A stretch of 64,000 bases of DNA from Gelatoporia subvermispora B (lineage: Eukaryota > Basidiomycota > Agaricomycetes > Polyporales > Gelatoporiaceae), in assembly GCA_000320605.2 (NCBI GenBank), contig KB445810.1, positions 501,722 to 565,721 on the forward strand, in the 5' to 3' direction. Position 1 is the stretch's first letter. Each line of letters begins with the position of its first letter. The notes beneath the pieces were generated by a model. That model was given only the letters and a program-made list of their open reading frames with translations, made no database searches and was not told the origin of the DNA. This document shows, piece by piece, positions 1-64,000 of this stretch. Both the position numbers and the translations under genes were made by a program.

Positions 1-1
1 C

Positions 2-1984
2 GATGGTGGCCTTCAAACAATCTCTGATTTGCACCCACTCTATCAACCGCTGCTATATGTGTTGCTCTTTCCATCTGGACAGCAGGGTTGGCACCCAAAG
101 ATCCCATTGTGTTTGGATCATGCATCGGCAGATGGCATTGCCCCTGATGATGACATTGATCACGACCATCCTGCGCCTGATGTTGATAATTCATCTGATG
201 AGCATTCACGTAAACGCACATTTGTCACACTTCGTGAATATGCGGCATACCATCTGCATACAAGAGAGAATAGGAATGGTCAAGCTCTACATCCCCGCAG
301 TGAACCAGTTAATTTGCATCGTGGTGGCACTCTATTTCAGCAATTCTGTGTTGACAACTGGGCCACAACTGATCAACAACGACTAGGATGGTTAGGCCGT
401 AATCAAAGCAAGCTGCGCACAGATCTATATCGTGGCTTGGCAGATGCGGTGGCGCATGATACAAATCTGGCTACAATTGGCACGTGGACAATTCTCCCTT
501 TGTCATATATTGCTAGAATGCGATGCATGCGAGGATGGTATCAGGACTCGATGGCAATTGTACGGGAGATTGGGCACCCAGACATCTTTCTTACTATGAC
601 CTGTAATCCAAAGTGGAAGGAGATTGAGGATGAGCTTTTGCCTGGACAAACAGCTGCGGATCGGCCGGACTTGGTGGCACGTGTCTTCAAGATGAAGGCT
701 AATGCATTGATCGATGATCTGTTCCAAAAGCACATCTTTGGGCGAACAGTTGCGCGCATCTATACTATTGAATACCAAAAGCGAGGCCTTCCATATATGC
801 ATCTCATCATCTTTCTGCACCATGATGACAAGTTATCAATACCGGAGCGTGTTGATCAGGTTATCTCAGCTGAGATTCCTGACCCAGTAACTGATCCTGC
901 TTTGCATGAGAAAGTGCTGAAATACATGATTCACACTCCTTGCGGTGCTGAAAATCCTACTGCTCCCTGTATGGACAAGGGAAAGTGCACCAAGAACTTT
1001 CCCAAGCCCTTTCGCGAAGCAACTGTGATGTCAGAAGATGCATACACATCTTATATGCGGCGTGATACTGGCCAGGAGTTCACAATCAATGCCCGAGGTC
1101 GAGAGGTCAAGGTCAATAATAGCCATGTGGTCCCTTACTCTCCTTATCTCCTCATGCGGTACGACTGTCACATCAATGTGGAATGCGTCTATTCAATCAA
1201 GTCCATCAAGTATATGCATAAATATATATACAAGGGCCACGACCGCATCTCCATGGGTGTTGGAACAAAGATAGATGAGATCCAGCTTCACTTGGACGCA
1301 CGTTATGTCTCTGCATGCGAGTCTGTATGGCGACTGCTCAAGTTTCGCATGCATGATGAGTTTCCAACAGTTCAGCGGTTGCAAGTGCATCTATCAAATG
1401 AGCACTCTGTCATGTTCCATGAATCAGACAATCCTGTGGAAGCTCTGGCACGAGGCGAAAAGGGGACCACATTGACCGCATTTTTTGATGCCAATTGCAC
1501 TATTCCTGCAGCACGTGCATTGCTATATCAAGATATGCCCAGCCTATTCACCTTCAATAAAACAACACGGAAGTGAAAGTTACGTGCAAATGCACACAAG
1601 ACAGGGGCAATTGGTCGCATCTACTTTGTGCATCCAGCAAGTGGGGAACGCTACTATTTGTGTTTGCTTCTGACTGTTGTACGAGGTCCTACAAGCTTCA
1701 AAGCTGTGCGTACTGTGGGCGGGGTAGTCTTTCCAACATTCAAGCAGGCATGCTTTGCACGCGGCCTTTTGCAAGATGATGGCGAGTGGAAGCAATGTCT
1801 CAGTGAGGCAGCACTGATGGCATCTGGCTTTTAACTGCGGGCCCTCTTTACAAGTATACTCAGAGACTGCAATCCTGTTGAACCATTGGTCCTTTGGGTT
1901 ACCTTTCGCGATCACATATGCAATGATCTTCACCACCGTCTGCAGAGTATGGGTTTTGCAGAACCAACAGAAGCTGGATCTATG
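2..1984 (+). pseudogene. Helitron Rep region, interrupted
   Basis: The frame is open from the first bases of the window, so the N-terminus is missing. It reads the conserved Helitron stretch around HPLYQPLLYVLLFPSG, then the Helitron-like N-terminal and Rep block, including a YTIEYQKRGLPYMHLIIF segment equivalent to the Rep two-His region (here the first His position reads Tyr, M/H follows). Frame 2 meets TGA at 1574-1576, continues recognisably after it (GERYYLCLLLTVVRGPTSF), meets TAA at 1832-1834, and continues again to about 1980. There homology moves to frame 1 and runs into the helicase. The TGA sits where relatives usually have Trp. The pattern is neutral decay of one long ORF, not introns: no GT-AG pair removes these stops cleanly. 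Confidence 0.9.
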
Positions 1985-3597
1985 ACTATGGTCTATTTCT
2001 AATTGAACGGAACCTGCGCACACACAACCAATCCCTTGCCAACTTCCAGCCTATGCCATTACCAGTAATGGAATGGGAGGATGCTCAGCACAATCATCTT
2101 ATTGCTGAGCAACGGGACTTTGACCAAGCTGAACTGGCATTGCAGGCAGCTGAGCAGTCCGAGCAAATGAACACAGAGCAGACAGCAGCAATGGAGGAGA
2201 TTCTGGACTCTGTGCAACACCAACAAGGACGTGTATTCTTCCTCCATGGCCCTGCAGGCACTGGCAAAACCTTTTGCTACACGGCCATTTGTGCTCAGCT
2301 ACGCAGTCAAGGCAAAATTGTGCTATGTGTTGCATCATCTGGGATTGCCGCATTGCTTCTGGATGCAGGTCGCACAGTACATTCCAGGTTCCGTGTCCCT
2401 ATCAACATTCATGAAACCTCCATGTGCAGCATTCGCAAAAATGATCTTCTGGCTGACTTACTACGTCAAACCGACCTTATCATTTGGGATGAAGCACCTA
2501 TGCAGCACCATTACATTGCTGGAGCAGTTGATCGCACACTACGTGATATCCGTGACTCTAACCGTCTATTTGGCGGTATTACTGTTGTGATGGGCGGAGA
2601 CTTTCAGCAAATTTTGCCAGTCATCTTACGTGGTTCACGTGCTCAAATTGTTGGGGCCTCTCTGCCACGGTCTACATGGTGGCCTGGAAATGTCAAGGTA
2701 CTATTCTTACGCAGCAACATGCGCTTGGGACAAAGTGCTGAGGATCGCGCATATGCTCAATGGCTACAAGAAATGGGCAATGGTCAGCATACTGCTGCGG
2801 ATGGCTCTATTACTCTTCCTGCTCATATGAGACTTGCCAACAATTCACTTCAAGGCCTTATCAATACCATTTACCCTGAGCTGGATAAAGACCGCCCACT
2901 TCCCCCTGACGATGACTACTTTCTCAATCGCACCATTCTAAGCTCACGCAATGCTGATGTCCATGACATTAATGCAAAAGTTCTGGAACGCATGCCTGGC
3001 AATGACTTGGTCTTTCATAGTGCAGACTCTGTGGTTGTGGACAAGGACACCAATGCCGAGTATGCACAAGATGCTTACCCACCTGAGCTACTTAGCGCAA
3101 TCAATGCCTCTGCATTACCACTGTCTAAGCTCACCCTCAAAATTGGCTGCCCACTCATGATTTTGCGTAATCTGGATCCTGCTAATGGTGTTTGCAATGG
3201 CACCCATGCTATTCTTACCCGAGCATCCGACCGAGTATTAGAGGTGCGGCTCATTGGAGGCAACCATGCGGGCAAGTTGGTCTTTATTCCACGCATGACC
3301 TGCACTGCTGGAGAAGGAGACACCGGAATACCATATGAGCTCAAGCGACATCAATTCCCAGTTCGCCTGGCATTCGCAATGACGATCAACAAGGCACAAG
3401 GACAATCACTCAAGCAAGTCGGATTAGACCTGCGCGTGCCAGTATTCACACATGGTCAACTTTATGTTGCTCTGTCCCATGTAACATCTGCTGCAAGAAT
3501 AAAGGTGTTGTTTCCTTCAGACTCAGAGTCTACAACTACCAAAAATATTGTATACTCTGAGATTCTATTATGGTGGGTATTTTTGTTCCTTATTTGA
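1984..3597 (+). pseudogene. Helitron PIF1-like DNA helicase region
   Basis: An open frame of more than 500 codons encodes the C-terminal superfamily 1 helicase of the Helitron. Visible motifs in order: Walker A GPAGTGKT near 2254, motif Ia VASSGIAALLL, Walker B IIWDEAPM, the motif III region VVMGGDFQQILPV, later motifs GCPLMILRNLDP and MTINKAQGQSL, and the terminal LYVALSHVTS. It ends with NIVYSEILL, the usual end of Helitron helicases, plus a short extra tail. The Met at 2053 is internal. The true upstream continuation is the Rep frame, from which it is separated by a frameshift near 1975-1985. The helicase part alone looks intact, but it lacks its own initiation context. Confidence 0.92.
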
Positions 3598-3703
3598 TTG
3601 TTGTGTTAATAGGTCATTTGTAGCGAATGAGACAACACCACATGGTATTGTATGTAGATTGAATTGTACTTAATATATAACAATGATTATTTGTAATTGC
3701 GAA

Positions 3704-3732
3704 CCCGTGGTGTCCACGGGCGCCGTTGCTGG
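3704..3732 (+). repeat. Helitron 3' terminal hairpin and CTGG end
   Basis: A perfect 7-bp stem (3704-3710 with 3714-3720) closed by TGT. An outer GCG/CGC pairing extends it across an AA bulge. After eight unpaired bases the element ends CTGG with T at 3733. In Helitrons this hairpin serves as the rolling-circle termination signal. Confidence 0.85.
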
Positions 3733-4158
3733 TACCACACACATGGTATGAACCTCTTCTATCCCTCATGACCTGACGGCTTTCCACGCACGGACCCCGT
3801 CAATTCATGCTCGTTGCTATGACCGCCCTCCTGTCCAGCCTGTCTTGCCTCTGTCCCTTGCCTCCTGTCTACTTTGTGGAGCCAACAACGGCGCTGTGTG
3901 CCTGCTTCTGCAGCTGATCTCCCCTTATCTAAAACTGTCTCCCACATCTGTGCGAATTGTCAATGAACACGGCGGCTCCGCGCTGCCGAGGAGAGCGTCC
4001 GAGCGGTCACCGCTTCGCAATCTGCAACCTTCAGTGGTCGGTACCGTGTGTTAGGATTCAAGTTTCATACACGCCTTCTGGTATGCAATGCGCGTATGAA
4101 CCGAATTTGAATCAAAAGGTAGAAGATAACTGGTACAAGATTACCATATCTCATGCTG
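3733..4158. other. Intergenic flank of the Helitron
   Basis: No gene is supportable here. There are only short overlapping frames without family signatures. This is the host DNA into which the Helitron inserted. Confidence 0.5.
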
Positions 4159-4683
4159 CTACTTGACGCCCGTCATCTCTGGATCAACCAGTTGTTCCAC
4201 GTAATACACAAGTTTTCTCTGCTCACCGCACGCGATCGCAAGCGCAAGCATACCATCGGACCATCGTATAAATTTATATCTGTTCATTTTGCATATAGGC
4301 TTCTTACCTTCGGGTCCTGGGCGACGGTGCCGCCAGGCGAGACACAGGGCTCGGCTATCCGGGCACGGTATGTCACCGTCTGCTGCCGAGTCGGCATCTG
4401 GCCAATCTCCATACATGAAGTCCAGTGCCTTGCCCTCGGGTTGGTATGATCCAAGACAGAGATTGTTTGCTGAGAGCTTACCATCGCTGAGTCGCCGGAT
4501 TTCTGTCACATATGCGCGGCTCTGCTTGCGATTGACCAACCCGCGTCTGACCCTGTGGTTCAAGCGTTGCATTACATTTCGATTGCTTGAATGCTGCCAG
4601 TCGCGGCCCCGAACGTATACTTCCTCAATATTCAGGGGTATGGTGTCAAGACCATCGTGTTTTAGTTGCGTCCATGGGAGCAA
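4159..4683 (-). CDS. Uncertain ORF of 174 codons
   Basis: An uninterrupted frame just downstream of the RNase T2 gene, on the same strand. I recognise no family. The N-terminal half is basic (RRGLVNRKQSRAYVTEIRR), the middle is acidic (DWPDADSAADGDIPC), and two good donor-like GTAAG sites fall inside it (after the LSDG and PGPEG positions), so it may hold exons of a spliced gene instead of one ORF. It could also be chance. No signal peptide or membrane segment is seen. Confidence 0.25.
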   Translation of the reverse strand: MLPWTQLKHDGLDTIPLNIEEVYVRGRDWQHSSNRNVMQRLNHRVRRGLVNRKQSRAYVTEIRRLSDGKLSANNLCLGSYQPEGKALDFMYGDWPDADSAADGDIPCPDSRALCLAWRHRRPGPEGKKPICKMNRYKFIRWSDGMLALAIACGEQRKLVYYVEQLVDPEMTGVK

Positions 4684-4842
4684 GTTGTATCATACAAGGT
4701 CCTGTAATATCACAGCTCATCGAGCACCCGGTTCAAAACGTCCTGTTCCTCCGACCCCCTCTCCTCAGTCTCTGATCGGCTGTTAACGTTACCAGTCCAG
4801 ACACCGTGAGAGTGTCGTCACACGCTCGGTCCCAGTCCATAC

Positions 4843-6124
4843 CTACCCTTTCTTGGGAGGGTACTTCACGCTGGACTTGCACGAACCGGACTCCGGGGAA
4901 TCTATGCATACGGGTGAGCGACGTTTACGAGCATGGCATCGTAAATATGATCTCACCAGTAGGGATAAACTCGCCGTCGATGACGGAGCCCTTGAGGTTG
5001 AAGTAGTAGCTGACTTGGGTGACAGTGCTGTCGTCACAGTCGAAAGTGGGGGTAGCCTATGTGACATTGTCATTGTCGAGGGACATCTCAATGACAAACA
5101 CATGCTTACGCCGAACTGCTTCTCAAGTGCCTCGGTCAGCTCAGAGAGCGAGTATGACTTGCTCGAGCTGGGCGTTATGTCGGCGTCCTCGAGCCAGTCG
5201 AAAGTGGGCAGCGTCTAATCCGCGTCAGCTACGAATGACTTCCAGATCTAGTCGAGATACCTGGAAGAGGTTGACAACAGTCTCAAAAAATGCGACTGCC
5301 TCTGCACCCTTGGGGCTACCCTCAGGGAGACAGTCGACCTGCAACGTGCTGTAGCAAGTTCCGTGAGTCGCCCACTCGTGCTGTGATGATGGTTCAGCCT
5401 GAGCGCAGTTGTTGATATTCTCGGCGAGGCTCACCTCCCAGAGCTCCTCATTGCTGCCATCGTCGTTCAACCAGAACTAAGATACACACGTAAGACTTCG
5501 TCGAGCAGGCAGTGAAATTGTAATTGTACCTGGTTCATGAAGTCAAGAGTGCTGGTAGCGCCCTGATTCTCCAGGAGCTACTTGGAATCAGATCAATGTC
5601 ATGACTGACTTACGCTATCACTTACAGAGGAGATGTCGGTGTAGTCGCGAGAGGGATCGCAGTCCTCGCTGAAGGAGCCATCGCAGCTGCATCAGGCTGT
5701 GAGATTTCAATATCCCGAGACAGATGCGTAGACGAAGCGTACTTGTCGGGCCAGAGACCGTGGATGGTCCAGCTGTCAGAAGGACTGCCGGAGACATCGG
5801 TGTCCCAGAACTATAACATATAGGATCAGCTTTGCTCGATGGTGTAGCGTTAGGCGCTCCATACCTGGGTCTGCAGTATAAGACCCTGATTGGGACGGGA
5901 TCAGCGACGATCGGCGGTCTGATCCCGGGGGCACTTACTCCTGGAGACTCGAAGCAGCAAAGGTTTGTCTCGCGGGTCGTGTTGTGGCAGGATGCGGGTC
6001 CGCTGGTGCTGCAGCCGGAACTGATACGCTTTGTGAGGCTGGAGGAAATCCCGAAAGGCGATGCCTCGGGCTTAGCCACGGAGGCGCCTACGAGGGCACC
6101 AAGGACAAGAGCAGCGCTGAGCAT
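4843..6124 (-). CDS. Secreted ribonuclease T2
   Basis: A ten-exon gene for a 269-residue extracellular endoribonuclease that cleaves RNA through 2',3'-cyclic phosphates. Exons (plus coordinates, in coding order): 6124-5939, 5885-5865, 5810-5743, 5686-5626, 5577-5530, 5476-5435, 5380-5261, 5214-5110, 5056-4957, 4901-4843. All introns are 46-56 nt GT-AG and the frame closes at TAG. The N-terminus is a signal peptide (LSAALVLGALVGASVA) followed by a KR site. Both catalytic motifs are present once introns are removed: WTIHGLWPD (exon 3) and HEWATHGTC (exon 7), giving the two catalytic His and the Glu. Many Cys and an NTT glycosylation site fit a secreted enzyme. Exon 2 is a 21-nt microexon. A donor-like GTAGGT overlaps the stop, so a C-terminal extension in an alternative transcript cannot be excluded. 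Confidence 0.93.
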
Positions 6125-7089
6125 GGCTCAAGTGCAGGGGCTGGATGAAGGATTTAAAAAATGTTGCAGCGGGGCCAACCACTGAGTTAGCATCTCTTGG
6201 GAGGAAGGCATTTATATCTTCTCGCTCGATCATCATACCCGTGCCAGTATCACCGCAAGACGATCATGACCAGTTCTTGCCACCGAAAGCACTGGAAAAT
6301 CATGCCGCAGGGGAATCCGAACGGCCTGTCAGGATGATGATGAGGGCAATGTGGAGGGTGGGAGATAGCTCCCGATAGCTGTCTACCGAACGCGGGGCCA
6401 TGCGCTGCATCGAAGGAGCATGGTCAAGCCTTCCGCGTATGGCATTTTTGGCGGACAAGAGGGCTGCTCGCCACCACGCCGACCCCGAAGCGACCATACG
6501 AGTACCTCCTCTTCTCATACTCCGACACGCACGAGGACCTGCTACGATGACATGACACAGCGAAGAGACGTATTATTGGAATCAGCCTCGAACAGAGCCT
6601 ACTCCAGATGGGAGCAGTGGACAGGCGCCTGGCACCATGATGAACGTTGGCGGGGATACCGGCTGCGCCTACGAGTGCACATGGGCGAGAAGCATCCAGT
6701 GTTCGATTTCACGATCAACGTTCGAACGTGCCGCAGCCGAGACCCCTCTAAGGTTCCAGGATGCGCCGGTCGTCCTACTATAGCTGCGACCGCGCTCGGA
6801 GCTTGGCGCACGTGGAGAAGGTAGTGAGCCTGTTAGACATCCGAACCTAGAGCCTGCTGCCCCATAACCGAAGAACAGCACTCGACCCCGCACGGCCTTA
6901 CTGGCGCCGAATGAACATAGCAACAACTGAGCCCGGCTTTCATCCCAGGACATATACTCCCGCACACCCTCGACATCTCCAAGTGGAGGTGGAGTACACC
7001 ATCTCACCTCCATGTGGCTTCTAGCCGATACAATAAGCAACTTTCATTAGATCGCGTGTAGATCTCGTGCTGGGACCTGGGGTATAGTT
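6125..7089. other. Intergenic, RNase T2 start to ALDH stop
   Basis: Apart from the TATA candidate I see nothing supportable. Short open frames on both strands lack codon-pair or domain signals. The span holds the promoter of the RNase gene and the 3' region of the aldehyde dehydrogenase gene. Confidence 0.5.
6210..6217 (-). promoter_or_regulatory. Probable TATA box of the RNase T2 gene
   Basis: ATATAAAT on the minus strand, about 86-93 nt upstream of the start codon at 6124, a normal distance for fungal TATA elements. Confidence 0.5.
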
Positions 7090-9528
7090 CTACTGCTTCG
7101 AAGCCCGTACGAGCCTCATCACAGCCTCGATCCGCGTGCGCCACTCCTCCGCATAGACGAATCCAATCAGCCCGCTGATGAATTGCCTGCAACCCACGTT
7201 TCATCGACCCGCATGCCCTCGAAAAATGGAAGACGTACCAGCTTTGCGCCGCAGAGCGAATGGGGTAGTCGACTGGCCTTGGTATGCTCGTTGTGACAAG
7301 CCATCCGAAGCGGTCGACAACAATCGCCTTTGGATTGGTCAGGGCGCGAAGGCCTTCGGGGCCACCTGTGCAGACAAGAATCAGACGAAAGCACGGGGTG
7401 CAATATCTCATGATCCTACCAAATCGCCCATAACCGCTGGCTTTCGTGCCGCCGAACGGCAGGTCTTGACTGAGATCACGAACGTGAGCCTATGCTCATA
7501 GCATCTGATAAAGAACCTACTTCAGCTGTCGGGCGGTCAGAATGGAGCACGCGGTGAATAAAATCATGAGACTCACATAGAACACGCCAAAGTCATTGAT
7601 AGACACCATGCCGCACTCGAGCCGTTTTGCAACATCCATGCACTTCTCGGCGTCGGGCCCGAAGACGCTCGCACCGAGACCATACCGTGTTCCGTTGGCC
7701 AGTGCGATCGCCTCTTCGACGGTGTCGTATTTCAAAATGAGCGCTATCGGCGCAAACACTAAAGCGAGATCGATGTCACCCTGCTGTACCTTTAGTCGCA
7801 TCGTTTGGCCACTCACTTTCTCTTTGCGCGATCTCCGCGTGAGGGTGTACATTTCCAACCACAGTCAGTTGGAAGTATGATCCCTTCTCGAGCCATTGGT
7901 GTCGGTACCGGTGACCACCGATCTCGACACTAGCACCGTGATTTTCCTCTGCATCGTTAATGACACGTTCCAGGTCTTCAAATCTGTCCGAGGATATCAT
8001 TGCTCCGCAGTCTGGGTTCGGATCCACACCGTCCTGTCCTTGCGAAACTGAAGAGCCTAGACGCAAATTTGAAGCACGCTCGCACATCATCTCGTAGAGG
8101 TCTTCATACTGCGATGAATGGACGATCAAGCGTTCAATACCGATGCAGTTCTGCCCCACGTTCTGGCTGCGCGACGTCAGACGACACTTGGTTTGGTAAC
8201 CGCCAACAGTCAGTGCTCACAAGACACCACGCATGAGGATGCTTGACCACTTGTTGAGGTCCGTTCCAGGTAGCAATACGGCAGGGTCCTTGCCGCCGAG
8301 CTCTAGAGTGACAGGCGTGAGATGCTCTGTAGCAGCCATAGCCACCTGTGCAGTGCGATGAGATACAAGATCTCATGTTACCGTCCAGTACATACCTTTC
8401 TCCCCACTTCCTCAGAACCAATGAAAGTAATATGGCGGATAAGCGGAGACTTAGTCAAGGCCTCTGCTTCCTCAGGATAACAACAAACGAGCTATAGTAC
8501 TGTCGTTCAGGAATGTTTACGCGTTGAGCCTAAATATGCCTACCTGAACAAGGTCAGGACTGTGTCCACAGGCCTGCAAGCATGTCATGATGGCTCCAAT
8601 AAACCAACTTGAGGACCAGATGACATGTTCAGAGCACTTCACAACGATAGCATCTCCTGCAAACAGTGCAGCAAGAATGGGCGACCAAGCGTTATGAAGA
8701 GCTGTTAGATAGCCACGTTTCAGAGTAAGTTCCTCTGCAAGAAATTTCCGACGAACGGTAGTTCCAAGAGACGATGGCAGCCACTACACCCAGAGGTTCG
8801 TAGTGAACCTGAGATTTCTTGTAGCACATGAGGAGGTTGTTCCGCCTAGACTCTGGTCGGAGAACACTTTCTCCGTGTGAAAGCAGCCAGTCCATTTTGG
8901 AGCATGTCGTCAAAATCTCTCCTAGTGCAGCGTCAAGCACTACGTGAGCATTAACAGATCAGATGTGGCTGTGGTAAGTACTAATGCAGATCATACTCGT
9001 CTTGCCGGTATCTCTGCAAGCTACTTTCGCGCATGTTTCCTGATTATCGACTAGCCATTTCTTCAAGCTCCTGATGACACGTCTCCGGTCTGTGAACGAA
9101 GTCTGACGCCAAGCCTTTTGAGCGTGGTCAGCACGAGCAATTTTTTCCGCAATTTCGTCCCTTGAGTCTGCCAGCAAAGTCTCAAGGTGAAACCCAGTCG
9201 AAGGATCAAAAGCTGTGATGCATCTTCTTTCTGGAGGGAACGCTGCGGGTCTGAGCTCCGGGTGCATCTCGTGTGACCTCAAAGACGGCTCTTCAAGACG
9301 CGTCGCCTGGAAAGTCGGGCCAATTTGCTACGCGTATATTGTGAGCGGTCGCACAAAACAAGTAGCAAAGATGCATACGTGCGGAGCAGGGTGGCGGAAT
9401 GGTATTGCGCGATTTCGGATAGAGTGCCATCGCCACCAGACAAGGTATATCCCCCAGGCAAAGAAGAACGTGAGCAAGTATCCAAAGGCATGCGAGTCGT
9501 CATCGTCATAGTCGTAGCTGGACGCCAT
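7090..9528 (-). CDS. Membrane aldehyde dehydrogenase, MSC7-like
   Basis: An eleven-exon gene for a protein of about 622 residues that resembles yeast Msc7, an NAD(P)-dependent aldehyde dehydrogenase with an N-terminal membrane anchor. Exons in coding order: 9528-9379, 9327-8997, 8939-8757, 8701-8544, 8491-8396, 8345-8221, 8166-7817, 7758-7577, 7489-7420, 7365-7239, 7186-7090. Exon 1 carries an acidic run then a transmembrane helix (GYLLTFFFAWGIYLVWW). Catalytic features are all present after splicing: SWNYPLHN, the Glu in LELGGKDP and the nucleophile Cys in GQNCIGIER, then NPKAIVVDRFGWL and the C-terminal DYPIRSAAQSW typical of this subgroup. Exon 3 uses a weak GTTCGT donor. The acceptor of intron 8 is ambiguous: the only in-phase choice adds seven residues before QDLPFGG. 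Likely ER or outer membrane bound; the substrate is unknown. Confidence 0.93.
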
Positions 9529-9837
9529 GGCCGACGTGCGCGCTGTCGCGAATGGTGGCGGCGACGAGAGCAGGCGTGAGGTCGTCCGAGAGAGCCCGAC
9601 GGCAGAAAGGTTGTTCGACTTTGAGTTGGACTGCGATCGACACGCGTTGTGCACGTGATCCGTGTTATTTGCGGGGATTTGGCGCGGAGGTGGCGGAAGG
9701 GCAGTGCTAAGCGCCTGTGGTTGCAGGTGGCTGACTGGCCGGAAACGCCCTGCAGCGTGCTGGAGACGGCCGGACGTCATCCTAGCGTTCCTCATCCACC
9801 ACTCACACTTACTTTGTCGCGCAACGACGAGCTCAAC
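9529..9837. promoter_or_regulatory. Divergent upstream region, ALDH / RING gene
   Basis: 309 bp separates the two divergent start codons, so it probably holds both promoters. No clear TATA element stands out. Confidence 0.4.
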
Positions 9838-11900
9838 ATGTCGAGCAGAGAGCCTATGTGGTATTGCCATGAAGTCTGTACCATCTCGCGTAGACTGCCG
9901 TGTAATGATCTGACAACCTCGACAGTGTCATGCCGAGATGAGGCCTCTGATGGTATCTCCACCTTCGATCGCTACGTCTGCTCTCATTCACTCGCTTTCA
10001 GGTCCCAGATCCGCATTGCGCATCGTGCAACGGGACATTTGTGGAGAGGGTACGGATGATATATATGTGTGCAATTGGCCACAACTGATACTCGGATGAA
10101 CTTGAAGTTGGAGAATCCATCGGATGACCCTCGCGACCGTCTTCATGCGCCCGACGGATTTGGACGATTCGGAGAGGACCCTTTGGCTAACGAGATTGAA
10201 ACCTTTCTCAGTGAGTACACTCGATACGTTCGAGTGTAGATCTCAGCTGAGCATCTCTATAATAGCCGGTCTGCGAACAATCTTACGCGGCCCAGATCCT
10301 GCTCAACCTCGTACTCCGCGTAACAGATCAGGATCACCAGATGCATTCCGTCCCGCGAGCCCCTCTAGGGGTAGTGACAGGCCAGCCCCGGTGAGCTTTC
10401 ATCCTCTGTAGCGCCACGCTCGTAAGCTCACGACAATGGTAACAGCAGGAACCCGCTCGAGGGCCTACATTACGATTCGATCGTACAGGAGATGAACCTA
10501 TGCGCACGTTCATACTACGCCCCCCTGGGCAAGGTCGAGGAGCTGACCGCGTCCCGCCTTTGTCCGAGTGCGTCGCACGTTATGGCGTCTCTCAGGCTTT
10601 CGTTGATGTGTAATCCGCAGATTCCTAGGTGGCGCACGCGATTCTGGACCCCAGGACCGCAATCCCTTGACTGGACCTCTACTGGCGCATTATTTATTGA
10701 CCATGCTAGCCTCACGTCAGCCCGGAGGCGATGACTTTCCTGGCCTCCTAGGTGGTCTATTTGGTCCTCCGCCAGGTGCCGAGAACGGCAGATGGGGCGA
10801 TTATGCGCTCAACCAAGAAGGCAGGTCGAATATCGCCCCAGTGCAACGTGTTTTATAACCTTGCTTCTTTTGTCAGCCTTGGATCAGATTATTACTCAGA
10901 TCATGGAGCAATCTAACCCCAATGCACCGGTACCAGCAACCGAAGCAATCATGGAAAAACTGCCCAGGAAGACACTCACCGAAGGCTGTGAGTTTTTCAT
11001 AAACTGTTGACGTTGTTATATGCTAATTGTATGCAGCGGAATTCCTTGACCGCGATTGCGCAGTATGCAAGGATCAGTTTAAACTCGACGTGGAAGATCC
11101 CGAAGAGAGAATAGTTGTCACACTGCCGTGTTCTCACCCGTTCCATCAGTCATGTATCATGCCATGGCTCAAAACGAGCGGAACGTGTCCTGTTTGCAGG
11201 CAAGTTGAAAATCCATGCCTTACAGAGCTATTCTTGACGAGTCATATATCCATATAGATATCAACTTATTCCACAGCCAAGCGGCCACGCAGCGGGTGCT
11301 GGCCCGCCCCGTACCTCCGGATCTAACAACCACTATAGTCGTCCCCAGGGTATGCCCGTACCGGTTCGACTCCGGGATACACCTGGCTCGAGCAACTTTC
11401 AGCCCCAAGACCCACCTGGCTCGAGCAACTTTCGGCCCCAAGACCCACCTAGTTCGAGCTCTTCCCAGCTCCCAGACCCACCTAGCTTGAGCTCCACTCG
11501 ACCTCACGACCCACCTAGTTCGAGCTCTTCCCAGCCCCCAGATCCACCTAGCTTGAGCTTCACTCGACCTCAAGACCCACTTAACTTGAGTTCCTCTCGA
11601 TCCCGGGACCCACCTAGCTCGAGCTCTCTGTCTCAAAACACACCTAATCCCTCTCGACCCCCGGGCCAATTGCGTTCACCAGTCTCGTCAAATCCTCCCC
11701 CACCCCCTGATCATTCGCGATCCGGACGAGGTGACTCCCGAAGAGCCAGCGGCTTCGGCGGAGGAAACACCATTCTCAATATGATCGGGCACTTCTTGCA
11801 TGGTGGTGACCGAAACGAACGCAGGGGGAATAATACTTCGAACTCCTCCCGGCCCTCGACCGAAGGTGTCCCCGGCAATTGGCCTGATGAGCTTGACTGA
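9838..11900 (+). CDS. RING-H2 E3 ubiquitin ligase (RNF126/115-like)
   Basis: A ten-exon gene for a 520-residue protein. Exons: 9838-9873, 9926-9952, 10002-10049, 10108-10210, 10266-10390, 10446-10567, 10621-10820, 10877-10987, 11037-11203, 11277-11900. The N-terminus forms a small zinc ribbon over three exons (WYCHECH ... PHCASC), as in RNF126/RNF115-type ligases that bind ubiquitin or client proteins. The RING-H2 finger lies in exon 9: CAVC, LPCSHPFHQSCIMPWL and CPVC give the C3H2C3 ligands. The C-terminal exon is a Ser/Pro-rich tail with about eight 11-residue repeats. Intron 7 (10821-10876) begins GC instead of GT; only this choice keeps the conserved frame. Expected role: cytosolic or nuclear ubiquitination in protein quality control, inferred from the domain pair. 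Confidence 0.92.
11385..11648 (+). repeat. 33-bp coding minisatellite, about 8 copies
   Basis: Tandem 33-nt units within the last RING-gene exon encode 11-residue repeats ending in DPP (for example GSSNFQPQDPP, SSSSSQPPDPP). Adjacent units alternate between SSSSSQ-type and SLSSTR-type, which suggests duplication of a two-unit block. Confidence 0.9.
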
Positions 11901-12260
11901 ATGACTTAGTTGGTTAGAAACATCCTTCGTCTAGGTGTATCATTTTGTGTGATTCTTAGGTATTGTTGTACTCGTATGTGGACAGTTTTTGTGATAGTCG
12001 TTCTGCTGAATCTGATCAATATTCAAATTCATCCAACATTGCTCACGTATAGGAACCCGGCCCCACCGAAATGTCCGGTGGGGATAAGTGGTAGGCACCA
12101 AGTTAGGATCACACGCCGTGCATAATTACACAGGCACTGAAGGCAGTTTGCCTGACAGACGGTGAAAATCAAGAAAATGTATCGTGAATTTGTGAACCCA
12201 AAACCATACAAGATACAACTATATATACCACCTCGTGTTCCCAACAAAGCCCTGGACATT
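11901..12260. other. Convergent 3' region with a hairpin
   Basis: The 3' ends of the RING gene and the protease gene face each other here. A perfect 8-bp hairpin lies at 12061-12083 (CCCCACCG, 7-nt loop, CGGTGGGG). It is not followed by a CTRR end at the usual spacing, so a second Helitron end is not claimed. It may mark 3' end processing or be incidental. Confidence 0.5.
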
Positions 12261-14114
12261 TCAGTTCGGTGTGGCGAACGTGTTCGACGTTTCTGCGAAA
12301 CCGACACGGCTGTTGGTCGTGTCGAAGACGGCGTAGAACCTCTCGAGGAAGGTCATGCCGTTGATGAAGTCGAGGCCCTCGCCTGTCGGCGTGCCAATGT
12401 TGTTGACGACCAAGTACACGCTGTTTGCGTTGCCGCCGATGGCACTGTTGAGGGATCGCTGTACGATACGCGGAAAATGCGAGGATCAGCAATTGTCCAT
12501 GCGTACGACCGAGGGCCGCCGAAGCGGCCGGAAGAGGGGGCGGAACTCACCGGCCAGATCTGGGCATTCGCGGTGAATTCGAAGCTCACCTGCGAAGAAG
12601 TCAGCGCGAGCATGTGGGCGGCGTGGGAGGACGTACGCCGTTGATGTTGAAGAACAGGCTCTGCAGATTGTCGAATTGCGCAGTCGTCAGACGTAGCAGA
12701 CCCGTCGCCTCGTCGTTCACACCACCGGTCGCGCGCTCGTAGCGGCTGAAGGCATCTGCGGAAGCCGGGTAATGGTATCTCAGAAGAAAGAGCGGAACAC
12801 TAGAGCGTGGCTGCGTACCGGAGGCGATGAGAACGAGGGTGGTGCCGGTGTCGACAATACCGGCGGTCTCCGAGAGGATGGAGGTGGACGTGCCGTATGT
12901 AATGGATTCGTCAATACCGAAGAACTCGCTGGCGGGTGATGTCTTCGTGAGGGGCCTATCAAAAGAGTTGAGCTCAGTTCGAGTAGTGCAATAGCCGAGA
13001 CTACTCACGCGAAGTTGATGGAGCCAGTGAACTTGGACGAGTCGGTGCCACCGAATGTCAGCTCGCCGTTGTTGTCAGCAAGAGAGTCTGTCGGCGCAAA
13101 TGAGACAGCGACAAGGTCCTCTGGGATTACACCCTGGGCAAAGAGGTTGTCCGTCACTGGTTAACGGGGTTCATTCCTCGTGGTAAGCCACGGAGAAGAT
13201 TGCAGCGAGTTCACGTTGCTCACCAGTCGCGATGGTAGAGCTTGTGTCCGGGCTCAAGGTACCAACAGTCAGATCCGTAGGGCCAATGCTACACAAACCT
13301 GGTCAGAGGGGAGCTATCCAACAGGAATAGAAGAGCCTACCCAACAATACCGTCGACACCTTCGAAACCTTCAGATCTCGAGGCAACGCCAAAGGACTGA
13401 CCGGTAATGGTAAGACCCGTGCCGAGCGAAACGGTGTCCGTGAACTCGGTGCCTACGAGCGGGTACCGAGTAAAATTAGCATTAGCAGCAAATCGCGGGG
13501 ACACAAAAACATACCAGAGAATGATCCAGAGCCGTAAGTGACCGACTAGTACATTCGGTCAAGGTCACACGCATGTCAGCTTAGAAGTGACGGAAGCCGT
13601 ACCACGCGGTCTCGGGTCTCGACGGTTGTAGATGACTCCCGGAATGCCTTACCAGCTCCTACCCAGGTGTTGGAGCTGCCAGTGTCAACAAGCAGAGTGA
13701 CTGGAATGATTATCAGCACTACATCGCATTTTTGACCATGGGAACCTGACATGTGGACGGAGGGGTGCCGATAGAAACCTAGGAATGATCCAGCATGATG
13801 TCAACAAATTATGTGTGCTATTGCCCATATCAATCAATACCCACAGTTGCAACGTAGTCCACACCCTGATTTTGAGCACCAATGCTCACAGCCGCAGAAT
13901 CGGCGATGTCGCTGATCGGGCGACCCTCGATCTTCGCCTGGGCGCGTGCACGAAGGTTCTGCACGCGGACCAAGTCCTTCTGCAGGAGGGATGTCGTACC
14001 GTTCAGGTTGATGCGCTTCACCAGCGGCAACGTTACGAAGGAGTCACGCTTCACTGGATTTGCCGCAACGGCAAGAGCGAGGAGGAGCGTCGGGAGGAGC
14101 GAAGTGGTCAGCAT
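12261..14114 (-). CDS. Secreted aspartic protease (polyporopepsin-like)
   Basis: An eleven-exon gene for a 414-residue pepsin-family (A1) protease. Exons in coding order: 14114-13845, 13778-13751, 13700-13603, 13545-13515, 13452-13341, 13288-13224, 13156-13009, 12955-12819, 12755-12637, 12589-12551, 12458-12261. The start chosen is the Met that begins a clean signal peptide (LLPTLLLALAVAA) followed by KR and a propeptide. An upstream in-frame Met at 14171 would bury the signal. Both catalytic aspartates are seen: LLVDTGSSNTWVGAG and IVDTGTTLVLIAS. The flap region is VTYGSGSFSG. Two microexons of 28 and 31 nt encode the region around the first active site. Closest in style to secreted polypore pepsins. 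Acts outside the cell in nutrient acquisition. Confidence 0.94.
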
Positions 14115-14170
14115 GGTGGAGAGACGTGCAGGAGTGGGGCACCCAACGTGAGGATTCCATCTACGCTGCA

Positions 14171-14182
14171 TGCCCTTTTATG
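14171..14182 (-). promoter_or_regulatory. Probable TATA box of the protease gene
   Basis: CATAAAAGGGCA on the minus strand, about 60 nt upstream of the start at 14114. Confidence 0.6.
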
Positions 14183-16682
14183 CATTGCAGCGAAATTACA
14201 GAGACCGCATGCTGCGGTGCCCGTGGGTGCCACGAGTGAACGCTGCGTCCCATGGTGATTCGGCACGCCGTTGTCCTGAAGTCTGCTTCCTTGTCCGCGG
14301 AAGCTCGGGACCCCAGATGCTCCCAGTAAGGCTGTTCGGAAAAGCTTGATCAATCTCCCAGGCTTTGTGGCGGGCAGCTCCTGACAGCAGCGTAGGCCTC
14401 CGTACTCTGCGGTGGCAGAAATGCCATATTCAAGATGAAGTATCCACGCTGTAAAGGGCCCTGCTGCCAGCAATGCACAAGATCATCCCCCGTAGCGCGA
14501 CGGCCATGGGGAACACGCTGAGGTGGCGGCCATGAGGCATTGTGACCTTGGAAGACTACGGTCACGCCTTCTGAGGCCCAATATGGAGAACCAAATTCTT
14601 ATGGACACGTTTCCCGATTACGTGGAGACATACAGATTATCAGGGCCATGAATTGCCTTCAAAGTAGAGTGTAAGGTATTGAAGGACCATAAGCCTCTTT
14701 GGGAATATCGCCATGAAAGTCCGACGTGTTCGACCTTCTCACAAGTCGAACCCTGTGATTCAAGATAAGCTCAGGGAGGGGAGATCGGGGTCCCATCAGC
14801 GGGCGTGAGCAGTTCAAGACATACAGACATACCGAAATCCAAAAGGACGGAAACCTCTAAGAGCACGGAAGAACTCTGCCGCATGGAGAATCTTGCGACC
14901 GATTTAGTATTGCAATATGGGCCATACGAAGCCGACAGCTCAGAATGCACGTGTCTCAGTCAGTCCTGGGAGTGCGTGAAGGTGACAGATGAGCGAAGTA
15001 AGGCGTTGGCTGAGTTCATCAGGCTACCGCCGATGTGGCTGCGAGCAAGCAACCAGCTGTTTGTCTGAGAATCTCAACGTCTTGATGATGAGCAGAATTT
15101 CACGGAGAACACGAGTTATGGAGCGGCGGAGGTGGCGGTTTTCACGAAGCTCTTGCGAAAGGCAATGCTATTGATCAGAGAAGCTCGGCTGACTTCACCA
15201 ACTCGGTTGAAATGCCAAATAAGCCGACCACAATAGTACAGGGAGCGTTGAGATAGGCATCAGAGGTATACGCCACCCCATCGCTGACGCATGTTCGACT
15301 ACTGAGCGAGAAGGGAGCTGACAACTGGTCATGGCGGCACATGATGCTTGACCTGCCGCCACGAGTATAACTGGAGGAAGTATGCTGTTTGGGCGCATTG
15401 ATATCCCACACAGGAATAGATACACCAGTATTGGAATGTAGTCACTCACGAAAGCGATGGTAAATCTGAGGAAAGATGATGACGACGATATTGTACCCAT
15501 TTTGCGGATTGCGAGCCTCGGTGACGACTTTCAGAGCCGAGTTGGCTTTTCTCATAGGGTCCATTGTACCATGTGGCAAGAAGCACAGCGTTGCGCTCGA
15601 TTCTCAGCGGGATCATGAGCCCTGACCAGCTACTAGGCTTGTGTTTGGCGATATTTTTGATACAACCACAGCGTCGTGAATCTTGAGAGTGTCGGAGCGT
15701 ACAAGCGCATCCATCAGACCGAAGACCACCAAGTAGAGCATCGACATGCGGCGACGTCTCAACGGCCATCTGTAAAAATGGACGTCTGATTCAGTGTTGA
15801 GCTTGCGAGGCGCCCACTTCGGGGCCTCGAGCGCCCAGTTGACCAGATATGGCTCTAACCTCCTCAGGTCCACAGAGCCCGGACATACTTACAAGATCCG
15901 TATCCTAGGATCTCCCATGTCGCATTATCGGAAGGCCTTAGAATTCCTACTCTGCTGGAAGCTCTCTTGCGTTATGCTCGGACTGCCCGTCATCCGATTC
16001 CCCATTACTGACACGTGTCTGACACCGGCCACCGAGGGACGCTACTCACATGAACGGTCCTTCTTCGCCATTGCAAGCGCACTCGGCTCCTTAGGTGCAG
16101 TAGGCTCCCACACTTGACAGTACCAGATGCTATCAAATCAATTACTTTGCGTCCTTGCCGTCATATTTGGATCTCATACAAAGGATGAGCATATGGACTC
16201 CTTATCATCCCCAAATATGTAGTCGTTCTCCGGCGCCGCTGAATGCCGCCCTGAACTAAATCAAGAACTCACCTTTACAATGAACTCACCCGCGAATGTT
16301 CGACGAGATTCTAGACCCGTACTGATGACAGATTCGCGGCGGTACAAAGGCAGTCTTTGCTTTTGGTCTGTGATCTAGCCTCTGCAACGCCCTCGCGAAA
16401 ATTTCGCGGTAGTCATGAGATGTAAAAGCCAAAAACTGCGGGACTTCCGCTGCACATAACATATGCTATGATCTATACGTCAATGCATACAAAATATCGA
16501 TATTACGCTTCATGCATTCTAACCATATTCAGCCATGACCGTTTCCCGTTAGGGGCGTGAAGACATTGCTAGTTATATGCAAGCAGTCATCACAATTGTA
16601 CGATGCATCGTAGTCTACATGTGCCATTTGCTATCCGTCCACAGTGCACTCATCAATCACGGCACACTGCTGCAGCGACAAG
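14183..16682. other. Gene-poor interval with a doubtful membrane-protein locus
   Basis: No RNA gene or transposon is recognisable. The part at 15195-16071 on the minus strand shows coding-like pieces (separate entry). The rest, including 16100-16682, is AT-richer and has only short chance frames. Confidence 0.4.
15195..16071 (-). CDS. Possible multi-exon hypothetical gene or pseudogene
   Basis: Pieces that look coding: a start at 16071 (MAKKDRS) with a GTGAGT donor; an exon reading VGILRPSDNATWEILGYGS that ends at a consensus GTAAGT donor (about 15889); and a frame with EPYLVNWALEAPKWAPRKL then a membrane-like stretch MSMLYLVVFGLMDAL. I could not join them with GT-AG introns in one consistent frame, so the locus may be degenerate or my start wrong. 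No family is recognised. It could be a lineage-specific membrane protein. Confidence 0.3.
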
Positions 16683-19600
16683 CTAAAAGTTAAACCACCG
16701 CTTCGCTGACTGCTGAGCAGCCAATGTCTTTGCCTTTGGTATGATTGAGTTGTGATGGTGTCAGTGTGGAGAGAGTCTAGACATACCTGAGAAAGCATCC
16801 TTTTACTTCCCTGTTCGAGGGAATCGAAGGATTCTTGTAGATCACCGAGCATTTGCCTACAACCCTATCAGCTCAGTAGTCCATGAACATGTTGCGGGGA
16901 GATTTATTCACCCTCGCTCGGCCAATGCATCCCCTAGTCTGTTGTACATATCGCCCACTCCACTTGACATTGGCGCCGCGGTCGCGTTCGCACCAGAGGG
17001 GCTCTCGCTCATGTTAGCTCTCTCTGTCGGTGGGGGGCGATGTGGGCGCTGTATTGCGACGGGTGGAGGGACGGGCCTGTCCGGGCCGGCCACTGAATAG
17101 CGATGTGAGAACGATTTCGCGCATCTGAATCATAACAACTTGTACTCACGTAAAGCATCGATTTGCTCCCCGGTCATGGCACCTTGTCCCGCGAGATATC
17201 CAAGCCAGGAGCTTATCACTGACGTAGGGATGAGCGAGACGGGCTGCGGGTGTGGAGGAACTGTCCCCCGGCCATGCATGAGGTCTATGACCGGCGTAGC
17301 GTATGCTGACGTGCGACGTGTGCCAAACAGGGTGTAGAGATGTGTGGACCGGGCGAGACCCGAGGGATGGAGCGCATGTGAGACAGCGTCACCCGAGTCG
17401 TCAGGGGTGAATGGACTGAGTAGCTCTTGGCGTGAGCAAACGCATGGAAGATCAGGGATTGGATTACGATGCTCACGGTGCAAAGGACGGTGGGAGCTGG
17501 AGTGTTTGGAGAAGCTCGAGGAACGGTAGAGAGTACACTAGTGCCTCCTGGTGGTCTGTAAACGCAACCAGCACACTACTACCTGTGGAACAGGTTTAGC
17601 CTAAGACCATTGAACGATATCAAGTCCTGCTGACCGTTCTTTTCGATGACTTTCGTCTGAAGGACTGCTCCCGCCTTACTACTCCAGTCCGTCTTGGCTA
17701 TCCGCTCCCCTGTCAGGTTTGCAATACAGCGTGCGCCTTTCGCTCCTGCGGATACCCACACAGTGCGCTTGTGTCCTTCGGCGGTCTCACCCTCCGCAAC
17801 GTCATGCTGTGCGATGCGGAGCGCGGCTGCTAGGCCGTCTCGGGATGCGTGTATGCGCGCGCCTGTTTTGGCGTCCAGCACTGCAGAGCCGCCGGGCACT
17901 GGACGCTGGGCGGCTTCGACAGTGTGTGTCGAAGCGACTGCGTTCCAGGCGCCGTCTTCCGAGCGCGCGATAGTATACAAAGTGGTCGCCCCGGATGCAA
18001 CGGTAGCGATCAATCGGATGCGAGGTGCAGGGTCTGTGTGAAGATGGCGATGAGATTAAAAACAGATGATATAGTAGGGCGTCAGTACCTGTGGAAGTGC
18101 TGCAAACTGTCCATGTCAATAAGGCGAAAGGATCGCGCTCTCCATGCCTGTGTAGGACAGATTTATCCGAATGTACTCGTCGCAGAATGATCTTCGGACC
18201 TCGGAGGTCTAGTATCAAAAGTACCCCTGAAGTATATGCGACCGCGAGGAAACCTATGCAAACACTGATTAGCACTCTGGACATGCCGGGCATGTAGTAT
18301 AATATTCTGACCAATATTTGATATTGCGCACGCGCTCACTTGTCCCATCCGCGGTTTGATACCAATGAATGGTCGGAACCGTAGTCCGCTCCGCACGCGC
18401 ACATGCTGAAGATGAATTAGCTCCTCATCGAATAAGTCCTTCGCATCCGGGATGTATCCGGCGTCGTCACCGGCGCCAAGTTTAAACAGAACGACTGCGC
18501 CATTGCTCAGCACGACGACACATTCGTGGGACTCGGGAGCAAATCGGACAAAGGCGATGGTTGGGTCCTCTTCGGGTTCAGGTTGATCGCCCCTGATCCT
18601 CGAAGTGGCCGATGTGCTGTTGGACGACTGCACCAGACCAAGCAGTGGGTCGATCAGGAGGGGAGTGAGTTCGATAGTGAGAGCTGGAAGGAGAAGCGGG
18701 AAAGGATGTTGCAAGGGCGTCCCAGGGCCTTGACCGACGAGTAATTGTGGGCTAAAATCTTGGAAGCAAACCCTGTAGTCCGGATGGTAGGTGATCAAGA
18801 GTCGATGAGGCTGATACTGTCAGCTCGGAATGTTAGTCCCAGCTTCTTTGTACTTTCGCTCTATAACTCACCCGCATCATTTTCATCTCTCCTCCAGCGT
18901 CCTCCGCCCATGCCATTCCTCCTTCCATTCGTAACATGGTATGGCCAGACCCTCTTCCTTCATCTGATGCCAGGATCTGATAGGCATCCTTCGCCACTCT
19001 CACCAGGGTGCTGCCGAGTACACCAGACAATGTGAAGGGAAGCCCCAGAAGTCGTGGATCTCTTGCCAACGAGAGTGATTGCAGGGTCTCTGCGAGCTCC
19101 TGGCCCAGCGCTGCATGCGGATCTTCCGATTCGATGTCGACCGCCTGCACACTGTGTTCCGATGTAGAATGCTTAAGAAACTCGCCAAAAGACGGTGGCG
19201 GAAATTCGAATGCTTCCAGAGAGCGCGTTTCGCCAAACATGTCCATCCCAGACTCGGAAAGGAGTAGAATCGCCTGGGGGTCATATGCACCGGCAAAATG
19301 AGGATTTGAGTGAGGAACCAGTAGAAAGTCTTGCGGAACGCCAAGCGTCGGATATGTGTAGACATCTCGTGGGAGGAGGCATTCGCGCATCGCAGAGCGC
19401 GTCTGTGGATGGATGAATGACTGTGCGATGGCTTGGGAAGACGTTCGGGGAGATGCTTGTGGTGGGGCAGGGGGGGCGAGTGCGGGTAATAGAAGTGCGG
19501 TCACCCCGGTTGCAACGCCATGTAGAAGACCACCTAGGACGGTCAAGACTGTTACACCACCGCGAGGGTCTGATGTGTTAGGGAACCCGCTCCATGCAAG

Positions 19601-21004
19601 TTTGAAGACGGGTTCGCGAGCGGGCATCCGAGCAAGGTGTGGATTTGCTCGTGCAGCTTCTAGTCTTACTGCATCTACCATATTGACATCTTCATCGTCA
19701 GCGCTGTCCAACGTACGTACGAGGAGGGGCCTGTCTTCATCGTCGAGAGCCCAGAACGCCAGGCTACCGTCAGAGTGACCAGCACAGAGTAAATGTCCCG
19801 ACGGATGGACCGCTAATGCACTGACCGATGGACGACGATGTGTCATGATATCCTAAATCGGCTCTCGACATAAGTCTTTGTTTGTCCTTGATAGAGGGAG
19901 GAATGCTAGTACCGGAGCGTGATATCCTCCTCCGCCAGGTGCACCGGGGGTGTTTACCAACTCAAACGTTCGGGAGGAGCGCTGTTCTTTCTACGCAATC
20001 ATCACAAATTAGCTTTCCTCATTCTTCCATTAACCTCTACAGTGGCCCACCAGATCATACAGAATGACACCACCTGAGACTGATTAGGCGACAGTCTATT
20101 CGCAACAACCTGATTTCATACCTGCATGAGCAACGAACACGAGGTTTAAGGCTCTAGGATGCACTACGACATCTATGATGATAGATCTGTGACATATTCA
20201 ACGTTCTCAGTTGAGCTGGCAGTGTTACAACGGTGACAACGTACGATCCGGGAAGCGAGGGAAGCGGAGACCCGCTGGCCATCATCCTGTCCTCGTGTGC
20301 AGCCCACAAGTTTTGCACTCCATAGGAAGATGTGCGAAGGCACAATAAGTCGTAGGTCTTGATCTCGCCCGTGGATAAGGCGACGAATGCCTGTCGTTAG
20401 TTTCAGGGAGAAGTACGTGATGCAAAGCCTCTGTGACGAACATGTGTGTGTGAAGGAGACACAGTGATACAGCTAAAAAAACAAAAACACGGTCAACGTG
20501 AACCGACTATGTGGGACTATGATCTCACTTGACTGGTCGGGGGAAATTCACAATCTTTTGCAGCTTTGGCTTGCCCGCGGCTGCTAGATCCCAGATATGC
20601 AGCCGATCATGATCATCTATGATACATTAGTTATGAAAGAAGAGAGAAAGATGTGTTATGTCGAACCTACACAGAGAAGCTTGGATGCGGATATGGCAAA
20701 TTGCAGTAGACGGACTTTAGTTCCTGGAGGATCGGTGATAGACAGCCTGCATTCTACGCCTGGTGATCCATATATGTATATGTTCCCTCTCGCCGTCCCT
20801 GATATAGTCTTCATTTATCTAGTGGTGTCCCGCAAATCTGGAGCACACACCAACTGCGAAGAGACCCGACACCGAGTCTACAGCGAGTGCGGTTATGTCG
20901 AAGTGATGATTGAATGATTTGAGAGTCTCGACACGCCAATCAGTTTGATCCGAGAGCTCGAGGGATAGATCAGCATAATCCTTGTCGTTCTTGAAGCTAA
21001 ACAT
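16683..21004 (-). CDS. Sro7/Lgl/tomosyn-family exocytosis regulator
   Basis: A long gene of about 20 short exons encoding a WD40-repeat protein of the lethal giant larvae/Sro7/tomosyn family, which binds the plasma-membrane t-SNARE and Rab/exocyst components to tune vesicle fusion. Exon 1 is 21004-20851. Exon 2 (20798-20667) reads ARGNIYIYGSPGVECRLS and exon 3 (20616-20529) DDHDRLHIWDLAAAGKPKL, both classical family segments. The big exon near 19846-18860 holds the LGL block (VSALAVHPSGHLLCAGHSDGSLAFW). Later parts give VRFAPESHECVVVLSNG and RPFIGIKPRMG. The C-terminus is an R-SNARE-like coil (GDMYNRLGDALAERGQMLGD, then SLEQGSKRMLSQ and AKTLAAQQSAKRWFNF) with the stop at 16683-16685. The R-SNARE tail places it with the tomosyn/Sro7 type. 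The middle exons were recognised but not all junctions were fixed. Confidence 0.88.
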
Positions 21005-21299
21005 GACCGTTATTGATGTCAGATCGTGTGGGAATAGTTGTCACGGAAGTACATGAGCACGTCTTCAAAGTTCAAGGAGCTGCTGCGCCGACTTCGTCCG
21101 CTCCAGCCTTGAGACGCACGACGGGACTCCGGTCCGGTCGCGAAACGAGTCGCGGTTCACGATCACGTGGTCTCGTGTTCTGTTGTTCGAAGCGGGCGCG
21201 ACTCCGGGCGCCTATCTCACCTCACCGTTCGAGCCACCGCCGCGACGACCTCCATCACCTCCGTCGCCGTTCTCGACGGCGCAGACGCTCTGCAACACA
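21005..21299. promoter_or_regulatory. Divergent upstream region, Sro7-like / coiled-coil gene
   Basis: 295 bp between two divergent start codons, so both core promoters must lie here or in the transcribed leaders. It is CG-rich and pyrimidine-rich on the plus strand before 21300; no TATA box is evident. Confidence 0.4.
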
Positions 21300-24200
21300 A
21301 TGTCGACCTGGGGTATTGGCGACAAGAATGACTCGGATGAAGTTCAGGCTCTCAAAGAACAACTACGCCTACAAGGTAAGTATGCGGCCTGAATGTTCAA
21401 TACCGACAATACTGATGTACCCCACATAGACGCGAGATATGCAACATTAAATAGTCAGTTTTCCAAGAAAGACGAGCAAGTCATCGAATTAAAGTCCTCA
21501 CTCAACGATGTTCTTACCAAGGTTCTTGGGAGACCTCCTGTCATGAAGTCAGCTAATTGATCACCATTATTGCACAGTTACGACATGAAGCGGACAAAGC
21601 GCTCGATCTCGAAGCCGTGCGGAAACGCCTAACGGAGGATCTGCAGAATGAGCGACTCACCCGATCAAACGTTGAAACCGCCCTTACTACTGCTCAGCAG
21701 AAGATTAAGGACATGGAGCAGGCCGCGCGCGAGCTGCAGTCCACCCTGGAATCAGCAGCAACACATGCTAATGCGTCTCACACGGATAAAGACAGGCTGC
21801 AGAGAGAGAATATCACCCTACAGGCTCGTCTGCGGGAGTTACAAACAGAAGCAGAAGCCCGACAGCGGCATGAACAAGCGCTTCTCTCTCAGAGCCAAAG
21901 TTCTAAACTGAACAAGTCCAGAAACCGCCGGCGATCGTCTTCGGTCTCATCGTTCCGTGTGACTGCGCTCGAGCAAGAAGCGGCTGACTTGCGTGCTACG
22001 AGCGGTCAGCAAGCTGCAGAGCTCGCCTCCACCAAGGAACGTCTTGTGCAAGCTCAGAACGCCCTTGTACGCATGGAGAATGAGAAGACTGCCGTCGAGA
22101 AGACCCTGCGGAAGGAACTCGCAGAGGTACAAGCCGCTCTGGAGGAGAAAGAGGAAGAATGTCGTGCAATATGCGAAGCGAGGGGCGGCGAGGACGCGGC
22201 GGAACTAGAACAGCGGCTTCTGGAGAGGCTGGAAGAAGAGGAAGAGCGGGTAGCAGCGTTGGAGAAAGAGCTTTCGCGCAGTGCCGGGGCACAGAGACGT
22301 GATGTGGAAATGCTCGCGAGCGAGTTGCAGCGTACACAGGAGTTGCTGGCAGAAGAGAGTAAGAAAGCAGAAGAAGGCGAGGCAAGGATGGTCGAGCTTG
22401 TCGCTGAGAAGGAAGAGGCACTCGACGAACGCGACCGTGCCCGGACCGAGACTTGTGGCTTGCGTGAGCAATTAGAAGTGCTCACTCGCCAGAACAGGTG
22501 CGTTAAATGCTTGATAGCATCGGCAACAGAACTGATCTATCAAGAGTAGAGATCTCGCCTCGCGAACGACTGGACATCTGCTTGCAGCTCCCTTGTCTCC
22601 TGCGGGCTCTCCGAGACCTGATCTCGAGACTGCTGCCACTGTCCAACGCCTGCTTGCTGCCATCGACCGCCTACGAGCTGAGCGTGACGGCTTGCGCAGG
22701 GATCGAGATAGGCTCTTACGCGACTTTGACTTCGTCAAGGCAGAGAACAAATTCGCTGTAGAGGATCTGCAGGCGAAGCTTACCGCATCTCTGTCCACGT
22801 CAGCGCTGGAGGACAGCAAACTACAATGCGAGATCGAAGGTCTGACGACCCGGCTAACCGCGCGGGAAGAGGCAATCCAGAGCATGCTACGGTCTGCGCG
22901 TGCGACCATCGCCCTCGCAATCATCGTGCAACACCTCGAAGGCGAACGGGAGGCAGGTGTGCTCCACGTCGCGGGATTGTCGCATGCCTTGAATAGCGTG
23001 CGCGACCAGCTTCAGCAAGTTGCGCAGGAGAACTTGATGCTCAGTACTCAAGCTCACGAGATGCAGAGCCAGATGGAAGCAGCTGGCGCGCAAATCTCGG
23101 GTCTGCAGAGCACTGTCGAGCGGCTGAATCAGGAGCTGGCCCTCGAACGCAGCTCACACTCCGAGACTAATTCTGCATTAGCCGAGGCCAAGGTACAGCT
23201 GCAATGCATGACCCGCAGTCTCTCAGATGCCGAGGCGGGGCGCGATGCTCTCGCGCTTCAGCTACGGCATACCGAACAGGATCTGAAGACCGCACGAGAA
23301 GAGCTCGCTGAGGCCGACGCACGGTACGGGAAACAACTCAGCCAAATGTCCTCCGGAGAAGCAACTCGCGCCCTCCGTAAACAAATCGAGACGCTCGAGC
23401 AGCGCGTGCTGCGCCGGACGGAGCAAATTGGTGTCCATCAACACGACATCAAGCGGCTCGAGACGAACCTCAAGCTCCAGGAGGAGCGCCTGGCGGAAAT
23501 GACGGCGGAGTTGGAGGTTGTGTTGGGCGAGAAGGCCGCCATGGTGGAGGATTGCCAGACTACCCGAGAGGAGCGAGACGAGGCGGCGCGGAAGTGCGAC
23601 GAGCTAGAGGAGTCCCTCGAAGGAGTGGAGGAAGCACGGGAGAGGGAGATCGAGGCTCTGGTCCGAACCGTCTTCTCCTCTACCTGCAGGAGAAGGCAGG
23701 TATCACAGGCTGCGCAGTCTTCGTCTGCGAGATCTTCTCAGCATCTAACGAAACTAGAGGCCGTCCTAGAGCGATCGCAGCACGAGGCGGAGACCGCACG
23801 CACACAGAACAGCCACCTGACCTCCGAGCTGGAACAAGCCTTAAACTCGGTCGAGGAGAAGATCACCGAATGTCGTAACCTCCAGGATGAGAGAGACTCA
23901 GCTCTGTCCCGGGTACAGGAGGCCGAGGTCAAGATCGACGCCTTGAATGCTCAATTGCAGGCGTTGACCGCTTCTTTACATGCTTCGGAAGAGGAGGCGC
24001 TTCGAACGAAGGGCCAGTTAGCTATCCTCCAGGAGGAACTCCAGGAGAAGCTATCCACTGCGGAAGGACACAAGGCCGACGTCGGTACTCGTCTCGCAGT
24101 GTTTCAGGAAGAGTTCGGTCAAAAGCTCACTGACGCCGAGCAGGCGAAGTCACGCCTAGAAGAGCAGCTCGCGGCATTGCAGCATGAGCTAGAGGCCACC

Positions 24201-26724
24201 GTAGAGGCCGCTGACGAAGAAAGGTCTCGTCTCGCGATTAGAATCGCTGGCTTGCAGCGCGATCTCGAGGACAGGACGGCGTGCATGGAGCAGGACAAAC
24301 TTGACCTGGAGCTCAAAGTCACTGTCCTCCAGCAGGAGCTTATCACGACGTCATCGGAAGTCGCATCCTTGCAGCAAGAAGTCGAAGCTCTTGTCACCGA
24401 ACATTCCGAAAAGGCGACTCGTCTTGCAGATGAGAAAGCTTCTCTCGACGCGGAGCTTCGTCAGCTCAAGGATGCCAAGGCAGAATTGGAAGGCCTTCAT
24501 GAGGAGACCTGCAACAAGCTGTCTAAGGCAATCGCAGAAAATCAAGCACACCTATCCGAGAGCAGTACACGAGAAGATGCAGAAAGCCAGCTACGTACCG
24601 AGCTCGAGAGCGTTCGAGCTCGTCACGTGGAGGAGCTTGATGAATTACGGGAGAAGATCCAGCAAAGCCAGGCGGAGCTCGAGGCGACGAACATGTCGCA
24701 TCAGGAAGTGGTCAATGCTCATGTTGCTGCTGTGGAAGGTTTGACATGTTCCAAGCGAGACCTTGAGAGGCAGTTGGCGGAAACTCAAGCCAAGTTGGGT
24801 TCGGGTGGACTTGTTCAGAAGGAACTCGAAGACCTTCGAACAAGCTATGAAATGCAGCTGCAGAGTCTCCGGGACGACGTAAGTCGACTCACCGTGGATC
24901 TCGATACTCAGCAACGGGATGCTGCGGAGAACCTGGAAGCAAAGCTGGCTGAGTACACTTGCATCGTGCAAGAGAACGAACGGCTGGAAGCTCAACTCAC
25001 CCTGCTGCAATCTAACGACGGCGAGGAACTCAAAGCCCTGCAGGGTCTTCTGAGTACCACGAATGCCGAGCTTGATTGCGCGACGAAGGCACTCTCCGAC
25101 CTGGAAGCCAAGCATGACGAGACCATCAAGGAGTTGACAGCCGCCAGGGACGAAGCTCAGACACAGCTGACGGCGAAGACTGCTGAAATCACTCAACTCC
25201 AGGATATCATTGCTAAGAAGACCGAGGCTCATGCCCGCGAAAAGCGGGCTCATGAGCTAGAGGTGCAGGTGCTCAAACAGAACTGGGAGAGTGCTGAGGT
25301 GGTTCTTCGTCAGGAGGTCTCGGTTGCGCATGCGCGGTTGGAAGAGGCGAATGCATCCCTGAAGACCTTACAGGATGAGATCCAGTCTCTCCAGTGCACC
25401 GTCACGGAGCTCGAAGCGGAGGTCCAGCGACTGAAATCTCTTGAACTCTTCCTCGAGAATAAGGCACAGGATTCGGAGACAAAAGCTCGAGAGAGGTATG
25501 AACCTATCCCTAATATATTTGCGGCTACTGTCTCATCCCCTTTGCTTGAACTAGCGAACACATGCTCTCTGAGTTGAGGCAGGAGCTCGAGCAGGTTCGG
25601 ACTGACTACATCAAGTCTGAAAAGGCATGCAAAGCGTCAGAGGCAGCCTCAGCTATGCAAGCCATCCAGCACGAGCAAGACCTGGCTTCCTTGCGTCGCC
25701 AACTCCAGGCGCTTCGTGAGAGCCCTAAGCTAGAGGATACCATTGTCGAGCTCCAAGAGAAGAACGCTGAGATGGAAGAGCTGCTCAGGAGTAAATGTCA
25801 AGAAATTGAAGAGAACGATGATCGTTTCATTGAGTGCGTGCAATATCTGAGTGTGGAGTATTTCGTACTCACACATGATTGCGCAGGATGCTCAAGGAGA
25901 AGAAAAAACTAACAAGCAAGATTGAGAGCCTCACAAAGAAGGTCCATACTCTGCAAGCTAAATTGAACAGCAGTACATCGACGGGCGCTGCGTCAACGTC
26001 GGCTGAAGCTCCACTTCCCGTGCCCTCTATGCCCCTTCAACGGTCAGCATCCGCCAGCAAAGTGTTCTCGCCGCCTTCAGCATCGTCACAAGCTCCCGCT
26101 CCCCTGCACCGCTCTGCGTCATCACGAGCAAGCTCATCAACAGCCTCTGCATCTACCCCCCGCGCTCCTCCAGTGCCTCCTATACCCACCGCCGAACCAA
26201 CAACACCTCGATCACGGTCGCGAACTATCTCGGCACCTGCAGCGCGTCCCCGAGCGAAGACTCCGGAAGCACGACAGTCGCAGTCCGTGTTCAGGGCTCG
26301 CACGCCGGATGCACGCCGTGATCCTTCGCCCGGTCCATCTGCACCTGCACCGATGGAAATGGACCCTTCGCCCTCTGGGATTGGCAAGAAGAGGAGAGCG
26401 CCGGATGACTTTGACGAATGTGAGGGCCTCCCGCCGCAGGGCTTCACAACGGAGAGCGCACCGAGCAGGGAGAACGCGACCACCCCGCGGATCCGCAGGG
26501 CACTTCAGAGCGTGCGGTCCGGGTTCACGCCGGTCCGGCATGCACCGCGGCCCGATGTCGAGCACACGTCCCCATCGCGCAGGGCTACTACCGTCGGTGC
26601 GGCGATGATATCGGACGTGACCAACAGCCCGCGCGGCGCGAAGGCTGCAAAGAGAGGCTGGCTGGGCAAGATCAGGAATAACCCGACACAAGCCAGGACA
26701 GCGTCTGGAAGACCACCAAGCTGA
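21300..26724 (+). CDS. Large coiled-coil protein with basic Ser/Pro tail
   Basis: Six exons: 21300-21375, 21430-21521, 21578-22497, 22550-25495, 25555-25833, 25887-26724, giving 1716 residues. Residues about 20-1500 are almost continuous heptad coil, rich in Glu, Gln, Leu, Arg and Ala. The last 280 residues are disordered, rich in Ser, Pro and Arg, with many SP/TP sites (TPRSRSRT, ARTPDARR) and a KRAPDDFDE-type basic/acidic patch, suggesting CDK-type phosphorylation and nuclear or spindle location. Similar in architecture to nuclear-pore basket, spindle-pole or motor-tail scaffolds, but I cannot assign a family from sequence alone because coiled coils look alike. A possible 42-45 nt in-frame GT-AG segment near 23700-23741 might be an extra intron. 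Confidence 0.85.
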
Positions 26725-27148
26725 GCCGTACATACCATATGTCGTGATTCCCTATAGTTCATAGTTCTTGGACTATTCCTCATTTGTGATATTTATGTTC
26801 GACGCAATCTGTATTTGCTAGGCAATTGGCATTTGTTCCGCTATAATCGTCAGCAGCGTTCATATCATTATTTGCGAAACACTGTAGTAGATAGCTTCAC
26901 ATCTACTCCCTTCATGTGCAAGGTGTCTGGCCAGGATTGAACGAAACCCGGTCCCCGAGGACACGATAAGTCGAGAACTAGGCAAGGAGCGCCGGATGCC
27001 GAGTGCACGCAACCAGCAAGAGAAGGGCACCGACGGCTGACACAGTCGCAAACGATGGAACGTTAAAGTAAATGCTTGATATATCTAGCATCCCACAGTC
27101 GTACATACTTAATATCGTAGGCATTTTTCCCTGAGTGTTGCAGCGACC
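26725..27148. other. Convergent 3' intergenic region
   Basis: Between the stop of the coiled-coil gene and the stop of the D-amino-acid oxidase gene. It is AT-rich with no gene signal. Confidence 0.5.
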
Positions 27149-28631
27149 TTACGCAGACTTCTTAAGCTTTAACTCGATGAGCGAAGCCACCTCTTCCGCA
27201 GCGCCCCACGAGTTCTGGAAACCCGCGGGCCTAATCATATAGAACATTAGATATTGCCGTGCACAACGCATCACAGCACCTACCCGAACCCATACGCATG
27301 CGCAACGAGCACCTCTCCTTCCGCCGGAGGCTCGGCGTTATCTTGTGGGGACAACCACTGGTTCTCTAACGGCAGCTTCTTCCATTCCGCGTCCACGCGG
27401 GCGCCTCCTTTCCGGGCAGGACGCAGGCCCACATTGTGGCTAAGGATACGCGTCTCGGGGCCGGCGAGCGCTGGTGCGAGCGCTGTGCAGCGTGCGAGGA
27501 TGCCCTTTGCGGTTGGAAAGTCGATGGAGAGGTCCCAGCTGCCTGGCTGGTATGTTCCTCCGAGGAGCACCTGGCCGGGAGGGGACGGGCGTGGGATCAT
27601 GTAGGTGGCTTGTCCGTCTGTCAACGGCTCTCCTGATCATAGGTAATAATTGAACGCTGGTTGCCTAATGTACGAACGTGGTACGTACCCAGAGGGAATG
27701 AGATGAACTCCTTGACGGACGGAGCCTGCACGATGATGGTTTGCCCCCGGATTGGGTAGACATCTTTGTCCTCGACACCAATCAACGATCGGGCGCCTGT
27801 GAAGAGAACATGTTGAGTGAAGTCGCCGTACGCGGCTACAGGTCAACTGACCCAATCCTGTGGCATTTACAACAACACCACCAGGGCCTGCAAGTGCAGC
27901 AGCCTCGCCGAGACTGTGCACCTTCCTGCGGATGAATTGCACGCCTTTCGAGAGTAGCTCATCTTTGAGCCATGGAAGGTAGACTTCTGGGTTGAGGGAT
28001 ATGGTGGTGAAGCTGACGCCGGTGATGGCGCCGGTCGGTACCTCCCCCGGTTCAAGGACACGGAACTGTGTTTGAAACAATTAGAAGCAGGGGACGGAAC
28101 AGTCGACCTTGACACTCACATCTCGGACGAGCGTCCTGTACCACAGCTGCTCAAGGTCGTCACTCTCCCCGTAGAAGACACGACTGGGCAATGGCTGTAT
28201 GAGGCGTGATTGACGCCTGATAACCTCGTGGCATAAGGGTGTCAACATACCATGACGAGCCCCGTGGGGATCATGTCCCATAGCTTGTTGCTGATTGAAG
28301 TACCATCAGCGAGGTCACGCGCAGACAATGTCGAGGGGCTCACAAGGTCGCTCTTTCTCGCTGCTGCTGCGCCTCGTCGAAGCCCCGCATGGGGGACCAG
28401 TTTGCGCCCTTATCGACTCTCTGTCATTTTCGGTACCATTGACCAAACAAAAGCACGAACAGCCCAGGGACTCGCGAAAGCCTGCGACGCCAGGTCTTCT
28501 GGCATGTCGCGCGCGACGATCTTGACGTTGTACGCATCCGGAGAGTTGGTGGTGAGGACGTGCGCAATGGTGAGCCCGATAACCCCAGCACCCAGGATGA
28601 CCACGTTCGTCGCAGTTGGCTTGTCAGACAT
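27149..28631 (-). CDS. D-amino-acid oxidase
   Basis: A FAD-dependent oxidase that converts D-amino acids to 2-oxo acids, ammonia and hydrogen peroxide. Exon 1 (28631-28461) starts at the Met before a classic FAD Rossmann motif [14 protein letters not shown]; an upstream in-frame Met at 28655 is less likely. The next exon gives [13 protein letters not shown], matching the DAO active-centre loop. Later exons give [39 protein letters not shown] and [13 protein letters not shown]. Near the end come [18 protein letters not shown] and [15 protein letters not shown], the C-terminal FAD-binding signature. About seven introns, near 50 nt each. The protein ends KLKKSA, without the usual SKL-type peroxisome signal, so its location is uncertain. 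Confidence 0.92.
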
Positions 28632-29498
28632 CGTGAAGTTGGAAGCAAGATGCAAAATTCATGGGCCGAAGATACCTTGAATTTGAGGATGTCGAGTGAC
28701 GCGACATTACAGTTTGATCAGAATTTCGACATTGACGATGAGGGGGACTCGGTTCGTGCGGCCCGTTGGCTACAGTATATTGCACCCAAGAGCGTCTAGC
28801 TCAACTCGCGGCCGATGTGGATGCTCTCCGCTGCCTCACCTCCGTCGCAAGGCTTTCATGGCGTCAGCCTACCCTACTTGCGCAATCAGTCTTCTGCATG
28901 CTCAACTGCTGCAATACATCCGGCGTCCACGTAAAGGGGGAAGCGGCCATGCTGCAACGGCGGATTCTCCATGGACGCGGACTGAGACCTCCCAATGGAC
29001 TTCATTCGATCACGGATTCTAGGGCTGTGCTCGCAACACTAGTATTCAGTTAACTCTCCTGATCAATGCTCTCAGGCATCATACCGCTCGACTGAGGAAT
29101 GGAAATCGGGCTCAAGACCCAAGAAATTGTACGGGGACGAGCCGCCGGCAACTTCTCTTAACATGTGCGAGCCTTGCTTTGGCCGTTCGGAGCTCTTGCC
29201 TCTGTGATTGTGTGGCTTCAGAAGCCGTGGAAACTGGAATACGATATTTGCCAAATGAAAGATAAAGAAGCTCTCCGGCCCGTTTCGCGTAGACGAGCTT
29301 TGCATGCTTTTGCCTTCGTCTGCGTGTCCGATCTGGAACCGTTCGTGCGGCAGGCCACCGCGAGGTTACTGCAACTTTGCTCTTATAACGCGTCGAACCT
29401 CTAGGCCTTTGTCCTGACGCTTGTCGCTCCTCGCGCTTTCATTGCTATTTACCTCCAATCCGGTATTGGTTGTATCTCTCATATCTCTCACATCTACG
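28632..29498. other. Divergent upstream region, DAO / orphan gene
   Basis: 867 bp without a supportable gene. TATAA at 29384-29388, about 110 nt upstream of the start at 29499, is a plausible TATA element for the plus-strand gene. Confidence 0.4.
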
Positions 29499-30241
29499 AT
29501 GGCCCCAGAGCTCAGATTCAACTCTTTCGGCGTTCCCTACCTCGTCGAATTCGCAAATGTTTCATTCCGCTCGCGTTCATCCTCACCAAGTGGCTCGTCC
29601 ACATCGAAGCTGAGCTTGGGCTCGTCCTCGAAGCTGAGCTCAGAGTCATCATACTCTCTTGCGGCTTGTGGCTCCAGGCCACCGTCGCTCAAACGCGCGC
29701 CCTCTGTGCGCACACAGAACACGCTAGCCACTGCGTCCTCGGAGACGCTGACCAACCATGCAGATGACGACTGCGACACGAACGGACTCTTCATCCAGTT
29801 CAAGTCCTCGCACCACCACTCGCCACAAAAGCTCTCGCCGAACCGGCTTTTGCGGCTGAAGCGCCGCATCGCGCGGGCGGTCGTGGCCGCAGGGATGGAC
29901 TCGTCACCTGCGACGGAGTGGGCGAGCCCCGAGTACCGCACGACCCCTGTCCGCTTCTCGCGCTGGAGCGTCGCGAGCACGGAAAGCGTTCAGCCGCCGC
30001 CCATGACAGGCTCGCTCTTCCGGGGCACATACGGTCAGGTGATGATGGCGCTGCAAGCGGCTGGCTTGGAAACGGTACCATGCAAGGAGTCTGGCCTAGG
30101 TGAAGGTGAGTTCGCATCTTGATTTTGGCGTGAGAGGTTGCTGATGAGGGGATTATAGCGACTTGCCTTGGTGCGATGTTTGTGGCCAGACATACGACAT
30201 CTGGCAAGGTGGAAATGAACAAACTAACCCTGTGGGCATGA
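29499..30241 (+). CDS. Orphan serine-rich protein
   Basis: Two exons, 29499-30105 and 30159-30241, give 229 residues with the intron in phase 1 (GTGAGT donor, TATAG acceptor). The start after a short leader was chosen because the upstream Met at 29421 precedes a TATA-proximal leader and would add an odd hydrophobic stretch. That longer form would give LLALSLLFTSNPVLVVSLIS, which could be read as a membrane or signal segment, so the alternative is real. The product is rich in Ser, with repeated SKLSLGSSSKLS, then a basic helix-like RLLRLKRRIARAVVAAGM. No family is recognised. Confidence 0.5.
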
Positions 30242-31130
30242 CTGTTGATTTATGTGGGCATCATTCATCTACAATCACATCGACATGCCCATCTAACTGT
30301 GGCTCATAGACGCGACCGAGTCGCGCACATCATATCTGAATCACTAACATTATCAATATTATACCATGCCGCCGAGGCAACAGTCCAGCAGACACAGCAG
30401 GCGCTGCCAGTGGCTTGCCAAGGCAATATACATTCCTTGTAGTCACTATGTTACTCAACTGCGGAGCAGATCATGTTCTTTGTATGCACCTCATGGAGAC
30501 GTCGACCGTCGCACCATATGATGTGACCCCAATGAGATAGGCAATTCATGCATCCAGACAGGTTACTTCTGCGTAGCAGCGCGACGCCACATACGTCGTC
30601 GATTGACGTGAGTTGCCCAAGATGCTCCAAAGACATCATGAGCGTGATTCCATGCTCAACACCTCTGAACGTTCACCGACTTCTGAGAGGGCTGGACGTC
30701 CGGGACACAGGCGATAAACGTCTCAAGGAGTACGGGGTAAGTAGCCGTCGAGTGTCGCGGCAACGAGGGTGAGTAGCGAGATTAGATACTGTATTTGTAG
30801 AAGGTTACTGACACAACCGATCGTGGCGCACCATTTTGTGGATCGAGTGAGCGACAACGTAGTTGGCCAAAGTTGGTCTCGTTGCTCGTTCAGATGGCTG
30901 CTTGGCTACTGCACACCTCACGGCTTGCCAATCGCGACACGTATTGAGCAAGACGCGAGGTGCTCCTTGCGCAGGACCCGACTGGGGCGGCTTGGCCTAG
31001 AAGCGGATGGACCCTGTCTTCGCAAGTCTGTACGCGGCAGCTCCGAGAATCTCTTGTAGATTCTGATGACGGGTACTGGTGGCGACCGGCTCAGTTGGAC
31101 ACTTCACGAAGAGGGTCTCCCCCGTCGGGC

Positions 31131-31783
31131 TCAAACACTACGCTTACTGCGCTCAGGGTGCTCGACGAAAATAGAGATGAGCACGGGGGGAGCGCCGGCG
31201 CGTCTGAGCAGCATGTGGTAATATGTATTGGCTGTGCCTCCTGGGCCGCCGTACATGATGAGATGGAAGGCCTGCTGATGTTCCTTGGCAGCGGGGAGGC
31301 GGAGGATTGCAATTGCCCGAGAAGCTGTCATGCTTGACGCTACTGGACGGTACAAAGTTGTTTAGGATAGCTTAAGACGATAATGAGGTGACTCGTGCGT
31401 GATTTATCAATGTCGCCGCGCCGGGCATATTCGGGCCTGCGAGCATCGCGATCAGTCTTGATGGGCTCGAGCTGCCCGAGGATGGGATGCAGGCAGGGCG
31501 CGCGCGGGACGGCGAGAGGCTGCGATAGGCTCGCTAGGGCGAGCGAACCGTCTGCGGGTTCGAGTGCGCCGTCAATGTGCATCGCGGTTGGCTCACCGTC
31601 TGCAACGACCTGCGCACGCGCATTTAGCGATCGGTGGCGGGTTGGCCCGGATATGATTGCACCTTCCCAGGCGCCCTTGTCCTCCCGTCGGCCGGGGCGG
31701 GCATCAGACCTGGAGGATCTGAACGCGGCACATCTCATGCATGCACGCGACATAGCGCGGCTCGAGGGGGGCCTCGAACCCAC
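31131..31783 (-). CDS. Doubtful hypothetical coding region
   Basis: Two overlapping minus-strand frames are open here (31340-31783 with PTAMHIDGALEPADGSLALA; 31131-31355 with MYGGPGGTANTYYHMLLRR). The plus strand is also open over 31395-31844, which is common in GC-rich DNA and weakens the case. No domain is recognised and no exon chain could be built. Confidence 0.15.
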
Positions 31784-32218
31784 CGCGAGGAGACGACCAT
31801 TTTCGACAGCCTTCGCAGGAAATTTGGAGCCACCCAGATGGTGACTAGATCCAATTACGCTGCCGGTGTCGATGGCGACGTCCCTCTGTTGCGCTTGCTA
31901 GATCTCGAGGTGGGAGCTGCCTGCTGAGGTTGTGTTAGTCAAATTTCAACTTGATGTTTGTTTGTTTTCTTCATGAGTATTAGTTGGAGAGGCTGGACGT
32001 GCTGGCGGTCGTTGTTTCCATATTGAGCGATCAGGATCAGGGAGCGCCCAATGGGCAGCATGAGATACTTGGTGGCGCGCGGTGGCAAATCGCAAACCCG
32101 GATCGGTCACCACCGAATACCTCCACCGCCAAAACCTTTTCCTTGCATCTCGGCCGCGTAATGTGTACCTCTCCCCGCGAAGCCAGTCGGCTTGGGCGTG
32201 CACTCAACCGCTAGGTTC

Positions 32219-32225
32219 TATAAAA
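32219..32225 (+). promoter_or_regulatory. TATA box of the DUF6534-like gene
   Basis: TATAAAA 49 nt upstream of the start codon at 32274, in the position expected for a strong fungal promoter. Confidence 0.6.
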
Positions 32226-32273
32226 CTCTCGGTCTTCCATTGCAACGACCACTTTCTGTCGCGGCGGGCAGAC

Positions 32274-34207
32274 ATGGCGGGCCCAAATCTTCACCTAGAT
32301 CCCACTGTCGGCTGTCTCTTCATCGGTGTTCTATTCGCCATTCTGTGTGTTGCATTCTACCATACTCTTGTGTGCTGAATGTCTGACAAAGGGGGGAATT
32401 AGCTTCTACAGCTGTACCTGCGCGCAGACTCTGTTTTACTTTCGCACCTACCCTAATGACCGTCCGCTCCTTAAAGGCCTAGTATGTTTGCGGAACCACC
32501 TCGCGTTGAATGTGTGTGACTTACATGTAGCACCTCTAGGTCGCCTTCCTCAGGTCTGTAGTTCGGACGGCATACCGAAGATTGGACGCTCATGATAGTG
32601 TGGATTGACAGTGCTCTCGACTTGGTGACATTGATTCTTGATATCGAGGTGAGTCAGAGCGCGATCTGCTGCTATGTTCCATGTACTAAATCCGATGCAA
32701 AGTATCTTTGGGATGTCGTTATCACAAATCACGCCAATATCGCGGCACTAAATGCAGTCCCTACGTACGTCGCCGGCTCACTTTCTCCTGACCCCTGAGT
32801 TGACTCTTCCTTCAGCGTCTGGATTGTAAGCATGCAGTATCTCCGTTATGGAAGTTCCAACTAACATGACCAAAAGGTCGAGTTCTTCCTCGCAGTATGT
32901 ATCATCTCTCATCCGAATTCTGAGCTTGCGCTAAAACTCTGCAGTCCTTGACATTCTTCCTAGTGCAATGGTGAGTGGATGAATCAGAGGTTCTTGCGAC
33001 TCTCTGACCATCTCTTCAGCTACTTCATCAACAAGATTTGGGCTCGTAAGCATCTTGACTGTAGTTTTTCAGAGCGCTGTCGCTTATGCTTCTCAAGTCC
33101 TCGCCGGTAAATCATACCGTTACTGGCTGACAGGTGTCGTGGCGATCCTGGCACTCGCATGTTTCGGTATGTCTTCGCTTTCTCCTTATGCGCCATTGAG
33201 AAACTGAATGTTTGTACTAGCTGGCGGTGTCGGTGAGTTTATAATGAAGTTGATTTGTTGCTGCATCCGCTGAGGTTGACTTCCTCGAATAAAGGCGTCT
33301 GCTACATCTCGTGAGTACAAGGTCATTGACCACGCCTATACGGTACTGAATGAGACTTTTAGGTCACTGAACCACGGCTTGATGTTCATCTTGACGAAGG
33401 CCGAGATTCCGGCATGTCTTCAGCAAGTCGCCGCCGTCATCACAGATATCTACATCACCCTGTCTTTGTGTGTCGTCTTGCGTGGATCGCAATCCGGTTT
33501 CGAACGGTCGGTTGTCTGTTATGTGCTCATAAGACGTCGATCTGACTTGCGATATCAGCACAAAGACCCTTCTTGACAAGCTCACAATCTACGCCATTCA
33601 CCGAGGTATCCTGACTGCGTAAGCATATTACTCAACAGATGGACAGCGAGTGACTTATAATCTTTATATTTAGTGCTGTTCAGTTGCTCCACTTCGCTAC
33701 TGTAAGCTCCATCTTTGCTTCTTGCATGTACAACTGTTGACATTGCACCAGTATCTCGCCACCTACCACAACTCTTCGTTCATGTGGATGATCTTCCACA
33801 TTCCCAGCACCAAAAGTAGGTCATACCAGAAAATTGGTAGGCGTGCCCTTACTCACGCTCCTGCCTCCTGCCTCCAGTCTACGTGAACTCGTTGCTTGCT
33901 GTGTACGTACAGTTATCTGTAAAATGCATCTCACAGTCACTTACCCTTCTGCAGGCTTAACGTTCGTCACCACCTGCGGGACGCAAAACCGACGGTTCAA
34001 GCGCAACGTTCCGTTGACTTTGTTGACCTCGAGAACTTCAGCAGTCGGTACACTTCCCCTGCGACTCGGTACGTACCGACCTATCTCGACGTGAGGCATC
34101 TGACTGACGTCTTTTACAGATCGCGCGGAGAGGTCCTCGGGCCAGCGTCGCACGCGCGCATCATGCTCACGAAGGAGGTCATCCGGGATGATGGCGATGC
34201 CCACTGA
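32274..34207 (+). CDS. DUF6534-like multi-pass membrane protein
   Basis: A heavily split gene (about 14 small exons, some 10-30 nt) encoding a seven-helix-like membrane protein of the kind expanded in Agaricomycetes (DUF6534/6533 group; function unknown, perhaps receptor-like). Exon 1 (32274-32344) reads PTVGCLFIGVLFAI. Next FYSCTCAQTLFYFRTYPNDR, then WIDSALDLVTLILDIE, YLWDVVITNHANIAALNAVP, SLTFFLVQCYFINKIW, SYRYWLTGVVAILALACF, SLNHGLMFILTKAEIP, ITDIYITLSLCVVLRGSQSG, KLTIYAIHRGILTAAVQLLH and FMWMIFHIPSTKIYVNSLLA. It ends with a charged cytosolic tail and TGA at 34205-34207. The junction around 32488-32594 (where relatives read VAFLW-D) could not be closed in frame, so a small lesion or an unusual splice site is possible there. 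Confidence 0.82.
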
Positions 34208-34865
34208 GCTTCATTGATTAGATTTGCTTTACGCCTTCCCCTCCCCGCTTCCCATGTCCCCCGTCTACGTTACACTCGCAGTAGATGCCTTCACTGCGCT
34301 GCGGCGCCTCGTCGACCGTTCCTGCCTGCCGCGGCGGACGGGTCCCCACGCCTGAGATACCACCGACAAAATAATGCTGGCGGCATGAGACGGCGGGCCG
34401 GTGCCGCACGGCGGACAGCTTCCAGCACGGCACGGCAGCATCCCTAGCATCATGATACCTTTGTGGACCGGATTGTGTTAGATTTATGGTAGCTTTGCAG
34501 TAGCTTTCGGGTCTAGGTGTAGGATGCAGTAATACTAGTCGTTCCCTTCGTCCTCCTCCATATGTTCTGTTCGTGCGCGCATTCAGACATATTGCACGAA
34601 CCCTTGGCGCGGCTGCACCACCCAGGCCATGCATGCTTCAGCATGGTAAAACTTACGCATCACAGATCCGCAAGACGTGTGCTAACATGCAGGTAAATCT
34701 GTCGACCGCAAGTTCGACCAGTACATCTATCCTGAAGATCTCGTTCGAAAAATCTGAACTTTCATTGTAGTAGCTTTCGCCGGGCAATAAGAGGTGTATG
34801 ATGAATCGAATCTCCGCCCTTTCTTCGCATCATATTGTCATCTGGGCATGCTCAAGTTCTATCGT
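34208..34865. other. Intergenic with dispersed repeat copy
   Basis: No gene. The part at 34616-34728 is similar to 38366-38496 (two blocks of 17 and 21 nt with 1 and 3 mismatches in matching order), which marks a diverged dispersed repeat. Confidence 0.5.
34616..34728. repeat. Dispersed repeat family 2, copy A
   Basis: See 38366-38496. Copy A lies about 140 nt upstream of the tRNA-Trp gene, and CCCTTGGCGC, as in the tRNA 5' end, occurs at its left side (34601), so a tRN​A-related short element is conceivable. Confidence 0.6.
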
Positions 34866-34969
34866 GGACCCTTGGCGCAGCGGTAGCGCGTGAGATTCCA
34901 GTGCGTCGTGCTTACGTAAGCAATCACTGAGCATCCTCAAGGTCATCCGTTCAAATCGGGTAGGGTTCA
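34866..34969 (+). tRNA. tRNA-Trp (CCA) with a 32-nt intron
   Basis: Cloverleaf seen by eye. The acceptor stem GGACCCT (34866-34872) pairs with AGGGTTC (34962-34968), with discriminator A34969. The D stem GCGC pairs with GCGC (34875-34878/34886-34889) and the T arm ATCCG pairs with CGGGT around TTCAAAT (34945-34961). The anticodon loop TTCCAG has CCA at 34898-34900. An intron at about 34902-34933 sits one base 3' of the anticodon, the standard place. The anticodon stem TGAGA/CCTCA has one A-C mismatch at its loop end, so the exact intron edge may shift by a base or the gene may be slightly degenerate. The A box and B box (GTTCAAATC) are intact. Confidence 0.8.
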
Positions 34970-35825
34970 GCTTTTTGGAAAGGTGAACTTTTGCATCGGC
35001 CGATGCGGAGGAAGATTGGGGAGACGTTGTGGCCGCGTGTTTAACCAAATTGGGACAGACACCACGTGGAAATCGGCGCGTCTCTTAAGCGCTCGTCTGG
35101 TTTGAATTCGCAGCAGCTCGCGATATGTGTGGCAGTGGTTGTGCAATTTGCACATAACTGACGTTTGTTTCGTACCCCGCCTCAGAACGCCCTGAGACAG
35201 CTTGGAGGTGTTGTATCAGAGATTGCAATGCCATACCTCGTGAGACATTTCGAGTGGTTCAGATCAGGATTGCTCGCGCGAGCAGTCAATCAATTATCTG
35301 TATGGATGACGAGCTATCCGGAGCCGCCCTCGTAGTCTAAGCAAGAACAAAGACAAGTAAAGGTATAAATAGACGAGCAACAGGAAGGTACAAGTACAGG
35401 GCTAAGGTTTATGGTAACAGCAGACTACACGAACACGAGCGTGGAACTCCCTGTATGGAGTCTTATGGAGTCCATGGCAGTTCTGAGTCGGCTGGGTGCA
35501 GGAGGGTGCCGGAAAGGGTTCCCACAGGCCACCGCGAATATCGGCTATTTGGTCCGAGCGCGAGCTTCAACTTGCTTGATTTTGTGGGCGGCGCGGGTGT
35601 CAAGGACAAGACACGGCGTGACGTCGAGCGTGATATTGGCGGCGGCGGCGGCGGTCCTAATGATGTGAACATGTCAGCTCATCTGGAATAGAATGGAGAA
35701 GTGAGGTAATCACTCACCAATGTTGTGTCAGCAACGAGACGCACTCTGCTCGTAATGAGGGGATCTGCACTACAGTGTGCAGCGTAGCTCAAGCCGATAC
35801 AAGTGTATCAACCGGGGCCCCGCGC
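34970..35825. other. Intergenic, tRNA to zinc-finger gene
   Basis: No gene supported. A short GGC-triplet run lies near 35637-35655 inside chance frames on both strands. Confidence 0.4.
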
Positions 35826-36809
35826 CTACGCCCCAGATGACAGACCGTGCATAGACCTGAAGCCTGCCACCGTCAGTTCCTTCGTACGCGCGGGCCACTT
35901 CCCTGCCTTGATCAGCCCTTTCTCCGTCGCGTGGAACTTCCAGTGTCGGCGCAGTGCGTCCGACCGTGACAATCCGCCTGCTGCCAACTCTGCAGTGTGC
36001 CTTCTCCGATTGACCAGCGCCCTGTCCGACGCGTACACACCCCGCGCGATGTCCTCCTTGCACGCCAGACAGACACTCGAGCCGCTGGTACCCACCCCGC
36101 ACGTCTTCTTGTGCCTCTTGCGCTCGGTTTCCCTGCTGAACCGGGAGGTGCAGCCCGGCGCACCGCAGGGGAGCTCCCCCGTGCCCCTCTTCCTACGCTT
36201 GCTGACGGAAGCGTCCGCGTCGTCGTCTTCCTCCCGCGCACGCTTCGACTTCCGCCCCACAGTGGTCCCGTTGGCCGATGAGCCCTCCGCCGGCGGGAGA
36301 ATGAGGGCGAGGGCGATCGTCGGAGGGTCGGTTGAAGGGGACCGCGAGAGTTCTGGGGTCGATGCGTACGAGGCGGCCCCGGACGGCGAGAGTCCGAGGC
36401 GGACGCCTGTCGGGAAGAGTGCCGACCCGCGCTCTGGGCTGTACGCCTGAGGCTAAAATCGAAGCTGTCGATCAGTAATAGTACGTTAGTGTAGTGAACG
36501 AACACGACGTACATAGTCGGAGAGCAGTGGATCCGTGCCCGGAGAGCTGATGATGGGGCCAGTGGTGCCCCAGTCATCGTCCAGTGCCGCGGCATAGTCC
36601 GCGTCGTCATATTGAGGAAACGGCGTGCTTTGGAAGCCCGCCGTTTCCAGCTTCAACGACCCGGAGTAACTCAGCAGAGCCTCGGGTTCGAAGGATCCGT
36701 CCTCCAGTAGGAGGCCAGGGCCGGCTGCAGGGTCTGCGGTGACCGAGCTGAGGTTAAGACCAAGGCTGTTGGTCTCGAAGCCAGAAGCTGTGGTAGTGTA
36801 GGAGTCCAT
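35826..36809 (-). CDS. Zinc-finger protein, probable transcription factor
   Basis: Two exons: 36809-36513 and about 36446-35826 (the acceptor could also be six bases upstream in coding sense, at 36452), giving about 305 residues. The N-terminal half is acidic and Ser/Pro-rich (DDADYAAALDDDW, SRSPSTDPPT), fitting an activation region. A basic nuclear-signal-like patch (GRKSKRAREEDDDADAS, SKRRKRG) precedes a C2HC-like finger CGAPGCTSRFSRETERKRHK-KTC. A second cysteine pair, CLAC, has widely spaced HxxxH ligands (RRHWKFH). Such divergent fingers are common in Agaricomycete regulators. The target is unknown. TATATAG at 36940-36946 lies about 131-137 nt upstream of the start. Confidence 0.72.
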
Positions 36810-36989
36810 GGCAAGATGTGTGCGTCTTGAGACGGCGTAGAAGAGTTGTCGCTAATCAAGAGATGCGGTAAAAAAGCGAGCTGTAGTCTCGGAGCGCGTC
36901 AGGCTAGTAAATATGCCGTCGAGTCCCGCACGTCGCCCTCTATATACTGGAGAACAGAGGATAATCCCACGAGCGCAGGATGACCTTCA

Positions 36990-37098
36990 ATTGGCCGCTG
37001 GAGCATTGTGGACATTCAGACTCAGGCGGCCAATAAGATGCGTGCGAAAAGCTTGGGAAGCACGGGCTAGACGGAGTACCACAACGGCACAATGAGCA
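36990..37098. repeat. Dispersed repeat family 1, copy A
   Basis: Similar over about 95-100 nt to 39349-39440. The best block is 27 nt with 2 mismatches (37072-37098 against 39414-39440, core GGAGTACCACAACGGCAC). On the minus strand both copies read AVVVLR followed by a similar pattern (S, RT, L spacing), so the copies may derive from a coding sequence. Confidence 0.7.
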
Positions 37099-37219
37099 AC
37101 GGCTAAAAAAGGGACCAGACAAGGTATCCATGAGCCCAGTGCTTGGCCGATGGGCTGGAAATGGACTAGAGCTGTACTCTCCTGAACAGGGAGCCGGGGA
37201 TTGATGACTAGTTATTATT

Positions 37220-37286
37220 GAAGGTTGGCCGATGGAGGTTTCCCGAAATGTATGTCAGAAGGTTGGCCGATGGAGGTTTCCCGAAA
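37220..37286. repeat. 29-nt direct repeat, two copies, period 38
   Basis: Identical 29-nt units at 37220-37248 and 37258-37286 (each containing GGTTGGCCGATGGAGG), separated by 9 nt. This is a recent local duplication. Confidence 0.9.
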
Positions 37287-38236
37287 GTATGCCATAACGA
37301 AACCCAGATGAGTTGGTTCTGATCACGATGGAGTTCTCAATTATCAGTTTTCAGTCCAGACTCCGCTCGAGACGGGTATCGTCCAGACGTCCCAGACGGC
37401 ATACTAGGCAAGACGGAGCGCTCATGGATTCTGGTATCAAAGAAGAACAACTGCGGCAGATCCTCATGGCTCGCATGCATCAGTATCGCCAATCAAGATT
37501 CTATCCATCTTGGGCAGCAGACGGATGGCGCCGCGTCGGAGAGCGGACTGCTAGAAACGATTGTCTTGTTGTGTACGTCGTTGAAAGCAACAGCCAGGAG
37601 GGCGGTGGTTGCTGCTGATTGTGTCCCAATTAAAGGCACAATACAGGAGGATATCGCAGCGGATCTGACTCGGAGAAACCAAGTCCAACCGATAGCGTGG
37701 GTGTCTTGAAGCTGCCAGCGGCGAACGAGCCGTCACGCGTCATGCTCACAGATTAAGAGATCGTCCCGGAAGTCCGCAGGTCACCCAAGGAGAGAAGCTG
37801 AAGGCGTTTAAGATAGGCGTGATCTGATCAGGGAGGGGTGATTGAACCGGATGCTATCGCCGCGTTCCCACATGTGGCTGGGCGGATATTGAGTACGGAC
37901 GTCTTCTGCCCATGTCTTCATGGTACTGTGGTCATGCATTATCTGATACATCCGTTGAGGAGGGGCAGGCGTGGTTGACGTAGTACACGCAGAAGCCGAG
38001 ACGAAAGACAAGATGCACCTAGTTCAATTTCCAGTATCGCGAAAGAGGGTACCCGTGAACGACAGATGGAGTCAATATCACAATAGCATCTCAATCGACA
38101 TTAATTGAGTACAGAGTCAACGTGTCGGAGAGAGAGCCATTAATGGACCCCAGTCATTGGACTAAGTCGGGAGTCAACCAGAGCCCCACGCGTCCGCGAG
38201 AAGCCGAGCACACGGGCGCTAATCGCACTAGACCTT

Positions 38237-38298
38237 GGCGCAGCGCGAGAAGTTGCCCGTCTGCCTCAGCCTTCTACCTCTCGTGCTACCGCTGCGCC
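38237..38298. repeat. Imperfect inverted repeat resembling a tRNA arm
   Basis: TGGCGCAGCG near 38237 pairs with CGCTGCGCCA near 38298, with a second inner match (CGAGA with TCTCG). The minus strand shows a TGGCGCAGCGG A-box-like motif as in tRNA-Trp, but no B box or cloverleaf. Confidence 0.5.
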
Positions 38299-38365
38299 AT
38301 GCAGTGGTAGCGTGGAGCGCCAGGGCAGTAATGAGCGGAGACATGGATGCGCTGGCTCTGTGGCA

Positions 38366-38496
38366 CACCACCCAAGCCATGCTGTAGTGGCACTCTGGTA
38401 CTCGTGTTCTGCATTATGTCCAGATTCTCAAGGCATGCATCAGGATGCAGGTCAGGATCTCGGATAGTGTGTAATGCAACTTCAACGAGTACATCT
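38366..38496. repeat. Dispersed repeat family 2, copy B
   Basis: Partner of 34616-34728: the block CACCACCCARGCCATGC and, further on, GCAASTTCRACSAGTACAT occur in the same order in both, with 94 nt spacing in one and 112 nt in the other. Confidence 0.65.
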
Positions 38497-38703
38497 GAAT
38501 CCGTTGTACTTCAAAGCCTCAACAAACAGCTTCCATTTTTCGTACGGTGGCCAAGTCTTACATATCAAAAGCCGCACTGACTACACATATCATAAGCAAG
38601 AGCCACTGAATCCAAAGGAAATGCGAATTTGAGTGTTGTAGGGTAGAGTGTAGGACTGATGCATTGATCTGATCCTGTTACTTGTTGTTACATGAGCGAG
38701 TAT

Positions 38704-40243
38704 TCAGGAGAACGAAGTAGTCATGGCTGACCTTGTATACAGTTCTATAAGTTGTGTCGAGTCGACCTCAACATCTTTGACGCTGCCTCGACGGGTGTTA
38801 TCGTTCGTGATCGTGGCGTAAGCGTCGCGTATGTAGGAATTGAACGGAGGTTTGGGGTGAGTACCGGCGTCGGTATGGATGACGAGGTATCCGATGGGCA
38901 GGGATACCTCGGCCGTAGACCAGTAGCTGCCAAAAAACAAATCAATTATCATTGGGCTGACTGCGGGACGACTTGCGACTCACATATGAGTGGTGGACCC
39001 CAGCGTGCTCAGCGTCCAGAAGTCGAATGCGGGTGGCTTCGAAGCACCCCCAGTCGATTCGGACGCAGGCAGCAAGGCCTCAGTAGGAGGCCAAGGCCGT
39101 CGACCGGGAGGTCTGCTCTATGACCTCGCCAAGATACGCCGCAGCGTAAGTACCGGACATGTTTGAAGGGCATGTAGCCTGAGAATGTGGTTCGAAAGAC
39201 AGCGGATAGCGAGACATGAGTAGATACCAAGGAGGCACGTTGGGAATGTATTCGTATCCCATTAGCACTCTCGCCGGCCAATTTATCATATTTAGCGGGG
39301 CATATCCGTCAGAAAGTCCACAGCGCTCAAAATATGTCCGCCGGCCAGTGTGGACAAGCTCACGGCTGAAAGCCAATAGGGACGTGCGAATGCTACGCGA
39401 AGTCTCATCCGGGCGGAGTACCACAACGGCACGATGGGCAGGCACGATTGCGACAGACGACGGCAGAACAACACATGCCAGATTCGTGTATTTGGATGGC
39501 AATTTTTGCGAAGATGGCAAGTGATGTAAGGCAAACAAATAACGGCCCACGACGAAGCCCTTGCATCAGACGCGTATGTGGTAGCCGACAACAGTATCCG
39601 GGGGTGCTGGGTGCTGATGCTGATATGAGGAAAATCTAATTCTGCGATGTTGCCAACCCTAAGAGGGTAGCAAGAATTAGACTCGCGGGAACCCCTGGCT
39701 CGACGGAGCGTCGACAGTCTCGAGGCCTGGAGAATTGTGGCTGCGGCAGATCGCCCAGGCCTCAGGTATCTGTCTTCTGATCTGGTCATTTATCGATTTA
39801 CCCAGGAGTATTTAGCACATGGGTGCTGCCATAACAATCACCTTCACAAAATTGTGTCCTTCGTTTGTCTCCTTGAGCACCGAAGACAAAGTGAACGGCC
39901 TGAGCAGATCGCTGTCATTGTGCACCAGTTCGACGCACAATACGAGTATATACCCAGATGTGCGGATCAGACTCGTGGAAGCCGATGTTGTTCCTGATAG
40001 CAAGTGTCGGCAAGTCGGAGAGCGAAACATGTGCGAGAAGGAGTCCACGGCGCTTGTTTTGATCATAGCGGATATCATCCCGGCCCGTGGGCTTGCTGCT
40101 GCGGCCGTCCACTTATTGAACGCGTCCAGATGCACCTCTTGAGATCGGATGAAACGGAGAGGAACAGTGAGCCCTGGCGCAAGGTCGATATAGCCCGGCC
40201 TTCCGCAAGGACTACGACAGAGAAGTGACGAATCCGTGAGCAC
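38704..40243 (-). pseudogene. Coding-like fragments, possible decayed gene(s)
   Basis: Several minus-strand open pieces: 39812-40243 (YIDLAPGLTVPLRFIRSQEV), 39080-39550 (LMGYEYIPNVPPWYLLMS, GTYAAAYLGEVIEQTSRS) and 38704-38945 after a good GTGAGT...TTGGCAG intron (STAEVSLPIGYLVIHTDAG, SYIRDAYATITND). Composition looks protein-like but no family is recognised and the pieces do not join into one frame. They could be remnants of a lineage-specific gene partly duplicated at 37 kb. Confidence 0.3.
39349..39440. repeat. Dispersed repeat family 1, copy B
   Basis: Partner of 36990-37098. It lies inside a minus-strand open stretch that reads HRAVVVLRPDETSRSIRTSL. Confidence 0.7.
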
Positions 40244-40354
40244 CTTTCTGACGTGTTAAATGGATGCGGGCTAGACTCGTCGTTTCTCCAAGATATAACA
40301 AGATTGTCTCGGAATAAATCGATTATATGATTAAGTACGTCACCATCATCTAGT

Positions 40355-41929
40355 CTAGATATACCGTTGTCCATCCCGAACCCGTTTATACAAACCCACT
40401 ATGATGTCGTTCGCTGTGAGAGTAACAATGCTAGAACACGAGCATAAGCTGATCGAACTGCAATGTGAGATAATCATGGACTCACGTATGTGGTGCTATA
40501 CGGAAGAAATGCGCAGTCGATCCTATGCACCCTAGTGAGACAATGCACTGACAAAAGATATATTCGTGCACACCTTTGTACCATCCAAGAGGGCCCTCTG
40601 TCTTTAATGTCTTCCACAAACAGTCTATGGGATTCTTGTACAATGTGCCGACGTGCCTGCCATCGGGCAACCGAACGACGGGTTGATTATACACTCGAGT
40701 CAATGCCTATTTCAGATTCATTGACGTGTCAGAAATCTTTTTTCGGAGTTGCATAATCCCACTTACTGTGTCTGCGGGTTGCATCATCGCAAGCTGAACG
40801 CTTTGTGAGCAAATAATTGCGCCTCACGCTAGAAAATTCGAACATACCACACAAAGTCCAGACACAGAACTGCTAGCAAGGAAAGTCAAGATACTGTCCG
40901 CAGGCATGATTCCACGGGAAACAAGCTGGTTCTTGGTCCAGTTATAGGACGGCAGTTGTACCTGATGTGATATATTAGTCCAGTGGACGTATAGCTTGAA
41001 ATATCTCACGGACAGAAGAACCCATAGAGGTTCGAAGTATAGCGGCGTCTATGCCGCGGACAAGACCTCGGAAGCGTTCGGCCCGCCAGATCGTCGCGAG
41101 CGCATTCAACGAGCTCTTGTAATGATGTTGTGTGCCGACGGGCAGTGCAGGTGAATATGCCTTGGTAATGTGCGTCAGATCCAGTATGGAACAAGATTAT
41201 AGGGAGGAACGAACCTGCATCCGCGCCTTAATCAAGAATAGCGGGTTCCCCAAACATGCTGTGACAACAGTGAAGTTGAACTCTTAACAATGTGCACATA
41301 TATGGAGGCGTACCTCCAATGGTCCCACTGAATGCTCCTGCGAATACAGACGTCGCAGGTCTTTGTTCATCGGGAGATATTCCAAGTAGCTGATTCGTCC
41401 CTCTCCGTATTGGCTCATAGAATCCTGAGGGAGGGTCAATGAGGATCGAACATGAATTGTCATTTCGGACTGACCCAGGCGAGAGCCATTCAACAGGATC
41501 TACATGCGAATGTCACTTGGGAGATCAATATGATATGCTGAAATAGTTCCCACCTGGTATACATACTGCGGACACAATCGTATGAGAACACGCGCGTCTG
41601 ACAGGAAGTACTAAGGTGTGACTCACTGCAGGTCCGAGGCCTCGCTGGACACCGCGGATGCCCTCATTCTTCCAGGTCTTCGCCATCACGTCTAGGGTAT
41701 TCTTGTAGACCTTCGGAACATTCCCCTTCGCCAATTCTCCCTGTAGCTGCAGGCGCGTCTTCGCCACTTCGGCGGGATTAGATATTGTTACCTGCGCATG
41801 CTCCCCGTCAGCCACAATTGAGTTAGAGCACCCAATACATCAACTCACAGCGACACATGCTGCCGCGCCGCCGCAGACGAAGCCCTCAGCGGTAGTCAAA
41901 GGTTGGCCCTTCCCTGGCGCGGCACTCAT
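40355..41929 (-). CDS. Mitochondrial carrier (SLC25, oxaloacetate-type)
   Basis: A multi-exon gene for a six-helix mitochondrial inner-membrane carrier. It starts at 41929 ([20 protein letters not shown]) and ends with [11 protein letters not shown] and TAG at 40355-40357. Three carrier repeats are seen: [19 protein letters not shown], then [20 protein letters not shown], then [16 protein letters not shown], each starting with the P-x-[DE]-x-x-[KR]-type motif; the second reads P-L-F-L-I-K. The [12 protein letters not shown] end and the second-repeat variant are typical of the Oac1/SLC25A34-35 group, which moves oxaloacetate, sulfate or related dicarboxylates. The substrate is inferred from family resemblance. 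The first intron follows CVA early in the first repeat. Confidence 0.88.
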
Positions 41930-42182
41930 CGCGGTGGTCGGGTGAGGTCGAGATGGGGGGTTTGCGGATGCAAGGGGTTCATGGCGCGAGGCTGTCTACG
42001 CGCCAGCCATACGCGTCTATGACTCACCCCGCTCACGCCAGTGCACTGGCCGGCGCCTCTTTCCCCGCGTCGCATCCGACTCCGGCGCACGCGACGACGA
42101 CGCGCGCGGCGCTTGCTCAACTCTTCTTCCCGCAACCTCGCGTTCGCCGTCGAGCACAACCGCAACTGGGCCTCCATCTCGA
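41930..42182. promoter_or_regulatory. Divergent upstream region, carrier / sorting nexin
   Basis: 253 bp between divergent starts. GC-rich, no TATA; probably a shared housekeeping-type promoter. Confidence 0.4.
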
Positions 42183-45100
42183 ATGGTTCTGCCGTCGGGC
42201 AGACATGTTCTCGTACTGGCAATAGTTCTAGGCGTCGTTGTGCCCGCAGTCGCGCGAGCACTGTCGTCGCCTATCACGATCCTTCTCCTCTCTCCGATTC
42301 TCGCTCTCCTCTGCGTTGTCGGCTTCTTGGGCCTCAACATCATTCTCGCATATGCTTTAGACAAGACAAGACCAGCTCCAGTCAATCCGCTGCCAGCGGC
42401 CGCCAGACCACTAGCATTCTCCACACCGGCGGCATGGCAGGCAGTCCTGACGCGCTCACAATGGTCACATAAAGCCCCTCAGACGCTGTCCCCTCTATAC
42501 CCAGAGTATCCTGTCGTATCATCAACGCTGAATGATATACTCATTATGATCGTGAGGGATTTTGTCCTGGTGTGGTACAAGGAGATATCATCGTCCCCGT
42601 CATTCCCGACTGCGGTCTCCGCAACGCTGCATAGCTCCTTGGAACGCGTCCTCACTCGCCTCGAGACCATTGACCTCACAGCGCTTCTTGTGAAGCGCAT
42701 TCTTCCGAAGATTACCACGCATATTGAACAATATCGTCAATCCGAAGTGGCCCTTCGTGGCGCAGGTCTAGAGCGCAAGCTCACTCAGTCAGAAGAGTTG
42801 GACCTGCTTCTGGCCGGGAGATATGCTAGTCGAGGGGAGAAGCTGCATCCAGCAGTAGACAATCTATCCTCCACATTCACAAAGCAGGCAGAGGAACAAC
42901 ATCTGAGAGAACTAGTCGACAAGGCGCTTCCTCGCATCTTGCCTGAGAAAGAAGCTCGAAGCCATGCCGTGAAGGTTGTAGTCAAAGAGATCGTCGCTTG
43001 CGCAGTTTTGTATCCTGTCATGGATATGCTGTCGGATCCCGATTTCTGGAACCGCTCGATTGACCAAGTGGTATGTATAGATAGCCTGCATAAGTATCGT
43101 GCTCACTGTATGTCAGGCTGGAGCTGCAATTCGCCAGCAGTATGTGTGTCGAAACTACTCAGCAGACCTATACTCATGTCGATTTGGGCCATCAGGCGAT
43201 TAATCACGAAAGTCAGGAACGTCTTAGAGGCGCAGATACCACGTCCCCCGACTCGTTCACAGACAGAACCCACTGGCACCACTGATCGGATTACTATCCG
43301 CACGGATGCCCGTCATTTTGAGTCGTTCTTGCGCAGTATTAATCGATGTTCCTCATTACTCGATGCAAGAAGGCTGAAAAACGATATCATGGGCGAAATC
43401 CGACGCACTCGCACTTTACTAGGTTAGTATTCAATGTCAAACCACAAATTAGGGTATCATGATGATTCATGCGCACACCAGCTAGCCATGAGAATGAGGA
43501 GTGGATCAACGGCGAGAAGACAGAGGACATTGTGGCTTTTCTGGACAGGCTGTATACAGCCAAACGCAAAGTGGAGAAGCGGATTGCTGTTCTTGGTGGA
43601 GAGACCGATCCAGTGGGTTCTCGGCTGATCATCACCCTGAGAGCAAAATGTTGATGCCAGATCTGCTTAGCGACATTCAACAATCCCAGAGCTCGCAGAT
43701 GATCTTCAGCTGAGCCTCCGAGATGTCCTTCGGAACCCTGGGTCGCTTTCATATCTCATGGAGTTCATGGACCGTCGACATCGATCGCTCCTCGTGCAAT
43801 TTTGGTTGACGGTGGAGAGTTTCAAAAATCCGCTCGACTCGGTAGAATCAGGCAGCTCTGACGAAGAGGATGAGGCAGTAGTGGACCCCACACGCTCGGC
43901 GACACTGAAAGAGGATATTTCCATGCTGAACGAGCTCTACTTCTCTGGCCCATCACTGGATCCCCTACTGAGCTCTATATCCCAGAAATACGTCAACTCG
44001 ATTCGTTCTTTTGGACTAGAAGACGAGGCGGCGGGTCCGGCTTCGGAACGAAGGGTACGGAGGAGTGTCATGCTTGCACAGCGCCAGGTAGAACGTGAGA
44101 TGGAGCAAGACTTTGAAGAGTTCCAGAGGTCAGAGCTGTGGTTTCGTGTCGTTGGTGATTTGGAGACAAATGGCCGAAGAGGCGCGATGGATAATTCCAC
44201 GTTCAATAGACCGGTCTCACAGGTTTCGCATACATCGACGGGCCAGGCACCACCCGGAGGACATGCATCAGTGTCTCGACCCTCTTTTCGTGCCGAGTCC
44301 CTTCCAGTGTTCGGCAACGGCGCAAAGCCTCTGCGCATGGGCCCGGCCTCACCCACGTTCTCGTTGGCGGAGCCAGCCCCAAGCATACTCGCGAGGACGT
44401 CCACTTCCAACCTAGAGGTCCTCATGACCTCGGCTCACGAGGCCCCCTCGTCTACGTCCACACGAGCTCCGCTGTTTGATGATCCTGAAGATACGCAGGG
44501 TGTAAAGGAGCAGTCGCAGCGGATGGAGGCGATCCATGCTGCACTGACGGACATCATCGCCCTATCGAAGGAGCCGGAGGATATGCAAAGCAAGGATATG
44601 TCCGATAGCACCAGCATGCAGAGCGGGAAAGCGCCTTCAGGGAGGAGTGCAAGGCGCGGCGGGAAGGTCTTTGATGATGATGTGGAAGAAGAAGAAGAGG
44701 ATAGGGCGGAGGACGAGGAAGAAGACACGGCACACGGCTCGTTCCAGCTTGCTGGACCGGGTGACCTCCAACTTTCGTACGAGATTGCCCGCCTCACAAC
44801 GAAAATTGAGCAGCTTCAGTCGCAGGACGCGATGCTCGATACGTTGATCAAGAAGGCGGAGCTGACGGGGGACGCACAAGAATTGCGGCTGTTGCGCAAG
44901 TCGAAATCCTCCATGACGAGGGAACTTCGCGAGCTGCGGTTCCAGAAGACGCAGTATGAACAGCAGGAATCTGCTAATCGTATTGTGTCGGATCGCACGA
45001 AGGTCGCAATTGTGAACTCCACGGTGGGCGAGGAAGACGGCAAATCCGTTGTGCGGTACCTCATCGAAGTCCAGCAACTGGCGTCTGATGGCACGTACGG

Positions 45101-46327
45101 ATCGGGGTGGGTTGTTGCGAGACGATATAATGAGTTCTTCAACATGCACAACAAGCTCCGCGAACGCTATGCGCTTGTTCGCAATCTGGACTTCCCTCGC
45201 AAGCAGCTTGTTACCTCGCTATCTAGTAGCTTTGTCGACTCGCGCCGGATGGGACTCGAAAAGTATCTGCAGGTATGACATCATGTGCCGTAATCATGTC
45301 TTACCGCTGATAGCAAACGCATACAGAGCCTCATCACCATTCCCGCGGTGTGCGAGAGCGATGAGCTCCGGACTTTCCTGTCCAGAGATTCGCCCTTCAT
45401 CGCCGCTGTGCCCGATGCTCCTCCTTTGAAAACCCCAACCGCAGGTCCTGCCTTCCCTGGCAAAGGTCTCGTCCGTACGGTGTACAAATCCGTCACAGAC
45501 AGCATCGACGACATGTTCTTTGGACCGTCTATGCTGGATGTCATCATTCAGCGACTAACCACGCAAGCGGCGGAGTTCGCAGGAATCGTCGGAAGTGGTA
45601 TACACGATGAGGATCTAGTCGCGCAAGCTCTGAGAGCTTCAGGGAAGACCACGTCTGAGGAGACCCTGTTACAGCTCTCCGGCGACTTGAAGCCTCTCGA
45701 CGGAGAGACGAGCAGCTCCTCTTTCTCTTCCCCCATCTGCGATTTAATCCTCGCAGTATTCGAATTGAACAAGAAGAACAATTGGCTGCGACGCCAGGCA
45801 ATTGTCATCATCCTGCAGCAAGTGTTCGGCGGGACAATTGAACGGTGTGTATGGATTGCTTTGGACTGTACGAGCACCGGTATAACATTGTGTCAGGAAA
45901 CTTCGTGAGACACTCAAGGCATATCTGGACGAGCCTCACGTGCTCAGCTACATGAACATATTCAAAGACGGTCTATGGCCAGGAGGCCAGCTGAAACCAC
46001 CCAGTCCTCCCCGAACAGCTGAGGAGAAGCTGCACACAAGGGATGAGGCAAATCGCAAGCTATCGGCACTAATGCCAGGTGGGTACTCGGGTTGATAGTC
46101 ATGTTGGCTGAAGGTGACAAAATCTTGCAGACCTGGCCGCTAACATGATTGGGCGGTCAAATGCACGTCGAGGAGCCCGGAGGATATTTGCCGTCCTCCA
46201 GAACCGGCGGCTCAATCAACATATCCTCTACACGATTCTGGATGAGGTGAATAACTCAATCACGCATTCTGCTATCACATGCTGACGGCAACTTCAGGTG
46301 TTCTCTGCTCTGTTCTCTGACTCGTGA
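42183..46327 (+). CDS. Mdm1/SNX13-type sorting nexin (PXA-RGS-PX-nexin C)
   Basis: Nine exons: 42183-43070, 43117-43139, 43196-43422, 43482-43612, 43671-45272, 45327-45844, 45897-46078, 46131-46246, 46298-46327, giving 1238 residues. The N-terminus has two hydrophobic segments (HVLVLAIVLGVVVPAVA, LLLSPILALLCVVGFLGL), then a PXA domain (EYPVVSSTLNDILIMIVRDFV...). An RGS-like domain begins ELADDLQLSLRDVL and continues DRRHRSLLVQFWLTVESF. After a Ser-rich and acidic linker comes a coil (KIEQLQSQDAMLDTL), a PX domain (VARRYNEFFNMHNKLRERY, the phosphoinositide-binding RRYNEF) and a nexin C region (LQQVFGGTIERKL). Such proteins tether ER to the vacuole/lysosome or lipid droplets and handle lipids. 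Complete and well supported. Confidence 0.94.
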
Positions 46328-46472
46328 TCATTATAGGGATACATTGTACACTGCCTTCATCACCACACTATATCGCCTAATGGCTAAAGGATATATACCC
46401 TGTAATTTTGTAGAGGTTGCATGGCACCTCCTGGAGTTAACCCGACGACTCGACGTAATATGGGTGTAGAAA

Positions 46473-48348
46473 CTACGAAGATAGCTCTAATTTGACGTCG
46501 GCCTGTCCCTCTGCATCAGCGTTCGTGTTACTGACCGGCAGTGTATCCATTTCCATCGGGGTTGCAGGATTACTCGGTGTGACATCTCCGGAAGCACCGG
46601 GTGCTGGCGACTCTTCCTCCAGCCTCACCTTCTTCGCCTTGTGCCTATGAGCTGCGACAGAAGACGCTTTCGGGTCATCGTAACTGCACAAGCAAGACTG
46701 CTTAGCTGAGAAGGTGGAAGTTCCTGCAGGCGTGCACTTACACTTTGATAGCATGCAGAATAAACCCGCCTGAGCCAGACGTGTTCATTGTTGGGTGTGT
46801 ACGGCCAGGTAGCACCTGGTACTGGCGAGTCCAGACCTCCGATACGGCGGGTCCAAGATATTGCGGCAGCTCTCGTAGTCTGGTCTGCAGATCCGTGACG
46901 GTCTGTAACGGGCTCAATAAGGTGCTGAATCATGAAGGAGGGGAGCACAACGTACCTGTACAAATGGACTGTGGATAACTATGTTCGCCGAGCCCGCAAG
47001 GTAAGGGGACAATTTATCGAGTATTGAATATGGTTCGTATTCGCTTGCAATCAACAGACTGCAACGGTGTTAGAACGACACACAGGGGGAAGGGGTAAAT
47101 AACATACCCATCAAACTCTCCCGCAAACAGCTCTTCCCTCGTCTGCATGAGCGAGTTGGCCACTGCCTTCCGCTTGTTGAGACGTGACTTTTGGGAGTCC
47201 TTGATTTGACCCGAGGCTTCGGATGGCGGCAGGACTGGAACAAAGCCTTCAACAGCAGTGGATGACAGCAATCCAAGTATGCGTACTTGGCATATAATCC
47301 TCGTCGGCCGTCGCCCAATTAAGTGACAACATAACAGGGGCAACGACCTCCTTCCTGAAATTCATCTGCACCGTCACCGGATAAGCCGGTGGTGAGTCAA
47401 CATCACATATTGTGATCAGGCGACCGGACCCTGTGGACCTTTTCAGTCACTTGTCCTGTCAAGCGAGCGACATGTACATACCTCCTAGTCGTTCTAGTAT
47501 TCCTGCGACTACGACACCGGATGCATCGTCAACAGCAAGATATCTACCTCCTGGACGGATGTTAGCTAGGTTCAACATTTGCGATAGCGCGTCTGGTCGA
47601 ATGTCGCGAAGCCTGTTTTGGTCCTTCTTGAACCAGTAGTCGCATACGTTGAACAGTGTTGGTTCGACGACAGTGAACGACTTCGAATACCTACGAATGT
47701 CGTGGTCAGACCGAGTGTCGTTTGGATCCATAGTCCATAATACTCACTTTGCTTCTTTCCGCTTCTTGTACTTCTCCTTACTGTACTCCGTCTTGAGCTG
47801 GTAATTGACATGCTGCTCTATTTGTCGCTTGATAATTTCCTGCAGCGGCGTCAACTACAGGCAGTCGCGTGAAGGCAGAGCTACCGTACTTCAGCATGTA
47901 GACCGGACTTTTTCAGATCTTCTATCTCCTCTAGCGTCAAAGGTTGCACAAATTGGCCATCGTTGATCAGTTCATTGGTAGCGTCTGTGTCCTCTGCGCA
48001 GAATGTGAACTCCCCGTCCATTGTGAGAGACGGAATGCCTACCTACTTCCTGCATGCTCCGAGGAGGTACGACTTTGAGCCTCTTGTCCACAATCTCGTA
48101 GGTCAAACCATAAGGCTGGCCCACTAATTCGCTAGCATAGAATGCTCCGAATTTGCCTAGATTGATAGTGCTTTGGGTCGGTTAGCCGGAGTCAATCAAA
48201 TTCAGGCTGCAGCATACCCATTTTCTTCCACTTTCATTGGCCGGACGTCGCCGTTAGGTACTTTGAGAAGGAGGTTTGCGCCAACCTGAATCGTGTCGTC
48301 CCGCATCTTGGAGGGCTGTGTATGGGATGTTGCGGCTGTCTGGTCCAT
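46473..48348 (-). CDS. TRM6: tRNA m1A58 methyltransferase non-catalytic subunit
   Basis: Gcd10/Trm6 partners Trm61 to make 1-methyladenosine at tRNA position 58. Exon 1 is 48348-48218 (MRDDTIQVGANLLLKVPNGD, start at the upstream Met that follows a short leader; the internal Met 14 residues later is an alternative). Next exons give NLGKFGAFYASELVGQPYGL, IVDKRLKVVPPR, and ELINDGQFVQPLTLEEIEDL. The family signature KRKEAKYSKSFTVVEPTLFN runs into VCDYWFKKD, then RYLAVDDASGVVVAGILER (Rossmann-like), RLNKRKAVANSLMQTREEL, and SGSGGFILHAIKV. An acidic C-terminal tail ends at 46473. Nuclear. The order and motifs leave little doubt, but not every junction was fixed. Confidence 0.92.
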
Positions 48349-48933
48349 AGTAATGAAATCCGACTTGTACGGAAGAGTGGATTTACGGGACGAGAAAACC
48401 TCAGACGGGGCGAACTTGCCCAAAAGGGCACTCGACGCTTGGGTGTCGGGCGCTCGATATGCGTGCGTGGGGTAGTGGTAACCTTGATCGTTGCCATTTC
48501 TAGCCAAGTCGATCAGCCCCGAGTTCAATTCTCGGCGCACGCATGTTTTGGTTCTCGGTTTGCATTTTTTATCTGGGCTGCATGTGGTCTACGGTAGACC
48601 ACATGCAGCCCCGCAGTGTTTGATTTCTTCCCCTGTTGATGTCGAACTCATTGTAGGGTGCATCCGCTCCAGCAGTTGTCTCGGGCCGCGTGCTCGTGTG
48701 TGACTCGATGACGTCGACGTTACTGTCACATTGGCGGAAGTTACGCGTGACGGATGCGGGAATTGAGAGCCAACTTTTCGCCGCTTTTCGTTGCCACCGG
48801 GTTTGCCACCGCTCTGCCACAGCTAACGCTCGCCAGCCACATCGCTGCCCCCGTTCCGTTTACTTCGCGATTAATTGCTCAGCACTTAATTCCTCGTCAA
48901 ATTGGCATAGCACGCTAATTTGGCGATTCAACG
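48349..48933. promoter_or_regulatory. Divergent upstream region, TRM6 / zinc-finger gene
   Basis: 585 bp between divergent starts. It contains the 37-bp palindrome at 48575-48611 and no supportable ORF. Confidence 0.5.
48575..48611. repeat. Near-perfect 37-bp palindrome
   Basis: Arms of 18 bp (GGGCTGCATGTGGTCTAC and its exact complement at 48594-48611) around a single G at 48593. No mismatch. It lies about 230 bp from the TRM6 start and 320 bp from the zinc-finger start. Confidence 0.97.
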
Positions 48934-50732
48934 ATGGTAAGAGCACATATGAAACAAGCGGTGAGCCGTTTTCCCCACCTTTCCGGTCGCCGTGGGCTTC
49001 AGCCACCTCGAGCCACCTTGCGAAGTCCCTGTGGCTGAACATGCCATTTCCAGCCTGGGGAGAAGAAACCTGCTCCCAAGAAGTCGTCCTCGGCCAACAA
49101 GAAGAAACCAGAGACTGGTTCTTGGCCATGCAAGATCAATGGCTGCAACAAGGTTTTTGCTCGTGAGGCAGATCTCAAGCGGCACCAACGGACGACTAAG
49201 CTGCATTCTATGCCTGCTTTGTGAGTGGTGTGAACCACGGTTGATAGATCGATCTGATTGGTCCCGTATCGTGCTCCAGTGCTTGTCCGCAGTGCGATGC
49301 CACTTTCACCAGGGTTGGTAGTCCCGGAACCCTGGTTGCACCAGCCAGCTAAATCATGATTATAGACAGACGCACTACGCCGACATCAGAAATCAAGGTG
49401 ACATTATTATTTCTCGATTTATGTCCGTCGTACTCACTCGGACTACCTAGGCACAATGGTGTGATCATCGAACCCGCCGAGCCAGAGAAGGGTCAAGACA
49501 TGGAAGCAGACGGCGCATCTGCAGAGTCGCATACTCCAAGTCCGCGTGGAACACCCGCCCGAAGTCACGGTGACCCGGGCAGCGCACAGAGTACGCCCCC
49601 AAGTGCGCTAGCACAACCCACAACCGCAGGTCCCGCAAGTGGTCCGTCCAACTATTACCGCCCACACACCTTAAGTCACGGTGAATTCCATGCCCCTTAC
49701 CGTGCTCGCTATGCTCACAATTGTACAGCGTACTCACGCCCGATCCCGCCAGGCTACATGATGGACCCGCATTACCCTCCGCCGCCGATCGGACTGCCGA
49801 CGTCAGCCACGCGCTTGCATCATCCCACCTGGCACCCACCACCGCCTCCGCCATGGGTCGGCGAAGGACAGGTGCCACCCGGCCACCAGGTCCCCCCGTC
49901 GATGTACATGCCGCAGGGCCCATACTACTCGACACAACCTTACTATCGCCACCCGAGTATGGTCCCGCATCCACAGCAGCCCCAGGCGCACCCGCCCGTC
50001 GGCATGCCGCATAATGGCGGCCAGTTCCTGCCCAGCGACGGTATAGCCTCCGGCGCTCACTCTGCGCAAAGCTCTCCAGCCTCTGCAGTCAGAGAGGTCC
50101 CTGAGGTCGTCCAGCCAGATGCCCCGCCTGTGATAGACCCCTCGTTGCAAAAAGCAAGCGAGGCGCGGGAGAATTCCGTCACGAATACGAACCTTGCACA
50201 GTCGAACGGCACAAGTGACGTCAAAGATGGGTGGCAGATTGCCCAGGCTGCCGTGCAGGCCGTTTTGGATTATGAGAAGGCGCAGCAGCAGCAGCAGCAG
50301 CAACAGCGACAGCAGCAAGCAGCAGCAATTCCAGCCACCCCCGCCCCAATGGGCGCAAGCGAGCAGCCACAGAATGCGAACCTGCCGCAGCAGACAATTC
50401 CTCAAATGAGCCAACAATCTCCATCGCTAGGCAGTGCTCTGGGCGGGCAAATTCAAATGGATGCTGGCCAGCAGGGTACAGAGAAGGTCTCACCTCAACA
50501 GCAGATGCGTGTCCCGGCGCAGGGTATGCCGCAGATGATGACAGAAGATGGCGAGCCTATGCTCAATCCAGGTATGCAATGTGTTCATTGCAATTCTCTG
50601 GTTCCTGACTCGCCGCTGCAGCGGAATTGTTAACACAGGTCCGTGGATATCTCAACTCGATGGCTTGATTCGCCACCGTTGACATCGCACACATAAACAT
50701 AGGAATCCCTAGCATCTCCACCCCCCTCATGA
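48934..50732 (+). CDS. C2H2 zinc-finger protein with Gln/Pro-rich tail
   Basis: Probable exons: 48934-48936 (only the ATG), 49054-49220, 49280-49313, 49366-49397, 49451-50571, 50622-50638, 50703-50732. If the last two introns are not used, the frame instead stops at 50631-50633. Two fingers are assembled across introns: CKINGCNKVFAREADLKRH and CPQCDATFTRTDALRRHQKS, with standard Cys and His spacing. A Lys-rich N-terminus (GEKKPAPKKSSSANKKKPE) suggests nuclear import. The long fourth block is Pro/His/Tyr-rich (PPGYMMDPHYPPPPIGL), followed by a poly-Gln tract. Likely a DNA-binding regulator; targets unknown. The start-codon-only exon is an inference from the GTAAGA donor directly after ATG and the in-phase acceptor. 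Confidence 0.8.
50283..50325 (+). repeat. CAG/CAA triplet tract coding poly-Gln
   Basis: Run of CAG and CAA codons (eight Gln, Arg, three Gln) in the zinc-finger gene, a likely length-polymorphic site. Confidence 0.85.
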
Positions 50733-51022
50733 TAACATGATGGTCTACTTAACACGATAATCTAACGAACTGCATGCCGGACGGTTTCGCAATTGTACCT
50801 TACCATCCACGCTCGCTTTATACCGCATAATCGTTGTTTTAAACTTATGCACTTCCTTCGTAGACCAGGACATGTACTGTGCGGGTATGTATTTAGCTAC
50901 AATTTGCACCTGATGGAACTCGTATTCTACACATGTGATGAGAGCATGCGAAGCCTAGTGCTATATCGCTGTTGAGAGCGAGAAGATACTGTAATACATA
51001 TGCACGACGAGCGGACAATCCC
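50733..51022. other. Convergent 3' intergenic region
   Basis: 290 bp, AT-rich, between the ends of the zinc-finger and adenosine kinase genes. Nothing else seen. Confidence 0.5.
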
Positions 51023-52274
51023 CTACAAGACGTTCACCTTCGGCCACTTGAACTGCGGGCCGATCTGCTGAACGCAAATTGCACCGAGTTTGTGGCCGGC
51101 CTCGACACACTCGTCGATGCTCTTGCCCAAGACGTATGCGCCGAGGAAGCCACCGGCGAATGCGTCGCCCGCACCGTTGGTGTCGACGATCTCCTCGTCC
51201 TTAAGCGGGTGCACGTCGTAGACCTTGGGGCTGTCCGGGTCCGCAGACGAGACGAGCGTGGTGCTCTTCGGGCCGTGCGTGATGATGACGATGCGCGGGC
51301 GGGACGGGTTGGACTTGGGCTGCGTCGCGATCGAGCGCGCGACAGCGGCGAGGTTCGTCTTGTCCGGGTGCCCGGTCGCGCTCGCCCATGCCTCGGCCTC
51401 AGCCTCGTTACCGATGACAATGTCGCAGTAGGGCAGGATCTGCTGGAGCTGTACCGCGAAGAACTGCGGAATGAACGGCGCGGAGAGGTTCAGCGCGAAC
51501 ACCTGCAGGAGCGAGGATCAGCCTGCGGTGCATGACGGCGGGCATGAAAGCGCGTACCTTGCCGGCCTCGGACGACTTCTTGGCGATCTCGAGCGCAGAC
51601 TCCGTGCCGTGGGTGAGGAAGAAGCCCTCGACGTAGAACACGCGCGCGCCGTCGACTAGCGGGGCGACCTCTGGAGAGGACAGGTGCGACTTCTCGAACT
51701 TCTCCGCCGCACGGAGAGTGGTCACCAGGCATCTGCACACCGTTAGTTGCGCCTCGACGCAAGCGAAGAGCCTCAGAGACGTACCGGTGGTGTCCGGTGA
51801 TGACGACGGCGCACGCGCCAGTCTTTTCGCCCTTCTTGACGAGGTAAGCCTGATCAAGCCCCTCGCGCGCGTTCGCAGCCTTGAGCTGCTCCGCGAGCTC
51901 GTCGTCGCCGACACAGCCAGCGTAGACAACGGACTTCGGGGGGAGGACATACTGGCGCAATCTGTCAGGATTTGCATCTCCGGAATGCTCAAATGTAACT
52001 GACCGCCGCTCCGCGCGCCGCGTTCTGCGCTGCACCTCCGGCGACGTAGGTCACCTTGTACTTCTGGACCAGCTCCTCGTAGCTACAGTGCGATGAGACT
52101 ACTGAGAACAATAGCAGATGGACACGGCACGAACATGGGCGCGTGCTTCTCCTCCGCGAGGATGGCATCGTTCGCCTTGAGGTCATACTTCGTGAGAAGC
52201 TCCTCTCCGTTGTAGACCTGCATGTCGAGCAGGGGGTTGCCCATGCAGAACAGCGGGTACGTGTGGGCGGCCAT
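51023..52274 (-). CDS. Adenosine kinase
   Basis: A PfkB-family enzyme that phosphorylates adenosine to AMP and so supports the methyl cycle. It starts at 52274 (AAHTYPLFCMGNPLLDMQV). Exon 1 is 52274-52135 and exon 2 begins at 52082. Seen in order: the substrate-binding GNPLLDM; YVAGGAAQNAARGAA (ribokinase-type GG motif); GCVGDDELAEQL; KTGACAVVITGHHR; FALNLSAPFI; IVIGNEAEAEAWA; and the C-terminal catalytic motif DTNGAGDAFAGGFLGAYV with the base Asp. It ends KWPKVNVL and stop at 51023-51025. About five exons. Length and motif order fit a full, functional eukaryotic adenosine kinase. Confidence 0.95.
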
Positions 52275-52665
52275 GGCTACGAGGTGTACAGAGAAAGTAC
52301 GGTGGTCGTGAGGGAGTAGGGAGTGGTTAGGAGGCTGGAGGAGAGCTCTGCAATTTGGAGCCAGCTGTGAGCTCGGCAGCTGCTGATAATCGTCCTATCC
52401 TCATCGTGCCGAGAATCCGATTAGATGTTTCGCATCCCTCGGTGGCCGTCGCGCTCATCCTGTAACACACTTTCGGTTCCATTGAAAATGCTGGGAAAAG
52501 AAACGATAGCAGACCATCAACGAGCTGCAGTATTCGCCATTGGCTATGTAAATGCACGATGGGCCGATGGTCAGTAAAGTCCTGCGCGGGCAGATCGCAC
52601 AGGATCGCGCGTTAGTGAAGTCGTACAATACTTGAACTAGCGATAAGTAGCTGTCTACATCGTCA
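52275..52665. other. Intergenic, adenosine kinase start to RNA-repair gene stop
   Basis: 391 bp. Likely holds the adenosine kinase promoter; no gene or clear element. Confidence 0.4.
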
Positions 52666-55178
52666 CTACGTCCCAGCACTATCGCTACTGTGAACCGCTG
52701 TAGTATAACCTACAGTGTTCAACTGTAGAGGTGCCTTGCCCCAGTGCTCGTTTCCGGAAATGAAATCACCTCGAACCACCTTTCCCCGTGCAATGACCCT
52801 ATTCCCCTCCTCGATTTTGACGTATATGCCCTCCAGCGGCCCATCATAATACTGCGAAGGCCGCTGTGTCATGTTGCAAAGTTCGGTGTCCAAGGGCATC
52901 TTTCCCTCGTAAATGACAGGCACAGGAACGATACTCGTACCAGCAAGGATGCCCTCGAGCGCCCTCCTCCCCGCCCAAGTCTGAGTGCTGCGGTCGTACA
53001 TGTCGAAAGCGAGGAAAAAATCTGGGAGCCGCGAATACGGGATAGAATGCGTCGCGACAAGCCACTCGCCGAACAAGACGTAGCGCTGGGCAAAGTGGGG
53101 GTCCCGATTGAGCACCTCGCAGAGCTCTTCGCGATGCCGCTCGAGCCAGGCCCCGAGCTTCTTGAACTGCGCGTGCGACGCCGGGCTGACGTAGTGCGAC
53201 CGATTCTGCACGACGATCTGGGCCCGTCCGCAGATAGCGAGAAGCCCATGTTCGCGCCGTCCACCTTCTCCGTTATCACGACGCGCGCCCCGCTTGCCAC
53301 AGCGGGCAGCCCGCCCACAAGGTCGTCCTCGGTCGCTGAGCCGAGGTTCAGAAGGTGCGCTGTGCGCGGGAACTTGAAGAGCGTCACCGGCGGGGAAAGC
53401 CACGAAACGAGTTCCGCTGCTGCAGCGAAGGAGCGGACGACAGCAATCGCCTTGAAGCCCTCATCCACTGTCGGGCGCACGAACATCCCATGCATCTGCG
53501 CAACCGCGCTGCGGACACGTCCGCCGGGCGGCAGCGTCGGGTGTCCCGCCCGGTTCTGCGCTCGGGACGTGCAGAGCTGCTCGTCGTAGTCGAACCAGAC
53601 ACAGACGGGTGCCTTGGCCCAATGCGCGAGGCTCAGCCACTCGCGCCTCTCCGTGCGCGACGCATTGCACCTGTCGAACACCATTCGTCCGTGCGCGGGC
53701 GCGCGCCCTATCGCACGCTCACACGCGGCGCGGCTGCCGGATTCGTCCTGGGAGATGTATGTCCAGCCTCGCGGATCTCTCGTTATCAAAGCTCGAGACA
53801 GCCAGGACTTGCCCGAGCCTGGAAGGCCCACAAGGACAATCAAGTCGCAACCGGGGTCAAGGCTGCCGTCGACTTGCAACGAGCAGGGCGCAGGCTCTTG
53901 CACGACGTCGAGGAGGACCGAACGGCGCTTCCAGATCGCGCTGCAGTACTTGCTAACGAACGCTTCTTGCTGTTCTGTCTCGATACTGCCAGGCCGGATC
54001 GCACGAAGAGAAGAGATGGCGTCATTCGAGGACATCGTCGGCTGCACCAGGTCAAATCGGGGTGGCGCAAAGCCAAATGCGGCGAGATAGCACGCCGCGA
54101 CGGTCCCTGCGCGCCCCTTGCCGCCGCCGCAGTGCACCAAAAGCGGGAGGTTGCCCTCATCCTGCATGAGGCGGAAGATAAGGTCGACCTGCTCGATGCT
54201 TGGCGGGCAGTAGTTCGGCACAGGCAGGAAGGTGTGTCGTACGCCTGTCCCGACGAACCAGCTCGCGTCCAGCGGCGTCTCTTCAGTCAGGGTCACGACA
54301 TGCCTGATCCCGACGTGCGGCGAGGCGAGGGCCCGGATGTCCATGCCGTTGCGCGGGGTCGACATGAGCGCAAATTGGAAGGGCACCAACCACCGGAAGA
54401 AGCGCGGGAGCCTGTACATGCCCCCCGCGTCCCTGGCTTCAGGATCCGGGAAGGGAACGTATCTGGCTTCTCCAGAAGGAACGCGCAGCGTCGGCGGTGA
54501 CGTACCCGTCTCAGCAAGACGAACCCGCAGCTCTGAGGACCACGGCGCGAGCAGAGCCTCCAAAGCTTCGTCAGGCAACTCCGCGCACTCTGCCTCCGCG
54601 AAGACAGCCCCCCACTCCGTCTCGAGCGTCGCCTCCACGATGTGCCGCACGCAGTACTCCCGCGCCTGCGCGTCCTCGCATCGTGCATATGCCGCGGCGA
54701 ACGCGAGCATCGCGCGCTTCGGCGTGCCCGCCTTGCGCGCTGCGTCGCCCAGGCGGAGGAAGCCGCGCTCGGAAGTTGGGGCCGCAGCGCACAACGCGGC
54801 CGCGACCTCGCCCGCGCGTGTGTACTCGCCGAACAGCTGCAGGGTAAGCGCGAGGTGGTCAAGCAGCGCAGGGTTGGGGGTCTCCGGGAGCACGGGCTCA
54901 CTGGGGAGGAGCGCGCCGAGACCTTTGGGCACGTCGTGCTGGTCCGCGGCGGACAGGGTGATATGGAAGTGCTTTGGAGGCAGACCTAGCCGCTTGCGAA
55001 GCACCTGCCCGGCGGCCCAGACGATGACGACAAAGAAAACATTGGATTTTGGATAGCCTCCAAGTCCGAGGGCGAGGATGTGCTGCGTGTCTGCGTGCTC
55101 GGCTTCCGCGCGGACGCGGGCTTGGTTGGGGAGAGCGCGCAACTCGTCTTTGGTGACTACTGTGATGTGATACGGCAC
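52666..55178 (-). CDS. Multidomain RNA end-repair enzyme: 2H + DSP + kinase + ligase
   Basis: An almost intronless gene of about 837 codons. Residues 1-90: a 2H phosphoesterase-like domain with two H-x-T motifs, YHITVV (His4) and FHITLS (His72). About 105-220: helical, TPR-like. About 255-420: a dual-specificity phosphatase fold with HCGGGKGRAG (Cys350, Arg356). About 443-600: a P-loop polynucleotide-kinase-like domain, VGLPGSGKS (451-458) then FDRCNASRTERREW. From about 603: an RNA ligase, with nucleotidyl-accepting Lys638 in EKVDGANMGF, then EWLVATHSIPYSRLPDFF and FLAFDMYD, EGIYVKIEEG and RGKVVR, the usual motifs I, III/IIIa, IV and V. The ligase frame slips by one nucleotide at the GGGCCC run, 53220-53225. 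Together the domains could open cyclic phosphates, trim end phosphates, phosphorylate 5'-OH and seal RNA. The function is inferred from domains. Confidence 0.85.
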
Positions 55179-57917
55179 CGTCGTAGGCGAAAACTGTACT
55201 GGCCGAGTTGCGTTGCGGGATTGGTATGATTAAAGGGTCGTATTCGCTAGGTCGTTGATGCGAGGCCCTACGAGAGCCAGGTATCCGTATGTGAAGACAA
55301 GCGCCATTCTCTAGGGTGAGGATATCACAAATTTGCGACTTGCTCTGTCCCGATGTGCAGGGAGCAATCTTCTGCGGAAATTATTCATGACTGTGGGGGG
55401 GCAGAATGGGAGAGGACTGTCAAGCAGACGAGTCAGACATGCGGTACCGGGATGAGTGACGTTGCGAGAGGCGCGACGCGACGGTGGCTGGGCGACGCGT
55501 CCCTCCCACCAACTCATGCTCGCTCCACCACTATCCCACTATCTCACTATCACCAGCTGCACACCAGAGTGGTTCCGCACCTTCGACGACGCCTCTAACT
55601 CGTTCTGTGCCAGCTTCTTGTGCGCAGCACCTGAAATTCGTGTGGAAGACATTTGCTAAATCACGGATTCGCGTACGAGCAAAGTTCAGAATCACACTCG
55701 ACTCTCCGCTCTGCAACGCTAGGCCATCCACGGCTCTCTCTGCGATTTCTACGCGGGGCCTCCCTGCTGGCTTGCTGGTCTTTCACATCTTCACCTCATC
55801 GCACGCTTCGGCCGCCCTACCACCCATTTTTGCACTCGCGTGTCCATTGCAACGTGTTCGGCCCCGAATTTGCACTCCCGACTGCGCGCCGGCTTCTCAG
55901 TGCTCTCCAGGCGTCAGTGCCCAACTTTGGAGTCTCAGCCTTCGGCCATCTCCTACCCACGGGCAACAGCGGACGCTGGCCATCTCATCGCGGGCGCTGG
56001 TCGATGATAGATTGCGGCAGCGTTCTTAATCTGTGTCATCCGCATCTTGCATCTCGCATCTCGACCATGCCCCGTGTTCCAAGTCTGAGGCTCTGGGTTT
56101 GACGCGGTCCTGGGATCCTGGCTCAGCGGGCGGTCGCCAGGGTCACCTGTTGAGCATCCGTGGATGCTGTTGAAACAGCGGCGCGGGAGGGCGTCGAATT
56201 GCTTTTTGCACGCCGGTCACTTGTTCGCAGCTTATGTATCTGCGAAGTCACGCGATTAAGGCCACAGGCTCGCAAGGACCGCAGGAACGCTCGCAGGGTT
56301 TGCCCTGCTGCGGATGGACGGTCCTTCCAGCTTTCTGGAAACGCAGAGGAGTTTGTGAGGGCGTTGTCGATGAATTTGAACGTGCCGTCGCTCCGCCGCG
56401 GGCCTGCAGGCTGTTTGTTGACTGCATCGCTATACTGCTGTCAGACTACGATAGCTGCAGTATATGGGTGCAAGAACTCCAGCTCGATTATAGTCGGACC
56501 TTGTCAGAAGCAGTTGTGACAGACGATTGGCTATGCTTATTTGAGAGGACCGCATCCAAGAGGGTGAGGTAGTTGCCTCACGGGGTACAATCGTGCACCG
56601 GATATTGACAATTCAGTCAGCGGTTCCGTAGAGTGATCGGCGGGCACAATGAAGCGGCGAAATTAGCTTTGGCGTGGTCGCGGACGGAGCATTTTGTGCC
56701 ATGTAAGCATACCCTTTCCCCATATTTCGTTGCGATGACTGACCGAGGTACAGGAGTGCTGCGAGTCATATACATAGTCCTGGGTGGTTCCGAGGTTCTC
56801 TCGCTGGTGTGAATCCAGGCCCGGGGACGGGCTCGGACCGCGAGGGACAACGATTTGCGTGTGGTGTTTCCGGAATGCGTCGCCAGGAGCTGGTGCGGGA
56901 GAATGTACGCAGCATGCCGGGGCGAACTCCGTTGGGCTGAGCGAGATACGGGAGGGGATCTGCCTGGGGCAGCGCGGCTCTGCGTGGTCGCATCCGAGCA
57001 GCGACGTCACTTGCTTGTCAGCAGCGATCAGATAGCGGCGACCAGACGGACGCGGGAGACGAGTGCACCGGACTCGCAAAGCCTAGAATGGATGCCCTGG
57101 CACGCTCACCGTCATCGCCTCCCGTATCAAGGGCACGAAGCACGATGTGTTCCTGGCCTCCTTCTGGCTCCCACCTGCCTAATGCACACGGTCCATATGG
57201 CTCGATTAAGATGCGCAAAGCGCGGAGGACGCGCTGCAGCGTGCTACCACAGTCGTGTGGAATTGACTAGTAGCAGCGAAGTCTCCGCCTGAAATTTCTC
57301 CAGCGGTCCAGCGGCTCCGTGGCTCCCCGTGGGTTGGCGAAAGTTTGATACCCACCGTGTCCGGCGACGGCTGTCCAGGCGCAGCGGCGATGATGCAGCA
57401 CGGCAGCTCCCCGCGAGCAACGGGACCAAATGACACCAGTTGCAAGTGTTAACGACAGAGTCTGGCAAGCGTCTGGGATCGCGTCTGGCCAGAGTCTGCG
57501 CTGCGGGCGCCCAGCGAAACAGGCGGCGCTCATTGGCGGGGCATATCTGAGTTGCCGAAATAGGAGGTGGCGGGTACCAGAAAAGGCAATGGCTCCGCGC
57601 CGACTGCGGTGTAGTTCGCCCAGCGCAGGACCATCGCTGCCCGCATTCCCGTCTCTTTTATCGTCACTGTCCCTCGCTAAGGCCGTTTTCCTCTCCTTCT
57701 CCTCGTCGTGTCCAGCGGCGTCAAGACACCCTCCCATCGAGCGCGCACGCCTCGAGGCAAGCCTTCCCAACTCGTGGCGTACACGCCTCAAAGCCCACGC
57801 ATCTTCCGTACCCTGCGCCTAACTCGTCCAAGCATTTTCAAGCTCGCCGCCCCTCCCTTGCTCGTCTTCAACCACCGAACTCGCCGTCGCTAGCCCGACC
57901 GGCCCCCTCTGTCGCGT
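55179..57917. other. 2.7-kb interval without a supportable gene
   Basis: Several overlapping open frames on both strands (for example 55484-56029 and 56160-56572, plus; 57267-57791, minus) but no domain, no consistent exon chain and no tRNA. A small palindrome (AGCATCC, GT, GGATGCT) lies near 56152-56167. The right end, CT-rich from about 57640, is probably the kinase promoter and leader. Confidence 0.4.
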
Positions 57918-60900
57918 ATGCTCAGTGTTCTCCGCTCTGCCTCTCCGCAGCATCCACTCAACGAGTCTTCTCTCGTCAAGTTCAGAACAGTGCTTGGCTT
58001 CGGCGCGTTACAGAAGGACAATCCCTCTGCGCCCGCTCGCCCGTCCGCGACAGCCCCTTCGTCTCCCGGCGGCGCCACTTGCCACGCTCTCCCAAGGAGG
58101 AGCGTCGACACGCCGACCACCGTCGCAAAGAAGCACAGGAGAGATCACTCTAGCGCTTCCATCACCGACGCCGCATTCTTCGAACCAGACCCTTTGACCA
58201 CTCGAGCCGGATCTACAGCTACTGTGACCATGAAGAATCCGCAGCCAGTAGTCTCTCGGAGGGTTCCGTTCCGTGTTGACGGTCAGGACGGACCATGGGC
58301 GGTCAGTGTGGCTGAGACGCCGCACGACTCGACTTCGTACAGTCTCTACATTAAGAGTGAGTTCCGCAGCTCCCCAACTTGACCCCAAGGCGCAGCATGC
58401 GCTGCATTCTGTGCTCCCATGTCGGGATATGTGTCACGGAGTGCATTTGAGCGCCTCTGCGAGTCTCTCAACTGACCCAGTTTCGTTACGTCAAAACGTC
58501 AGTATACTGACCGTTTCTGATTTTCATTCCAGCGCCAACACATAATCTTACCCTCACCCGAACCGCCCAGGAAATAGTAGAACTACATGGTAAGCTCCGG
58601 GACTCATATCCTGGGCTCAGGCTGCCCACTCTCCCCATCGACGCTGCGATGCTGCCTGCACCCCCCAAACGCAAGTCTGCGTTCTTGAACACGCTTTCTC
58701 GGCTAGCATCGCCTTCTGGCAACAAGTCGTCTCCCCGCCAGGCATCGGCGAGGCAAACGGCCGCCAGCATGACCAGTCAAGCGAGTGGCAGCAATCCTCC
58801 CAGCGGCGTTGGGTCCAGCGTTTCGACGCCACTAGTGTCGCCCACGCACGAGATCAACGATCCGTTCTCAGAGGATGATTTCGAGGACATGCAGGCGTCT
58901 TTGCCGACAACAAATAGCACGGTCACGGGGCTGGCGGCATACCTGACGACGGTCGCCAACGACGCGACAATACGGCAGGCACGCGTGTGGAAGCGGTTTG
59001 TGCGCGTGCGGACGGACGACCTGCAAAGTGTCCGCGTCGAGCGTGCGATCAAGCGCGTGCGGTCGGATCTGGCGGCGCATATCGGCTCCTCGTCCCAAGA
59101 AGTCCACCGATCGATCAGCCAAGTCGTCCTCAATGGTCACGACACAAAGTCTACATCCAACGGCCAAATCCCTCGAACCCCGGTAGACGAGCCGCTCGCT
59201 GCAAACGGCGCCAGTAATGATATCAAGGAGGAAGAGGATCAGGACACCGTCGAAGCCGTCGCCAACGACACTGAAGTCGACGCGAACGGCGATGAGCTCC
59301 CGGACGGCGAGCTGGATCGCGCGCAAACGCCACGATCCCCGCGCCCTTCTGTGCGCACACAAAGCCTCCACAGCGATTCTGCTGCGGACGCGGACGAAGC
59401 CCAGCCAGACGCCGACTTGGAACCGTCTATCCCCACCGGCACAGAGAACGGCGAAGAAGCAAACGGCCTTGCGACGCCCATCGCTGAGACGCCCGTCTCG
59501 CACGTTGCCCGCATCCCCCGCTCGCAGTCCGCAGACCCGACGTCGCGCTCCTCGCGCCTGTTCTCACCGACGCCCTCGATGCCCGACGGCGCATCCGCAT
59601 CCTCGCAAACTGGCGACGACTCGTCCATCTCGACCACCGGCCGGCGCAGCGCGCGCAAGAAGCGCTCAAAGTCGACGGACCCGAATGCGGAGAAGAAGAA
59701 ATCGCAGCGCAAGGTCGCGATTGACGACTTTGAAATGATGCGTGTCCTCGGAAAGGGCTGTGCGGGCAAGGTCCTCCTCGTCCGGCACAAGCCCACGTCG
59801 GACGTCTTTGCGCTCAAGGCGATCACCAAACGTCACGTGCTGGCGCACCAGGAGCTGCAGCACACGCTCACGGAGCAGGCCGTCCTCAAGCGCATGGCGG
59901 CGGAGAGCACCGACCCGTTCGTCGTCAAGCTGTGGTGGAGTTTCCACGACAAGGAGAACCTGTTCTTGGTCATGGTGCGTGCTTCGCCGTCGAATCCGAG
60001 CGCATATACTGAGCGATCTTCAGGATTTCCACCCAGGCGGTGATCTAGCGACGCAGCTTGCGCGCTGGGGCCGACTCGGCCGGGACCGTGCGCGCTTCTA
60101 CGCCGCCGAAATTGTCGAGGGGGTCGAGGGCCTGCACGCGGCGGGCGTGATCTACCGCGACCTGAAGCCCGAGAACATCCTTATCGGCGCCGACGGACAC
60201 ATCGTGCTCACGGACTTTGGTCTATCTAAGGAGTTCCCGCGGAAGACGTCCGCCGTGACCGCCCCGCCGACGCCGTCAGGCTTCCGTGGCGAGTTCATGG
60301 GCGGCTCGCCGACGCCGGCGACGCCGCATTGGATGAAGGGCGACAAGGCGCTGGCGAATGGCTGGGTCCCATCGTCCGCGAACGACACGACAAGCACTTT
60401 CTGCGGTACCGCGGAGTACCTCGCGCCGGAGGTTATCCAGGGGCTGCCGTACAGCTACGAGGTCGACTGGTGGAGCTTTGGCACGATGTTGTACGAGATG
60501 CTGACGGGTATCGTGAGTGATAGGTTGGTCAAAGGGTGGTACGTGGGGGCTGACGCGTCTCCAGACACCCTTCTGGGCGAACAACCACTCGGACATGTAT
60601 CTCAGGGTCTTGCAAGATGAGCTTCAGTTCCCGGAGGACAGGACAATGGACCAGGACACCAAAAGTCTGATTCGTGGAGTGAGTCTACTTCCTGTCTTTG
60701 AGATGATCACTGTGCTTAGTCGTCATTCTCAATAGCTTCTGCAACGCAATCCTGCGCTGAGGATGAAGGAGCCCCGGATTAAGAAGCATCCCTATTTCTC
60801 AATGATGTGCGTGGTATCCTAGTTGTGGTCACGATCCAACCAGAACTCACGATTCACTCACTTTACAGAGACTGGTCGCATGTGTATTATAAGCGCTACA

Positions 60901-62421
60901 TACGTTGGTCACCATACGTCTTCTCTTCGTGTCGCGTCTGACGATGACTTTGCAGCCCCATACATCCCGCCTATTGATCCGTCCAACGCAAGTGATACCC
61001 AGAATTTCGACGATACCTTCCTCGACATGGAGCCTGTGATCAACGACGAGAACGAGAACGACCTGACAGACACAGATCAGGATCGTCATACTGACACCGA
61101 CCGCACGGACGACGACTCGGTCGCGACGCCATCGCAGTCGCGCAGCCCGTCGGTGCACCCCGTGGAAGATGACAGCGTCGACGTCTTCGATGGGTACTCC
61201 TTCAAGGGACGGCATTCTGTCATCATCGATGACGAGGGCGAGGATGAAGGGGACGAGGAGGATGAGGGCGATGATGAGGACGAGTCTGCGGGCACGTCCA
61301 GCTTGGATAACCTCTTGCCGGAGGAAGATGAGGAGGCCGAGATGGTTTCCACGACGGAGGCCGTCGAGGAGGTCATCGAGGAGGAAGGCCCGGAGCCGAA
61401 GACTCCAGAGGCACGGTCTACTGCTCTTCCTGCAGAAGTTGCGGAAGTTGCAACACTACCAGAACAGGAGGAAGTCGCAATGGCAGAGGTTGCCCCTCAA
61501 CCAGGCGAGGAGACCCCCGCGCCAGAACCTCTATCGGACGTACCAGAGGAGATTGCGCCGGCACCAGCACCAGCGCCCACACCTGCACCTGCTCCTGCTC
61601 CAGCTGCGCCAGTGCAAGAGGAGCCCAAGCCGCAAAGCAGGCCTATCCGGGCACCTGTACCTCGGCCTGTATCTGGCAGACCCCAGCGCGGACGCAGGGA
61701 AAAGTCTGGTATCCCCGCGCTCGACCGCGACCTGCCCGACGCCGCAGACGAGGACGAGCCCGCGACCGAGCGCGAGGAGGACGACGAGTGGGACTTTGTC
61801 GAGGCGAACGTGGTCGAGGAGCGCAACGGCGCGAAGGGCACGAGCCTCTTCGCGCGCGGCGTCGTCGACCGCTACAAGCTCGCCGTGTTCCGCAAGTCGA
61901 CGCCGCGCCGGAACGGCGGGCGGCAGTTCTCGGGCATGTCGACGGAGTCGGACCTCGCGGGGTCCGAGCCGTCCGCGTCAGAGTCGCCCACCGCGTCGGA
62001 GAAGCACCGCCGCGGGCGCACGCCGGGGCTGACGTTCCGCAAGCACCCGAGGCAGTTCCTGCGCCAGAAGACCCCGCCGCCGTCGACGCGCTCGAGCGCG
62101 ACGCCCAAGTCGCTGACGCACTCGGCCTCTGCGACACTCTCGACGACGTCCAGCAGCGGCATGCTCTCGCCGTCTCCATCGGGAAACACCACACTGACGA
62201 TGTCGCCGTCGCTCAAGTCCAAGGAGTCCGCGATCTCGGTTGGATCGCCGAGCGAGTCTTCGGACAACTCTGTCAACGGCGACGCGAGGCACCCGGGCGG
62301 CGACACAGTCAAGGGGCATTCAGTCGTGTCGATAGAAGAAGAGAAGCAAAAGAATAAGGTCTTGAAGAAGTACAAGGAAGGAGCGGAAAAGGTTTTGTCG
62401 ATCTTCCAGTCCCCGCGGTGA
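57918..62421 (+). CDS. AGC-type Ser/Thr kinase with N-terminal PX-like domain
   Basis: Seven exons: 57918-58356, 58533-59974, 60024-60512, 60565-60678, 60736-60806, 60869-60903, 60956-62421, giving 1351 residues. A later start at 58230 would remove 104 residues. A PX-like region (VPFRVDGQDGPWAVSVAET, HGKLRDSYPGLRLP, then TIRQARVWKRFV) precedes a disordered linker. The kinase core has GKGCAGKVLLV, FALKAI (catalytic Lys), YRDLKPEN, TDFGLS, TFCGTAEYLAPE and an AGC tail with FDGYSF resembling the hydrophobic motif. An insert of about 42-45 residues lies between DFG and the TFCGTAEY segment. The 480-residue C-terminal extension is acidic, then Pro/Ala-rich, then basic Ser-rich (RFRKSTPRRNGG-type). 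All catalytic residues are present. Probable phosphoinositide-linked AGC signalling; substrates unknown. Confidence 0.92.
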
Positions 62422-63316
62422 CCAGGATCCAATGCAGGAACCAGCTATTCATTCACTTCCACCCCGGGTGCTCGGTCACACATCGTCTTGCTGCTGCTTA
62501 TTGTTCTGTATATTGCTCTCACATATGCATCTCATCTATTCCGGTCTTCAAGTACACACTCTTTCGAACATTTCTAGTCTGCGCGTGCGGAGACATTTCA
62601 CGGTTCACTGCCCTTTTGCTATCGTACTCACGCTCATTTGACCGTTATTTCTATTTTGCTGATTCTTTCTCGTCATCCATCATCAGTGTCTCTTTAGTAA
62701 TCTCTGGTACTCATGAACAGCAAGTTGCAAATGTCGTTGACTTAGAATCCCAATTCCTAATATGAAAGTGCTTACGAAGCTTGCACATGAATGAAGTCTT
62801 TAGCCTATCAAAGCATCCCGAAGTGCATGATCCCTCTGACACACAACCGTAAAGACAAGAAGAATGCATTTATTTATTGGTGTATCGCTCGACCACAGTG
62901 CTGTGGCGTTTTATGCGCTAAACAGAGCAGTAGACTATTGTTATATGTCCCGGGTGTGTATGCAATGGAATGAAATCCGCAAGGAGGGGCGACATGCGTG
63001 GTGCGTGCAAGACAAGAAGAATATAGACTATGTATGCGGGTATCGTAACCGATGTATGACTAAATAGCGGCGCTCGCGGGCGTAAAATGAACCGTGAGGG
63101 CGTGATGGGATGGTATGGAGCCAGTGGAATGAAGGAAAGAATGAGCGCAAGAATGAATGCAGGTGGCAGTTCGCGGCCTTGCTACTGTCCATGTCTAATC
63201 GGGAAAAAAAACTGTACAGAGATGAGCGCTCTCGATGTGTGCTCGTGATGAGCTGCGATCTATACGCACGGAAGAATGAAGGATGATATTTCAGAGGAGA
63301 GGTGCCACCGAAATGT
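62422..63316. other. Convergent 3' intergenic region
   Basis: 895 bp of AT-richer DNA between two convergent genes. Only short chance frames. Confidence 0.5.
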
Positions 63317-64000
63317 TTACGCCTGCCGTGGTGCACCTGTCTTCCAACTCGAAGGTGGCGCTTGCGAGCCGCCCGCTTTTCTCGGGACAGACTCTGCAGA
63401 CGGTGCCGTCCGCGTCCGCGGTCTGGGACCTGCACGCCCGCCCGCTTCCGAACGGGCACTGCTAGGCATAGGCGGCGGGGGGTAGCCGTACCCAGACGTC
63501 CTGTACGCCGACGCGCGGTTGCTCGCAGGCTCGCCGTACACACTGCGCGAGCCCCAGCCCTGGGACACACCGAGCTCGCTCCCTGCCACACTCCCCGCGT
63601 ACATCGACTGCGAGCTCGGCGGGACCATGCCAGGCCATCCGCCGCCCATGGGCATGCCCATCATGTTCGGCGACATGCCCATGCCTCCCATGGGCATCAT
63701 GCCCGGGAAGCCAGGCCCGCCGGGGTACATCTGCGGCGGCCCAAACGTCGACGCGCGGGGTCCTGCGAACGCACTGGCGGTCGAGCCGCGCTCCCACTCT
63801 TCTTCAGCGGCGGCCATCGCCTGCTGGGCAACCGCCATCTGGAACGCGTGTTTTGCAGCCATGAGGGCTTGCTGGTGCGCGGCGAGGAAGGCGGGGTCTG
63901 CGGCGGGAGGGCCCATCGGGAACATGTATTGCTGGGGAGGGAGCATGCCAGGGGCCTGCCATCCGGGCCCCGAGGGCGGGACATTCATCGGACCCGGGGG
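63317..64000 (-). CDS. Pro/Gly/Met-rich low-complexity protein, 3' part
   Basis: The frame is open to the right edge, so the N-terminus is outside the window; the Met at 63988 is probably internal. At least 227 residues: Pro- and Met-rich at first (PPQQYMFPMGPPAADPA), then an Ala-rich helix (HQQALMAAKHAFQMAVAQQA), then Gly/Met repeats (GMMPMGGMGMSPNMMGMPMG) and a Ser/Tyr/Gly tail. No domain is recognised. Such sequence is typical of the disordered tails of Agaricomycete regulatory or RNA-related proteins. Confidence 0.6.
   Translation of the reverse strand, partial: PPGPMNVPPSGPGWQAPGMLPPQQYMFPMGPPAADPAFLAAHQQALMAAKHAFQMAVAQQAMAAAEEEWERGSTASAFAGPRASTFGPPQMYPGGPGFPGMMPMGGMGMSPNMMGMPMGGGWPGMVPPSSQSMYAGSVAGSELGVSQGWGSRSVYGEPASNRASAYRTSGYGYPPPPMPSSARSEAGGRAGPRPRTRTAPSAESVPRKAGGSQAPPSSWKTGAPRQA

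Follow-up and report, generated by a model that had tools for sequence, protein, structure and literature searches.

A gene on the minus strand of the window, a stretch of 64 000 nucleotides from Gelatoporia subvermispora B, encodes the domains of a putative RNA repair enzyme: a 2H phosphoesterase comes first, and a TPR-like linker, a DSP/PTP phosphatase, a Pnkp-type kinase and an Rnl2-type ligase follow in that order. We consider it probable, at roughly 70%, that the 'Swiss Army Knife' RNA repair protein has its Agaricomycete orthologue in this gene, whose single product would heal and seal broken RNA. The named family is already known and the four-domain architecture is not new; with the Swiss Army Knife RNA repair proteins the gene shares the same 2H and DSP families, a kinase and an ATP-dependent RNA ligase in one gene, and it differs from them in that its frame is broken by a stop codon and shifted once, and that the acid position of the DSP domain holds an asparagine. 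As assembled, the gene is interrupted twice, and the whole protein should not be made from the copy as sequenced.

Gene model and interruptions

The gene region (52666..55307, minus strand) runs from an ATG at 55307 to the stop codon of a second frame. It was delimited by tblastn with two homologues, P0002 from Jaapia argillacea and P0003 from Hermanssonia centrifuga, whose matches occupied two frames and reached upstream of position 55178. A preliminary description of this DNA had placed one polypeptide at 52666–55178, which cannot stand, as these coordinates combine two minus-strand frames that overlap, 52869–55178 (769 amino acids, beginning at a GTG) and 52666–53403; the broken frame, the true start and the TPR-like linker had been missed. 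The amino-terminal segment of the homologues matches the upstream DNA from the ATG at 55307, and an in-frame TAA (55232–55230, minus strand) cuts this segment off. The second interruption is a one-base frame shift at about 53226, inside the ligase domain. Around this point the homologues have a single continuous frame with, for example, SADRTQIVVQNRSH, where the present copy has SAD and RAQIVVQNRSH in two frames; its first frame gives KVDGANMGFSLSAD and its second RAQIVVQNRSH, and the homologues carry both in a single frame. Besides the TAA and the shift at 53226, tblastn revealed no other stops or shifts in the gene.

An intron was rejected as an explanation of the frame shift, since the flanking parts follow on each other as they do in the homologues, with all conserved residues kept. 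A slippery site in the right register for programmed frameshifting at 53226 was looked for by eye and not found. For the stop codon, no GT lies between 55270 and the TAA, and among the listed sites four GT-AG pairs could splice out the TAA without changing the frame. With the mildest of them (55271–55194, 78 bases) a segment kept by the homologues would be deleted, and with two of the four the first HIT motif would also be lost. The gene gave one DNA match only in the genome (37.7 Mb, 52 contigs), and a second copy was rejected on this ground.

We put at about even the chance that the interruptions are real lesions, in an allele of this strain that was recently disabled, with Trl1 remaining for RNA repair. 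Two separate interruptions within one gene, the single DNA match and the presence of Trl1 and Tpt1 elsewhere in the genome are consistent with this, as is the branch of the gene in a tree of 41 rows (the first-frame part of the gene and 40 of the 120 best homologues), which at 0.59 has about double the median length (0.29); yet the branches of other homologues are as long or longer, that of P0001 being equal and the longest measuring 0.69. The letter make-up of the sequence also deviates within this set. Against real lesions, there is otherwise little decay: outside the two sites, 236 columns have at least 95% identity across the 120 homologues and the copy agrees with 231 of them, and a like test on 30 homologues gave scores of 0.88 to 1.0. 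The same near-invariant columns, with no further stop or shift met, argue for errors of assembly in a gene that is intact in the fungus, the odds of which fall just short of even. A coarse control with chaperonin (32 matches) and HSP70 (34 matches) in the same genome speaks against such errors. Eleven of its 27 stop-bearing pieces were read, picked mostly for a length leaving little room for introns, and the ten read in frame held no stray stops: in eight the sole stop lay within three codons of the edge of the match, where matches run into introns, and the remaining two look like a run-in to an intron. The eleventh, an HSP70 copy at G000:C29:118600-119450, is degenerate with several frame changes and evidently a pseudogene. 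This small control does not suggest that stray errors in sound genes are common, yet HSP70 pieces on the small contig C51 overlap at frame changes, so that errors or pseudogenes may occur elsewhere.

Domain architecture and catalytic residues

Pfam profiles agreed with the order of 2H, DSP phosphatase, P-loop kinase and Rnl-like ligase proposed earlier, and the profile searches recovered both the 2H and the ligase domain. The 2H phosphoesterase (2H-SAK), with two HIT motifs, lies at 54936..55286 (minus strand, as for all domains below), where PF22547 matched across the whole domain (positions 1–124, E 3.9e-22) with one TAA inside; within the long frame, in its 769-residue numbering, the match covers residues 3–81 (E 4e-19, 69.5 bits against a cut-off of 27). 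A TPR-like helical linker (54510..54872) separates it from the phosphatase (PTP-SAK, 53955..54407), which matched PF22784 at positions 1–153 of 153 (E 2.3e-58; long frame, residues 258–408, E 2e-58, 197 bits against 27). The P-loop 5'-kinase (AAA_33, Pnkp-type, 53538..53843) matched PF13671 (E 5.8e-11; residues 446–547, E 6e-11, 43.3 bits against 27), and in the PDB it matched mammalian PNKP and two fungal kinases. The RNA_ligase profile (PF09414) is divided by the frame shift. The start of the domain with motif I, EKVDGANMG, lies in the first frame (53223..53285; profile positions 2–22, residues 632–652, E 0.0087, alone below the cut-off), and the remainder in the second (52777..53223; profile positions 21–170, residues 61–209 of that frame, E 2.5e-23, 83.5 bits against 27).

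The profiles differ in how specific they are. In 14 well-known prokaryote genomes used as controls, 2H-SAK matched in none, RNA_ligase in five, PTP-SAK in eight (above the cut-off in six) and AAA_33 in all 14. Since the last three match the controls, membership rests on the margin of the scores and on the combination of domains, not on any single match. Four weaker PTP-SAK sites in the G. subvermispora genome reached at best 45.5 bits, against 201 at the locus itself; three of the four exceed the cut-off, alone or with neighbours. The NCBIfam model PNK-3'Pase matched with E 3.9e-11, but its score of 42 bits lies below the cut-off of 502.8. In PHROGs the second frame matched RNA ligase families (best E 4e-9) and the first frame gave weak or unrelated rows only; PADLOC gave no match.

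In comparisons of the 2H and TPR-like part with the PDB, the 50 matches shown per list were TPR and other mostly helical chains. A match in BFVD (E 2.3e-5) was to an entry named Swiss Army Knife 2H domain. In the same database the 2H and TPR-like part was closest in fold, among the entries listed, to two giant-virus proteins, A0A2H4UUE0 and A0A3G4ZM97 (649 and 859 amino acids), the longer of which is about the length of the full four-domain protein and the shorter of which is named a dual specificity phosphatase.

All catalytic residues that were checked are present in the G. subvermispora copy, including both HxT motifs of the 2H domain, and the H-x-T pair, HC-x5-R, Walker A and ligase motif I pointed out in the preliminary description were thereby recovered. 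Among the 120 best homologues the Walker lysine and the aspartate of the QD motif of the kinase and the nucleotidyl lysine of the ligase are each found in 120. Walker A and the catalytic aspartate align with PNKP, which places the kinase with the Pnkp-type 5'-OH kinases, and the ligase has the nucleotidyl lysine motif and the fold of the Rnl2 type. In the 2H domain the first histidine was found in 111 of 120 homologues and the second in 117; the HxT/S pair is complete in 103, and 102 homologues have every tested site in all four domains. The 17 homologues with an incomplete pair (P0075, P0091, P0093, P0101, P0103, P0104, P0105 and others, several of them from Mycena) retain the residues tested in the phosphatase, kinase and ligase; one of the 17 is a partial protein and others are possibly faulty gene models. 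Judged from these incomplete pairs, the 2H step may perhaps be dispensable.

Homologues and other RNA repair genes

A database search returned 498 proteins at E values up to 1e-3 among 7997 scored. The best 120 of these share 52–60% identity with the protein, and those that are named are, by genus, what we take to be Agaricomycetes. The architecture was looked for in 53 homologues chosen for spread from the best 120, and all 53 carried 2H-SAK, PTP-SAK, AAA_33 and RNA_ligase in one protein. Swiss Army Knife RNA repair proteins were reportedly described by Burroughs and Aravind in 2016. The suggestion in the preliminary description that such multidomain proteins had been proposed before is confirmed in substance by Pfam, which names PF22547 (2H-SAK) and PF22784 (PTP-SAK) for 'Swiss Army Knife' proteins, and by PMC7824862, in which a 'Swiss-army-knife' phosphatase family is credited to Burroughs and Aravind 2016. 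The literature records listed included no study of the fungal protein and none of the two fungal kinase structures.

A number of the best 120 homologues are annotated either as 'ATP dependent DNA ligase' or as 'hypothetical protein'. The first of these names is the evidence for reading the protein as a DNA ligase, which we regard as very improbable, as the ligase part matched the RNA_ligase profile, T4 Rnl2 and a Naegleria RNA ligase, and is fused to a 2H domain and a Pnkp-type kinase. T4 RNA ligase 2 (Rnl2) itself is 15% identical and, unlike the fungal protein, is not fused to healing domains.

In prokaryote genomes, scanned with two peptide patterns, at least 12 loci matched; in those listed the match is confined to the kinase domain, with or without a short flanking stretch. 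Viral contigs gave two loci with free-standing ligases that are 31% identical to the fungal ligase domain; these RNA ligases (L026 and L027) are 237 amino acids long and lie on large viral contigs. Two further scans of viral contigs gave five short kinase pieces in one case and nothing in the other, and 15 of 50 697 phage records matched, none of them over 80% of the query.

The same genome contains a classic Trl1 on contig C12, with PF09511, PF08303 and PF08302 in that order, and matches to Tpt1/KptA on contig C4; RtcB gave no match in the genome. None of the three Trl1 profiles matched the protein studied here at E values up to 1, and the gene is the only match in the genome to RNA_ligase (PF09414) and to 2H-SAK. 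As classic Trl1 and Tpt1 are encoded elsewhere, the gene is an enzyme separate from Trl1, and nothing observed suggests a role as the tRNA splicing ligase. Both proteins have ligase, kinase and phosphodiesterase parts, by which Trl1 heals and seals RNA and the present protein would do so; the present one is built from different domain families in the reverse order, with a DSP domain that is absent from Trl1. The earlier distinction from the classic enzyme, based on the reversed order and the added phosphatase, was thus borne out, although it had overlooked the classic Trl1 in the same genome. Trl1 leaves a 2'-phosphate, which Tpt1 removes. A further parallel is the combination of phosphatase and Pnkp-type kinase, found here and in mammalian PNKP and T4 Pnkp, the latter working with an RNA ligase; the phosphatase is of the HAD type in T4 Pnkp and mammalian PNKP, in contrast to the cysteine DSP type here.

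Other genes of the window include an adenosine-kinase-like PfkB gene (51023–52274, minus strand; several introns by eye; PfkB E 4.6e-35 in one frame), which has the same orientation as the repair gene and starts about 390 bases past its 3' end. A sorting-nexin-like gene with PXA, RGS and PX domains in neighbouring frames (41946–45278) and a PIF1-like helicase frame of 556 amino acids (1927–3597) are on the plus strand.

Phosphatase domain and proposed repair cycle

The phosphatase has the HCx5R P-loop of DUSP23-type phosphatases, in the form HCGGGKGR (54111..54134), and the general-acid aspartate of the IPD loop is absent. Each position of the P-loop is conserved in 118 to 120 of the 120 homologues; histidine, cysteine and the P-loop lysine are found in all 120 and arginine in 119, with one gap. 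The general-acid position is asparagine in G. subvermispora (54213..54215) and in 116 of the 120 homologues (aspartate in three, a gap in one). In contrast, it is aspartate in all five printed PDB alignments (DUSP23 twice, 25xa, ShufPTP and Tk-PTP). The atypical phosphatase DUSP23 (VHZ) thus differs in having aspartate in the IPD loop, and the present domain in being fused to RNA repair domains. To take a phosphate off the hydroxyl of a ribose, an enzyme normally requires an acid; with the aspartate missing, the phosphatase may have one of several substrates, among them the RNA 5'-triphosphate ends suggested in the preliminary description.

If the DSP domain acted on RNA 5'-triphosphates or another phosphoanhydride, 5'-triphosphate ends would also be processed and, with a good leaving group, an acid would not be needed. 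The replacement of aspartate by asparagine in nearly all homologues, which otherwise keep the catalytic cysteine and arginine, would fit such a substrate, and the invariant P-loop lysine would suit a polyanionic one. The P-loop, HCGGGKGR, however, is not HCTHGxNR, which we take to be the signature of RNA 5'-triphosphatases of the DSP superfamily, and among the matches listed the best by sequence and fold were DUSP23 and archaeal PTPs; RNA triphosphatase structures were not among the 60 of 108 rows listed in the PDB comparison, which does not mean that such matches are lacking. The kinase in the same protein would, moreover, imply 5'-OH ends. The triphosphatase suggestion therefore keeps the missing acid in its favour and has the P-loop against it, and we consider it improbable. 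A 2'(3')-phosphate substrate is favoured because the kinase implies 5'-OH ends, although, as read from the sequence, the missing general acid argues against its simple removal by the DSP domain. For the phosphatase step alone, we lean slightly towards a proton supplied by a neighbouring hydroxyl or another residue, rather than towards an anhydride substrate.

In phages, according to the relevant passages of one paper (PMC7824862), ATP-grasp ligases depend on 5'-phosphate and 3'-OH ends, cyclic ends are likely resolved by 2H enzymes with linear phosphatases acting next, and 5' ends are phosphorylated by kinases. A 'HAD domain in Swiss Army Knife RNA repair proteins' is listed in another source (PMC7765460). 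From the domains of the fungal protein we infer its activities, an RNA substrate and the order of the steps as follows. An RNase would leave a 2',3'-cyclic phosphate and a 5'-OH on the broken RNA; the 2H domain would open the cyclic phosphate, and the DSP domain, taking the place of the HAD phosphatase found elsewhere, would strip the remaining 2'(3')-phosphate to give a free diol. The Pnkp-type kinase would then phosphorylate the 5'-OH and the Rnl2-type ligase would adenylylate and seal the ends, while the TPR-like linker might position the 2H domain or bind a partner.

More tentatively, mushrooms may possess a second complete RNA repair enzyme beside Trl1, in which a cysteine phosphatase processes RNA ends although it lacks the usual general acid, either because the neighbouring hydroxyl of the ribose assists when the substrate is a 2'-phosphate or because 5'-triphosphates are the substrate. 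We hold this combined proposal to be doubtful; if it were true, the acid-less phosphatase would heal RNA ends by a step of a new kind. The near-universal asparagine at the acid position offers a direct test of the phosphatase substrate. If the family works as read here, mushrooms would have a one-protein RNA-end repair kit that is independent of the 2'-phosphate pathway of Trl1 and Tpt1, and RNA damage and RNA-cleaving toxins would become a testable topic in these fungi.
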